From assembly GCF_003171515.1 (NCBI RefSeq), contig NC_089395.1, positions 2,790,001 through 2,854,000 of the forward strand: 64,000 nucleotides of DNA, in the 5' to 3' direction. Of this stretch, positions 1-64,000 are shown in pieces. The DNA comes from Pyrenophora tritici-repentis (taxonomy: Eukaryota; Ascomycota; Dothideomycetes; Pleosporales; Pleosporaceae). The notes under the pieces were generated by a model that was given only the letters and a program-made list of their open reading frames with translations, did no database searches and was not told the origin of the DNA. How positions within the stretch are numbered: position 1 is the first letter of the stretch; each line of letters starts with the position of its first letter. Both the position numbers and the translations under genes were made by a program.

Positions 1-1115
1 GCGGGGATGAAGGGATTAAGGTATTGTTTGAAGTTTGATATGTTTCCCGAGTAGGAGTGGAGGCATATGCGGGGTGGGTATGGTGGGGTTGTGGCGGGTG
101 GGTTTTTCTTTGTAGTTTTGGCTGTGTTATGGTCGTTGGTGTCGTCCTTGGGGTCATCTTTGGCAGTATCTTTGTTATCTTCCTTGGTGTCGTCCTTGGC
201 ATCTTTGGTGTCGTCTTTGACGTCTTTTTTGGCATTTTCTTTGGAATCGTCTTTGGAATCGTCTGCGGCTTTAGCTTCGACTTTGGCTTTAGCCTTGGGA
301 TGTTCAAGTCTGCGTTTCTTTTGCTCGCGCTTGCTAAGGACCTCCTTCTCATGCCCTCTCCACAAATCCGACAAAACTTCCAACACCAACCCATGAGCTT
401 GCACACCATGCACACTAACAGCCCTCCCCATCTCAGCCGCAAGTTGAAGTTGCAGCTTGAAAATCTTCTTCTGGTGCGTAGGCGTGGTCCGAAAAGGTGT
501 CAGGCGGCGGCCTTCCCGGCCACCGGGTGTGAGGCCATTGTCCCGCTTAGACCAGAGATCCGGGTGGTCAGTCCAGGCTTCCGGGATTCTGAATGCGCGG
601 TCAAGACCAATTTCGCCGACTAGAGCATAAGGGTACTTTTTCAGGTTTTCTCGTGTGCGGGATAGGAAGGCTGAGAAGGATATTGGGTCGGGTAGGGAGA
701 GGTATTTTTGCCGGTCTTCTCCGCTGGGGGTTTCCCGGCTTGGTTGTAGGACGGATCGGTAGTGTGCGATCTTTGCTTCGCCTGTGAGGGGTTTGTGGTA
801 TTTGGTTTCTGCACCTTCTTCCTCTTCTTCTGTAAGGTACATTTGAGATGAGAACCATGGATGCCAACCAAAGCATGGGACGATACGCTCTTCTTTCGAC
901 CACTTTGCTGGGTCAGAGGACTTGACACCATGCTTGTGTGCTGTTGATGCGACGAGATCTTGATCTTCGGCCCGTGTTGCCATGACGGTGAGAACTCGCG
1001 CTTTCGTATTTTGCTGTATCGTCTCCATGCTGGACATTGTGTCTGTGGGGTGACAATGCGCATCGAAAACACCCAAGTGCCATGGGAAGGCTTCCTCTTT
1101 GTTTTCGGCCGCCAT
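1..1115 (-). CDS. TatD-family metal-dependent hydrolase (Cut9-interacting protein Scn1-like), C-terminus cut by window edge
   Basis: The minus-strand frame is open from the ATG at 1113-1115 to the window edge, about 371 codons, with no stop and no intron needed. Residues 18-24 read DAHCHPT, the HxH metal site at the start of TatD-type TIM-barrel nucleases. Later come FGWHPWF (about residue 85) and VGEIGLDR (about 180), both typical of the fungal Scn1/TatD branch, then a THQKKIF...QL..A...RAVSVH stretch and CLHSYSG near the edge. TatD proteins are Mg-dependent 3'-5' DNases or phosphodiesterases; S. pombe Scn1 was found through the APC subunit Cut9. An unusual Asp/Lys/Thr-rich repetitive insert of about 65 residues (plus-strand 95-300) separates the two last conserved blocks. 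The remaining C-terminal part lies outside the window. The plus-strand reading frames here are shadows of this low-complexity tract. Confidence 0.85.
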   Translation of the reverse strand, partial: MAAENKEEAFPWHLGVFDAHCHPTDTMSSMETIQQNTKARVLTVMATRAEDQDLVASTAHKHGVKSSDPAKWSKEERIVPCFGWHPWFSSQMYLTEEEEEGAETKYHKPLTGEAKIAHYRSVLQPSRETPSGEDRQKYLSLPDPISFSAFLSRTRENLKKYPYALVGEIGLDRAFRIPEAWTDHPDLWSKRDNGLTPGGREGRRLTPFRTTPTHQKKIFKLQLQLAAEMGRAVSVHGVQAHGLVLEVLSDLWRGHEKEVLSKREQKKRRLEHPKAKAKVEAKAADDSKDDSKENAKKDVKDDTKDAKDDTKEDNKDTAKDDPKDDTNDHNTAKTTKKNPPATTPPYPPRICLHSYSGNISNFKQYLNPFIP

Positions 1116-2104
1116 TATAAGTTGTCGATGGTTCTGGCTAGCGATATGAATGATGGTGTTTGGAATGCAATGGCTGCCGGCAAGTTATTCGGCGCACCAG
1201 GGTGGCGTAAAAATAGTTGCAGCGACAGCGTGAGGAAAACACGTTATTCAGAGTATAAGCGTATATGGTGTCTACAATTGCCTTTACATATCAGTGTGTC
1301 AAGTATTTTTTGTAACCCATGTGAGCGGTCGCGAAGGAAATCTACACTATGACGTAGCTGTGAGGCTACTCGGAACCTTGGAAGAACCCCTTTCGGGCAT
1401 GGCGCTTTCTACCCTTGATCTGCAACATTACAAACCCAGCATCCGACTCTTCCGACCACCTAGGTGACATAATAGGCGTGCCTAGCGCATACAGTGACCT
1501 TTGTACACTGTTCATCCCACAAGCAGGGTCACCTGCTCCTCGACATATCATTACGCCCCATACTCCACCTCCAAATACCGACATCGGCTTCACCAACCGC
1601 CCTTCTCGAACAACACCACCATTTGCCGTTTCGGGCTTGGTATGCATGCATGCATACAAGGGCGTGTTACACACGCGCCAGTATCACCAGTACATTGTAG
1701 TAGTTTAGACAAAACAAGCTGCCTATTTAGGTAACCCGGTCAGCCTCGCGTTACCTACACGCGCACGCAACTGTGTGCTTTGCCAGGTCAGCATTACGCC
1801 CTGGAAGCAGAATAATGTTAGAATAGGGGGGGATATTATGTGATCTACCGTAGGTCTTGGGAAGGCTTGTGTACATGGGTGTACCAAGCTGCTACCCCTC
1901 TCTATACTGGGCAGTCATGGAGGGGAGGGTGTGTCTGGTATTTAAGTTGAAATTTCTTTCTTTCTGTCTTTCTCTCTCACTTGTCTTTTCTCTTCTCTTT
2001 TCAGGTTCTGGGCTTGATGTCAGCGTGATACAGCAAAACATTGAACCCTCCTCAAGCTCTATACAAGATACTTCTCCCACCCACCTATCCAACACACCCC
2101 CAAA
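1116..2104. other. Intergenic: divergent promoter region between TatD and SDR genes
   Basis: I see no recognisable gene. A pyrimidine-rich tract at about 1950-2010, preceded by a TTTAAG at about 1943, lies just before the dehydrogenase start and looks like a fungal CT-rich core promoter and leader. Short frames on both strands (for example 1366-1674 minus) have no recognisable motif. Confidence 0.5.
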
Positions 2105-3070
2105 ATGCCCACACGTCTCCAGTCCAAAATCGCCATAATAACCGGCTCCTCCTCCGGCCTAGGCCGCGCCATAGCCCTAGCCTTCGCCTTGGAAGGCGCC
2201 ACAATAATCTGCGCCGACCTACGTCCTGAAGCCCGTCCATGCCCATCCCTCTCACCCACTATATCCACCTCCGCCCCACTGCTGCCAACCCACGACCTCC
2301 TCGCCGCACAAGGCTTCACCGCAATCTTCATAACCTGCGACACCACCTCTAGTACGTCAATACAACACCTCATCGCAACCACAGTGTCGACGTACGGCCG
2401 CCTCGACATCATGGTTAACAACGCAGGCGTGGGTCTTGAGGGCGAGGGCGAGGGCGAGAAACCGGTTTGGGAGTACGATGAGCATGTGTTTGAGAGGACG
2501 ATGGAGGTTAATATCAAAGGCGTTTTCTTGGGGACAAAGTATGCGAGTAGGCAAATGGTGAAGCAGGATCCTGTTGGTGAAGGTGAAGGTGGTAAGGGGG
2601 ATAAGGGATGGATTATAAATTTGAGTAGTATATTTGGGTTGGTGGGGAAGGGGGGTCTTGGTATGTTCATCTTCTTCCTTTCCTATCCCTCTCCTATCCC
2701 TCTCCATCTCCCTCCACACCATCTACCCCATCATAACCAACCCCCACTCTAATCCCTCCCCCAAACAGCCGGTTACTCAGCCTCCAAACACGCCGTGCTA
2801 GGCATAACGAAATCAGCAGCTCTGGACTGCGCACCCCACAACATCCACGTCAACGCGCTTTGTCCGGGATACACGGCCACGGCGATTACCGCGCGCGTGT
2901 TTGAGCCACAGGCGGCCGAAGTGAAGAAAGTGGTGGATTCGCGGCATCCGCTCAAGGGCATGGGGGCACCGGAGGATGTGGCGAGAGCGGCGGTTTTCTT
3001 GGCGAGTGAGGATGCGGCGTGGGTGACGGGTGTGGGACTGCCTGTTGATGGGGGGTATAGTTGTGTGTGA
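2105..3070 (+). CDS. Short-chain dehydrogenase/reductase (classical SDR)
   Basis: Two exons, 2105-2660 and 2769-3070, joined over a 108-nt GT-AG intron, give a 285-residue protein. It shows the classical SDR features in order: the cofactor motif TGSSSGLG (residues 14-21), NNAG at about 106-109, a catalytic Ser in the NLSS segment, and YSASKHA carrying the catalytic Tyr and Lys just after the intron. The C-terminal part has the family pattern LCPGYTAT and ends in the usual DGGY. The enzyme should be an NAD(P)(H)-dependent cytosolic oxidoreductase acting on an alcohol or ketone; the substrate cannot be read from sequence. Two local insertions, a Ser/Pro/Thr-rich one after the second strand and a Gly/Glu/Lys-rich one before NLSS, are longer than in typical 250-residue members. 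The intron splits the Ala before GYSASK. No co-directional neighbour suggests a cluster. Confidence 0.92.
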
Positions 3071-3976
3071 ATGGGAGGGGTGAGTGTGGGTTGGGGAGGT
3101 GGTGTGGTGGACGGAAGAGAGATAGAAACCAAGTCTTGCTTCCGTGCGGTAACGACGACACGACAGGCATTTTCTCCTTGCCCACCCCACCCCTCTAGAT
3201 ATAATATATAAACGAACGACCAGAAAAATCTATCCCATGAATGTTTAACTTGGTTTATTTGCAGTTTAGTTTTCCCCACCATTTCCATAACCCCCACTAC
3301 CCAGGGACAAAAGGAAAAAGAACCCCCCCCCCCTCACATACCTAGAGCTACTAAAAACTGCACTGCAAAACAGAGTAGCAATCTGGACCCAGCAAGAGAA
3401 AAAACCAAAACCAAAGAAAAAAGCCGCGAGTACGAATAACGCACACAGCAAGATTAACATCCCCAGTCTTTATCAGCAACGCAGCAACAGCAGCAGCAAC
3501 AGAAGGGTATTTACAAGCCCCCCAGGCCATAAAAAAACAAACGCCGTGGCTATGCAACGCAAAGCAAAGCATCACCGAAAACAAAACGAAACGAAAACTC
3601 AAGAGTTTGCAGAGGAAGAATCAGACTGAAGGAAAACTTGGGGACTCAAGCGGGATCGGCTAGGTAAATAAGGCCGCGAATGTATACGGTCGCGACGTCG
3701 GTGAGGACGAGAGGCGGACCGGACGGACAAGGAGAGGGCACCATCGTCATCCTTGTTGCTATAAAGAAGGGGGGGTTCTCATCAGTTCAAGCTGAAATGA
3801 ACGCGGGGTGTGTATGTGTGTGTGGTGGTGGTGGTGGAGAATGTATGATACAGGTGCGAGGGAATGGAGGAGAAAGTATGCTGTGGGTTGTATGAGGTAC
3901 TACCTCGCTACACGGTGGATCAACCTGATTTATGTGTTAGTTGAGTATTCCCGAAGAAACAAACGGGGTGAATATG
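3071..3976. other. Intergenic: convergent 3' regions of SDR and SRF1-like genes
   Basis: About 0.9 kb with no supported gene. It contains a C11 homopolymer at 3323-3333, an A-rich stretch from 3360 to 3610 and a short GTGTGT tract near 3810. The small open frames are low complexity. Confidence 0.5.
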
Positions 3977-5260
3977 TTACCTTAAAGTACTAATAGCGAA
4001 AGTGGCGATCCACGCAATGAGGGCAATAAACAGCGTAGCTGTCAAGCCCTTTTGTCTCTCGCATATGCTCTCTCTATACGGACAAGCATTGGCCCTATCT
4101 GAATCCACACATGCCCATTTGTCGTCGGTGAGTGCTTGAAAGGCCAGACTGAGGTTTGCAGATTCAAACACAATAAATGCCAAGTCCAAGAAGATTAGCG
4201 ACATCTTAGCATTGTGCGAACGCAGACCCAGCGGCTTGGACGTGTATTCGTCATAGGTGATGTAGACGGTGTAGAGGACAGCGACAATGTCGACGAGAAT
4301 GGCCATCCAGGTCGACGAGTTGGTGTTGCAGCCGTTGTTGTTGGAGTGCCGGTAGATGGAACATGCTAGGGAAAGAGCGAGGATGGAGAAGATGAGGACG
4401 CATGCGCGCACTAGGGCCGGCACCATGGGGTGGTTCATAGTGGTGTTGTGGAAGCGCACTAATCTGCGCTTTCTCTTCTCCGACGTAAAGAGCCAGAAGC
4501 CCTTGGTGTCTTCGATGCCATTGTCCTTGTCAATGGGCTCCCACTTTTGCTCCAGATCCGGCATGTTCTCCCTGAGCCAGTCATCGTCGACAATCTGGCC
4601 TCGCGACGAGATAGGCCGCTCGTGGTTGGAGCCGGCGGTAAAGTTCTTCCATTTCGGTGCGCTGTCGCTAACAGGCGTGCTCAGTGTCACCGGGGCGCCC
4701 TCGCGGGCATGGTCGAACTTGCGCCCTGGGACATTGGACTTTGGTGTAGGACAGAAGTTGTGGTTGGCATGACGAACGGTGGTTGGCGTGCGGGGGAGGA
4801 GGAAGGCAGTGGCGTCAATGCCTTCCTCCTCGTCGTCGGCGGATTGGACCCAGGGTGGGAGCGAACGGGCGGCACGCTGCCTCTCCCTGTTTTCAGCACT
4901 GGTGGTTGTACTCCGATGTGAAGACGCCAGCGTGCGCGGAGTACTGGATATCGACTGTGAGTGGCTCTTCCTGACTGGCAGGCCGTCGTGACTGTCTTTG
5001 GTAGCTTGCGAGTCCTTTGAACCTCCCGACTGGGCGCTGACTCTGGACTGCGGGCGATGTAACGAGTATGTGAGGGAAGAGGCCGTGGGAGGAGGAATAG
5101 GTGAAGGTAGTAATCTGTTTGCCGAGGACGTGGTCAACGTGGGCGATTGGTGTTGGGCCGGGTCCGGGCGAAGATATTGGTCGGTGGTGGGACCAGTGGC
5201 ATTGTCGCAGCCATGGCCATTGTCGCTCGTTCTGGCCTCTCCCATGGGGTTACTGGTCAT
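3977..5260 (-). CDS. SRF1-like multi-pass membrane protein (putative regulator of phospholipase D)
   Basis: A single open frame of 427 codons. The first ATG in frame is at 5258-5260; the frame continues upstream only from a GTG. The N-terminal 240 residues are Ser/Thr/Pro-rich and likely disordered. They are followed by LPPWVQSADDEEEGID and a DDDWLRENMPDLEQKW segment, and then four hydrophobic segments (around ALVRACVLIFSILALSLAC, MAILVDIVAVLYTVYI, MSLIFLDLAFIVFESANLSL and the extreme C-terminus). This layout and length resemble yeast Srf1 (437 residues), a membrane regulator of phospholipase D Spo14, and the fungal proteins annotated after it. The match is from memory of overall pattern, so the family name is tentative, while the membrane protein itself is well supported. 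The long GC-rich 5' region is shared with the divergent gene at 6003. Confidence 0.7.
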   Translation of the reverse strand: MTSNPMGEARTSDNGHGCDNATGPTTDQYLRPDPAQHQSPTLTTSSANRLLPSPIPPPTASSLTYSLHRPQSRVSAQSGGSKDSQATKDSHDGLPVRKSHSQSISSTPRTLASSHRSTTTSAENRERQRAARSLPPWVQSADDEEEGIDATAFLLPRTPTTVRHANHNFCPTPKSNVPGRKFDHAREGAPVTLSTPVSDSAPKWKNFTAGSNHERPISSRGQIVDDDWLRENMPDLEQKWEPIDKDNGIEDTKGFWLFTSEKRKRRLVRFHNTTMNHPMVPALVRACVLIFSILALSLACSIYRHSNNNGCNTNSSTWMAILVDIVAVLYTVYITYDEYTSKPLGLRSHNAKMSLIFLDLAFIVFESANLSLAFQALTDDKWACVDSDRANACPYRESICERQKGLTATLFIALIAWIATFAISTLR

Positions 5261-6002
5261 TCTTGTCAGGGAATGTGAGGGGAGTCCTCGTCGCACCAGC
5301 GGGTCCCTTTACCAAGCACGCGGCTGGGTGTCGCGCCTAGAAGGCGTGTCGGCCGTTCGGGCGTCGGTCGGCCTGCTTGGCGGTGAAACAGCGACAGCAG
5401 ACGGTCGCGATTACGTGGGAGCAAAGTAGACGACACGCGATGACAGCATCTCCGGGGCGTTGGTGAGTGGCGGCTGGACAAGTGAGGCGGCGCGGCAGGC
5501 GAACAGGGCGGGTGATGACGACGGCGAGAGCGACAGCAACAGCAACAACGAAAGACGGGGCCACGGGGCAGTACGTCGAGGCGGAGACGTCGCGGGAGAG
5601 GGGGGTGAAGGTTGCTGTCGTGGTGCCAGTGTGATTTGGGGGCGTGTGGAGCGCTGGAGGCCCGTTCACATCAGCTACAGTACTCGGGAGATTGCTTGCT
5701 CGTCGATCAGGAAACAGGGATATGCGCGCTGGCGACGCTGCCAGATAGACTCAGCATGCTGAGGTCATGGGGCTGCAGCTTACTACTGTAGCTACCAGCT
5801 AGCCTACGTGCCCATGTAATTCCACACGGCTAACAAAACAATTTTGCATAGCGCGTCGTCTGCCCTGGCCCTTGTTTGATATCCTGTCAGAAACCCACTT
5901 CTCCGTCGACAACAGCGTCATGTCGCACACAAAGCCCGTTTGACCTAATCACTGTCACCTGGGCTCCTGCGCTTACCTAACCCCGACGAAACCACGACCA
6001 TC
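5261..6002. other. Intergenic: bidirectional promoter region
   Basis: This 0.74-kb stretch separates the divergent SRF1-like and K+/H+ exchange-related genes. Short frames on both strands (for example 5337-5669 minus) are GC-rich and without recognisable motifs. I see nothing else in it. Confidence 0.5.
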
Positions 6003-6992
6003 ATGCGCCTCTTCCTGCTGCCCATCTCCACCCGCCGCTCGCTCATCTACTGCGAGAAGCTGCACCAAAAGGCCCCCAAGGACCGCTCCTACTATGACAA
6101 AATCACCATAAAGGCCAGTGAGACGTGGGTCGGCTGGGAAAAGGACGAAAAGGCCATCTGGGACTGGAAGCGCAAAGTCACCTTCTACGGCAACCAGGCC
6201 CTGAAGCGGATACCGTACGAAGAGTGGGGGCTCAAGACGATACCTGCACTCACTGCCAAGCGGAAGCAGGACATTGTCGACGGCAAGGCCAGCTATGAGG
6301 TCCTGTTCCCGGGCAAGTACCTGCCGCAGGAACGTGTGTCGGGCCTGCTCGAGAAGTTGGCCAAGGAGCGACAGAACATGCACCGGACGAAGTTGATCTG
6401 GAGCGTCGTCATCATGCCCTTCACCGCGCCTTTTATGCTGGTGCCCGTCATTCCCAATTTGCCCTTCTTCTACGTCCTCTACCGCGCCTGGTCGCACTGG
6501 AAGGCGCTCGGCGGCTCAAAGCACCTCGAGTTCCTCCTCAAGCACAATCTGCCCAAGCCCCATCCGTCTGCCATTCTCGATGAGCTCTACACAGCTGGCC
6601 TCATGTACCCTACCCGCGCGCTTTCCCGTGTCGCCCCTCTTCCAACCCCGGAGCAGGCACAAGAGGTCGCCAACGTAGTCCATAGGCAGACAAACAACGA
6701 GACGGAAGACGTCATGGTCCTGCAGCGGTGGAACGGCAAGCTGATTGCCGAGAAGTTTGACCTACCTGAGATGGAGGTCGAAATCGAGCGTGCAGTCGGA
6801 CAAGTGGAGGCGGCCATCAAATCCAAAGAAAAGCGTATCGAGGAGAAGCTCGAGCAAGAGCGAGCCACCAGCGGCAACACGGTACGGGCAAAGGACGTGC
6901 TACCCGAAGAAATTCTCGGGAAGATACATGAAAAGGCCGAACATGTAGCACACGAGGGCAATGAGAAGGCGAAGCAGGCGATGAAGTCGTAG
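6003..6992 (+). CDS. Mitochondrial K+-H+ exchange-related protein (Mit_KHE1 family)
   Basis: An intronless 329-codon frame starting at the first ATG. The N-terminal half carries the Mit_KHE1 (PF10173) pattern: MRLFLLPISTRRSLIYC at the start, ASETWVGWEKDEKAIWDWK..VT.YGN.AL.RIPYEEWGLK at about 40-75, and a hydrophobic hairpin KLIWSVVIMPFTAPFMLVPVIPNLPFFYVLYRAWSHW at about 128-165, followed by GSKHLEFLL. Yeast relatives are inner-membrane or peripheral mitochondrial proteins linked to potassium/proton exchange. The C-terminal third is charged and helical, with an E/K-rich stretch (about 255-300) likely to be coiled coil. No intron is needed and no frame defect is seen. Confidence 0.88.
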   Translation: MRLFLLPISTRRSLIYCEKLHQKAPKDRSYYDKITIKASETWVGWEKDEKAIWDWKRKVTFYGNQALKRIPYEEWGLKTIPALTAKRKQDIVDGKASYEVLFPGKYLPQERVSGLLEKLAKERQNMHRTKLIWSVVIMPFTAPFMLVPVIPNLPFFYVLYRAWSHWKALGGSKHLEFLLKHNLPKPHPSAILDELYTAGLMYPTRALSRVAPLPTPEQAQEVANVVHRQTNNETEDVMVLQRWNGKLIAEKFDLPEMEVEIERAVGQVEAAIKSKEKRIEEKLEQERATSGNTVRAKDVLPEEILGKIHEKAEHVAHEGNEKAKQAMKS

Positions 6993-7166
6993 AAGTTTTG
7001 AATGTTCACGATGTATGATATCATGGGATCAAGACGGCATATATAGAACGGGCGTTGGCGGCTCTGTCTGTACGATACCACGCAACGCATCTGTACGATT
7101 GCATGCATCACCAGGTTTAGAAATGTCATTATTTGCGTAGTCTTTGCTTTGACCGTCAACTACCCC

Positions 7167-7751
7167 TCACTCTTTCTTCTTCCCACCACACTTCTCCAAT
7201 CTCTCCTTTCCCCACAACACCGGTCCATCATCTCCATACAGCGGATCCTTCTTGAACCACCCCACCTTGCCAACCGCCTTCGCCTTCGCCTTCTCCTCCT
7301 CCCCTGCCTCCCCATAACACATATCCCAATTACACCCCTTAGGATACGCCCCCACCATTTCAAACCCACCCTCCAAATCCTCCAGCAACCGATGTCCCAC
7401 ACCCGCCGGCACCACAATCGCATCTCCAGCCTTGACCTCCTTTTCCACTTTCCCTGGATTGGCTTCACCGCCGAAGAGCAGGCGGGCGCGACCGGAGAAT
7501 ACGCAAAGCACTTCGTGGGTGGTGCTATGGTAGTGCGTGGTTTGGTACATTGTGTAGCGCCATTGGGGTATGAGAGAGTTTTTGGGGAGGTGGGATTCTA
7601 GGACTGCTGGGAGTGTGTTTGAGGGGAAGGCGGAGTGATAGACTAGGAGGGGGTGATTGTGCGGGCTTGTGTTGGGGATGTGTGCATGGGAGGGGATGTA
7701 GTGGGCTGAGAGGCGGAGAGTTTGGAGGGGAATTAGGTTTACGGAGGGCAT
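7167..7751 (-). CDS. Cupin-domain protein (YjlB-like)
   Basis: A 194-codon frame whose first in-frame ATG is at 7749-7751; the longer frame begins at a GTG, and a TATA-like ATATATAT at 7806-7813 about 55 nt upstream supports the shorter start. The core is a single beta-barrel cupin: HYHSTTHEVLCVFSGRARLLFGG is cupin motif 1 (two His, one Glu), and VKAGDAIVVPAGVGHRLL is motif 2 with its His. This is the pattern of the YjlB-like cupins found in bacteria and fungi, whose substrate is unknown. A divalent metal is likely bound by the His/Glu set. The C-terminus is Lys-rich. It is transcribed away from the cullin gene. Confidence 0.85.
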   Translation of the reverse strand: MPSVNLIPLQTLRLSAHYIPSHAHIPNTSPHNHPLLVYHSAFPSNTLPAVLESHLPKNSLIPQWRYTMYQTTHYHSTTHEVLCVFSGRARLLFGGEANPGKVEKEVKAGDAIVVPAGVGHRLLEDLEGGFEMVGAYPKGCNWDMCYGEAGEEEKAKAKAVGKVGWFKKDPLYGDDGPVLWGKERLEKCGGKKKE

Positions 7752-8647
7752 TGGGATGATGTGAAGAAAGTAATCTTGTATTGGAACTCGCTCAACAGCC
7801 ACGTGATATATATGTCGTGTGAGATTGAAAACCTGAAGTCACGGAAGCAGCTATTATAACCATGTGGAATACCATGATACTCCAACTACGTCATCGTTTT
7901 GACAAGGCAATTTGCAGTAGAAAATCAACAATCGTGCTATCCGTCCATGTCAATTCAGACACTCTTTCTGAGAAGCACAAGTGGCGCCTTCATGATGCAC
8001 CGCAAGAGCTATGATGTTGTATGCGGTAGCCTAAGCAGCTATGAGTGACGAAAAGCAAAGGGTGCGGGTCAGAGCGACTATGAAACGCTCAAGCCAAATC
8101 ATACTGCAATCACTAATTTCAAACACAATTAAGAGCTTGTCGATGAGTGATTGTATACAACCGATTAAAGGCTCGCAATCCGATATTCGGATGATGGCAT
8201 CGGGGAAAACTAGCGCAGGGCTGCCTGGGTAGTGACCCCGGTAGCTAACTAACCTTGTAACCGCCAAGGCCGGTGCTGCCTGACACTGAACTATCTCGAC
8301 GTGACTATCAAAACGTCGCCGCCTCGCAGTTCTGGCGCCTTCACCTTCATCGCTCTCTTTGTGTAGTGCTTCGCCTTGACGGTCTGCGCACCTACCACTC
8401 TTTGCCGCAGTGGAATCCTCGGTACCTCTTAACCTCTCCCCACCCACCCACTACTGTACTCCCCTCCACTCAACGCCTCCCACATCACCAACCGACACGA
8501 CTCCACCGCCTTCACCCACCTCTGCGACTGTGATTGTTGATACATCTTTGCCTGCCCTCCGACACGGCCTTTCCGACCATAAAGTTCCTCACGCGCAAGA
8601 AGTCGCCCCCGAAAAGTGCCCCAGAGCACGCGACGTCTCAACCCACC
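7752..8647. other. Intergenic and cullin 5' leader
   Basis: This holds the cupin promoter, with a TATA-like element at 7806-7813, and a roughly 0.4-kb C/T-rich stretch just before the cullin ATG that is likely its 5' UTR. A long plus frame starting at 8410 is an artefact of reading through that leader in the cullin exon-2 frame. Confidence 0.5.
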
Positions 8648-11078
8648 ATGGCCTCCACAATGCCACCTGTGCCTGCAAAGGACGATGTGCACGCTACGTA
8701 GGTTCCATCTTCTTGTCTTTGCCTGACTCCGGACAGCTGCTAACTCCCCGTAGGTGGAAGTACTTAGAGGCTGGTGTGGATAAGATTATGACCAACCTGC
8801 GCGCCGGTGTCGACATGAAGACATACATGGGCCTTTACACCGCCATTCATAACTTCTGCACAGCTCAAAAGGCTGTTGCGGGGTCATCATTCCACGCCGC
8901 TAACAACCGTGGAGGCGCCCATCTTCTCGGCGAAGATCTCTACCAGCACCTGATTGAATACCTAAAGGCCCATCTCGCCCAAGTCCAGGAGGCGTCGCGG
9001 CAACATGTCGACGAAGCTCTCCTCCACTTTTACATCAAGGAGTGGAATCGGTACACGACGGCGGGGCAGTACAACAACCATCTCTTCCGCTACCTGAACC
9101 GCCATTGGGTTAAGCGTGAAATGGACGAGGGCAAGAAGAATATCTACGACATCTACACGCTGCATCTGGTGCGATGGAAGGAAGACATGTTCACAGGGAG
9201 CCAGGAAAGCGTCATGCGCTCAGTCCTCAAGCTGGTGGAGAAGCAGCGCAACGGCGAGACGATCGAGCAGTCACAGATAAAGTCGGTCGTCGACTCTTTC
9301 GTTTCGCTCGGTCTGGACGAGGCTGACAGCTCCAAATCTACCCTCGACGTATATAAGGAGTTCTTCGAGAAGCCCTTCCTAGAGGCAACCGCACAATACT
9401 ACGATAACGAATCTAAGCAGTTCTTGGCCGAAAACAGCGTAGTCGAATACATGAAGAAGGCCGAGCTTCGTCTGGACGAGGAGAAGGAGCGCGTTCCTCT
9501 GTATCTGCTCAACGAGATCATGTCCCCATTGATGCGAACATGCGAACAGTCCCTCATCACGAACCACTCACAAGCCCTTCGGGAGGAGTTCCAGATACTA
9601 CTTGACCACGATAAGGAGGAGGATCTTGGTCGTATGTACAAGTTGCTTGCCCGTATTCCTGAGGGCCTTGACCCTCTGCGTCTTCGATTCGAAAACCATG
9701 TCCGCAAGGCTGGCTTGGCTGCCGTAGATAAAATTGCTCAAGACGGCGAGAACATTGAACCCAAGGTGTACGTTGAGGCTCTCCTTGAGGTTCACACCCA
9801 GTACCAGGCACTTGTCAACAAGGCCTTCAACGGAGAGTCCGAGTTCGTACGTTCTTTGGACAACGCGTGCCGCGAGTTTGTAAACAGGAACAAGATCTGC
9901 AAGTCGGGCTCCAACAAGTCCCCCGAGCTACTCGCAAAGTACACCGACACGCTGCTGAAGCGTTCCAACGCGAAGATGAGCGAGGAGGATGACATGGAGA
10001 AGCTCCTCACACAGATCATGACCGTATTCAAGTACATCGAAGACAAGGATGTGTTCCAGAAGTTCTACTCACGTATGTTGGCCAAGCGTCTCGTCCAGAC
10101 TACTTCTGCTTCAGATGATGCCGAGACGAGTATGATCTCGAAGCTCAAGGAAGCCTGTGGATTTGAATACACCAACAAGCTTCAACGCATGTTCCAAGAT
10201 ATGCAAATATCAAAGGATCTTAACACAGCATTCAAGGAGTGGCAGTCTAACAACCTGGACGAGTCGGACCTGAAGACCAACGTTGATGCGTCGTACCACA
10301 TCCTTGGTACCGGTTTCTGGCCGCTTAACCCACCCACTACACCCTTTACGCCCCCACAACTCATTGTCCAGACCTATGATCGTTTCTCACGCTTCTACAA
10401 CCACAAGCATCAGGGTCGTAAGCTTACGTGGTTATGGCAACTGTGCAAGGGTGAAGTCAAAGCCAACTACTGCAAGGTTGCAAACTTGAAGACTTCACCT
10501 ACCTTCCAGGTGTCCACGTATCAGATGGCTATCATGTTGCTGTTCAACGATAGTGACACTGTCACCTATGATGAGATTGCCGAGGCTACCAAGCTCAATA
10601 AGGAGACGCTTGATCCTAGCCTGGGTGTCTTCATCAAGGCCAAGGTTTTGCTCCTACAGCCCGAGAACGCCAAGCACGAGTCCGGCACCACCTACAAGCT
10701 TAACACTGGTTTCAAGACCAAGAAGGTCAAGATGAACCTGAACATTGGTATCAAGTCTGAGCAAAAGGCCGAGGCGGAAGACACGCACAAGACGATTGAG
10801 GAGGACCGCAAGCTTCTGATTCAGGTTAGTACCACCATTTCTTACCTCATCCCCTCCGTTTATGTTGCAATTTACTTACTATTTCCCAGTCTGCCATTGT
10901 CCGCATCATGAAGTCCCGCAAGAAGATGAAGCACCAACAGCTCGTCTCCGAAACGATCCAACAGATCAAGAACCGCTTCATGCCGCGCGTCCCCGACATC
11001 AAGAAGTGCATAGATATTCTCCTCGAGAAGGAGTACCTGGAGCGTCTAGAGGCTGATGAACTCGGCTACCTGGCATAA
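8648..11078 (+). CDS. culA: Cullin 1 (SCF ubiquitin-ligase scaffold)
   Basis: Three exons, 8648-8697, 8754-10824 and 10890-11078, with introns of 56 and 65 nt, give 769 residues, the usual CUL1 length. The first exon codes [17 protein letters not shown], which joins in frame to [12 protein letters not shown], the standard cullin start. Exon 2 carries the cullin repeats and the cullin-homology domain ([28 protein letters not shown]). Exon 3 encodes the winged-helix end with [11 protein letters not shown], where the Lys of IVRIMK is the conserved neddylation site, and the C-terminal [14 protein letters not shown] typical of cullins. The protein is the scaffold joining Skp1/F-box proteins to the RING subunit Rbx1. 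The 3' UTR contains CT and GATGAT microsatellites. Confidence 0.95.
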
Positions 11079-11789
11079 TCGAACAAAAAGCCAGGCTTAT
11101 TCTTCGCCCGCCTGTTTAGAGACGCGGGTGTAGCCACCAGTTCGAGTTAATGAAATCATGGGCTTGATCTGCTTTCTTCCTTTTCCCCTTTTACCCTTTT
11201 CTTTTCACAAAGGTGGTGTCCGACGGTCCCGGAGTAAGTATCTCTTTCTTTCTTTCATCCGATCACACAAAACATTGCTTTTTTCGATCGATGTGTTATT
11301 ATCATTCTGGCGTTTATGGAGGTTCAACTTTCGGGGCGGGCTATGGAGGGGAATTGTTTGCGGTCTTTTACCTTTGTATGGGGGTAAATGGGCGTGTATG
11401 GCTTCCTCTCTCTCTCTCTCTTCGAGATCATCATTGTGTCAACGCCGTGGTGCGTTTGGGATTTCTAGCCTGGTCTTTTGATGATGATGGTGATGATGAC
11501 GATGGGGGATGGAAGGGAAGATGGATGAGATGGAGGGGTGATGCTAGGGAGAAAGGGGTCCTAAAAAGAATGGTGTTTTTCTCCATATTATTCTTGTGTC
11601 ATCTTATTGTGCTGTGATGCCAGTGATGTTCAGTTGTTCAGGATAAGAGCAGAGTACTCTTTCCGCTGAAATATGTTATCATTCGCTTGGCTACTGCCTT
11701 CAATTCGTGTATGCTGATACTCAAATCACTTTTCCCCTTACTTATCCGCCACCGACCTATACCCTCAAGATGCAAAACCTGTCCTCGCT
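11079..11789. other. Intergenic: convergent 3' regions of cullin and RGG-protein genes
   Basis: No gene supported. A (CT)n tract lies near 11407-11422 and a GATGATGGTGATGATGA run near 11479-11500; the small frames over these are low complexity. Confidence 0.5.
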
Positions 11790-13534
11790 TTAGCGATACA
11801 CAGAACCATGTCCATATCCATCACCGCGACCAAAGCTACCACCACGACGACCAAAGCTACGACCACCACGACCACCTCCACGACCACCTCCACGACCTCC
11901 ACGACCGCCACGACCGCCACGACCGCCACGACCGCCACGACCGCCATTACCACCACCGAAACTACCACCTTGACGACTAACAGGGCGATAGGAATCATAA
12001 TGGTACTGCTGAACATGGCTGCTGGTGTATCCAGCCTCGTACCTGTTGGCCCCATAGTGCTCACCGTGACCACCCTGTCCGTATTCATACCCATATCGAG
12101 GTCCATATCCAGACTCAGATTCATGACCGTAGTCCCCAACACGTCCATGACCATATCCAGACCCAGACCCAGATGCATGTCCGTAGTCTCTCACACCACC
12201 ACCACGTGGCTCACCACGCGCCTCGTATGCTTCAAGATGATTATACGGCTCATGGAACTCACCACGCAACTCGCCACATGAAGCATACGGCTGTGGCTGC
12301 GGTGCTGTAGGAGGCTCTGCGTTTGCTACCGGGGCAGGCGTCGGTTCCCTAACCGGAGACAGGAGAGCGCGGAGGTTTGCTGTTGTAAGAGGCAACGCGA
12401 GAGACTGGTCGTTGGTTGTCGTCGTCGTTGGAGTCAAGACAACTCCACGTGCTGTTGCCCTCTCCTCAGCCTTCTTGATCCCCATCGTGAACGCTTCACC
12501 TATAAGGTCCTGCATAGCGACAAACGGGAAGGTAAAGATATGTTGAAGTCGGATCTTATACTCCATTGTGACTTCCTCGGTGTCCATGTTGATATTTAGG
12601 TGTGACCGCTTCTTGTTCCCACTGTCCATGTCTTGCACCGACGTCGATGTGGTGATGTTCTCGTCCATAGGCCTAGTCTTGAATTCGCCCTTCTCCCTCC
12701 ACTCCATCAATGAAAGATAGTCCAGGTTCTGTGGTCCATATGGCTTAAGCGGCACCTGGAGCACGCGCGACAGTGCCTGGGTGTGCAAGACGTTGAACTG
12801 CAGCGGCGGGTTAAACGTATCGCGTACACTCTTGTACCAAGCCAGACACTCGGTGAGTACTCGAGCGTCGAGTCCCGAAGGGAAATGACGCAGACCGCGC
12901 AAAAGATCATCGTACAACGGTATAGTAAACGTGCCGATGCGGTCTACAACAGATTTGCCCGGCTCAATATGTGTCATAGAGAGGTCAGGGTCGAGTCGGC
13001 CTTTGTAGGAATTGAGCTTGAACTCAGGGTACACGACCTTTGCTGCGTCTCGCTGATAAAGATTCATCTTGCCGGCGCTGATGTGATGGTCTGCGGGACC
13101 GCGAAAGAAAGCCTACATAGGACAGAGGTGGTTAGCTGTGGTCTTCGAGGAGGGGGTAGAGGGGAGATGTGTGTAGAGAAACTGTTACTTACTTGCATGC
13201 CTATGAAGTCGATACCACGGTAGTCATTGTCTGTCAGCCGGAGCATCATGCCCTTCCAGCGGATGTGATGAGGGTAGTACGCCATGACTTCCTTGGCAGA
13301 CATAGGGATACCAGGAGGGAAGATGGCGCCGATGGACACAGCGTCGTTGTACCAGCCGTATCGAGGATCAAATTCTTTGGCATCCGCATATTGTGTTTGG
13401 AGCCCGTTGTACACGTCAACCATGTTGAAGTGTTCAGTTTCGTCCACCCAGGTTCGTTCGAAGGGAGGAATGTATGACGTGCTCATGGTGTCTGCAGTAT
13501 GTGGTGTGACTAGCGCATTGGAGGTGTCGGACAT
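11790..13534 (-). CDS. Hypothetical protein with C-terminal RGG box (likely RNA-binding)
   Basis: Two exons, 13193-13534 and 11790-13112, joined over an 80-nt intron (GTAAGT donor, GCTAAC branch point, TAG acceptor) give 554 residues starting at an ATG reading MSDTSNAL. A later in-frame Met at 13486 is an alternative start. Residues 20-420 form a globular region I do not recognise (landmarks ERTWVDETEHFNMVDVYN, YYPHHIRWKGMMLRLTDNDY, AFFRGPADHH), perhaps an RNA- or DNA-associated fold. The last 150 residues are Gly/Tyr/His-rich and then carry an uninterrupted run of Arg-Gly-Gly units (about 11830-11950), a classic RGG box that binds RNA and is methylated on arginine. The frame stays open upstream through a minisatellite as far as 13936, but that part is repetitive and I do not include it. 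Confidence 0.8.
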
Positions 13535-13607
13535 CCTGGAGCTTGCGGGAGGGTTGAACGTCTCTGCGGTGAAGCCCGGTGCTTGGGTGTAGGTGATGGG
13601 AAGGTAG

Positions 13608-13665
13608 CTGGTGCTTTGCACGTAGTGTAAGTATTGACTAGAAGGAAATGCAGTATGTGGTGTAG
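13608..13665 (+). repeat. 58-bp direct repeat, copy 1
   Basis: It begins CTGGTGCTTTGC and ends ATGTGGTGTAG. It aligns without gaps to 13971-14028 with about 47 of 58 matches, and nearly all differences are transitions. Confidence 0.75.
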
Positions 13666-13675
13666 TGCTGTAGTG

Positions 13676-13922
13676 GTAAACAAAGTAGTAAACGAAGAGG
13701 TAAACAAAGTGGGGAGAGCGCAGTGGTGTAGCGGCAAACGAAGAGGGGAACGAAGAGGCGAGCGAAGAGGCGAGCGAAGAGGTGAGCGACGAGGTGAGCG
13801 ACGAGGTGAGCGAAGAGGTAAACGAAGAAGCGAACAAGGTAAACGAAGGGGTGAGCGACAAGGTGAACAAAGAGGTAAACAAAGAGGTGAACAAGGTAAA
13901 CGAAGGGGTAGACAAAGTGGGG
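13676..13922 (+). repeat. Degenerate 12-bp minisatellite
   Basis: About twenty imperfect copies of a purine-rich unit such as AAGAGGTGAGCG or AAGAGGTAAACA. On the minus strand, in frame with the RGG-protein gene, it would read Ser/Leu/Thr-rich repeats. It sits between the two 58-bp direct repeats. Confidence 0.8.
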
Positions 13923-13970
13923 AGAATAGAAGCCAAATAGTCGCACTGTGGACCACTTGCAACATACTTA

Positions 13971-14028
13971 CTGGCGCTTTACGCGTGGTGTAAAGATTGA
14001 TTAGAAGGGAATGCAGCATGTGGTACAG
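13971..14028 (+). repeat. 58-bp direct repeat, copy 2
   Basis: This is the partner of 13608-13665, starting CTGGCGCTTTACG. The flanking sequence downstream (GGTGTAGTAGTAAACGAA) also recurs near 13680, so the duplication probably included part of the minisatellite. On the minus strand it contains a splice-donor-like CAGTAAGTATG. Confidence 0.75.
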
Positions 14029-15015
14029 GTATAACGGTGCAGTGGTGTAGTAGTAAACGAAAATAAAGTACGTAGAAGAGAAGCCAAAGCGATGATGTAC
14101 TAGCAATTATGACTCCAGTTCCGTCGCGAAAGGTCATTCAGTGATTGCGCAGATTGTGGACTGTGCGGTGATTATGCGTGGAATATTGAAGTGAGAGAGA
14201 GAGTCCAAGCACGAAAACTTGCCGGTACAGTGGCGAATTGCTGTAGATTGGCTATTTCCATCATCAGCCCTCTCTCCGTGTTCTTTTATCAGGAGAACTC
14301 GAGATTCGATGCAAACCATCTTTGATATTTGGTTCAAGGTGCGGGTATAGGGCCTCGCGTTTAGAGTATCACCGTCATTATCAACTGCATAGGTAGAATT
14401 ATCATAATCAACGAGCTTCACAAAAGATTAAAGAGAGTCTGATAGTCACTAAATTAACCGGAATGACAAGAAATACTGAATTTGAGATAGATATGGACAA
14501 TGCAGAGACTCTTTGACATGTACCTACAACAGAGAAACAGAGAAGACTATGAGTAAAGACCAGAAACTCATCCCAAAGACATGTATAAAGATATGACATG
14601 AAGAAACAAATTGCCATAACCTACATTCCATACTTTGGCATTGGCAGAATCTCTCCTCTATGTAGATGGCGAAGCAAAACATTTGTGGACATCTGGTTGT
14701 AACCAACCATAATAGCTGCATGATGAGATTCAATTAGCCAACCCCAGATACTAAGATTCATCTAACTACGCGATCTGAATAATGGCGCTCAAAGTCCAAG
14801 ACATGTAGTGTGATAAGCAACCCCGGATCCGCACTCCGCAATCTGCCATCTCCACGCTTAACTACTTACGTCATCCAGCTTACTCCCTTGAATATCCGCC
14901 CGACGCACATCCATCTCCATCTCCATCGCGCAACTCCAACCCACTACATAAACATCCAACACTCCCTCCTAATCTTCCAAAAACCCAGCCAATCCCCCCC
15001 CTATACCCACCAAAA

Positions 15016-15460
15016 ATGTCCACCAAATCCACCCCAACCCTCACCCTAACCGGTGCGCGCCTCGCCCTCGCAGCCGCCGAAAAGCGCGCACTCGAAATCG
15101 GAATCCCTATGAATATCGCCATCGTAGACGCGTCGTGCCACCTCCTCGCCTTTGCGCGCATGGAAGGCGCAAAAATAACGTCCATCAACACGGCCATCGA
15201 CAAGGCCTTTACCGCGGCAGGACACCGCGTGCCAACGTCGGTTTACAAAGAGAATGTGTGGCCGGGCGGACCTGCGTACGGCATTAACCACAGTAACGGG
15301 GGCCGCTTTATGACGATTGGCGGGGGTGTGCCGATTATGGAGGGGGGCGTTGTTGTGGGCGCGATTGGGTGTAGTACGGGGTTGCCGAGTCAGGATGAGG
15401 ATGTTGCGAAGAGGGGGGGTTGAGGCTGTGGAGAAGGGGTTTGGGAGGGCGAAGTTGTGA
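15016..15460 (+). CDS. GlcG/HbpS (haem-degrading domain) family protein, C-terminus shifted by a G-run
   Basis: An intronless frame from the ATG at 15016 encodes one GlcG/HbpS domain (PF03928): LTLTGARLALAAAEKRALEIG, then MNIAIVDASCHLLAFARMEGA, INTAIDKAFTAAG, and the glycine-rich GGRFMTIGGGVPI and VVVGAIGCSTGLPSQDEDVAK. The family binds haem or small ligands and often accompanies redox or glycolate genes; its fungal role is unknown. As read, the frame stops at 15421-15423 after 135 residues. The G7 run at 15413-15419 is one base longer than needed: with six G the frame continues with a typical C-terminal helix (VEAVEKGFGRAKL) to a stop at 15458-15460, giving about 147 residues. This is either a sequencing error or a very recent frameshift. 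Confidence 0.8.
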
Positions 15461-15687
15461 GGGAAGCATGTTTGGGGGGCTTTTTTGATAGTTGTGTGTA
15501 GGAAGTTTTGCTCTTTTTGTTACTTTGTCACGTGCGTGCATGTGTGTGAGATAACGTTGTGTTGGTGTAGGATGCTATATAGCTGTGAATGATATTCCCT
15601 CATGTACAGATCTCGATACAATCTATCCGATGGTCGTCCAGCAAGTTTCCATTGCGCTTATTCGATATAATAGCCACTTCGTGTCCT

Positions 15688-17088
15688 CTAAGATGGCTTC
15701 TGGCACTGCGAATAGTAGTCATCAACCTTGATGCACAACAAGCCCTGAACACACGCCGTTGATCCCTGCCAAGTTAGTCCACCACACTGATCGTACAGCT
15801 GGACTGGTCCTGTAGCTGCCGGCGCAGAAGGCCTCGTCGTAGTCGTACGTCTCGTGCGAGTTGGCAGTGCAGGACGAGTAGTAGACGTTGGCTTGGGTGT
15901 GTTTTGTGGTGGCGAGGTAGTGGAGGTTTTCTGAGTTGCGGTGGGAGGCTGGCATTGAGAATACCCTATTGCATTACACGTTAGTCCATGGAAGACTAAT
16001 TGTGCACCCAGCGAAGTAACTACTTACATTCATCGACGCGTACACATACGGAATCCTTACATCTTGTAGGTCCTGTCCAGCCGTTGCCTCCGCATTGGTC
16101 GTAGGGAAGACCAATTGTAGGCGTAGCGCTAGCTGCTGTCGTCGTTGTAGGAGTTGTCCGTGTACTGGCTGGATCCGCAAGACAATAGTACGAGTTCTCG
16201 TCGACGTATGTGCATACGGTACCTCCCACACAGCGTGTAGGTCCCTTGTAAGATTTTCCGCCGCATTGGCCGCCTGGCTGTACGGTACCAGAAGACAAGG
16301 GCGCAGACGTCGTTGGAGTAGGCGTAGGCGTGTTCTTTCCTGGAAGTGGGTCGTCGTTACGTCGGCATCCAGATACAGAAGATAGAGAGCCTGGACACTT
16401 TGTCTTTTCCCAAGTTATGCTTGGGTTGTCTGCGCCGCGGAACCAGTCGAAGCGCCAGTAGCATCCAGCTTGTAGGTTGGTGGGAAGGGCATCGCAGTCA
16501 TCGCGATGGGCGACGCCGCCGTAGTCTTGGCCCCATATGTCCTGGCTAGAATATTGTTTGGTACAGCCCTTGGTTGAGCCTTGTCCGCCACCTGGGATGG
16601 CGATGTTGAATTGGTCGTCTCCGAGGTCGTCGCCTGTGCTGGTCACTTGAACGATCATCTTCTTGCCATTGACGGGACCGGACGTGAACGTCAGCCTGCG
16701 GAGATGTTAGTTTTTAGCTCTAACATAAGGGATTGGAGTCATACGAGTAGCAAGAGCAGCACCAAGCACTCTCGTTCGAAGCTGCGAGATTGACGGCTGC
16801 AAAGCCATAGGCTAGATCGTTACTCGCAGCCCAAGGGCTGAGGTCTGAGCACTCGAACGATCCACCTCCGCTATCGCACCCATCACGTCTGTTGTAGTTG
16901 TCGAGAAGATTATCACTCGCGTCGCAGGTCAAGACTGGCTTATCGACGAGGGCTTTACCGGGCCACGAGCAGGAGTTCTTGCAGCATGACCACTGACGAG
17001 TAGTGGTTCCAGTGCCTTGTATCGCGCTTCCGATACCGTAGGCACCTGTGAACAGGGTAGAAATGAATACTGTGAAGAAGAAAAGCAT
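15688..17088 (-). CDS. Secreted GH45-family protein with three CBM1 modules, catalytic aspartates replaced
   Basis: Three exons, 16745-17088, 16028-16695 and 15688-15965 (introns 49 and 62 nt), give 429 residues. There is a signal peptide (about 1-18), a GH45 domain to about residue 227 and three cellulose-binding CBM1 modules at about 258-287, 315-343 and 398-427, joined by Thr/Pro/Ser linkers. GH45 landmarks are clear: the Cys-rich start, WCCSCYSLTFTSGPVNGKK, IPGGGQG, GCYWRFDWF and CRRNDD. In Humicola insolens Cel45A the motif TRYWDCC holds the catalytic base Asp10 and HFDLNIPGGG holds the acid Asp121. Here these read TRQWSCC (Ser34) and QFNIAIPGGG (Asn145), so both catalytic carboxylates and Tyr8 are changed, while the Asp114 equivalent remains. 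The protein should be secreted and bind cellulose but is unlikely to hydrolyse it by the GH45 mechanism. The first CBM1 is atypical (Tyr instead of the first Trp). There is no frame defect, so it is retained as a coding gene. Confidence 0.92.
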
Positions 17089-17155
17089 GATGATGCTGAT
17101 ATTGAGTTGATGAGAGTAAGTATGTTGGAGTGACGAAGTTTGGTCTTGAGCGACC

Positions 17156-17169
17156 GAGTATATATACTC
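17156..17169 (-). promoter_or_regulatory. Palindromic TATA element of the GH45-family gene
   Basis: GAGTATATATACTC is a perfect 14-bp palindrome about 70 bases upstream of the ATG at 17088, a normal distance for a fungal TATA box. Confidence 0.5.
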
Positions 17170-19167
17170 ATTTTCAGATCGCCACCTTGTGAATTTGGTG
17201 TTGCATGCGATGGGCCTCAGATCTGCCAGCTGAGCTGTGCGATACTGCGGGTTGTCTTAACAGATCTTCAGTATATCCAGGTACTTGATTGGAAAGACGG
17301 GACCTTTGTTGCTTCAATCTACAGAGCGTGCTACCACAGTATTGCCAAGAAGCGATACATGAGCTTGTCGACTTCAAGACAGTTGCAACCACATCAGTAT
17401 TGCCAAGGAATAATGCGTGAGCCTCTCGTTCACATGGACAGCTGAAACTATATTGACATTTGTATTCGGTGGTGCGTAAAGTACCGTTAGGTCGCTCGCT
17501 GCGTTGTCTCCAGTCCAAAGGCCGGATAATAAACAACACTCCTAGCATAACCATGTGTTGAAAAGGTACCCGCGATTGTAGTAGGGAGCAAAGAGACCTG
17601 CCTCGCCTCTGCATGACTTAGCACCAGTCGTTTACTCTACTTCCTCATATCCTTACGATAAGATTGATTACCCTCGTGGCGGGCCGCAGGATCACGATTG
17701 CTGCCGATGGGTCGTAGGTCTGGAACCAACAAACGGGTTGTCGGGACGCCAGGAGTAGGAGTCCCTCTCGATCTCATCTCCCCCGTCTGCCATTGGCCCT
17801 ATCAATAGCACCAGATCGATCTTCAGAGATTTCAATCAGACCATGCACTTAATCAATCTTGAAAATCGCTTCGCGAATACTGCCTTGTTGAGCGTCAGAT
17901 GGCTTTATACGGTCGGCCTCTCCATACGGTCATATAACCTAGAAGTTAAACTAATATGCCAGGCTCGATCCACTGGACGGCGGGGACCGAAGCTCGTGTC
18001 GTGGCCGAAATCCCACACTGCTCGGTTCGAGCTGACCCCAGGCATGATGCTGATCTATCGGCCAATTACTCGCAGCGATCTACGATCAACCGAGCGGCTG
18101 GTGATCTCTTCAATCTGGCATGGGCGTAATCCGAGCTCTTTCATCCCGTTAATAGCAGACCCTGAGTGTGTTCCTCTAAAGCGCGGTACGCGAGTGCACA
18201 TAGCCGGCGTTGGCTCCAATATGGAAGAAGGCGTGTGTAGTCGGGCGAGGCCAGGAGAAGAAACGGCTCAGATTCTGCTCGCCGAGCAGGCACATGACTA
18301 GATGAAGAAAACATCGCAACTCAGCCGGACTTTGAAGTGGCACGCGGTGGATGATAAGCGGCAAGTGTCTCGGTGGAACAGCCGTGGAGGTATCAAAGCC
18401 CCTAGGCAGGGCTTAGTGGGGGCGACGTCGGGCATTTCCCGGCGCTAGGGCCGGAGTTACGAGGTACTCGTGCAAACAACGTGTTCAAGGTTTGGCAAGA
18501 CGCCACGTGATGCCACTTCTGGGGAAGCTTAGCCTGCCTCTCAGAATCTTCCATTTCCGCCACCAGATGTGTAAGGGTCTTTGATTGCAGTTCTGAATAT
18601 TCCCCATGCAAGGTTGTGTCAGCCGTACCTGTCACTCGCAACGGCCCCCGCCATGGACGACACTCCACGCGCACCGCGCGCTTCTTCGAGTCAGGGCAAC
18701 CCTGGCTTTGTGTGGGATTGTCGATCGTCTATACTGTATCCAAGCTAGGCCGCGCTGTGAAGGATTTTCTCTCCTTCCGTCGGACGCTGATATGGCCAAT
18801 CACGAGACTGCGCCTCTCCTTCCATTGGTCGCGCCACGGCAAGCATACCGCTTTATCACAAACGTCAAACATGGCAGGCTGGTCGAGCAAAATACTTACG
18901 TGTCGGACCGTTTTCGTCAGAAATATCACAGAGAAGTATGCTTCAGGCTTCATTACTAGGTAGCGTTGGACCCTGCCGCGTCACGCTGCATATTAGTTGC
19001 AACCTGCACTCCTTTTCCCTCCATAAATCCAGTGTACAACCTCGGCACAAACCTAAACTTCCTTTCTAGGATCATCGACGCCGCACAATTGTGTATACAT
19101 CGCTATACGAGCATCTTACTGGTATTCCCCCGCTCACGCTATATCTCCCTTGCCAAGTTAGAACATC
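17170..19167. other. Two-kb region without a supported gene
   Basis: Upstream of the GH45-type gene (minus) and the EthD-like gene (plus). The longest frames (17843-18301 plus, 152 codons; 18606-18963 plus, two overlapping frames) have no recognisable motif and unremarkable composition. I call it intergenic. Confidence 0.4.
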
Positions 19168-20017
19168 ATGGCGGGCATCATGTGCTGCTGGGCAAACGTC
19201 AACAAGGAGGCTGCGAAATGGTACGAAGAGGAGTGGGTCCCACGCATGCGCAACCCAAATATTGCACACAGCATACATTGCGAGGTCACGGCGAGTGGCA
19301 TGGAGAATGAGCCAGTGGGCAAGCTCGACTCGCCGTGGCCATACATGACCATTTACGAAGTGAGCAATGTCGACCAAGCAAACAAAGATATGGCAGACAA
19401 AACCTACAGTCCACCTGATAACGTCCTCGCCGGAGCTCTCAAGGAGGCGCGCTTCGACGTCCGAACCTATCGCGAGGTGAAGCGATGGCAGGATGAAGAG
19501 TGGGAAGGTGAGGGTGGTAGTGGTAAGATGTCAGGTCCGGTCGAAGGGGGTGCCGGACTAATGCCTCCAGAAGATATCGAACATGTTGCGAGTGTGGCGG
19601 CAATGGAATGGCGCGTTCCCGCCGACAAAGAAGAAGAGGTTCTAAAGTACTACATGGAAGTTGTCGGCCCCACGATAGCCAGTTCCCCGGATGTCTTGCG
19701 TTTCCGCCTTTTCACAGTCGACCGTGCGGCAAGCATCAACGGCAGCTCGTACGTGGAAAAAGACAGCAAACAACTACACAAATACTTTACCCTAGTTGAA
19801 CTAGAGTCGGAGGAATGGCCCTGGGATGTTGTTGTTGAACTTGCAGAAGACGAAAATTGGAAGAACTATTTTGACACACAGGCGGTCGTGGTGAGTATCA
19901 CAGGTGTTGTTAATTTCCTGGCAACAGCTAACGTGAATATAGAAATGGCAACTAAGTCACTACTTGGTCACGCAAGCAAATCACAAGCACAACGCCAAAT
20001 CTCCTTTCCACGAGTAA
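19168..20017 (+). CDS. EthD-like (dimeric alpha/beta barrel) hypothetical protein
   Basis: Exons 19168-19890 and 19943-20017 with a 52-nt intron (GTGAGT donor, CTAAC branch, TAG acceptor) give 265 residues. Splicing replaces a long low-quality read-through by a compact tail ending HYLVTQANHKHNAKSPFHE. The protein seems to be two halves of about 100 residues, each with the strand-helix pattern of ferredoxin-like dimeric barrels: MCCWANVNKEAAKWYEEEWVPRMR at the start and VAAMEWRVPADKEEEVLKYYMEVVGPTIAS at about 145-175. That resembles EthD/Dabb-type small enzymes or stress proteins, but I recognise no specific family and no catalytic residue can be assigned. It is likely cytosolic. Confidence 0.75.
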
Positions 20018-20196
20018 GGATTAGGGATTTAAAAGAGGTTAAAGAATTCAGTCAGCACGCATGTCGGACCGGCACGCGGGGAGGGGCGGACCGTCTCATT
20101 TCTCATCGAACCTTGTGTTATTACCCCACTTCCGCAATATAGAACTATCGACTCGTCTCACGACAATTACAACATCAACATACGCGCAAAAACTGT

Positions 20197-21898
20197 CTAA
20201 TCTATATTAACATGCATCTGGGTCTGACACCACCGTCGCACAATAAACAACCTATCCGCATCGCCCAGTTCGCGACACTCTGCTTCACCTAAACTCCTCA
20301 CCTCCTCCGCCGGATCCTCCTTCTTCGAAGCGCCAATCTTCCGTATAGATCTATACAGACCAAGGGACGAGTAGCTCACAAGTCCGGAAACGCCTAATGT
20401 CAACGTCAGTTATTCGTCCGAAAAGAACATGTATCCACAGAGTGCAGACTTACCAGCCGTGGGCTTACACACAACATTCGCAACCCCCGTTGCCAGCCCC
20501 GTCCCAGATCCAATAACCCCATTCTTTTCCGCGCCATCGATCTGCTTTGCAACAATATCCTTGATTCCATCCCCTATCCCGTGCCCAAAGCTCTTCGCAC
20601 TGACCACCAGTCCGCTCCGCAGGCCCGTCACCGTCTCATACTGCCGCACCTCTTCGCCGTACGTCTTGGGGAAATTGTGGAACCCGCGTGTAACCCCCTC
20701 CATAATTAGCAAGGGGCTTTTGAGACTTGTCGTTACTACTTTTCCGAGTCCTTTGGCCGTGCCTAGAGCGACTCGACCAGACGCACGGGCAACGCCTTTG
20801 GCCCTGCTGCCGGTAGACGAGGCATCGGGGTTGACGGTGCTGTGCCGGTGACTGATTTGTTTACCCAGTGTCACGGGCCCGGCAATAAGACCGGAGATGA
20901 TACCATCTGCGACGTCGTAGCAGCCGACTAAAACACCCGAAAGAGGATCTGTAGGTTCGCGATTTGTACCGGGGCCTGTGGCTATGGTTATACTAGCAAA
21001 AAAAATCGTCAATAACTTTTCGCATGGCAAGCACCAAGGTTTTTTCGAACTCACAGTTGCATATCTTTCGCCTTGAGTAATCCCTCTTTCGTCAACACCG
21101 CACCCGCCAAAGCTGAAAGCGCCATGTTCTTCCGCTTCACTAGCCACACAGCAGGCCGGTCCTGCAACACACTACATACGCGCACGCAATCTAGAATCGC
21201 ATGTGTGGATGCAGTGGGATCACTGAGAGACCGGGTATGTATCGGCCTGTCCAAACGCGGTATATCCGCTCGTGTTGGTGAAGAAGCTTCATGTACACTG
21301 ACAACTTCGCTTTGCTGCGGTTGGCTGGATTGGCTGTTTCTCGCAGGACCTGCTTCGGATCGCGCGGTGTGTTCTTGTGGTAGTTGGCTAGAACAGGCCT
21401 GGTACGATGGCGAGCCATCTTGGCTTGAGGTTGCTTTCGAGGGCCGCACTACTTGCACGTCTACGGAGCGTTCGCCGTTTGAAGCCGTTTGGGTGTAGGA
21501 TGGGACGTCGGAGGTGTAGAGATCGGAGTGGGATTCTGTAGGTGTTGGTGGCGTGGTGGTGGTATGTGGTTCCGCATGTGTTTGTATGTGATTTCCTGTA
21601 TGCACTGAGGAGGGGATATCTTGGGACCTGGTTAGCGCCATTCATCTACTAGAAGAAAGGAAGCAATGCTTACCTTGGATATTTCGCTCGCTTACAGCTT
21701 CATATTGCGTGGGTGGTTCTTCGGGTATCGCCTGCAACACGAAGGCATGGTTTCCTATACCCTTGGATTAGCAACATTCCCCAGATAGAATGGACACCCA
21801 AATCGTTAAATACCTTCACCACCTCTTCCCCCATTATCCACAACACCACCATCCCGCGCCGGCACCTCCTCAGACGTAACCATCTGCGCAGCCGTCAT
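20197..21898 (-). CDS. Stand-alone C-terminal-region homologue of fungal GT28 sterol glucosyltransferases
   Basis: Five exons (21814-21898, 21674-21754, 21055-21619, 20454-20992, 20197-20393; introns 54-62 nt, all GT-AG and frame-consistent) give 488 residues. After a Ser/Thr/Pro-rich N-terminus comes DCVRVCSVLQDRPAVWLVKR followed by an Ala/Leu helix. Then DPLSGVLVGCYDVADGIISG, a basic linker, and the block TYGEEVRQYETVTGLRSGLV with AKSFGHGIGDGIKDIVAKQI and repeated Gly-rich segments. From memory this is the region that follows the glycosyltransferase domain in fungal family-28 sterol glucosyltransferases, resembling lipid-transfer or membrane-contact C-terminal regions. No UDP-sugar-binding or GT domain is present, so the protein is not an enzyme of that family. 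A membrane-associated role is inferred. Confidence 0.8.
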
Positions 21899-22815
21899 CT
21901 CTCTCCCTCTATCTCGTACCCGAACCCTCAAAATCCCAATACCAACTCTCTCAACCACAAATCCCAATTAGCTTGCTCCCTCAAACTGACTTTCTCAACG
22001 TCGTATCTGTTCTTCCTTTCTTTTTGCCTGAAGTACACAGATTCTAAACTCCAATCTTTTTAAGAAAAAATGTCCCAAAGCCAACAGCGAACAAAAAACC
22101 CCTCTCTCAATATATGCATGCCATACCTACAACCACGACCGCTCAGCCTCAAAAACCTCGTTGGTCGCGTCGGCAGCCTGATTACTCGGGTCCCGAACCT
22201 ACGGCATTGAGCTTTGTCGATCAATTCTGCGTAAGCGCGCTTGACTAAAATAAGGCATGGGTGTGGGGAGGGGACCTTGCTGCGCCTGGATATCTGGATA
22301 GTGAACGGGAGTCTTGGTTTGCCGGGGGTAGGGGGATATGGTGATGGAGATAGTGATGGTGTGAGGGAGGTATGAGGATTTAACAAGTGTGTTTTTGTTA
22401 GATCGGGGGAATTTTGCGTCTTGCGCATATCGTTAACTACATGAGGATGGAGTATTCGCACATCTGCTTCCGACATCTTTCTAATCCGCAAAAAACTAGT
22501 TTCTACGAACTCCTATCTTCGCAATCACATCGTCCTGTTTCTCTGAGAAGGAAAGAGAGAGGGCTAGTTGACAAGTGTCGGTTTTACCTGCAGCTAGCGT
22601 CGGAATCCTTGTTCGTATCTCGTATCTCGTATTGCACAAATTCGTATATCGTATTACTGTCGCACTGACATTATACAATACTACTACTCCTACTCCTACT
22701 GCATCTATCCAACCCCAAAACAACCTCTACCTAAACACCTATGCACCCTAACTTTTTAAACGGCAAACATCTCCCGAACGCACCCTTCCGTACCCATTTC
22801 CACTCTCACCAGCCC
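21899..22815. other. Intergenic
   Basis: This is the upstream region of the GT28-tail gene, C/T-rich at 21900-22060, and the downstream region of the small gene at 22816. The frame 22060-22491 (minus) has no recognisable motif. Confidence 0.4.
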
Positions 22816-23106
22816 TCAGTGTGTCGATTTCCCCCGGTAGTTCAACGCACTCCAGGGCTGCGCGCTATTCTTCTCGGACGACCACCTTTCAAATGGGGAC
22901 TCGGTGGGTTTGCTCTCGCTTTCTCCTGTCTGACGCGGGTTGGTTTGCGGAGAGCTTGTCAGGAACGGATCGGCCTGTGGTGGGTTGGTCTGTTTGCCGT
23001 CGACTTCGACCCATGCTCCAATACCCCTCAGAATCTCGGGGTTCTGGCTAGAAAGGATATGATCAGTAAACCTGCTTTATCGAGGGGGGAACATGATGTA
23101 CCTCAT
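22816..23106 (-). CDS. Small hypothetical protein (78 residues) with a 5-nt first exon
   Basis: The minus strand is open from 23047 to a TGA at 22816-22818 and has a protein-like composition with no Met near its start. A 54-nt intron (23048-23101; GTACAT donor, TTTACTGAT branch, CTTTCTAG acceptor) joins it in frame to an exon of only five bases, ATGAG (23102-23106). The product begins MSQNPEILRGIGAWVEVDGK and ends NYRGKSTH; the C-terminal 45 residues are Pro/Ser/Glu-rich and likely disordered. I do not recognise a family. A TATA-like TTATATAA at 23133-23140 lies very close to the ATG, which would make a very short leader, so the start is less certain than the second exon. Confidence 0.55.
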
Positions 23107-25156
23107 ATCTGCAATAGATATAATGGCGTCTGTTATATAAAATTGGTAGAGTTCAAGTCCGGTGTTCGTGTTCAACGTTTCAGGAGTATGCGATGAGATG
23201 AAATGAAATGAAATGAACTCTAGAAACTTAATCAATCTGTTGGCGTACTAGCAAGAGCTGTGGGTTTGTGATGGTAGCTTTCCTCCATTCTTGCCGAGAG
23301 TCTTATACCTATGTCATGGAAAGCAACAGCCTCACAAACAATGCCTTTATGGGACGAGACACTCCCGTGGAAACAATGAATAGCAGCTTTGTAAGACGGC
23401 CACTTTGTTTCCGGCTCTATAGCTTTCGGTATGGCCGGTGACTCGTGTCTTGACGATCACTGCGAAAGGATGTTACCGGCCTCTATGGTGTTTATCGGTC
23501 AAGGAGGGTACAGGAACAAAGGTGCATTAACAAAAAGGACCTTTTCTTTGTTTGCCACACAAGGCAAAAAGTGTAAGGCTACTCTGTTTCAAACAGCGGC
23601 TATACAGAAGTGGGGGCCGTGTTGGTGTTGCTTCGTGCAGCAGTGAAAGTCTGCCGCGTTTCGTACCTGAGCTGAGGCGCATTACTATTTGCGGTACGCA
23701 GGGATAATGTGATCTAAGACACTTGCATTTGATTGGCTGGAAGGCTTAAATGCCTCTGACGCATGAGCCTCTACCACTCTGCTCAGCCCATGGCCGCGTC
23801 AGGTAGGTACTCTGAGCTCCCGGAGTAGTCCTTCACTAAATCCTTTTCTTACAAACGCGCAGACGGATAGCACACAGCCGGCTTGCATTGGGAGGCCGCA
23901 CAGAATACGGATTCAGCCTCACGGAGTGATAGAGCCGTGGCTTTTCATGTTCAGCTGATGCCGTCCGACCGCTGTTGGCACTCGGCTACCTGTGCCTCAC
24001 AGGCACCCTGGCCGAGCAGATGCCAACACACCAACATTCAAACCCGAAACAGAGTCCGCCTGGTTTAGCGCAATGTAGTGATTGCAGCAATCGAAAAAGA
24101 GGCGACATACTCATTTCGACTCATTCTACCGATCAATGGGACGAAAATAAGCCGGCTCAAGAGGTGCTCGTCATCTTGGAAACCGATTTGCGATTGGGTA
24201 CGTGTCTAGCACTGAAGGAGCGGGTGTGTGTATTATGCTAACTTGTACAGCGTGCGCAGGCTAAGGGATGGACGAAATGGCAAAGGATTGTAAAGAAGAG
24301 TCTAAGCGTAACATGGGAGGGAGTTTTGTATGCGGAGCATCAGCACCGTTTGGTGTTCGAAGGCAAGCAGACGGTCATCTCTAAAGTTGGCCGTGTAAAA
24401 AGAACGCGCGTCCCGACTATCGGGACAAAAGGTCTGCGGTCGATTTGGATTTCACCAACTCTGTTGCTCCTGGTAAGCTCAACGATACAAGGCTTGATGA
24501 TATGTTGACAAGCCAGTGGAGATGAGTATTACACTTGTGCTCGACGACGTGGACGTTCACAGGTCTAGTAGTCATCGCGATTATATCAGGATTTTACGTC
24601 TTCGGATAATCTCTGATTAATTATTAGAGTCCTATCATACCACCCCATAACATCCAACCCACTACACAACACTACTACCCTCAAAAATCGTCTACATCTC
24701 CTACAAAAACATCGAAACCCCCATACAAACCAGCCATCTACACCACACGTCCGCAGAAAAAGCACAGGATACCAAGTTCCACCTACCTACCTTTCTCTCC
24801 TTCACCCCAGAACAACACCCTCCGTTTCCAGCATCTTTAGTCTGTAGTTACGAAAAAAGAAAAAAAAAGATTCGTTTGGAGTATATAACGATAACGATAA
24901 CCAACACCTGCCCCCCCTCTACCCCTACCACTGCTGTCCTGTCTTTACTTTCTGACCTGCAGTCTCGTATACGAAATCCCACCACACACCACCACTACAC
25001 CACCACGACCAAGACAAGCACAAATAAGCATCTCTCGTATAGAACTGTATATACGTACCTCTCACACAAACATCCACCTTACCGCACCGCGCGCCATCTT
25101 GATCTTAATCTTAATCCGAATGCCAATCACTAGCATTACTCTCGCCAAACTCACTC
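23107..25156. other. Two-kb region without a firmly supported gene
   Basis: Mostly featureless. One candidate lies at 24069-24508 on the plus strand: a 53-nt intron-like segment (24198-24250, GTACGT donor, perfect TGCTAAC branch, CAG acceptor) joins two open frames, the second reading Lys/Arg-rich protein (RAQAKGWTKWQRIVKKSLSV). It has no ATG that I can place and no known homology, so I do not call a gene. A 24840-24870 A/G-rich run and C/A-rich microsatellite-like sequence precede 25111. Confidence 0.35.
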
Positions 25157-27290
25157 CTATAGCGCCTACAAGCCACACCGAAAAAAAACGTCAGAAAACC
25201 AATCCATTTCATCTAAAAAGAAATAGAGGGGAGGACAAAAAAACACACTTACTCGTCCCTTCCCCCCAGATTCACTCGACTCCCCTTGTTGCATACCCAA
25301 CTTGCTCGCATCCAACTTGGCCAACCCACTCGCCCCCAACGTATCCCCAAGCGTATCCTCACCCCACGCCCCACTCTTCCCCTCGATCAAATTCCTCATC
25401 ATATCCTTCAACTCCCTAACCTCCTTCCTCAACTCCCTGACCTCCAGCACGGCAGTATCAAACTCCACATTCGGCCTCGAAGCCTTGACCTTCTTATCCC
25501 AACCATCAGCCTCAAAATCACACCCTTCAAGAACCTGTTCCCATTCCATGGTGGTATCCTCGTCGTCCTCGCCGCGGCGCCGATTCTCTTTCACAACCCA
25601 AGCTTCCTGCTGCTCAAGCAGGGCGGTAACGAGGAGGAGCGGGGAGTAAATAACCGCCATGACCATGTCGTTTAGTTTATCGTAGCGGGCAGAGTCCATC
25701 CACCATTCAAACGGCAGTATGAGGAAGACCATTTCGATGAGGTTGAACGGGGCGATGAAGACGTTTTCGTCGGGTGCGCGGACGAATTGCATGGTTTTTT
25801 GCGAGAAGAGCGCCATGTATTCGTCGATTGCGTTTTCGGTAATGTCTTCGTAGGCCGAGTTGTAGAGGGCGATGAGGATGTTGAGCAGGATTACCATTAC
25901 TACGAATGTGAAGATGTAGTAGAGGATTATTCCAAAGGGGGGCTGCAGTTTATCGTGGTTAGTGTGTGGTGTGGGATGGTGATGGGAGACGTTGGATACG
26001 TACGGAGAAGTTGTCGAAACCTTCAAATTCGGGGGACTGCATGACGGCGTTGAGCATGGCTTGGATGACGAACCAGGTGTCGTTTGCGAGCTGGTCGTCT
26101 GCAATATCCAGACCGATGAAAGCTTGGAAAAAGCCAACCATGACAACTAGTAGTAGCGCGAAGAAAATGAGCGACTCGCGCATCATAACTTTGAGTACCA
26201 CAAGCATGGCGCCGAAGAAGCGGAAAGTGTCAAGGTACAAAAGAAGACGCATCCAGAACATGGGCGCAGTAAAGGCCAGGAAATCATAGCTCATCTTGTT
26301 CAGGGTCGTGCGTCTCGTGTCCTTTTCATCACTGACGGGATGTCCTAGAGCTACCATGCGCAACACAAAGGAGACGGTGAGCAGCGCATACAGGGTGCTG
26401 TTGAACATATTCCAGAAAGACAAGTAGTAGCGTCCGACCTTCCAGAACTTGTTCACCTCGTCGCAGATGAAGCCTAGGGTAAAGAGGTACAGCAGACCCT
26501 CGACAACATCGAGATCACCTGAGGGGTTGATGGTGTTGATAGCGCCGGTATAAAGACCCAGGTAGATGAGCGATAGTGCAATTTGCACCCAGTTCTGATA
26601 TTTCGGCACGCGCATACGATCAGGGTCGAGATGCGCCCAATAGCTGGTGTTGGTCTTGTTCTCGTACGTGACGAACCTGCTGGGGTCTTCGTCATCCTGG
26701 ACAATCCAACCGCGCCATAAGTAATTGATGCACTTTTGGTATCCGGACGATCCGATTACCGTCACGGCGTGGAGGTCGACGGCTTTCTCTACAGCGTTAG
26801 CGGGTGTAGTTGGCTCTCCGTCTATCAGAGTCGAATAGCGCTTGAGTAGGACCTCCTCAAACAAATAGGCGGTGTCCTCCTCAGCTTCGATCAAGCGCTT
26901 CGCCATGATCTCTGCCGCCACGGCGCGCACATTATGAAGATCTGCGTCCCATAGCTCGGCCGTAGCCTGTTTCTTAAACCACTTCTTGACCTGCAACAAG
27001 CAGAACACTACACAAGCATTGTGCTCGGGAGCTCCTGCCTGCTTCGCCGTCTCTAGCACCGCCGGGGTGATGATGTGACTATGCGCTTTGGTGATGTGCT
27101 CTTCCTCGAGCTCGCACGGAACGACTTGTTCGATCTGGTGCTTCAATCGCAGCGCTACTATGGTGACATCTTTAGGGTCGATAGGTGGGGGCGGAAGATA
27201 GTGTTCGCGGCGCGAGGTTGGCAAGACTGGCACATGTCAGTACTAGGAATGCATGACTGGTGACAGAACAGGGTTCCTACGCGCGCTCAT
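25157..27290 (-). CDS. yvc1: Vacuolar TRP-type cation channel Yvc1 (TRPY1)
   Basis: Four exons: a 10-nt exon 27281-27290 (ATG plus two codons and one base), 26004-27226, 25253-25942 and a last exon ending at 25157-25165. The first intron (27227-27280) has a textbook TACTGAC branch and removes a stop just upstream of the long frame. The protein is about 643 residues. An N-terminal soluble domain of about 230 residues is followed by multiple membrane segments; conserved fungal Yvc1 features include INYLWRGWIVQDDEDPSRFVTYENK, QNWVQIALSLIYLGLYT, the pore region FFQAFIGLDIADD and the post-pore helix ILLNILIALYNSAYEDI. A coiled coil (VLEVRELRKEVRELKDMM) lies near the C-terminus. The channel releases vacuolar Ca2+ after osmotic shock. 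The last splice acceptor is ambiguous: an alternative at 25212 would add 33 residues, but its intron would be only 40 nt. Confidence 0.92.
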
Positions 27291-27940
27291 CTCATCGTGC
27301 ACTCTGTGCCTTCCATCGTGGCCGTCGGAATTAAACAACTCACTCCACCTCACCATAGTTGCGGTGTGGGTCGGCTTGCGCTTTGTGAAGCCGCGCGGAC
27401 TTATCGAGCTTCGGATCTACCGTCGAGCTTCAGGAGCAACGATGAACAAGACAAGTACAGCAACACGCTGCAATGGTCAAGAATTAGCAACGGCAGAGTG
27501 AACAAAGCAGCTGCGAAGAACAAGAACAGGATAACCGGATCCTGGAATGCTTGGACCGGCAGGGTTCTTCCTGCTAGTGTGTTGGTGTTGGCTGACAGCT
27601 ATCGACTCCACTCCGCCAGCGGCATCGCGCGCATCTCCCGCGCCAGTACCACGCGAGCCGGCCCTAGCTTCTCTTTCCCACTCAACACCATCCGGCATCA
27701 CTACATGAACAAGGCAAGATGGGAATATATTCTTAATTAGCCCATCGGAAGCGGCTTTTTCTTCTTCTCAACTATCCTCATCTAAGCTGGAATGGGTGCC
27801 GGCCTGTCTGGATGCTGTACATGTCGAATTGACTTAACATTCAATTCCGTTGTGTCGACGCCTCAACGCCGGATGCCGGATGCCACTTTTGACCAAGGCC
27901 CGTTGTCATCATCATCTCTCATACAAAACACATCAATTGC
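27291..27940. other. Intergenic: Yvc1 promoter and eIF2-alpha 3' region
   Basis: No gene supported. Frames at 27297-27740 (plus) and 27477-27701 (minus) overlap and lack recognisable motifs. Confidence 0.45.
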
Positions 27941-29024
27941 TTAGTCGGCCTCGGCAACACCGCCCTCATCGCTCGTGCTCTCGTCCTCGTCACCGCTGAC
28001 TTCTTGGTTCTCACGCTCACGCTTCTCCATGAGCGCGGCCAGCTCCGCGTCATCGTTCTCCGTGACGGCCTTGGGAGCCATCTTGACCTGGCAGTCGCCG
28101 CCTGCTTTTGAAATGTTCTCCTTGATGTCGACGATGGCTTGTTCGAGGCATGCGATACCGGCGTTCTTGTCGAGACATTGAGATGTGAGGACTGTGCAAG
28201 TTAGTGAATGATAGAAGAATCATCTGTTGTAATGTCATACCGTAAAGAGGCGGCGATACGAGCTTGACCTTGACCTGGTTGTCGGGTGTGTTCTTTGCCT
28301 CTGCGCATCGAAGGGCCGTCTTGACAGCGTCGATACCCTCGTAACCGAAGCAGGTGACTATGATTGTTAGTTAAGATATCCAAAATCAGTTCATCCTCCC
28401 ACGTACCCTCAATGTCCGACCGCACTTTGGTGGGCTGCGGTGTCAGCCTCTTGCCAATGTAGCTCTGCAGCTCGTCCTTGACCACATCGTTGGGGAACGT
28501 GACATCATTCCAGACCTCGGGGTTGGTAATGCTGAGCTTGAAAGCATCAATCGAGTGTCCGTACTTCTTGTTCAGCGGCCAGCCGATGCTCTGGTAGATG
28601 TCCTCGATGGGCGTCTGTGTCTTCTCGGCAACGTGGCGCATAATGCTGTGCACCATCTTGGACTTGTTGTATCGCTCCTCGCACTTTACGATATCCTCAG
28701 GCGACACACGGCGCTTTGACAGATCAATGTAGCCCTTGTCCTTGTCCACACGGAGTACGACGACGACTTCGTTGCGACCAACTCGGATGAGCTTCTGGAT
28801 GGATCGAATACGTCTTCGCGACAATTCTGACAACAGAATCATACCGTCGATGTTGTCTGCATTTATCAGCAAAATTCCTGATGCTCTCCTCATGCCCGAA
28901 ACCCACCGTATTCCAACAGCTTGACGTATGCGCCCATCTCTGCAATTTGTTTGACATTGACCATGACAAAACTCTCCACCTCCGGGTACTTCTCCTCATA
29001 GAACCGGCAATTTGTTAGAGACAT
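27941..29024 (-). CDS. sui2: Translation initiation factor eIF2 alpha subunit
   Basis: Four exons (28907-29024, 28857-28906 removed; 28407-28856; 28241-28357; 27941-28191) with introns of 50, 49 and 49 nt give 311 residues, the normal eIF2-alpha length. It starts [20 protein letters not shown], has an S1/OB domain, and carries [13 protein letters not shown], where the Ser of ELS is the residue known as Ser51, phosphorylated by Gcn2-type kinases to slow translation. The middle helical domain and the alpha/beta C-terminal domain ([19 protein letters not shown]) follow, and the tail is acidic ([12 protein letters not shown]). The protein is part of the eIF2-GTP-Met-tRNAi complex in the cytosol. 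All junctions are in frame. Confidence 0.97.
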
Positions 29025-29654
29025 GTTGTGTGAATGTGCTCCTTCTCTCCTATGTGGTTTTTGGTGGAGTCGTTGGACTAGCTGTCAAGGAGGGGTCGCT
29101 TCGTATTGTTCTCGCGCGCCTGTCGGGAGTTTGCAGAATTCGTCGACGTGCACGGTTTGCGGGCGGCCGTTGATGTATCTCTCGGCAGTATGCGTCGTGT
29201 AGTTAGCGGAGACCGAGCAGAAGCGTCAAAGGTTGCAGTGACTCAACTGAAAGATTTACCCACTCGGGCTGTGTGGCACGCCGCCGCCGTGGGGCAAACA
29301 ACGCTAGTCTAATTCGGGTATCGTGTCATCCATCGTCCCATCGTTCCGCAACCACATCTCAACCAAGGTGAATTCACATGCTGAAGAGGCTTAACCCTAA
29401 GAATATGACAAGATTGATATCATCAAGCAAGGACAAGAAAGACAAAAGAAGAAGAGCATGGATCATGAACTTGATTATCGAGCTATAATCGAATCTCATT
29501 ATCTACATGTACCTGCATATCTGCATCATCAGGCCGAATCGTAGATCACCTGAAACTAAAACGCCTGGTATGATATCCGCCAGCCTGAAAAACAAGATCA
29601 CACCGGAGTCCCATATTGGACGTACCCGATAAGATGGTGTGGGCGCTGGAAGCT
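29025..29654. other. Intergenic: eIF2-alpha promoter and 3' region of the wall-protein gene
   Basis: No gene supported; the short frame 29106-29312 (plus) has no recognisable feature. Confidence 0.45.
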
Positions 29655-30379
29655 CTAGATGCCGAAGACAGCCATGAGGGCACCGCCGAAGAGAGCAGCA
29701 GTGGCCATGTTGACAGCACCGGCGGCAGCAGTGAACTCGGGAGGTACAGTGTAGGAAGCACTGGCAGACTCACTGGCGCTAGCGACGCCGGTGCTAGTGG
29801 CCGGGGCTGCAGTCGTAGAGTTCAAGGGGTAAGGCACTGACATGGTCGGGCTGACGATCGTCGATGGGAAGCCAGTCGAGTTGGCGGTGCCATTGGCAGT
29901 GATAATGTGAAAGTGCGACGTGGGAACGATCATGCTAACTTGAATCTTGGAAGTCTTGAATGCTTGTCAACAGATCATTCGTAAGTAGTAGTTCAAGAGG
30001 GGATACTTACCATAGGCACAGAGGGCTCCACAGGGGTAGGCGGTCCAATGGGGTAGATGGTCATGTTTCCGGAATCAGAGGTCGAAGTCGAGGACACGGA
30101 GCCGATCGAAGTAGTCGGGGCAACATCAGTCGTGTCGGCAGCAGAGGACACTGCCGTGGACGCGCCCTCAGTACCACCGGGAGACTGCAGAGTGACCGTG
30201 ACCGTGGGAGTAACCACCGTAGTGACCGTCTTGCAAAAAGAGTTAGAGGTCAACTCGATCGAAGTGTGAGTCACAGTCTCCACAGACGTGACGCACGGGG
30301 GCGCAGCCGAGTAATAAGTGCTCGAAAGCGCGACATTGAAGAGCGCGGTCGAGGCGACAAGGTACTTGAAGAAAGTCAT
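29655..30379 (-). CDS. Putative GPI-anchored Ser/Thr-rich cell-wall protein
   Basis: Exon 1 (30011-30379) and exon 2 (29655-29954) are joined over a 56-nt intron starting GTAAGT, giving 222 residues; an acceptor 9 nt further on would also keep frame. The N-terminus MTFFKYLVASTALFNVALSS is a signal peptide. The body is rich in Ser, Thr, Val and Pro, with sequons such as NGT, NST and NMT. The C-terminus ends in a hydrophobic tail (about 22 residues, NMATAALFGGALMAVFGI) preceded by small residues, the pattern of a GPI-attachment signal. Two Cys residues sit near the N-terminus. It is likely a glycosylated surface protein; I recognise no catalytic domain. Confidence 0.8.
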
Positions 30380-31048
30380 TGCTGCTGTTTTTTCTCGGTT
30401 GTGAGCTTGAGAGTGTTTGGCAGTAATCAAAGGTGTAGCTTGAGGCTGCTTAGCTTGACTTGACTTGCTTTGAAGTGGGGTTGACGAGCGGGTTGCGTTG
30501 ACTGGAGTTGAACGAGTGTGGAGCGCTGGTGTCGAGGAAGAAGAAGACGAGAGGCGGGGTCTGTTGTTTTTATCTCTTTGTGGGTGGCGTGTTTGCTTAG
30601 CGTAATTTCTGATAATGCCAAGGCTTGTGTTGCCTGATGGACAGGAGGGCAGGAGCGCAATCGCGTGGCAGCAGTGAATGCGAGAACGCGAGTTTATGAG
30701 CATCCTATTTAGCACATGTTCTATTGAATGTGCTATCAATTGTGGCAATAGAGGCACAGTATGACAAGACGTGTATGCTAGAGGTGCATGTCACGTGACG
30801 GGTTCCTTCATCTGAACTCTTCAACCCCCTGAACAATCAAGTAAAACACACCATACGCTGTAACATTCAATTACTACCCTAGGGTATCAAAGATATTTAT
30901 GTATGCAAGATATAGTAGCCAATCATCTCACTGTTCTTGTGAAGTGACTGAGAAGAAACACATACTCAGCTCTTAATGAATAACTAAGATATACAGTGTG
31001 AAAACCTAGCGCGAGACAACCCAGCCTTCATCAAACCCCAGCATTACT
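30380..31048. other. Intergenic
   Basis: This is the 5' region of the wall-protein gene (C/T-rich just upstream of its ATG on the minus strand) and the 3' flank of the Spo71-like gene. No gene supported. Confidence 0.45.
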
Positions 31049-34000
31049 CTATTTAGCATTACCACTTTCCTCGAACCTGAAATCCGGATTACCATCATCT
31101 CCCTGTATCCTTTCAATCTCTGTTTGAATCGCCAACACCCAGTGATCACGCTCTGCACGCGACCGAGCCCGAAAGACCACACTACGACCCTTGCTGCCCA
31201 ACTTAGCGACGCGCTTCAATTTCGTCCGCTTGCCCTCCTTGCGATTTTGTTCGCCACCACCAGCGCCTTCTTCTGCGCGGAACCAGCTCTTGGCTTTACC
31301 GTGCCAGATGACAAATGTCGTCATGACATCCTCGTCTGTAGACGTCCAACCATCCTCCAGATAGATGCGTGGCAGAGCGTGGTGGCCTGGCTTGTTGGCA
31401 TCGAAGGTTTGGTTCTGGTAGAGGAGATCACTCTCTGTAAGCAGACCCGAGTAGATGTAGCAGTCTTTGAGATCCAAGTTTGCGATGCGCTCATGGTGGA
31501 TGTTTGCGAGTTGTTTTCCGACCCTATTTCGCAACACATCGCGGAAGATGAGTAATGTTCCGGCGGTGAGTATGACGCTGCAACGCGTGAAGGGAGCGTG
31601 GATGCGTGGCTTGCGGTAGAGCATCCCACTCATATGAACACTACGGCACCCACCGATGCCACACATGTTGTAGAGCTGTGGGGATGCAAAAGACTGTGTC
31701 ACTTCCCACTTGCGAGCGAATTGACCAACATGAGCTTCTGTTTCTTCGTCAATCTTAAGGGCGCTGAGGTTGCGTTCACGCGTGGACTTGTAGAGTACAA
31801 TGTCAGCTGCAGTACGGTGCTTCCAGTACTTTGCAAGCGCTCGTAGATGTTGTATCCATTCCTTTCGGCGGGCTTTGTTAGCGGCCTGTAGACGAATGAT
31901 GAGGCCGTTCTTCATCACCAGCTCAAGACTGCGGTTGATATCGACCTCGTTTGTAGCACCGTCATTACTCATCGAGTCATCGACATCTTCATCAAAGTCT
32001 ACGTCCGAACCGTCTTCGAGGTCCGCATCAGCGGGGCTAGCACCTAGTCGGGCTTTACGAACCTTGACCACGTCGGCCAAGTTGATGTATCCGTCGCAGT
32101 TGAGCAGATTCTGTTCTTTGCGCGCCGCTTCATCCGCTGCATCCTCATCGCGCAGTCGTCTGGCCTCGGGCGTGCTTGATTGACCATCCACCAGCCACTC
32201 GATTTCGCCATCTTGTAGCCCATACGGGTTGACAGCCCAGCTGTCCGGCACTGCGTCTTTGACGGCCTGAGCTGTCGGCACCGCGGCATTTTCCGAGGCA
32301 GGCAGTTTCGGTGGTGGGGGTGGAGTGACCTTGGTGGGACGTGAAAAGACCAGGAACTGATCATGGCTGGCAAAGTACAACTGCTTGTGGTACATGAGTC
32401 CTAGCCGCTTTGCCCTCCCTCGCTGGCCCGTCAGTCTAATCAGGAAGCCCTCCACAGGAACCGGCTCTGTTAGCGTCTTACGCTTCTTCTTCGTTATCGC
32501 TGTTGTAGGATAATGTGTCTTTGGTCGCAGTTCCAGTTCGTGCGACTTGAGCATGGCTATGGTGCCGTACATCTTTCGTTCGTTTGCTCCATGTATCCAT
32601 TCGAGCCGATCGTATCGCTTCCAAGCCAGACCTATGCGCTGGTCCTTGATCCACGAGTCTAACACGTCCCGCCATTCTGGCGAGTCTTGTAATTGATCCA
32701 AGCAGCGTCTGATCAAGTCCTCCGCAACAGCCTGTTCCTCATGCATTGTCCTCAGTACAGCCTCTTCGGCGTTTGCCGCCTTGTGCACTGCATTTTGGGA
32801 CGCCTCCAGTTTCTCGAACGGGTTGACTATTCGTACGCTAAGGCTCATGTCTGGTATGTTGATTTGGAGCTCAGAGGCGCGCAGCCAGCCGAGGACATTT
32901 CTAAGAAAGGTATACCACTCGACGGCATTGGAGGCGGTTCGGGCCTGCATGATGAATATCAGGGTTTCCCGTGACCCGGGCGACGAAACGACTATAGACT
33001 TGTCCAGCGACGAATAAAGGTTGACTTTGCTAGTTTTCCGGCCCAGTGGAATTGTATATGCAGCCTTCTTGCTTGCACCGGCATGTTCAATTTCCGGAAT
33101 GACCTGTCAAGGAAGTTAGCGCTGCAAGTCTGCTGGCAGTGTCTGAAGCTCACCCTAGTCTGGTAAAATTGCAGCACAAAGTCGGCGTCGTTAACGTGAC
33201 TATGCCGGCAAACCACCATATACTCCCGCCACTTGTCTTTGACGCGAGACACAACTCGTTGATTGACGTTCTCATCAAAATCTTCTGGAACCTCTGCTGC
33301 AGCATCGACTCGGACGAGCATTCGCTCCATCTTCACGACAAGCCCGTCCTTTATCTTTTGCCTCCGAACCTTGCTGCCTGCTCTCTGAACGGTCATCTGC
33401 GCTTTCTTTGCTTTGAGTTGGATGTTAGCCAGCCTAGAGTCTTCAGGAATGTCGAATTTGACCAAATTCTGTAGCTTCGACTTTTTGCGCGTCAACTCTC
33501 CCGTCGCAGGATCTGTTCCATTCAACTCTCCCGAGGGAGTTGAGCGAATCTCTGACCTCTTCTTGACCCTTGCCAGTATGCTTTTCGCGGGTGGTGTCGG
33601 ATCGACATCAGCGGGAGCCGGGGCCTTGTTACTGTCAGCCTTATGTAGTAGAGACGATGTTGAGTTAGCATCTACAGAAGCGGCTCCGGTAGTCGATGCA
33701 GCAGCACCAAAGCTTTCGACGTTGGACAACGGTCGTTTTCCGAGAGCCTTGGCTCCTGGCTCATCTTGGCTTGGAGGGAGCTGTAATCCATTCGCCTGTG
33801 CCCGTTCGGAGTCGTCTCCATCTGTAATGGGTGTAGAGGATGCGGTGACAAATGACTTGTTACTTGATCGAAGGGTCCTCTGTTCCGTGTTGGCACCGTT
33901 TGCATGGCTCTCGTCCTCTTGATCTTCCTCATCCTCTGGTTCGGATGGCGCGTCGACAAACTCATCTTCTTCGGTATCTACTATGACATGGCTCTTTTGC

Positions 34001-34535
34001 TCTGAGCCCCGAGGTATCGCTAAAGCAGGGGGTGTTGTCGCAGTCGCACCTGCCGTGCCATTTGCGCCGCTAGCCTCGGATTCCTGCGCGCCTTCCTCTT
34101 CTTCTGCTTCGAGTTCTTCGGGCTGGGGGAAGCTGTGTTGGAAGAGGGCAGACGAACTGGGGCCTTCCTGGCCGCTCAGCTGGCGTTGGCGCGCCTCACG
34201 CGGGTCTGAGGAGAAGGTCGCGGCGCGCGATGAGTAATTGATTCGTAGATGGTGTTTGTACCAGTCATGTCGACGTTTGCTCAGCCATGCAGTCTATAGA
34301 TATTCAGTCAGCGCTGGCCTGAGAGACACATTGGGAAGCATACCGGGATAGGACCGATGAAGTAGCGCCTCGACGTGAGGTGTAAATGTTCAGGTGTCGC
34401 ATGTTGCTGCAATTCTTAGTACCTGACATGTCATGTAGCTGCAATAAATCATACCAGTCGCTGTGCGGTATATGAATCCGGGGAGAGATTGGGGACTTCA
34501 GGCTGGTGCCATGAGCGGCGCTGCTGTTCGGGCAT
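31049..34535 (-). CDS. Spo71/Mug56-like PH-domain protein
   Basis: Four exons (34455-34535, 34344-34406, 33154-34293, 31049-33103; introns 48, 50 and 50 nt) give 1112 residues. The small first two exons restore MPEQQRRSWHQPEVPNLSPD and SRRYFIGPIP, which runs on into TAWLSKRRHDWYK; this RYFIGP-P..WL....WYK pattern matches the N-terminal Spo7_2_N domain of the Spo71 family. Then come an acidic disordered region, a basic helical region (about residues 230-330), and at least two PH-like domains in the second half, around EGFLIRLTGQRGRAKRLGLMY to WIQHLRALAKYW and around SGMLYRKPRIHAPFTRCSVIL to HWVLAIQTEIERI. Yeast Spo71 acts at the prospore membrane with Vps13; in filamentous fungi a lipid-binding membrane role is inferred. 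The family name rests on remembered patterns. Confidence 0.85.
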
Positions 34536-35906
34536 TGAACCTCTCCTGTCTCGATTTGGCCGCGGAGGTGCGCGTGTCCAGGTCACCGTCAAGTGCTAGC
34601 CAAAGACATGGACACTAAACAACATACATGTGCAAGCTAGAAAAAGATGCAACTGCTGCCCAGGCGCACATACATGTAGTAGAGTGGCAGCTACGACGGC
34701 TCGCTGTACGTGCGTGCGACACGTGCCGTCCAAATGTAGATTCTCTGGGCCAGGTTGTGGCGTCATTATTTGAGGCGCAAAGCCACCCCTGCGCCAATCA
34801 TCAACTTATTTGCACATGCTTGCGTCTAGCCCTGGAGTCGTGCAAGCCATCGACTTCCACCAACGCTAACCTGGCAGCGACACGTTGCGTTGTCATCTCC
34901 AGTCCCAGCAGTTTCAAAAGGACGGGTGTCGGACACGCAGTTTGTGGCGCAGGCAAGCTCGACCTAATCTTAGCTTCGTTAGTGAAAGCATACCTCCTTT
35001 CTTTCCTTGTCGACTTCTTCATGTAAAAGACGAGAAACCAGGGAACAAGCACAACGCATCTTATAGTCTTACAGTACTTAAACCCCACATGCAGTCTAGA
35101 TAGCCGGCAGCCCAACAAACCCCGCTGGTCCCGCCCTCGGGTTCCGCAACACACTTTGGTTCCGCTTCGCCCAAGCGAACCACAATCTCGCCAAAACGTG
35201 CAGTTTCAGATCTCAACATACCCCTTCTGGTAAATTCTGCACTTGGCTGTTGATTCTCGCCTCGGGTGATCTGCTTTGTGGCGCTGACGGAACGAGGGTC
35301 TTCCTGGTCAGCATTATGTTGACATCTTGGTAGCACATGTTGGTCATGGCGGATACGGTGAGAGACGAACACGTGACATTGCCAACCTCACCGCATTGTC
35401 GTCTTCCGGCTGATGCAAGATACGTCATAGGAGAGCTCTTGCGACATGTGTATGTCTTCACGCTATGAATCCAACAGCCGAAATGTCTTCTCTTAATTTC
35501 AATATCCTCTGCACGCAACATTCACCTGCTACTATGAGCTATATTTAGTACAGGTCATCTTATTAGAAGCGGAAAGTGATGCTATTGCTGTCCACGATGC
35601 ATAACATGACATGTTATCACGTATATCGCTAGCTATCAACCCCAACGACTGGTTCATTGCCATCCTGTCCCACGGTTGACCAAGACCCTGTTCGAGGTCC
35701 CGTACCGCCGCTTACAACCACGCCCACATGACTTGGCACGGCTCTATGAACCATAGAGCAAACGCTCGCACTGCATGTGTTAGTCTGGTCATTGCCTGGT
35801 ACATCAGGCAGCAGTTGCGCACGGACCCTGCGACAGTGACCACCATTTCCTGTCTTCCAAAACAAATCTCTCTGTACCTCAGAAACTCAAACCGAAAATA
35901 TCCATC
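34536..35906. other. Intergenic: divergent promoters of the Spo71-like and RPA12 genes
   Basis: 1.4 kb without a supported gene. The frames 34628-35026 (plus), 35061-35372 and 35213-35521 (minus) overlap each other and show no conserved motif. Confidence 0.4.
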
Positions 35907-36376
35907 ATGGCCCTAGTTGGAACCCTCCTCTTCTGCACAGACTGCGGGAATCTATTAGAATACCCTTCGCCTTCCGCAACAAAGACCATCATATGCCAAA
36001 TCTGCGACGCGCCAAATCCAAGTACACACTACTCAAGCTCAACCCGTAACCCACATACTAACAAACTCCCACAGACAAATGGCCCACATCAGTACAAACA
36101 ACATCCAAGCCAGACGCCTTTCCCTCTGCCCTTGGACAGAAGCACAGCGAAATCCAGACCATCGAAGAGGGCGACATAGAGACGTGGGCCGAGATTCTTC
36201 AGGCCTGTTCCAAGTGCGGTAATCCTGAGATGCTGTTTACGACCATGCAGTTGCGTGGAGCGGATGAGGGGACTACTATATTTTTCAAGTGTCCGAAGTG
36301 CAATTTCAGGTATGGTGGTTTGGGTTTTGGGGGGAGATTACTGCTAATGGTGTGAAGGTCGAAGATGGATAATTGA
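35907..36376 (+). CDS. rpa12: DNA-directed RNA polymerase I subunit RPA12
   Basis: Three exons, 35907-36021, 36075-36309 and 36358-36376 (introns 53 and 48 nt, the second with a CTAAT branch), give 122 residues, the normal A12.2 size. The N-terminal zinc ribbon is FCTDCGNLLEYP...IICQIC (two CxxC pairs). The C-terminal TFIIS-like ribbon is CSKCGNPEMLF...QLRGADEGTTIFFKCPKCNF, including the RxxDE acidic loop (here RGADEG) that stimulates RNA cleavage in Pol I. The last exon adds only six codons (RSKMDN with the split Arg). The protein works in the nucleolus in rRNA transcription. It runs tail-to-tail into the kinase relic. Confidence 0.95.
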
Positions 36377-36461
36377 TGCGAGCACATCGTCCTCCTGTCA
36401 GTGCATAAACGTGGCGTGTCGGTCTCCACGGTGCTAATTCGTCTATGCCGCACACTTGTGG

Positions 36462-37074
36462 TCAGCTTGGAAAGATTACATCTTTGACTTGAGACTTACA
36501 TTCGTGGTGAGCGTACGAAGAGCAGGCGTCGAATATCACCGGACTACCCATGGCAGCATCAACGGATGTATTGCCATCCCAAAGATCGCCATGCATCAGA
36601 CAAGGAAAGATACTCCTGCCTTCTGTCTCGAGTGGATGCAATAACCTTGGGATTACCTTTTCCATGATCGCCTCGCGTAGTTCTGCCATTTCTTGCTCGT
36701 AGCCCTGCGAGTCTTCTCCAAGCTCGAAGAACCGTCGTATACCTCGCGAAAAGCTTTCTTCCCAGGTGTCGCATTCTGTAGTATCCTGCTGAAGGCGTCC
36801 CTGGTATGTTGAGACTGGGAATCCAAATTTTCCAGATGGCGACACTCCTTTCTTGTGGAGTTTTGCGACCAAAGCGGGGAAATCGGAGACTTCGGGAACC
36901 TCGTTTGTCATGTCATGGAACGCGCACAAGAAGAAGTAGGTGTCTGCCTCATTCTTGTAGTCTTCATGGGCTGTGTCAAACGTTTCACTTACTTGCTTCA
37001 ACACCAGGATCGACGTACGAGATCAACGTCTTAGGTACAGCAACCTCCTCGTTCCAAATTGAAGAGTCTGTCAT
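36462..37074 (-). pseudogene. Fructosamine/ketosamine-3-kinase relic
   Basis: The frame 36462-37004 encodes the middle and catalytic part of a fructosamine-kinase family protein (PF03881): TYFFLCAFHDMTNEVPE, LHKKGVSPSGKFGF, CLMHGDLWDGNT (catalytic HGDLWxGN) and IFDACSSYAHHE. An ATG at 37072-37074 opens a short frame (MTDSSIWNEEVAVPKTLISY) that resembles the start of such proteins, but it is in another frame, and only a 22- or 38-nt gap separates the two, too short for an intron. The ATP-binding lobe of about 80 residues expected between them is absent. At the 3' end a 45-nt intron-like segment would give a short tail with WRPTRH before running into the RPA12 3' end. I read this as a gene with an internal deletion and a lost C-terminus. 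Confidence 0.65.
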
Positions 37075-37735
37075 CTTGAGTTTTGCATGCAGTTTGAAGG
37101 ACTAAAAGATAAGAGGACAGTGATGACAGTGGATCACCTACTTATACAAGGCTACAAACCGTAAGGTTGACGATATGCGGCCAATCAGAGTGGCGAGCAT
37201 TGCGGCACAGCTTAAGCGCCCAATGTGGCCCCCGCATATATGAACCACATCCTCAGCCTGATACAGAGTTGTGGAGAACAACATTCGTTGAGAATTCGGA
37301 AAGTAGACCTTTGTTTTTAATGCACTTACTAGAGCAAACAGTGAGCGGTCAGTTATGGAGTAGCATTTTTGAGGGAATTCAAAACGCCTATTGCTTCATC
37401 AAATTAAGTCAAACCAAAGTGCAGTGGCAGCTGCTTATCTGAGCGGGTGATATTTCCCTTGCTCGCCCCACCCCATCTCGAATCCTTCAGAGTGCATGGG
37501 GCCGTATGCCTGGCTTCCGCCGACGCGCACATCGATGCAAGGCTCTACGACAGTAGTCGTGTGTTCTATTCCAGACATACCATCTAGATCAAAGCCTAGA
37601 GTTGCTTTCTATCCCAGGTCATTGTACACGTCGCAGCCTCATATACGGGAGACTTTGGTGGTACTTCTTAAGAACCGACCTTTCGCATCTACAGATGCGG
37701 TGTCGCGTATGGCGGGGTAGTCGCATAACAGAACG
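37075..37735. other. Intergenic between two relics
   Basis: No gene supported. Short plus-strand frames (37167-37442, 37496-37720, 37602-37916) have no motif; an upstream exon of the NLR-type relic could lie here. Confidence 0.35.
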
Positions 37736-40700
37736 ATGCAATCGAATTCGCACCACCGAGGGCCAGTTGCTTCAGCTGCATCTAGCGGCTCGTTCTTTTC
37801 AAGGAATTTCACCAAAAGAGAAACTGGCCGTCCCGGCGACAGCATTGAGTACCCTAAGGGTTCCATTGGCCTCATTACCCTCCATAATCCCGGAGAAGAT
37901 GCAGTGGCTGATTTAATCTTCGTCCATGGTCTGAATGGTGGATCAGAAAGTACATGGACGAAGAACGGAAACCCTTCACTGTTCTGGCCTTCGGCGTGGT
38001 TACCGAACGACGAAGCATTTCGAGATGTCAGAATCCATACGTTTGGCTACGCATCGGGATTAAGCCGCGAGTCCGTTCTTCACGTTCCCGATTTTGCGCG
38101 GTCTTTGCTAGCCTCAATACATGACTCCCCAACTATATCATCCAAAGATCACGTGAGTATTGCTTGGCATATGATTATGTACCACTCTGACCGTAATAGG
38201 TACCAATGATCCTACTCGGGCACAGCATGGGTGGCCTGGTAGTTAAGAAAGCCTACATTCTCGGTCATCAAACGAAGGAGTTTGAAGATGTGGCCCGCAA
38301 CATATTCGCCATCTTCTTCTTAGCCACACCGCACCAAGGAGCTGGAATAGCGGATACTCTGGGTAGGCTTCTGGCGTTAGCTCCGGGCTCACGCCCGTTT
38401 GTTCAAGATCTTTCGCCTGAATCGCCAGTGCTCCAGTCCATCAACGAGGACTTCCCATTATACAGCAACGATTTGAAACTTTTCTCGTTCTACGAAAATG
38501 AGCCAACGAAAATCGGCATAGGAACCCAACTGATCGTGGAAAAGCATTGCGCAGTAATGAATTACCCCAACGAGCGAAAGAACTATCTGAACGCAAACCA
38601 CCGCAATGTGGCAAAGTTCTCAGTCCAAACGGATCCCTCCTATTTAGCCATCAGGAACGCGTTAGCCACCACAATAGCGAGCAAAAGAGCATCAAAACAA
38701 ACATCAAGCCAAAGAGTGGGATATGAGCAGCTCGAAACTCTCAACTCGTTTTTAGGGATAACTGAACTTCCTGATGACGAGCTAGAGAGCCAGTCTCTTA
38801 GACTATCCGAAACTTGCACGTGGTTCCTTGAGCGTGAAAAATTCAATCAGTAGAAAAACGCAGCGATTTCGAAGACGCTCTGGATACGTGGTCGACCTGG
38901 TGCAGGGAAAAGTGTCCTCTCAGCTCACGTTGTTCATCATCTGAGGGAACTAGGTCTTGATTGCTCTTTCTACTTTTTCGTCCGCGGAGACAAGACAAAA
39001 GCTACGATCAACGCTTTCCTCCGTTCGATGGCCTGGCAGATGGCAAAACAGCACTCCCACCTGTTGAGCACCATTCTAGAGATGTCGACAAGTTCCCGTT
39101 CTACCTCAATTAATAAGAGTGATCATGTTACATTATGGCGTCGGCTTTTCTTGAGTGAGCTCTTCAAATGCCGTCTGGATAGACCGCAATACTGGGTCAT
39201 CGATGCCATAGACGAGTGAAAAGAAGGCTCAGAGCTCGTAAATCTGTTGGCAAAGATACAGGACGTCTGGCCAGTCTGTTTGCTTATCTTGTCGAGAGAT
39301 CCGTTTGATCGATACGCTGACGCCACCGTTCAAAGGGCTGAAGTCATCTCAGAGGCTATCGAGTTAGAAGATACCAATCGAGACATCTCGCAGTATCTGC
39401 GCTCATATGAAGACCACCTTCCTGCGGCAAGCTCGAAAGAACGCAAGGCGATGTCGATGAAAATACTCCGGAATGCCAACGGATGCTTCCTCTGGGTGAC
39501 GCTAGTAGTCAAGGAGCTTCGTCAGGTTCATACTTCAACTGAAATTCGGAAGGCCCTCTTGAGTAATACGGCCGATATGGATGAGTTATACGGCCGTATC
39601 CTCAATGATATGGCGAACGCGCGGTTTGGCAAGGACCTCGCGAAAGCTATACTGACTTGGACGACATTCTCATTCCGGTTTTTGTCTACGGACGAATTGC
39701 ATTGCGCGATAGAGCTCGATCTCAATGACGCGATTGATGACATCGAACGATCTATTAGCACATGTTGCGGCAATCTCGTCTATGTAGATCGGAGTAAGAA
39801 GGTCCAATTGCTCCACCTTACTGTCAGAGACTTCCTCACAAGACAAGGCATGCGATCCGAATTCCAGATCGACCGCGCGGATGCTCATAGACGTCTGGCT
39901 CTCGTCTGCCTCCGCTATCTGACACGTAGTCCGGTACGAGCGACACATGCTCGGAAGCTGAGTGTTGTTCAGTCCTAAGAAAAACCGCGGCTCATGGATT
40001 ACGCGTGTGATTATGTGTTTCAACACATTTTCCACGTAAGTTCAAGTGATAGCGAGGTACTAGAAGCATTGTCCAAGTTCATGGGCTCCGAATCTGTCCT
40101 CAAATGGATCGAACATCTTGCCAGGAAAGGCGAATTAGACAAGGTTTTCCAGGCTGGGAAAACTATAAATAACCTTCTAGGTCGTTTGGCGCAACACAGT
40201 CCACTGGTGGAGTTGCGAAAAGAGCTCACACTCTTGCATAGCTGGGGAAATGATCTCATTCACTTGGTCACCAAATTTGGAAAGGAGCTTTCATTCTCAC
40301 CTTCCTCGATACATCGACTGATACCGCCGTTCTGCCCTATTGATTCTGCACCAAGTAGGCAGTTCTCGTCGCCACATCGGGGATTAAGTGTCTTTGGACG
40401 AAGCTCAGAAGGCTGGCAGGACTGTTTATCGATACTCAACTACACGAAACCTGATCGTCCGCTGACTGTAGCCATTTCCCAGAAATTCTTCGGGATGGGA
40501 TTTTTCACCGGGAAAGTCATAGTCTACGACGACGTTACTTGCCAGGAGCAGAACACGTTGCTTCACGGCGAGCCAGTTCGGGCTCTATCATTCAGCCAAT
40601 ATGGATCCTCGTGTGCTTCCGCTGGGGCGAAATACATCCGAGTATGGGATCTTACCAACTGGACTGAGGTACACAATTTTCGCATTCCTGTCATGTGCCT

Positions 40701-42501
40701 CGCGTTGACATTCGGCGAAGAAGATTTATTGTTATTTGCGGCCACTAAGAGTAATGGGCTCATGTGTTGGAATCTCGCGAACGGCGGTGCTCCTGAAAAC
40801 CTCACAAATTGGACGATTGACTTCGACGACCAATCCGGTTTGCAGTCCCGGCAGCCCACTTTGGCAGCGTTCTGTCAACAACAAAATTTGCTAGCTGTTG
40901 TGTATCGAGGAGAAGACCTACTGTTATGGGACTATGAAAGAGAGCGCATGCACGACATCTATGAGAAAGAAACAGGCTCCAATTTACATGGGCCGCTGAA
41001 GATCTCTGATGGGAGTACGACTGTCTGGAGCCTTCAGTTCAGCACCCTAGGAGACGATACTCTACTCGCTGCGGCCTATTCTGATGGGGACCTCGTTATT
41101 TACGATACCATCCACGGTACTGTTCGGGATATACTAGTTGGCGTAAATGCTCAGAAGCTCTCTTGCTCTTCCGACGATCGCACATTAGCATGTGTAGATT
41201 CTCTGGGTACCATTCAACTATACGACCTGGAGACGGGGAAACTACTATATCGCCTTGAATTCGAAGGCGACGCCATAGCGCCAAGGACGCTCGCTTTCAC
41301 CTCGGATAATCACCGACTAATCGATATACGTGCTAACCAATGCCGTCTATGGGACCCTGCAGTGTTGTTACGCCAAGATCTGGACGACGAGGATAGCGAC
41401 ACTGTTTCGGTATCGACTGTACCACGTGAGGTTAGTTTTCGAGGTTCCATGTCCATCCACATCACTGCCATCGAGTGTATCATGTCAGAATTTTTCGTGT
41501 TTTGTGGCAAGGAAGATGGTTTAGTACATATTTACGACATCTCCCGCGAACCTCAGGGTACCCAGCTTTTTATCCAAACTACCGGTGTCCCTATCATGTT
41601 ACTGCATTTCAACGTGGAGAGTACAATGCTGGCCTGCAGCGACGCAGGTAGTAGAGTCACGATTAGGCATGTGAAGAGAAACGGACGGAAGAACTGGGCT
41701 ACAGCCGAGCCTCTAGTCGATTTGGTAGTGGGCCAAGGTGTTACCGGGCTACTCTCAAGTGCAAAATTTTCGCGTTATCTGGCTGCCACGGATGAAAAAA
41801 CGTATCTCTGGTCGAGATCACCGGATTCTGATGATATCTTACTGCAACGAATAAAACTTGAAAGCAAAGGCCAGTGGGTACAGCACGGTATCAGCACAGA
41901 ACTACTTCTTTGGGTATCAGCTACATCTGCTAAGATATATCTTTGGTCGACCTTCGAAGTGTTGCATATGGTGTCTTTCGCGAACATGGTCGAGCCTTTC
42001 ATGGCCATAGATCACATTCGTCCGCTTCGCCATCCCCGTTACTTTGCCGCTGTTCTAATCGACCCCACGAGAACGCAATCTTCGCAAAACACCATCTCCA
42101 TCTACGATTTTAGCGACTTCAACACCCATGCACAAGAAGTAGGCTGCATACAAAACCTCGGTACCCTGTCATCTGCCGTCAATGTAATAATCGGCATTGA
42201 CAACGATCGACTAGTGTTTCTGGACACCAATAATTGGGTGCGATCCCTTCCCATTGGCACAGCCAATGCTACTGCTGTAAGGCACTTCTTCATACCGAGT
42301 GACTGGGTGAGTCTTGTCCGAGACCTGGTTTTGAAGCTTGGTCACAGTGGCGAGATTATATTTGTCAAACGCGCAGAGCTATTTGTGATCAAGCGAGGAC
42401 TGGATATGACAGATGAGGGTATCATTACACCGCGAAAGATGAGAATGAGTCCTCGAAGCGCCATGTTTGGCACATTGCCGTATCATGCTAGTAGTTATTG
42501 A
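37736..42501 (+). pseudogene. SesB-lipase / NACHT / WD40 NLR-type gene with three in-frame stops
   Basis: Exon 37736-38152 joins over a 47-nt intron to 38200-42501; a single frame runs through all of it but holds stops TAG 38851-38853, TGA 39217-39219 and TAA 39976-39978. In order the frame shows: an alpha/beta-hydrolase of the SesB/SERAC1 kind (LIFVHGLNGG, nucleophile elbow GHSMGG); a NACHT NTPase with Walker A GRPGAGKS and Walker B YWVIDAIDE; a helical region ending in LLHLTVRDFL; and a C-terminal half with WD40-type repeats (VRALSFSQYGSSCASAGAKYIRVWD and others). Intact fungal proteins of this build are NLR-like STAND proteins linked to heterokaryon incompatibility. About 1570 codons survive with few other lesions, so loss is recent, unless the pieces are used separately. 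Confidence 0.85.
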
Positions 42502-42931
42502 GTAGCCGTGCTTCCGCGCTTTACTCTATCCCTAGTGCGTGAGCAATAATACCCATACACAAAGCTTGACTTATCATGCTTGAATATGTGCAATTGCATG
42601 TTTCTCTGTGTCGTGTTTTAACCCCACAAAAATCAGCTTGCCCACTATCTTCGGTGGATTCAAAAGCAAGCCCGTCAAGCAAGGTCTGATGACAACTAGT
42701 TGTCTCTGTTTGCGACACGGGAATATGAGAATACTGCTCAGCTGGCAAAGGTATGTATTTTCTTGGATTGAATTAACTACTGTTACTTCATACGCGCTGT
42801 GATTGAGGCTTACTCTGCGTCGTGACCTGGCAGGCACATGTGTGGCACAGCACGCACGGACCTCAACCGTAGCGCCTAGCTCTGATGAGGTCACTATTGA
42901 CATTGATCAGTTGTTACCAAACCACCTTATA
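42502..42931. other. Intergenic between the NLR-type and MFS relics
   Basis: No gene supported. The MFS frame continues upstream to a TTG at 42803, but the first ATG is at 42932. Confidence 0.45.
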
Positions 42932-44177
42932 ATGTCGAATGACAAGGGATTAGAGATTGCCGAAACATCAGAGCAATCACTTACACCTTTTACAGTGTTC
43001 AGTCGTCGTCGACAGATATATTTCACATACCTTCTCGGCTACTTGACGCTCGCTTCATCCTTGACAGCAACGATATACTTGCCTTTGATCGAGGATTTGA
43101 GCAAGCAGTACAATGCATCTATTTTCGATATCGATCTCACTATAACGCTCTATCTCGTGTTTCAGGCGCTTTCGCCAGCCTTCTTTGGCCCCATGTCCGA
43201 TTCCCTTGGTTGCCGCCCCGTCTTCCTAATTACTTTCGCCATCTATTGTGCAGCAAGCCTTGGACTCGCCCTCAACAAACATAGCTACGCTGCTCTAACA
43301 GTTCTTCGGTCAATCCAGAGTATTGGCGGCTCGGCCGTCATGTCGCTTGCTTATGCAGTTGTGGCAGATGTTTCCCTCCCTGCAGAGCGAGGCAAGATTC
43401 TTGGGCCAATGCTTGCTTCAACGAACTTTGGACCTTGTCTCGGTCCTGTTATAGGAGGTGGAATTGTTTTGGCTACTTGACAGACACAGTGGTGTTTTTG
43501 GACTCTAGTAATTTTCGATCTATCTTCGCTCATGATGATCGGGTGGACCATGCCGGAGACTGCAAGAGCTATTGTCGGGAACGGTGCAGTGTGTGCACAT
43601 GGCTTGTCGAAAACATGGTGGTCATACCTGAAGAACTCAAAATCACATGAACCAGATGTTGAGGCTCATTCAGGTGTTACTGGCGACATCAATCAAGGCA
43701 AAACTGGGGTCGGCGTATGGAGCTTCCCGAATCCGCTCTCTTCTATACGCCTCATTTTTTACGCAGATACTTTCCTCACGCTTTGGTCGGCCGCATCTCC
43801 ATACGCGGTATGGTATTGCATTCAGGCCTGATACCTCTTGTATACGGTCAGGAATACGCCTATAACCCCTTGGCTGTGAGCTTCTGCTTCCTTTCCGGTG
43901 GCGCTGGCGTAATTCTTGGCTGCTTCCTCGCAGGCCGTCTCATGGATTATAACTACAAGGCGACAGCGAAAAATTTGATTTGACAATCGATCGTACGTCT
44001 GGTAATCATCTTCGCGACTTTCCAATCGAGGCTGCTCGTTCGCGAGGCTCGTACTGTCTACATGTGCTATCTATTGGGGCTCTTACAGGCTACGGTTGGG
44101 CTATCAAACACAAAATACACCCTATTGTACCATTAATTCTTCAATTCTTCATTGGTGCGAGATGCACAATCGTACTT

Positions 44178-44324
44178 TGTTGGAGTGGGTGAACCGTACG
44201 CATAGGGAAGAAGTTGAGGATTGACTGAGGTTGTATTGTACAAGCTATGGAAAGTTTATGTAGGTGAGTGACCATAAACAGCGCTAGTCTCAGATAGGCA
44301 TCGTCCCATCACCAAACCGTGACA
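44178..44324 (-). repeat. 3' LTR of the gag-only Copia element
   Basis: 147 bp, TG...CA ends, identical over its full length to 48370-48516, preceded by the TACTT duplication at 44173-44177. Confidence 0.95.
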
Positions 44325-44476
44325 CACCCCCCAGTTGTCACCAAGTCAGTGAGTTGGTGATAACTGACCTGTATCCAGCAGATGAACCACGAATGATGTA
44401 CCACCACTAGGTGGTTGGCCGTCATCTACCTGAATCTTGTCTCTATACTGTTGACGTGAAGCCCATTCATTTAGGG

Positions 44477-44500
44477 CAGTGATCGGAATGGTCTGGTCTG
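44477..44500 (+). repeat. hAT left terminal inverted repeat
   Basis: 24 bp, exact reverse complement of 47159-47182. Confidence 0.95.
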
Positions 44501-44574
44501 ACTTGGTCTTGGTCTGGTCTGGCGATTTTTTGAGACCGTGGTCGGACCGGTCTAGATGATCGGACCGGTCCGGC

Positions 44575-44582
44575 TATAAATA
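44575..44582 (+). promoter_or_regulatory. TATA box of the hAT transposase gene
   Basis: TATAAATA about 130 bases upstream of the transposase ATG, inside the left subterminal region just after the GGACCGGTCCGG motif. Confidence 0.45.
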
Positions 44583-44713
44583 GGTCCACGTGACTAGATC
44601 TTAGACTAATCTAGCCAGAAAATTTAGCACAATATGAGTCATTAAGATCAAGGTAAGTCTTCTACTTACATAGAACAATCAAGTCCTTAACAACCTACTT
44701 ATATACTATTGTT

Positions 44714-47011
44714 ATGGAGCCTTCAACACCAACCTCACCGTCCCCATCGAATATTATAAGACTAGATTTAACGTCTCTTACTCCATCTCCTATCCCCACG
44801 TCATCACCCACCCCTATACTATCACCCACTCCTATTCAATATCACGAATCTCCAGATGAGTTCGTGCAGGGCGGTATCACGTACGTGAAACGTGCAATAA
44901 TTGCAAGGAAGGATTTCCGTCAAGGTACATCACACATCTGGAAGTACGGACTCCAATACATTCGAGATAGCGATAAGAAAGAGGTGTATTACTGCCATGA
45001 GTGCAGGGTTGGGAAGAGCAAGCAAGAGTTGTTTGTCATCAATGGCACTTCTAGGATCCGGAATCACCTGGAACAGAAGCACCAGATTGATCCCCAGAGT
45101 GGCATCAAGCGAAAGGGTTCTGTACGGAAGTCTATAATCGACCAGCAAAAGGATGGGGCTGCTTCCAGCATCTTTTTCTGGAAGGAGTCAGTAGAGAAGT
45201 TTAAAGAGCTTCTAATTCGTTGGATTGTGTACTGCCATATCGCCTTCTTTCAATTAGAGAACCAGTACTTTCGTGAACTACTCCTCTTTTTAAATCCGGC
45301 ACTACTCAACCACCTCCCGAAGGCTGCGAAGACTATCCGAAGCTGGGTAATGAATGCATTCATATCGAAGAAGCAACAGCTTAGGGAGGACCTACACCAT
45401 TCACGGAGTAGGATCTCTATCTCCTTTGATCTCTGGACTTCACCAAACCCTTACGCTATCCTAGGCGTCGTCGCTATGTGGATTGATACTACCGGCATGC
45501 GACGTGTTACCGCTTTAGGTATGCGACGTATATACGGCGAACATACTGGAGAGAATCTTGGATCGGTGGTCCTTGAATTGCTGGAAGAATACGACATTAG
45601 CGGAGATCAGATTGGATACTTTATGCTGGATAATGCCTCGGCAAATGATACCGCTGTTGAGTTTATACTCAAGGATCTCTGCCCATGGATGAAGTCAAAA
45701 CAACGTCGTCATCGCCGGCTGCGTTGCTTGGGCCATGTCATCAACCTCTGTTGCCAGGCGTTCCTTATGGGGCGAAACTGTGAGAAGTATCTTGCGAAGC
45801 TGGAGAAGCATCATCAACGTGGCGACTATACGAAGGTGGAAGAGCTCTGGAAGAAGTTCGGATGTTTGGGTCGTCTTCACAACCTGGTGCGATACATCAG
45901 GCTTACTCCACAACGGCGTGAGGAGTTTGCTACAATTATTATCGGCGGAGATCTTTCGCAATTCGACGGGCTTGAGCTTATCCAGAACAACTCGACCCGC
46001 TGGAACTCATGGTTTTATTCGATTACACGTGCATTAAATGTTCGAGAACGTTTAGAGCTCTTCTCGGCTCGTCATGTACCTGGAAAGGGCTCCGTAGGGA
46101 TCGCGAACTTTAAGCTTGATGGACAGCACTGGTTTGAGCTTGAAAAGATTGAACTCGCTCTCAAAGACTTCTATGCTGCAACTTTGCTTTCTGAAGGTAA
46201 GAAGACGTCACTTGCGGACTGGTTTTCAACTTTGGACTGCCTTCTCCGGGAGATAAGCGAGACGAAGGATCACTACCACGACATCCACACTGAGGACGAT
46301 AACAACTTTACATGGAAGTACCTTCAAGGCTGCGCTGATGCTGCTTGGTTAAAGTGCGTTGAGTACTATAACAATCAGCAGCTGAATTGGCAAAATCGAT
46401 TCCCTGAAGATACTGACCTTCCACCGGCATATTATGCGGCTCAAATCCTTGATCCATATCGCAAGTGGGGATGGTTCAGGCAAGAGTGGGTTCTTCATGG
46501 CGACGAAGAGAAGAAGAGGTGGTTTGAAAACGCACAATTAGCGGTGAAGCATCTCTGGGAGACAGAGTATAAGGGAAGGTACCCTGTCGAGATGCTGCCA
46601 CCACCAGCCAGGAAGGAGAGAGATCCTGACCCAGCATTTGATCGCCAGCGGGAACATAAGCGCATTCGAATAGACGCTCCAGTTTCTACAACTGATTTGT
46701 ATGAACAATACATCTCTACTGACCGGCTTCATAACGAAGAGGCAGGTTGCAATGAGGCTATTGCGTACTGGCTATCTCGCTACGACTCCCAACGAGATCT
46801 CGCTCGCTTCGCTCTAGACATGTTTGCGATCTCGCCTATGTCGGATGAATGCGAACGTCTTTTTAGTAGCGCGAAGCTTACTATCGTCGATCGCCGTGGT
46901 AGGCTGAAGGCAGATATTATAGAAGCGTGCGAGTGTCTCCGGGCCTGGTATGGAAAGCCCCAAGCTGAGGGGAACAGCGATATCGAGGATAGTGAGAACG
47001 AAGACGACTAG
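44714..47011 (+). CDS. hAT-family transposase with BED zinc finger
   Basis: An intronless frame of 765 codons. A Ser/Pro/Thr-rich start is followed by a BED-type zinc finger (SHIWKYGLQYI, then YYCHEC with RNHLEQKH, residues about 73-120). The RNase-H-like catalytic core has ISFDLWTSPN (first acidic residue, about 236), GYFMLDNASAND (second, about 306) and the insertion-domain landmark RRLRCLGHVINLCCQAF (CxxH). NNSTRWNSW follows at about 425, and the C-terminal hAT dimerisation domain reads ARFALDMFAISPMSDECERLFSSAK, continuing to the RGRLKADIIEACECLRAW end. Length and domain order are those of a full transposase. The acidic C-terminal tail (DIEDSENEDD) is common in this group. Confidence 0.95.
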   Translation: MEPSTPTSPSPSNIIRLDLTSLTPSPIPTSSPTPILSPTPIQYHESPDEFVQGGITYVKRAIIARKDFRQGTSHIWKYGLQYIRDSDKKEVYYCHECRVGKSKQELFVINGTSRIRNHLEQKHQIDPQSGIKRKGSVRKSIIDQQKDGAASSIFFWKESVEKFKELLIRWIVYCHIAFFQLENQYFRELLLFLNPALLNHLPKAAKTIRSWVMNAFISKKQQLREDLHHSRSRISISFDLWTSPNPYAILGVVAMWIDTTGMRRVTALGMRRIYGEHTGENLGSVVLELLEEYDISGDQIGYFMLDNASANDTAVEFILKDLCPWMKSKQRRHRRLRCLGHVINLCCQAFLMGRNCEKYLAKLEKHHQRGDYTKVEELWKKFGCLGRLHNLVRYIRLTPQRREEFATIIIGGDLSQFDGLELIQNNSTRWNSWFYSITRALNVRERLELFSARHVPGKGSVGIANFKLDGQHWFELEKIELALKDFYAATLLSEGKKTSLADWFSTLDCLLREISETKDHYHDIHTEDDNNFTWKYLQGCADAAWLKCVEYYNNQQLNWQNRFPEDTDLPPAYYAAQILDPYRKWGWFRQEWVLHGDEEKKRWFENAQLAVKHLWETEYKGRYPVEMLPPPARKERDPDPAFDRQREHKRIRIDAPVSTTDLYEQYISTDRLHNEEAGCNEAIAYWLSRYDSQRDLARFALDMFAISPMSDECERLFSSAKLTIVDRRGRLKADIIEACECLRAWYGKPQAEGNSDIEDSENEDD

Positions 47012-47158
47012 ATTGACAGTCAGTAGTAAAACACATTTCCTCGGCTTCCTTCTTTGCTTCAGCCTCATTCTTGGCGGTCTTGTTGGTCGGACCGGTCTGG
47101 TCGGACCGGTCCTTATGTAAGCACCTGGTCTGGTCTGGTCTGTACCCTCAGACCAGAC

Positions 47159-47182
47159 CAGACCAGACCATTCCGATCACTG
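47159..47182 (-). repeat. hAT right terminal inverted repeat
   Basis: 24 bp, exact reverse complement of 44477-44500, followed by the second ATTTAGGG copy. Confidence 0.95.
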
Positions 47183-48148
47183 ATTTAGGGCGTCCTTTAT
47201 TTGCTTCGAAATCTTAGGATCCTTTTGAGCTTGTTCAACCTTGCGGACTCCAATAGGTGCTGGTGTCCAGTCTTTTGGTCGACCTGGGTGAAGTGGATTG
47301 AGTATCCAGCAGTCGGGTAAAGCGTGTGACAGCCCACAAACACAAGGTAGGTTTGCAATCCCAAGCTTAGCAGCTGAGGTAGATAGCACACTTGACTCAG
47401 TGGCAGTGGTCTGGGCAGCTCGGCGGATGTACTTCGTCATCTTTTCGACGTAGGCGGGCAAGCTGAGTAGATTTGTACCGTTTATCTCGTGTTCGTATAT
47501 CTGATCGAGGCAGGTAGCAGCGTAGTTTGGATAGTGAGCTTGGCAGGCAATCAGGAAATCCTCCTGAGGCCTGTAGCTAGTTGTCTCTGGTAGGTTGATC
47601 GATTGGCATTGAGAAGTGATGTGTATCCAGTCAGCCATCCATTCATCGAGTTTCTTTAGGTTGCGTGGAGCGGTCTTCAGATTGGTGTATCTTGCTATTA
47701 AGTCGCGACTCCGATCGGCTGTAGAAGGACAGAATTGCTTCTTGAGAGCGACAAGTCGATCGTACACAGTAGGGAGATCCTGTATTAGGTAGAGATGACG
47801 CGTGGCGATAGACCTAGTGATCTCTGTATTTAGCTGCACCAGAGCTCTCTCTTGTTTCTGCAGCGTGATCTCGTCGAGTCTCCATTGTTCAACCTCCCAT
47901 CGGTAGGAATCACGATCCTCAGTGGATAGATCAGAGAGCTTAGAAGCTCTAGCCTTATAGTCGGTGAGCTGAGGCTTAGGATTGGCAGCCTCTAGGTCAG
48001 GCAGACTCTCCTTTGGTGTATCTGGATTGACGTATTGCCAGATCTTGTGATCCTTCGCGAAGTCTCTGCAGAGAAAGATCCAGTTGAACCAGTCATCTGG
48101 TGTATTAAGGATAACAGTAACTCGAGTTACTGCTGATCCTGTAGCCAT
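47177..48148 (-). CDS. Gag-like protein of the Copia-type element (C-terminus displaced by hAT)
   Basis: A 323-codon frame starting at the first ATG inside the 5' LTR and leader. It shows the Ty1/Copia gag (UBN2-like) pattern: WFNWIFLCRDFAKDHKIWQYV near the start, then QLTDYKARAS, a helical core with LVALKKQFCPSTADRSRDLIARY, and a short Cys/His knuckle CVCGLSHALPDC near the C-terminus. The final two codons before the stop come from the hAT end. Across the insertion the original frame continues at 44468-44346 for another 40 codons before its own stop. Gag would form the virus-like particle; no enzyme domain follows. Confidence 0.85.
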   Translation of the reverse strand: MATGSAVTRVTVILNTPDDWFNWIFLCRDFAKDHKIWQYVNPDTPKESLPDLEAANPKPQLTDYKARASKLSDLSTEDRDSYRWEVEQWRLDEITLQKQERALVQLNTEITRSIATRHLYLIQDLPTVYDRLVALKKQFCPSTADRSRDLIARYTNLKTAPRNLKKLDEWMADWIHITSQCQSINLPETTSYRPQEDFLIACQAHYPNYAATCLDQIYEHEINGTNLLSLPAYVEKMTKYIRRAAQTTATESSVLSTSAAKLGIANLPCVCGLSHALPDCWILNPLHPGRPKDWTPAPIGVRKVEQAQKDPKISKQIKDALNQ

Positions 48149-48223
48149 TGTGTGCGTAGAACAGACGTAGCAATCGTGCGTTATAGTGGACGCGGGTAAT
48201 CGAGCGCTGTGGTGGACGCGGGG

Positions 48224-48325
48224 TAATCGTGCGGCTATGAGGGGCCTAGTAATCGTGCGCTATGAGGGACGCGGTAATCGTGCGGCTATGAGGGGCCTAG
48301 TAATCGTGCGCTATGAGGGACGCGG
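48224..48325 (+). repeat. Perfect 51-bp tandem duplication in the Copia leader
   Basis: Two exact 51-bp units (48224-48274, 48275-48325), each made of two related half-units starting TAATCGTGCG. Degenerate half-units extend the array left to about 48185. It lies between the gag ATG and the primer-binding site, in the packaging-signal region of the element. Confidence 0.85.
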
Positions 48326-48352
48326 TAATCGGGAAATGAGTACAATCAGGAT

Positions 48353-48369
48353 GCAGCCGGGCTCATAAC
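48353..48369 (-). promoter_or_regulatory. Primer-binding site (half initiator-tRNA-Met type)
   Basis: Directly after the 5' LTR the minus strand reads GTTATGAGCCCGGC, complementary to the anticodon stem-loop of initiator tRNA-Met (GGGCUCAUAAC) rather than to a tRNA 3' end. Copia-type elements are known to prime from such a half-tRNA. Confidence 0.7.
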
Positions 48370-48516
48370 TGTTGGAGTGGGTGAACCGTACGCATAGGGA
48401 AGAAGTTGAGGATTGACTGAGGTTGTATTGTACAAGCTATGGAAAGTTTATGTAGGTGAGTGACCATAAACAGCGCTAGTCTCAGATAGGCATCGTCCCA
48501 TCACCAAACCGTGACA
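48370..48516 (-). repeat. 5' LTR of the gag-only Copia element
   Basis: 147 bp, identical to 44178-44324, followed by the TACTT duplication at 48517-48521. Confidence 0.95.
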
Positions 48517-48946
48517 TACTTCAGCTTTATAGCACTCTGAGGGTTGACATCTTCCCGTCTAAAGCCGGGACCGCTGCAGCCTCGAACAATATCACAAGAT
48601 GTACGCTTTCAGCCATCGCTGTCGCTGTGCTCCAGCCACTCAAGGACTCTATAGGAAACGGATGGGTGCTTACGTCAATTGAACTGGTTGATGGTGTTTT
48701 CAGCATTCTCGGGGTTGTGTTGTTGCGGAAATGGGGTTGGAGATGGAGGCTGGCAAGGGTTGAAAAACAGTAAAACGACAACGACGTAGATCATTAAGTT
48801 AGGATTATAAAGGAAGCAGGTTTTTTTTGACTGCTTTCTACTTTATTATTGTATGTGTTTGAAAAAACGGCATTCTCTGATCTTATTCTACATGTCCCCT
48901 GGCTACCTTTCCCTTGACCGTGGATTCTCTACGAGGTTCCGTCAAA

Positions 48947-49969
48947 TCATGTGGTTGATGATTCCTCAGTTGGAGATGCCAAGGATTGGTGCCGTCTCCT
49001 AGACCGTCCCTCCTCCTCGATCTTCTCCATCAGCCTGTCTGCGAGGAACCATTTCTCCCGACTTGCTCCCCCCAAGATTCTCCGACTAGATTCTAGGAAT
49101 CTTTGCTTGAATACCAACCACAGCTCCTCGTTAGCTTTCTCGCCAGTCCCTGGCCTAGGATAAAAAGGGTCGTTCTTGGAAAATGCGGCGCAGGCTTGAT
49201 CAACGCCTTGTTCATCCAAATCAATCGACCGACAGCAATCGAAGTCGAGGATCCACATGCAGTGAACGCCCAAGTAGTCAGACTGAAAGGTCGATGAAGG
49301 TGCATGCCCTGATCGTGGAGGAGCCAGCACATATTCGACGTCATTTGCGTCAATCTTTGCGCTCCAGTGCATTAGAGCAAGCGGTTCTGCCATCGTCTCG
49401 GCGTATGACTTGGCATCCAGACCTAAACCCTCCATTTGGTCTATATGAAGTGGTACATTTCGTAGACTGAAGCGCTGGAAGCGCGATTTGCTCACCCCCT
49501 CTTGTCTGTGGCGGCGTCGGCGCCCCAAATACGGGCGAATCAAACAAGCGTCATCAGCTGGATTGCCTCTGACGAAATCAGATAGTAGAGCGTTGCCGGC
49601 GCAGAAGAGGTCTACGATCTTGTCGCTGATAGAGCGCGGGACTTTGGGGATGCGTTCTGAGATCAGTGCTCTATAAGCAGAGTAGCCAGGAGAAAATTGT
49701 TGCAGGCTTGATGTCCACCAGGGATCGCTGGGCTGGAGTAGCTGGTGACATCGTGGTATTGAGAGAGGGGTCGAGGGAAGTGGTTGATGTTTGCTGCGGA
49801 GAATTTGACAGTCCATGTTGTAGTCATTTGTGACCGAGCGACCGGGCCCGCCATCTTCGCGCTTGATGGCTGTTTGTCGGTTATCCTCATCTTGACTATT
49901 TTCGAGAGTCCAGACGCTGTCGCAAAAGCCCTTTCCGATACAGCGGTATTGGCCGCTAGATTGTAGCAT
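48947..49969 (-). CDS. DUF3669-domain protein
   Basis: A 340-codon frame whose first ATG is at 49967-49969 (the frame runs further upstream only from a TTG). It has the fungal DUF3669 pattern: RCIGKGFCDSVWTLE near the start, AIKREDGGPGRSVTNDYNMD, a central SERIPKVPRSISDKIVDLFC, CLIRPYLGRRR, then YAETMAEPLALMHWSAKIDANDVEYVLAPPR and WILDFDCCRSIDLDEQGVDQAC. The order resembles a very diverged protein-kinase-like fold (lobe start, then an HWxxxIDANDVE and an xLDFD motif), which I infer, not know. DUF3669 proteins are common, variable and of unknown function in Pezizomycotina. No lesion is seen. Confidence 0.85.
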   Translation of the reverse strand: MLQSSGQYRCIGKGFCDSVWTLENSQDEDNRQTAIKREDGGPGRSVTNDYNMDCQILRSKHQPLPSTPLSIPRCHQLLQPSDPWWTSSLQQFSPGYSAYRALISERIPKVPRSISDKIVDLFCAGNALLSDFVRGNPADDACLIRPYLGRRRRHRQEGVSKSRFQRFSLRNVPLHIDQMEGLGLDAKSYAETMAEPLALMHWSAKIDANDVEYVLAPPRSGHAPSSTFQSDYLGVHCMWILDFDCCRSIDLDEQGVDQACAAFSKNDPFYPRPGTGEKANEELWLVFKQRFLESSRRILGGASREKWFLADRLMEKIEEEGRSRRRHQSLASPTEESSTT

Positions 49970-51199
49970 GATTGAAGGTAAGTTCGTGTTGTGTTGTAAA
50001 ATTGGGAGTTGAGATTTTTGTATGATAGTGTTGTGTGAATGGTATTTTGTGGGCAAGGTGATGGTATTAAGGCAGTCGGGCCTTAGGATAGCGCTTCTTG
50101 GCTGCCACTATGGTCGATTCGGCTCATTGTATGCGTCATAACGATGACTCCGAGACTATTGTACCATGGTTGCAGACGATGAGGTGTGTGCACGTTTGCT
50201 ATGTGAGCCATAGAGTCGTGCTAGGTCACTTGAGTGTTGTTGTAAGTGGTGGGTCAACAACGCATGTATGTCCCATGTGCGCGCGAAGATTTGCATCATC
50301 TCTACGGTAACACGGTACCCACCCTTGTCGTACCGAACTGAAAAATCATCGATTACATCATTTTGAAGAAAGCACTGCCGAGAGTTTTCACTCTTACATC
50401 TTGTGAGCCCCTCTCATCCTTGTACTCCGTGTCCTACTTATTCCAACTCGCGTTCAAGTCACGACTACTGCTCTTAACTCTAGATTTACGACGTCCCCCT
50501 CGAGACCGACCCTGACCCTTACCCTGATCGTGCGATGATCCTCTAGTAGATGGTATCGGGGTTTGAATGCTACGTGGGGTAGAGGCTGCGGGCTTGTCTT
50601 GACTAGCCCGAGTAATCCTGACCGCCGCATCAACTTAGTTCAGGAGGCTAGTCGTAAATTTGACAAGAACCTTATGTTTAGTTATAGTTGAAATATCCTT
50701 TTTTGAACTATGGCTAAATCTTCTAATCCTCGGTGTTGTCAGATACCTATCTAAGAGCTGACGGATGATCAGAAGAGGATGGGCTATGTCGGTTATCCTA
50801 CTTGGCTTGCACTACCGGGTATTTTAGACCTCAGGAGTTACCAGAGAACATACATATATCCGTGTATCTTACATACAGTAGGTCTCACTGCCCATATATA
50901 CCTTTACAGAAGCTTCCACGCACACATGCTCTTGATGAATGGCACTGTAGTCACCAAAATCCAAAACCCATAGGCAGATATCGCGGTTTATGAGGTATTT
51001 ACCCGAGAGTATCTCGAATGTGCTTGACTCTTCCGCAACCGGCTGCCGCGTCAGGTCCTCCAAGCTCGATCACTACCACAGGCTTCCACAATGCATTCAC
51101 CCTCATGGAGCCTCGCTAAAACGAGTTTACAGTCACATAATGACCTAGCTAGTGGTGTGTCGCTAACGGACCGCGAATAGAAATATCGCCAAGTTGCCA
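49970..51199. other. Intergenic with a small coding relic
   Basis: The only suggestive piece is a minus-strand open stretch at 50434-50634 reading 66 codons of Arg/Gly/Ser/Gln-rich protein (AVRITRASQDKPAAS, later QGKGQGRSRGGRRKSRV) ending in a stop. It lacks an ATG and may be the tail of an old retroelement gag. The rest, 50640-51190, shows no recognisable gene. Confidence 0.35.
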
Positions 51200-53514
51200 T
51201 CACAGTAACTTCAGAGTTCTTCGAACCCACTCGCCATCGACAGGCTCATCAAAGTCAGTCAAACCGACACGACGAAAGGCTTCCTCTGTAGAATTCTCCG
51301 CTTTCTTCAGAACCAAGCCTATAATCTTCGGTCTCTGCCCTCTCTCTTTCCTCTCTCGGACAATCTGAACACAAAGATACTTTTTTACGTTATCGCGTTC
51401 ATAATCTTTGTCAACACCTGGAAAATCTGCTGCAAATGAACACACAGCGTCACAATCGTTAGCTCTCTGATCCATGCATATACGACTCCCTGGCTTATTG
51501 GATCCCCCAATAGCCCAAGCTACCTCATTGAAGTTGTAGTCGTAGTCCGAGTCTGGTACATCGGCAACGTAGATTGGACGGCAGTGCCCAACCATAGTCA
51601 GGCTGCTCCCTTCTCGCACTCCGCCTTTTGGGTGGTTCGTATTCTTAAGCGCCATATTATGACCAAGCAAGCGCGGTCCGTATCTGTCTTCCCACAGTTG
51701 CCAGTTAGACATGGCTTCACTAGACATATCACCGCTTCTCCGCCATGTGTCGTCATACCACACTATCTGATGTGTTGTCCATGCGCAGCTCCACGACGGG
51801 CTCTGATATATTTTTGGAGGATCCTGCGCCCAGCTTGGGAACCAGGCCATGGACAGGAAAGGGTTACATGACCACACTCCGGCCAAGTACTCGCCCATCT
51901 CTGGCATCTGCAGCGCTGATGCCAGACCGGAGATTGCAGGGAATTTATCAGACTTGTCTGTGAGACTACGGACAGCCATCTCTTGCAGAATAGAATTACA
52001 GCTTGCAATCCTATCCCAGATTTCGGCATCTGAGGGATGCGTGACTTCATCTCGTTGGTGATAGAATTTGGTAAACATTACCTTGGCGAAATGTCCCTCT
52101 GGGGTTGTTTGTTTTCCCCGTATCTCTTCGACGTATAGTGTACTATTACATTCCGAGGCAATCTGACTTCGAAAGAAATGCAGGTTACGGGAAGAGAGAA
52201 CTCTTTCTTGGAAAGCCCATCCCCGGCTATACAGTGGATGCTGCGTCATGTCTTAGCAGGGTTTACAAATGGTTTGCAGATGTATGCCGGAGTCGGGCCC
52301 AAAGGCATGCGAATGTAGTACGTTGCGGCCTTGAAATATACCCTCGTCTGAGCTACTAGCCAGATCTGCGCAGATTGTAAACGCAGCCTTACTGTACACT
52401 TGAGCCATACAAGATGACTCACGACTCCAATCATCGAAATTGTCTTGAAGGATACATAATTGGTCGATCCAGATCCACTCAAAACACATCTTGTGTGCAA
52501 TACAAACAGCATCCTGCAAAGTTTGTGGCATATCCGCTGCCAAGAAGCCGGACTTTAGTCCATCGATGGTGTCGGACGTGGCTCTGAACGAGGTTCCCGG
52601 ACCCCAGCAATAGCTCAAAGTGTTGGTAGGGCTGTAGCACTAGTGCTGAAAGGGAATAACGATAACTAGGAATGCATTCTGTTCGGTGATGGTTCTGATT
52701 CATTCTCTTGCGAAGGGGAACTATGGAAGAGCTAGATATAGGAGGTCTGGTCTGAGCGCTGCTCGGACGCCGCGATCAGTGCGCCTGTCCGCGTGACTGA
52801 TATCAGTGCGCCTGCTCGCGTGGCCGAGATTAGTGCGGCCGATCGCGTGGCTGAGATGTCGTTGATATCTGTGATCCGACACAAAGCGACATATCGCCCG
52901 CTCATTTCTTGAGTGATGCATAGCCTCAGCTGGCCAAGATTGTGAAGAGGAATCTTGACAAGACGTGTCAGAAGCTTCACATCTCCTGGTAGAGTACAGG
53001 CTGCACCATGCGATCGAGTGCAACGTTCAAACCAGCTTTTTGCAAGGTCAAGGCATGATGCATCGTCTGATTTTTTCGCTACGCGTCGTCCCAGGTATCT
53101 GTCATCGATACCCTTGTATTCGGACCAAAACGGTATTTCGAACTCTATACAGAATGTAAATTAGAATCACGTTACTCGGAATTCCTCGATTAACATACCA
53201 TACACGGCACAAAGCCTTAGCTGATGTGGTAGAATGATAGACAAATTTGAACCGTTCTTGCGAACATAGTATACATCAATGAGGTTTTTGTCTTTGGAAC
53301 GCCGTTTCAGGAGGATCTGCGTCTGCGGCTCAACGGCTGCATCTATGCTGTGTCCCTTCGCTACCTCTAGGAAGAAGCGGCAGCCTGAACAGTGCGATGA
53401 AACCATATAGTCTAGACTCTGGAGGGCATAGAAGTTTTCATCTTCGAGGAGAATGCCTCTACAACGAGGACATGTGGAGAGTATGACATTGGATGTGGTG
53501 TGCGGGGTCGTCAT
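51200..53514 (-). pseudogene. HET-domain (heterokaryon incompatibility) gene broken by a solo LTR and a stop codon
   Basis: Exon 1 (53199-53514) and the next exon from 53144 are joined over a 54-nt intron. The encoded protein has a Cys-rich N-terminus (CPRC, SSHCSGCRFF) and then the HET domain, whose first signature YVALSYCWG is cut between L and S by the 261-bp insertion at 52621-52881. Removing that insertion and one duplication restores the frame exactly. The domain continues with TLQDAVCIAHKMCFEWIWIDQLCILQ and, in the same frame after a TAA at 52253-52255, PLYSRGWAFQERVLSSR. That TAA is next to a branch-point-like CTAAGAC, but an intron there would be only 26 nt unless the donor is the GTACTA near 52320. 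Restored length is about 664 codons. The C-terminal half is otherwise open to 51200. HET proteins trigger cell death after fusion of unlike strains. Confidence 0.9.
52621..52881 (-). mobile_element. Solo LTR (261 bp) inside the HET gene
   Basis: On the minus strand it runs from TGTCGGATC to CTACCAACA (TG...CA), flanked by 5-bp duplications CTTTG (plus-strand CAAAG at 52616-52620 and 52882-52886). It holds three copies of a 27-bp unit (GATCAGTGCGCCTG-like). It is homologous to 56536-56769 in the other orientation. No internal element sequence remains, so it is a recombination product. Confidence 0.9.
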
Positions 53515-54760
53515 ATTCCAGTGTGCGACGGTGCCTGTTGGCGTGAGCGCGTTACTTGTATGCGACGCAAATCCTCCGACAAGGGTGCGTACAAGCCTTG
53601 CAACGTGGCAAAGATCGACATAGGATTCTCTAAAGATTGATCATTGATAAGAATCTTTGTTTTGAGGTAGACCGAGGTCTGGAGGATTCGAGTAGAGAAC
53701 ATCAATTGTTGTGCGCTGGGAAGGATGGTGGCGTGAGTGCACACCAGACAACTGCGTTGGAAGTAGCTCGTGTATGGCCTGCCAGTGTTGCACATGGTCG
53801 CGTGCGTGTAATCAATATCTTGGCGAGCTAGACGAACCTCTCAAAAGCTCTTACATGCCTTCCGATATCTTACATGTCGATAATCCTTCATCTTTTATCC
53901 AGTCTTGAGCTCTCAATCAGCCGAGATGCCTGCCCAGGAGCGAATCTCTCCTAAATCGAGCCCTTGCAATGCAGGATAATCGCTCATACTGTAAACCTCG
54001 CGTGACCACTCAACACTCTCTTGAAGTCTTGTATACGGGCAATGCGGGGCGGCTTATATCAGATCTGATGTAGCTGTTGACATTGAAATAAGGTCATTCG
54101 CATCTTTACGCTGCATGGCCGGGGTCCACACACCCTACTGCACTTTCCTGGTTTTTCCCGTCCGCGTGATCCGCGCGGCAATTGCAACCTTGATCTCGAC
54201 TCATTTATGTATCAATTAGGCTCCCTTTCTCAATATCGACACCAGTGGCCTGGATGAATCCTTAAGTAAATGTCCGCCAGTGTAGCATAGGAAGCGGCTG
54301 ATGAATACAGCGTATATCAACGACTACCTTTGTGGCCGGGTTAAGTCGCGTATGCAATATGCTTTTAGGCCCCAGGATCTGTCTCTATGATGCAAGCTGA
54401 CAGCAGAAAGATCTGAAGTGATACAATAGAAAAACGAGAAGAAGTGAAATGAAAGACTAATAAAACGCCAAAGTGGCATACCAAAATATCATTGCGAACG
54501 ATGCATAGTAGCATGCCAGACGTACACCTTACCAAGGTGATGATATAGAATTTGTACGAACTTGGAGTAAACAGGCGAATAACGAACATCCATTTCCACC
54601 GTATATGAATATCAATCAGCAATACACCGCTGGTTTTACATGGCTTAAAGGATCATAGTTGAATGTGGAGAGTATCGTCTCACTGCGAGTACGGCCACTG
54701 TTGGTGCTGGTGAGAAAGGACAAATTGTTTGTGAACATTATCGCAGAAGCACGACCACGC
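53515..54760. other. Intergenic
   Basis: Upstream of the HET relic and downstream of the solute-binding-protein gene. Frames at 53511-53795 (minus), 53637-53908 (plus) and 54365-54622 (minus) have no motif. Confidence 0.4.
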
Positions 54761-55933
54761 TCACAAGTTATCATTGAGCGGGCTAAGACCCTGTGGCGCA
54801 CCAATCCTCTGCTCGTAAAAGAACCTCGCCCTCTCAACTCGTCCACGGTCCGACATCCACTTGGTAAACGCCTGCGCGTCAGTACCAGGCTGTTCGAGAA
54901 TCTTGTGCGCACCCGTGGGCGGCGCAACGTCTTGACGAACACTCCATTTGGCGTCACTCTGGTACTCGTCGCTGAGCATGAAGCTGTGGAGCAGCTTTGC
55001 GCCTTCGGGGTGCGGTGCCTTTTTGAGGATGGCGCCGGTTTGAGGCCAGGAGACAAATTTGGCATCGGTGGGCAATCCGTAGTCGACCGGTGGCCGGGCT
55101 GTGAAGGAGTAGCTGCTGGTGAAGCTTACTGCGCTGGTGCTGTTGGCGGTACCGAGGATTGTGCCGGGAGTTTGTGTGCCACGCACCCAGCGGGGGTTGT
55201 TGGCAAGTAGGGCGTCGAACCATCCATCGCCCAGTGTTTCTCGGCTGGGAATTATGTTAATCAATTTGCATAGAGAGCTCAAGAACATTGACATACATAA
55301 TTTCGAACTGGTACAGAACCGCATCATCGTCATTAGGGTAGGTCAGAACGATCTTGTCTTTGTACTCGGGTTTGATGAAGTCTCCGTATGCGGTTGGTAC
55401 TACACTCGTCTTGTTCAGGTTTGCGGAGAGACTGTCCTTGGTTAGCAGTGACGGTAAGACGAAGTTCTCGGAGTATCGTACCCCCATGCGATGATGAACA
55501 GTCCAGAGTAGGCTGCTTCTGCATCTTTGAACTCCGGGTAGACATTGTCGAAGTTCAAAGGCGCGTAGTTCAATAGAACGCCCTCCTTCTTCCAGCGTGG
55601 GTAGTCGTTCAGCGTCTGGAGAATAATGCTGTCGACGTAGACGTTATTGTCTGCGAGTTGCGCGTCGAGATTGATATCGTGGTATTTAGAAATGTCAACA
55701 GTCACGTTGAGCTTCATCTTGGGGAATCGTGCCTCGAAGGCAGTCTTCAGATTGTTTTGCTGGGTCTTCTCATCGCCGCCATGCCAAAGTGTAACAACAC
55801 CACCTTCGGCAACTGCTGCTTCGTAGATTTCGTCAATGCTGCGGGTTTCTCGCTCAATAGTTGCGTTTTTCTGCGCAGCGGCTGCTACAGAGACACAGGC
55901 AAAAAGTGCCAGACTAGAAAGTGTGACGCGCAT
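54761..55933 (-). CDS. Bacterial-type extracellular solute-binding protein (Fe3+ ABC-transporter PBP-like)
   Basis: Exons 55482-55933, 55297-55431 and 54761-55244 (introns 50 and 52 nt, the first with a CTGCTAACC branch) give 356 residues. The N-terminus MRVTLSSLALFACVSVAAAA is a signal peptide. The mature part has the type-2 periplasmic-binding-protein pattern of AfuA/FbpA-like proteins: VAEGGVVTLWHGGDEKT, AFEARFPKMKLNVTVDIS, YGDFIKPEYKDKIVLTYPNDDD in the hinge region, WVRGTQTPG, and PQTGAILKKAPHPEGAKLLHSFMLS near the end. In bacteria such proteins deliver ferric iron or other ligands to an ABC importer; fungi have no such importer, so the role (secreted ligand binding?) is open. The introns show it is a settled fungal gene. 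Confidence 0.9.
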
Positions 55934-56535
55934 TATTTTTGTCTGTCCAGTTGGCTGGAATAGGAAAACAGCTACTCAATGGAGAGCCAGGGCATTGCGC
56001 AACTTATACTAGCGATGCTCTATTTGGAGATTGATTAGCGAATAGTGTTTTTCGATGTGGGCAAATGGTCGATCCTAATTAGATATAAATCATTACCCAC
56101 TTGACCCTTTGCGATAAAAGATTTGGCGGGCAGAAACATGCCTAAGTTATCTTTCAACGGCGTTGCATAGCTGTAAGTAGACTAGTGCAGTGGATTAAGC
56201 TTGATAGAGTTTTCGGGCAAAGTAGGCGAGCGATGGACCCAAAGATGAGCATTGTGACAACATATACTCCGAAGATAGCGCTATAGATGGTTAGAGTGAC
56301 ATGTTTCTGGTAGGAAACATGCCGACAGTGAAAATCCTGCGCTATCACACGCTCCGAATTTTCAAATCACCCCCGATGGTAGTGAGGTTCCATAGTGCCA
56401 TATGCCAGTCGTATTTTGGTCGCGATACATCATTGTGTTGTTGTGGTATTGAAGTGGCTTTTACACGCACAAGAAAATGGAAGAGAAGAACACGCCCAAT
56501 TGAGCTAACAAAAACATGGAAGATATCAGACAGGG
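55934..56535. other. Intergenic: promoter of the solute-binding-protein gene
   Basis: No gene supported. A short perfect inverted repeat (CATGTTTC...GAAACATG, about 56301-56322) lies here. A 64-codon minus frame at 56154-56348 has one hydrophobic stretch but no recognisable family. Confidence 0.4.
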
Positions 56536-56769
56536 TGTCGGATCACAGATATCAACGATATCTCAGCCACGCGATCGGCCGCACGGATCTCGGTCACGCG
56601 AGCAGGCGCACTGATCGCGGCGTCCGAGCAGCGCTCAGACCAGACCTCCTATATCTAGCTCTTCCATAGTTCTCCTTCGCAAGACAATCAATCAGAACAA
56701 TCACCGAATAGAATGCATTCCTAGTTATCGTTATTTCCCTTTACGCACTTAGTGCAAAGCCAACCAACA
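56536..56769 (+). mobile_element. Solo LTR (234 bp), second copy of the family
   Basis: TGTCGGATC to CCAACCAACA, with 5-bp duplications CAGGG at 56531-56535 and 56770-56774. It aligns to 52621-52881 in inverse orientation; the 27-bp length difference equals one internal tandem unit (two here, three there). Confidence 0.9.
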
Positions 56770-58693
56770 CAGGGACTAGGGGGCAAACCAGATGTCAACA
56801 CTACAGTGCATAAGCTCTAAGCCAGCTGCTTTATCGGGATTTTTGGTAACAAGGTAGGTCTTGAATATCCCAGTGTGTGGTGTTATCCAATTGCCCTCCG
56901 GCGTAATGACCGGTACATTAGATGACTACGAAGTGATACATTCGTAGCAGATCAGGGAAGGTAACTCGGAAGATTGTGTAGACCATTTCGCTAAGGAGAA
57001 GCGGTGGGTAATAGGGTGGGTACGGCTTGTGTCGGTAAGCGGGTAGGACTAATTGATTTGTGTTGCGCCCGGGCGGCGTATGAAAGCCATCGAGCGTTGG
57101 AGGTACTGCTATCAAGCGATGAGATAGAGACCAAAGAGTAGCATCTTTAGTATTGCGAGGCTGGCGTTCGGAGGAGAGAATGTCGTGGTGATTGTCTGGC
57201 GTTGCTTGAGAGCGATCTTCGGGAAATATCGGCGTGTGCCTGAGGCACCCAAAGCGCTTGGAAAGATTACATCGACTCAGCAAATTCGCAATGGAAGAGA
57301 GCACCCGGCTTGTATTGGCGTGTGAATTTCAGAACAGTTGGCGTGATCAAGGTCTGCATGAAAATTGTGAGACCAGAAGCGTCCAAAAGAGAGGTCTACG
57401 TGCTCAGACCAAGTCTCTATTCCAGAAAAAGATCAAACGGTACACAGATTGACGCAAAAGTTTCAGTGCCTTCGGACTCGTATTCGCAAAGAGAATCGCT
57501 CGACGGCCTGAGTAACTTGACACGTGAATCAGATGTCCTACACGGATCAGAAGTTCTTTCTGCATGCTTATTCAGCAAGTGATTACCCCCCCCCCCCCCG
57601 AAGTTTGTTCCAACTCCTTTGATCGTTCTTACCAGCTGCCACCCGTCAAGACCATCGCAAATCTAATCGCCCGCGCCATATCATGACGAAGTGGCTCGGT
57701 GGCTGCGCGTCATTCATAACCGTGCGCTAGGTAGTCAAAGCTTGCACCGTGACGAGGCTCAAGCCCCCTCGAAACGGGGAAAAAGCCTCAGCCCCTCAGC
57801 CCCTCAGACGATACTGCATTTGCACCTCTACGTTTGTAATTGGAACGGCATAACAATCCATTACTGCGCATATGTTACCCCAGCCGACCGTTCAAGGGGT
57901 CACGGATGCATCCAAGCTTCTGTTTGCCAAGGAGTCCGCTTTCCGACAACACCACAAAGCCTAACTCCCAACATATCCCTTTGACACATGCACTTGGTAC
58001 CTGCCGTCATGGGCATTCCTCGGTAACAGCATGGCGTTCCAACGGCATCACATGTGCTTCGATCGGTTTTCAAATAGATGACTCTCGTCATCAAGCTTTC
58101 TCTGGTGTCTAACATCATTGGCTGGTAACCTTGTTTCAAGATCGTCGCATCTGCGGACGGGACCTCTACGGGAAGATCGCGGAGCCAGGGCAACCCGGGA
58201 AACAGACGAGAGGTACCTCGTCGGACCCTTCTACGCCCTTTTCCGAGCGACAATGGTCTTCGGAAGCAGTGGCTGTCGCAATAGAGATGCGGTTTACGTC
58301 CCCACCCATATCCATCTCGGGTCAGCTTGGGAAGTAGTAGTACTGGCCCAACTTCGAAGCTCAATATGAGGCATCCTCCGAATGTTATTCTGGGAAAACA
58401 CCTCTGGAGAACGGCGTTGGGCATGTGTACGGTGATCGCTGCCGACACAATGCGTGCTCGATGGGAACCTAGCGCGTTTCTGTTATCACGCTGACAATGT
58501 TTCGCAATAGCGACCGCAACAGTCTTAGGAGCCTTCGTGCCATGGTTAACTCAAATTAGCCTCCCTGGTCTTTGGTTGACAGGCTGCGTACGCCTGCCTG
58601 GTGTCTGTGCCGTGACTGATCAATACCATCAATACTTTCACACTTTCATCTCCTTTTCCGCATGCTTTTGAGATACCCCCCTACGTCGTTGTA
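56770..58693. other. 1.9-kb region without a supported gene
   Basis: The longest frames (56918-57304 and 57900-58448 minus) show no recognised motif. A C14 homopolymer lies at 57586-57599. A C/T-rich leader runs up to the ATG at 58694. Confidence 0.4.
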
Positions 58694-61600
58694 ATGCTTG
58701 CTTTAGATCGAGGGAGGCCGGTCTGGTACCTGCTGGCATTCTGCACAGCTTTGTTTCTGCTTTTCTCCTCATGTGGATTTTGGACAGGCCGGATATTTAG
58801 TCCGATCGAGCAATACCCGGATGGCCTCAATGCGATTTTCTCTACGCGGACTATCGATGCACTCAACAATGACCCCAGGCTACGCAGCGCACTCTTATCA
58901 CTCACAGAAGCGATTGCGCTTTCGTCGACAACCCTTGGACAGCGATTTCGATCGGATAGCCTGAAGAACTTCGGGACCAACCTCACCGATGGTATCAACC
59001 ATATGCGGAGCGAACAGCGAAAGGAACTGAAAAAACGTAGTTTCTTCGATGAAGTGGGCAGTTTCTTTGGTGGTTTAGCTGGTGGCGGTGGTTCTGGTGC
59101 CCGTGGTGGCCCCAGTGTAGCAGGCTTGAATTCTACCGGTGTACTGGGCGACTTACTGGCGGGCTTAGGAGACTCAATAGGCCTGGATTTTACAGGCGGA
59201 CTGGATGGAATACTGAGCAGTTTGGATCAACCCGCTCTGTTCCTTGGTATCGGTCTGGGGTAGGTTACCTGCACATTACATGGGGCTTTACTAACGCTCA
59301 ACAGCGTAGGCGCCACAACTAGTCTAAACCTGACTGATAATCAGGAAGCAATCGATCTAGCTACTAAAATAGCAACGGCGAATAATGCTTCAGCGACGGG
59401 ACTGAATCTCATTGCCCAACAACTTGGCTCGGGACTGACCAGCGCAATCACGCCATCTCTGAGCAACAACACGAACTTCTCCTTCAGCCCAGCAGCTTAT
59501 GCACTGGCATCTGGTATCGGAAATGCGACGGCAAAAGGCCTGGGATTGTCAACAAAGCAATATTTGCCGTCCAACGTTTCGAGCATTGAGGCTATAGCTG
59601 GCAACATCGGTCTTGGGGTTACAGGGCCCATTGTAGCCAATATCGACTTCCAAGCGCTGTTGAAGAGTGCTGGTGGCTCGATGATCATGCAGCAGCTTCC
59701 CCAGATTGCTGCTGCTGCCGGCATGGGGCTCGGGGAAGGCGCCAGAGATGGTTTGGGGCTGACATCAACAAGTGCTGGAAATCCAGGAATACAGAAGCGA
59801 CAAACAGCGGGCGACTCATCAACTGATACGGCTTTCTCCGAGGCTGTGGGTTTATTTGCGAAAGGCCTCAGCCGGTCTTTCGTCGGGGGCAGCAACTTCT
59901 CAATGCTAGCAACCGGTACAAGTTTGACAGACTTGATGAATCTCAAAGCCATGCTCCAGCCTCTATTTGCAGGAGCTGGCGCAGGCTTAGGTGCGGGGGT
60001 TGCCATTGGCTTGGGCTTCAAGGCGGCAAACTCGAAGCCAATCCTTGGTACTAATATGACTGGAGACAATGAGCAGACAGCCATGGCTGCGGAGAGCTTC
60101 ACGCAGAACCTGCTCGCCAACTTTCTCATGAACAGTACGGCGCTTCAGCAAGCTCAGAAACTCATAACAGACAGTCCGGCGTCAGTTTTCCAGAATGTCG
60201 ATCCTGCCAAGGCAGCAGAGGGTTTTGCTAGGGGCACAATTGAAGGCTTCTTGAGTGCTTTGGCGTCTGTCGGAGGCATCAACAACTTGATCAATGGAAC
60301 TATTCCAGCAAACGCGATCGACAACGTACCAGTGTTGAAACCGACAAGGTTCAACGATTCAGTGAACGGCTCCGCAGTTGGATTCGCACGAGGTTTGACA
60401 GGAAAAGGGACAATTTTGCTTGCACAGATCGCTAGGAATCTTACGCAAGGCTCTCAAGATGCTACCGATCCAGCCCCGGGACAGAAGCGCAGCGAAAGAG
60501 CGGCGGAGGAGGTTAGTGTAGGTGAGTCTGTGTTGATGGCTGGTGGGGCTCATCTACTAATACGTTTCAGGTACTGGTGACCCGCTCTCCGCACGTCAAC
60601 TCGAGGGAATGAAAATAAATCGCTTTGCTATCAGTGCAACTACAGCGGAACTGGCTGCGCAGAAAGCTATCGACACCCTCACCTGCTCGGGTGTCGGCGG
60701 TCTCGCATCAGCGGCTCTCGGCATCATGAGTGCTATTAAAGCGGACCCTAGTATTCTCGACATGATGGCGGGTGATGAATCCGTGCCACTTGATGGAGCA
60801 GTTTTGCGAGCACTGCCACAAGGCCAAATTACACTCTTCAATGCCGGCAATAACTTTGAGGTTGTGATTCGGGATGCAAGTGTAAAGGTCAATGGACTGG
60901 ATCTTGTTCCGTTTGCCGTAGTTACTGCGCTGCATAGTAAGCTTACGGCGTATCTGTTTTGGATCAAGAGAGGTTTGGCTAACATGAATACTAGTCCTAT
61001 TTGCGGCAATCGCTTTCCTCCTCCTACTTCCACTATACCTCAGCTGGGGTGCCGCTTGGCGCTTCTCGGTCATCGCTGGCTACCCAATCGACGAGGCTAA
61101 GAACTTGAAATGGCGCTTTTGGTTCTTGATATCCTTCTCCATCTTCGGCATCATTGCCATCATTCTGGGAATTGTTGGGATAGGCAATTCTACTCACTTT
61201 AGGGATGCACATAGCGTGAGTTTATAGTGTAAGATTTCATACGAGATGGCAGCTAACGACTGAGAACAGATTATCGGCCTGATCGCCTTCATTTTCCTGT
61301 TTCCTACAGTTGGCTTTACCATTGTTCGTCTGCGGACCGACCTCCCGCTCCCGCCTCCCTCATCGTTTTCAGGCTACAAAGGACCTTTGGCACTTGCCAA
61401 AACACCACAACGTATCTACCTCATCAGCGGGATCTCGACTCAGCTCCTCTTAACACTTGGTCAATTGGTTGTTCTACAAGGTTTCTCGACCCTTCGCTCT
61501 GTCTCTTTATGCGTCATTGATGCATTCTTCGACTCCATCGCCGCTACGACCGTTGTGAGCATCATTCTCATGGTGCAAATCAGTGCCACGGCCATTGTTG

Positions 61601-62900
61601 GATTCAGAGCGTGGCTGGAACAACATATCGCGAAAAGTGAAGCCGCAGGTGAAAAGCGTTCATCGTTTTCAAGTCTCAGACAACACAAGCGGAGTGACAC
61701 CATGGCAACATTTGGATTTGATAGGAAAGAACCTCCTCCAAAACTCGACTTGACCGCGAGCAGACCGCGACTCCCCCACATGGGAAGCCAACGCGTTAAA
61801 AGGCGAGGAACAAATCGGCATCAGCACACCATTCAATATCCTCAAAGACGGCAGTATCCACGAGAGAGATTCAAGAGCCTCACCTTTCATATCAGCGGAA
61901 GAGCAACAACACTACCACGAGCGCGGCATCTATACCCCCAAAACCGGTGGCTATGTACCCGGGAACACCAGAGCCAACGGTTTAACGCCCCCGGTCCCCA
62001 TAATACCATTTGCACCAAGAAGCGCAGGACTACCAACCAGGAGCATGCTCAGGCCATCAACCCTCACTTCTTCAGCCGCAGCTACTCCCCACGCTCTCAC
62101 TTTCAATCCCATACCCACCCCACGAACAGCCGGCCTAACCACGTCCAACCCAGAGGACGACATCTTCACCGCACCCGCCCCATATGCCGAAAACCGACCA
62201 TCGTCCGACATATTTGAGACCGCGCGCTCCCCTCTCCTCCCCAGGGGACCACTGACGCCCATGCACAAGGGTCCCAAAACAACAGACGTCCATACATCTG
62301 ATCTCTGGCCCCCTCCGGTCCCAACAATCGCGATAGAGCCCTCGCGCACAACCATGATACAAGAGCCACGCACTGTGGCCGCAAGCCCAGGCTGGACAAC
62401 ACCAACCTCGAGCAGTATAGCAACACGCTCCATCCGAGCCTCGTTCATCTTCCCAGCGCCTACCCCCGCGCCTCTCGCCATCCCCCCCAAAACCGTCGGC
62501 AGCGGCCCTAAGACAATAAACGTATCCACCTCGGACCTATTCCCCCCCTCCCCTACCAGAACTCCGCCAAATGCACCCCGGAAATGAAGTAAATTCCTCG
62601 TTATCATCGTCGTCTTCCTTTGGCGGCGCAGACTACGTCTTCCCCAAACAAACAAACGTCACAACGGCTGATCTTTGGCCCCCGCCTAATCCAGCTTACG
62701 AGCGCATTGCGGCAGCGCAGCGGGAGCAGCTACAGAGTCAGATTGAGGCTAGAGGGAGCGCGAGTGAGACGTCAGGGGAAGGGGGTGTGCATAGGAAGAA
62801 AGGATCCAAGGACTCGGCTAAAAAGGAGAGGGAGAGTAGGGTTATGGATGGGAATGTTCCTGTAAGAGATAGTTTTATGGGATTCGATAATGGCCGGTAA
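58694..62900 (+). CDS. Very large membrane protein with cytochrome b561-like C-terminal domain and proline-motif tail
   Basis: Exons 58694-59259, 59305-60521, 60571-60936, 60995-61215 and 61270-62900 (introns 45-58 nt) give about 1330 residues once two C-run frameshifts are allowed for. A signal-anchor helix (WYLLAFCTALFLLFSS) is followed by about 700 residues rich in Gly, Ala, Ser and Asn with many N-glycosylation sequons and repeated amphipathic GxGxG segments. Then five membrane helices start at LHILFAAIAFLLLLPL and HSIIGLIAFIFL, the b561-like pattern, though only two of the usual haem-binding His are evident. The cytoplasmic tail of about 400 residues contains HTSDLWPPPVP, STSDLFPPP and TTADLWPPPNP. 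As given, extra C bases at 61773-61777 and 62542-62548 shift the frame in the last exon. The family is known from other ascomycetes only as uncharacterised b561-domain proteins. Confidence 0.8.
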
Positions 62901-63420
62901 AATGGGTGAAGTGTACAGTATGTATGGTGTAGGTTGGTGAAAATAATGATGAAAAGAGTGGGTAGAACTATCATCTAAATCATGTAATGGATGGTTCTTC
63001 AGGTTAGTACGCCAAGAAAGCGTGGTCTGGTTATATGATGGGATAAGACCGGCTGGGATCGGCGCGTCTCTCAGTATATTGATACGAATGTGTTTATTTT
63101 CTATTCTTGTGCAAGTTAGCATGTATGTGCTTGGCTTAACAATGGGCATTGTTCTTTGTTTTCTTTTACTATGTCTATGTGATCAAGTCACCTTTTTGTC
63201 CAGTTTCCTTCACATACGACCATAGGGCACGGAGAACTAGTTCACCTGTCTGATCAACCAGATGGTTATCGAGATACTGCTCAGTCAATCAAGCAACAAT
63301 GTTCATCTGAGAATGCACAAGTATGGAACACAACCAACCATTATTTACAATACAACATCGTGCTTGGCAGAAATGATTAATTATTCAACCTATACCATCA
63401 AGGTCTATTTGCCTCATCCC
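62901..63420. other. Intergenic: convergent 3' regions
   Basis: AT-rich convergent spacer between the b561-like and epimerase genes; no gene supported. Confidence 0.45.
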
Positions 63421-64000
63421 CTACTGTGCCTTCAAGCTATCAGCATACTCTCTATAAATCTGCTCGCAACTCTCATCAAATAACAGCCCCATCCTCGTAG
63501 CATTTCCATACTCGGCAGTCTGCGGCCAACTATCCAGCAACCTCTTCGCCTCTTCATCCACCTCCTCCCTCAACAGCCCCAGCTTATCCTTCCCACACAC
63601 CGCCTCAAACGCCGCGTACATGTCTCCCAGCGTAACACTGATTCCCGGCATGTACACCGCGCGCAGGTGCGGCGGCATAGCATCCGCGGGAGCCTTCATT
63701 ACACGCACGAAGTTCTCAATCATGACGCGGGGCGAACATATCATCTGGCGGGCCGAACGGTCGCTAATAGGTACTATGCATTCGAGTCCGGCCATGGGCT
63801 CGCGGATCATACCGCTTAGGAACGCTGCTGCTGATCGTGAAGGCGCTCCTGGACGCACGACTACGGTGGGTAGACGTACGGCGAAGGCATCGATTAGACC
63901 GCGGCGGTTGAGATCGTTGATGTGGTATTCCATGATGGCCTTGTGTGTGCCGTAGACGCCGATTGGTGTCGCGGGCGTATCATCTGTAATGGGGCCCGAC
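63421..64000 (-). CDS. NAD-dependent epimerase/dehydratase (DenD-like), N-terminus cut by window edge
   Basis: The minus frame is open from the right edge to a stop at 63421, about 193 codons, being the C-terminal two thirds of an extended short-chain dehydrogenase. At the edge it reads PITDDTPATPIGVYGTHKAIMEYHI, with the catalytic Tyr and Lys of YGTHK. It continues with NRRGLIDAFAVRLPTVVVRPG and AAAFLSGMIREPMAG, the pattern of D-erythronate dehydrogenase-like (DenD) epimerase-family enzymes that use NAD. The frame reads out of the window, so the Rossmann GxxGxxG part is not visible. The ATG at the EYHI position is internal, not the start. Confidence 0.85.
   Translation of the reverse strand, partial: SGPITDDTPATPIGVYGTHKAIMEYHINDLNRRGLIDAFAVRLPTVVVRPGAPSRSAAAFLSGMIREPMAGLECIVPISDRSARQMICSPRVMIENFVRVMKAPADAMPPHLRAVYMPGISVTLGDMYAAFEAVCGKDKLGLLREEVDEEAKRLLDSWPQTAEYGNATRMGLLFDESCEQIYREYADSLKAQ

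What the first reader, a model, noticed from the sequence alone, without database searches (positions are those of the whole stretch)
15688..17088. A cellulose-binding GH45 protein that has lost its catalytic residues
The gene is intact, has a signal peptide, an otherwise well-kept GH45 domain and three CBM1 modules. Both positions aligned to the catalytic pair of Humicola insolens Cel45A are changed: Asp10 to Ser34 (TRYWDCC to TRQWSCC) and Asp121 to Asn145 (HFDLNIPGGG to QFNIAIPGGG); the active-site Tyr8 is Gln32. A maintained, triple-CBM, catalytically dead GH45 points to a non-hydrolytic job: cellulose loosening in the expansin sense, masking of fibrils, or a decoy. The alignment to Cel45A is from memory but anchored by several invariant blocks on each side.
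Basis: partly seen in the sequence, partly recalled or inferred. Interest (0 to 1): 0.78.

Follow-up and report, generated by a model that had tools for sequence, protein, structure and literature searches.

The report
Conserved fungal cellulase-like protein without catalysis
A wheat leaf-spot fungus carries a cellulase relative with cellulose-binding modules whose two cutting residues are gone; related fungi share at least one of the two losses, so it is probably a kept tool for handling cellulose without cutting it rather than a decaying gene.

Summary
The gene (minus strand, 17088-15688, three exons, 429 aa) encodes a signal-like N-terminus, a complete GH45 domain and three CBM1 modules. 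Alignment to solved Humicola insolens Cel45A puts Ser34 and Asn145 at catalytic Asp10 and Asp121. It is not isolated decay: 17 orthologues (some partial models) plus the window form one clade (100/100); 18 of 18 lack Asp10 and Tyr8, and Asp121 is Asn in five (Pyrenophora, Alternaria, Parastagonospora, a Phaeosphaeriaceae), one nested change. So the base went first, the acid later. All 173 canonical rows compared keep both. In three genera the domain is about as conserved as the intact paralogue. The genome also holds that intact GH45 and a third of another kind (57 rows): Asp10 kept, Ser/Thr/Ala at 121, usually a GPI-like tail. Most likely the protein is a hydrolytically inactive, CBM1-anchored glucan-binding accessory. 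An expansin mechanism is weakened here (Cel45A-type fold; the Asp that expansins need is lost) but fits the Asp121-keeping orthologues better. Inactive GH45s are known in beetles; ten literature searches listed no report of this fungal clade. Nothing was measured: no activity, binding, expression or DNA-level selection.

The parts
16745..17088 (-). exon 1: signal-like N-terminus and first half of the GH45 domain; holds Gln32 (Tyr8), Ser34 (Asp10), Ala98 (Ala74)
16696..16744 (-). intron 1, 49 nt, GT-AG
16028..16695 (-). exon 2: second half of the GH45 domain with Asn145 (Asp121), linker, CBM1 module 1 (divergent binding face), most of CBM1 module 2
15966..16027 (-). intron 2, 62 nt, GT-AG, interrupts CBM1 module 2
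15688..15965 (-). exon 3: end of CBM1 module 2, Pro/Thr-rich linker, CBM1 module 3, stop codon
17161..17166 (-). TATA-like element starting 78 bp upstream of the ATG; possible promoter element
   Evidence: pattern match only, no control

Best explanation
A secreted GH45 pseudo-endoglucanase that works as a non-hydrolytic cellulose-binding accessory protein. Shown by sequence: both catalytic Asp are replaced, the fold and most of the framework are kept, and two of three CBM1 modules carry the usual aromatic face. Inferred: the CBM1s hold the protein on cellulose fibrils, the GH45 cleft still seats single glucan chains without cutting them, and the result is local disordering or holding open of chains that helps the intact endoglucanase and other cellulases. 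The catalytic base went first, in the common ancestor of the clade, and the acid later in one sublineage (Pyrenophora, Alternaria, Parastagonospora and a Phaeosphaeriaceae).
Against: No assay, binding, expression or dN/dS data. Thirteen of 18 rows keep Asp121, so the ancestral protein may not be inert. In two of the three genus comparisons this gene is less conserved than the intact paralogue. GH45 subfamily C cuts cellulose without Asp10 (PMC5829257 passages). Two clade-specific acidic residues (Asp69, 18 of 18; position 142, Asp in 15 and Glu in 1 of 17) could in principle have taken over. Ten of 18 rows show only one or two parsed CBM1s. Nothing here shows boosting or loosening rather than masking or decoy.
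Confidence: 0.5

Rival explanations
1. Decoy or immune-facing protein: it mimics GH45/CBM1 enzymes and soaks up plant proteins that bind them (CBM1-interacting proteins such as rice OsRMC, or glucanase inhibitors), protecting the active enzymes.
For: Precedents: PsXLP1 is an inactive GH12 decoy (PMC8960721 passages); OsRMC binds and inhibits CBM1 enzymes (PMC9521807 abstract and section 11); R. solani EG1 (GH45) triggers cell death in a catalytically inactive form too. The window species is a wheat pathogen, and the Asn121 sublineage holds many plant pathogens (recalled).
Against: The clade includes fungi that I recall as saprotrophs (Westerdykella, Lentithecium, Lindgomyces, Sporormia), so plant immunity would not be the ancestral role. 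No plant target tested.
Confidence: 0.17
2. Still a lyase or loosener in the ancestral form: base-less, acid-keeping members act like lytic transglycosylases or expansins, and only the Asn145 sublineage is wholly inert.
For: Asp121 kept in 13 of 18 rows; Thr30 invariant in the 18-row alignment, which I take, from recall, as the partner Thr of expansins; simulations of a Cel45A base mutant point to a possible non-hydrolytic reaction, as cited in PMC9888185 (passages; the cited paper was not held).
Against: Does not cover the window protein, which lost the Asp; the fold is Cel45A-type, not expansin; PMC9888185 reports no lytic activity for loosenin-like proteins that keep this Asp.
Confidence: 0.13
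3. Cryptic hydrolase: relocated carboxylates (for example Asp69, Asp142) or an unconventional mechanism give an active enzyme, perhaps on another glucan.
For: Two clade-specific acidic positions; subfamily C works without Asp10 (PMC5829257 passages).
Against: Tyr8, Asp10 and Asp121 are all gone; subfamily C keeps the acid.
Confidence: 0.08
4. Relaxed remnant: a GH45 domain carried along only as a scaffold for the CBM1s, slowly decaying.
For: Asp121 lost secondarily; Tyr8 replaced by Gly in 15 and Gln in 3 rows; this gene less conserved than the intact paralogue in two of three genus comparisons.
Against: Pace close to the active paralogue; 11 of the 14 domain cysteines invariant in 18 rows, the other three missing only in models with deletions there; a single nested Asp121 change.
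Confidence: 0.12

Closest known systems
GH45 endoglucanases of the Cel45A type, subfamily A (Humicola insolens 2ENG; Thielavia terrestris 5GLY; Neurospora crassa 6MVJ)
   Different: Both catalytic Asp and Tyr8 replaced; three CBM1 modules
Inactive GH45 proteins of leaf beetles (LDE9, DVI4)
   Same: GH45 copies that lost one catalytic Asp and showed no activity (PMC6509783 passages)
   Different: Single genes of beetle families; here a fungal clade shares the base loss and carries several CBM1s
Expansins, loosenins
   Same: GH45-related barrel; lack Asp10; act on cellulose without hydrolysis (PMC9888185 passages)
C5-type GH45 set of Pleosporales ('endoglucanase 1 precursor')
   Same: Another conserved GH45 kind missing a catalytic Asp, in the same genome
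   Different: Keeps Asp10, lost Asp121, GPI-like tail by hydropathy; the copy in this genome has no CBM1; separate clade in the rows put on trees
PsXLP1 (inactive GH12 decoy of Phytophthora sojae)
   Same: Catalytically dead relative kept beside an active one
   Different: Different family, C-terminal deletion; decoy role shown there, untested here (PMC8960721 passages)

Membership tests
GH45 of the Cel45A type (as a sequence family) | Complete PF02015 domain and Cel45A-type fold | tested here: met
Active GH45 endoglucanase | Catalytic base Asp10 | tested here: not met
   Ser34
Active GH45 endoglucanase | Catalytic acid Asp121 | tested here: not met
   Asn145
Active GH45 endoglucanase | Hydrolysis of beta-1,4-glucan | not testable with these tools
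   needs an assay
Expansin/loosenin | Asp82 (BsEXLX1) at the Asp121 position | tested here: not met
   Asn145 in the window; Asp in 13 of 18 clade rows
Expansin/loosenin | Closest fold is expansin D1 | tested here: inconclusive
Expansin/loosenin | Wall or paper loosening without hydrolysis | not testable with these tools
   needs an assay
CBM1-bearing cellulose-binding protein | CBM1 modules with the aromatic triad | tested here: met
   Modules 2 and 3 have it, module 1 does not; binding itself untested
GH-derived decoy effector | Binds a host inhibitor of the active paralogue | not tested
   no host data

The most novel reading that the evidence does not exclude
These fungi turned cellulases into glucan-handling proteins more than once and in different ways: one lineage lost the base, carries three CBM1s and works on plant cellulose as a non-hydrolytic (perhaps transglycosylase- or expansin-like) factor, losing even the acid in one sublineage; a second lost only the acid and became surface-anchored. 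The living intermediates would let the cellulase-to-expansin-like path be tested step by step.
Probability: 0.2. Interest if true: 0.8.

Novelty: new variant of a known kind. Interest (0 to 1): 0.55.

Why it matters
GH45 endoglucanases and expansins share a barrel, and how a cutting enzyme becomes a non-cutting wall factor is open. This clade and its paralogues offer natural proteins with neither, one or both catalytic Asp on the same framework. It also means that counting every PF02015 protein as a cellulase overcounts: in this genome one of the three GH45 genes found has the catalytic pair.

Tried and rejected
Isolated decay or sequencing error: rejected, because 17 of 17 orthologues share the Asp10 loss. 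Misalignment: rejected by collinear alignments and by fold. A CAZyme cluster around the gene: of 10 ORFs scanned, 5 gave matches (Mit_KHE1, cullin, HbpS-like, two ORFs of a TRPY1/YVC1-like channel), 5 gave none, and no CAZyme was seen; the ORF list ignores introns and was only partly scanned. Origin of the clade: the careful tree joins it to Agaricomycete GH45s (Tulasnella, Exidia, Pleurotus; 97/93), but the alternative with canonical Pleosporales GH45 is not rejected (p-AU 0.246) and the clade sits on a long stem, so no transfer is claimed; window clade plus C5 set as one clade gives p-AU 0.0445, marginal. dN/dS: not run, no collection here held orthologue DNA that I could fetch. XlnR/CreA-type motifs upstream: some matches, no control, not used. 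The paper with in planta ESTs of a P. tritici-repentis GH45 (PTRG_04829; PMC3538342 passages) does not say in those passages which of the three genes it is. A 2014 GH45 survey (PMC3997829 passages) says that most amplified sequences hold both Asp and notes odd placement of one Alternaria and one Leptosphaeria sequence; I did not check whether these belong to the sets here. Literature: ten searches; no listed title or abstract start names this clade, but several lists were capped (20 of 634, 20 of 57, 20 of 28, 12 of 22) and most subscription papers are not held.

Full report
What is there. The minus-strand gene at 17088-15688 has three exons with two GT-AG introns of 49 and 62 nt and encodes 429 residues. 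Pfam finds one GH45 domain over its whole profile (221.6 bits) and three CBM1 stretches. The genome (40.9 Mb, 41 contigs) gave six exon-level GH45 matches, which I read as three genes. The C5 paralogue is 100% identical over its full length to an 'endoglucanase 1 precursor' of Pyrenophora tritici-repentis (P0167), so the window very likely comes from that wheat pathogen. For the window gene itself the nearest listed protein is from P. teres f. maculata (P0001, 98% over residues 1-240).

Orthologues. 254 listed database proteins plus the three genes of this genome make 257 rows; nine are fragments. The other 248 fall into three sets. (a) The window clade, 18 rows: position 10 is Ser in 17 and Thr in 1; position 8 is Gly in 15 and Gln in 3; position 121 is Asp in 13 and Asn in 5. 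(b) The C5 set, 57 rows, picked by its residues at the two positions: Asp10 in 57; position 121 is Ser in 45, Thr in 11, Ala in 1. (c) Canonical, the remaining 173 rows: Asp at both sites in 173 of 173. These rows are the nearest relatives of my queries, from lists cut at 120 hits, not a random sample of GH45. Some orthologues are partial or faulty models (for example P0003, P0005 and P0012 are marked partial). Fifteen of the 17 carry organism names. I looked up five: four are Pleosporales and Zopfia is Dothideomycetes incertae sedis. The five Asn121 rows belong to Pyrenophora (two), Alternaria, Parastagonospora and a Phaeosphaeriaceae; NCBI places Pleosporaceae and Phaeosphaeriaceae in Pleosporineae (the families of the three genera are recalled).

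Order of loss. On a careful tree built without four trait columns (60 of the 248 rows: 18 of the window clade, 10 of the C5 set, 32 canonical) the window clade and the C5 rows are each one side of a branch with 100/100. The five Asn121 rows form a nested group (97/87), and position 121 needs one change within the clade. The base therefore went first and the acid later. A quick tree of 87 rows (22 of the C5 set) agrees on both clades and gives the Asn121 group 91, below its star. Ala74 is Gly in 57 of 57 C5 rows and in 15 of 18 window-clade rows, against Ala in 173 of 173 canonical rows; the window protein is one of the three that have Ala. In beetles the same change coincides with lost activity in two GH45s (PMC6509783 passages).

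Is it maintained? Between the P. tritici-repentis copy and the same genera, domain identity is 85.1, 73.2 and 72.3% for this gene against 80.2, 78.7 and 75.7% for the intact paralogue (Alternaria, Zopfia, Westerdykella); a fourth pair matched only by family name gives 82.1 and 81.7%. So it evolves at about the pace of the active gene, higher in one genus pair and lower in two. Of 67 positions at least 95% invariant in canonical rows, 62 keep the same majority residue. This argues for constraint, but DNA-level selection could not be tested.

Modules. In 18 of 18 rows the first CBM1 lacks aromatic residues at the three usual binding positions; modules 2 and 3 of the window protein have them (positions recalled from Cel7A CBM1). 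Eight of 18 rows (the window and seven database models) have three parsed modules; ten have one or two. In several of those the model ends or shifts frame at the intron inside module 2, which I take for gene-model error.

How it most likely works. Shown: no catalytic pair, complete fold, two canonical CBM1s, a conserved clade. Inferred: secretion, binding to cellulose, a cleft that can seat a glucan chain, no hydrolysis. The best reading is a non-hydrolytic accessory that opens or holds chains on fibrils beside the intact endoglucanase. For hydrolytic inactivity alone I would say about 0.9; for this particular job about 0.5. The expansin label fits poorly here, since expansin action needs the Asp lost in this protein (PMC9888185 passages). 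It fits better for the 13 members that keep it, where a transglycosylase-like reaction has also been suggested by simulation of a Cel45A base mutant (as cited there). A decoy for plant CBM1-binding proteins has good precedents (PMC8960721 passages; PMC9521807 abstract and section 11) but would not be the ancestral role if, as I recall, several members are saprotrophs.

Comparison and novelty. GH45 proteins with a replaced catalytic residue and no activity are known from leaf beetles (PMC6509783 passages). What appears new is a fungal clade sharing the base loss, with a multi-CBM1 architecture, an ordered two-step loss and a parallel acid-less kind in the same genome. Ten literature searches listed no report of it, with the limits of capped lists and an open-access library. 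I file it as a new variant of a known kind, the GH45 pseudoenzyme.

Noticed in passing
G000:C5:2047948-2048563 (locus L008): A second conserved GH45 kind without the catalytic acid: Asp10 kept and position 121 Ser/Thr/Ala in 57 of 57 rows (set picked by these residues), Ala74 to Gly in 57 of 57, and a hydrophobic GPI-like C-tail (hydropathy only) in 50 of 57 against 0 of 191 other aligned proteins; five of the seven exceptions look like truncated models.
   Followed up: partly
window 15688-16027: Public gene models of orthologues (P0001 Pyrenophora teres, P0002 Alternaria, P0014 Sporormia) shift frame or end near the intron inside CBM1 module 2, hiding the third CBM1.
   Followed up: partly
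window 16028-16695, CBM1 module 1: The first CBM1 has a clade-wide altered binding face (Gly; Asn/Asp/Glu; Ser/Thr/His/Ala at the three aromatic positions, 18 of 18 rows), so it may bind something else or act as a spacer.
   Followed up: partly
GH45 tree, rows P0011, P0019, P0024, P0051, P0120: The window clade groups with Agaricomycete GH45s (97/93), hinting at transfer or a long-branch effect; grouping with canonical Pleosporales GH45 is not rejected.
   Followed up: partly
window 15016-15423 (+): A haem-degrading HbpS-like ORF (4.6e-38) lies tail to tail with the GH45 gene.
   Followed up: no
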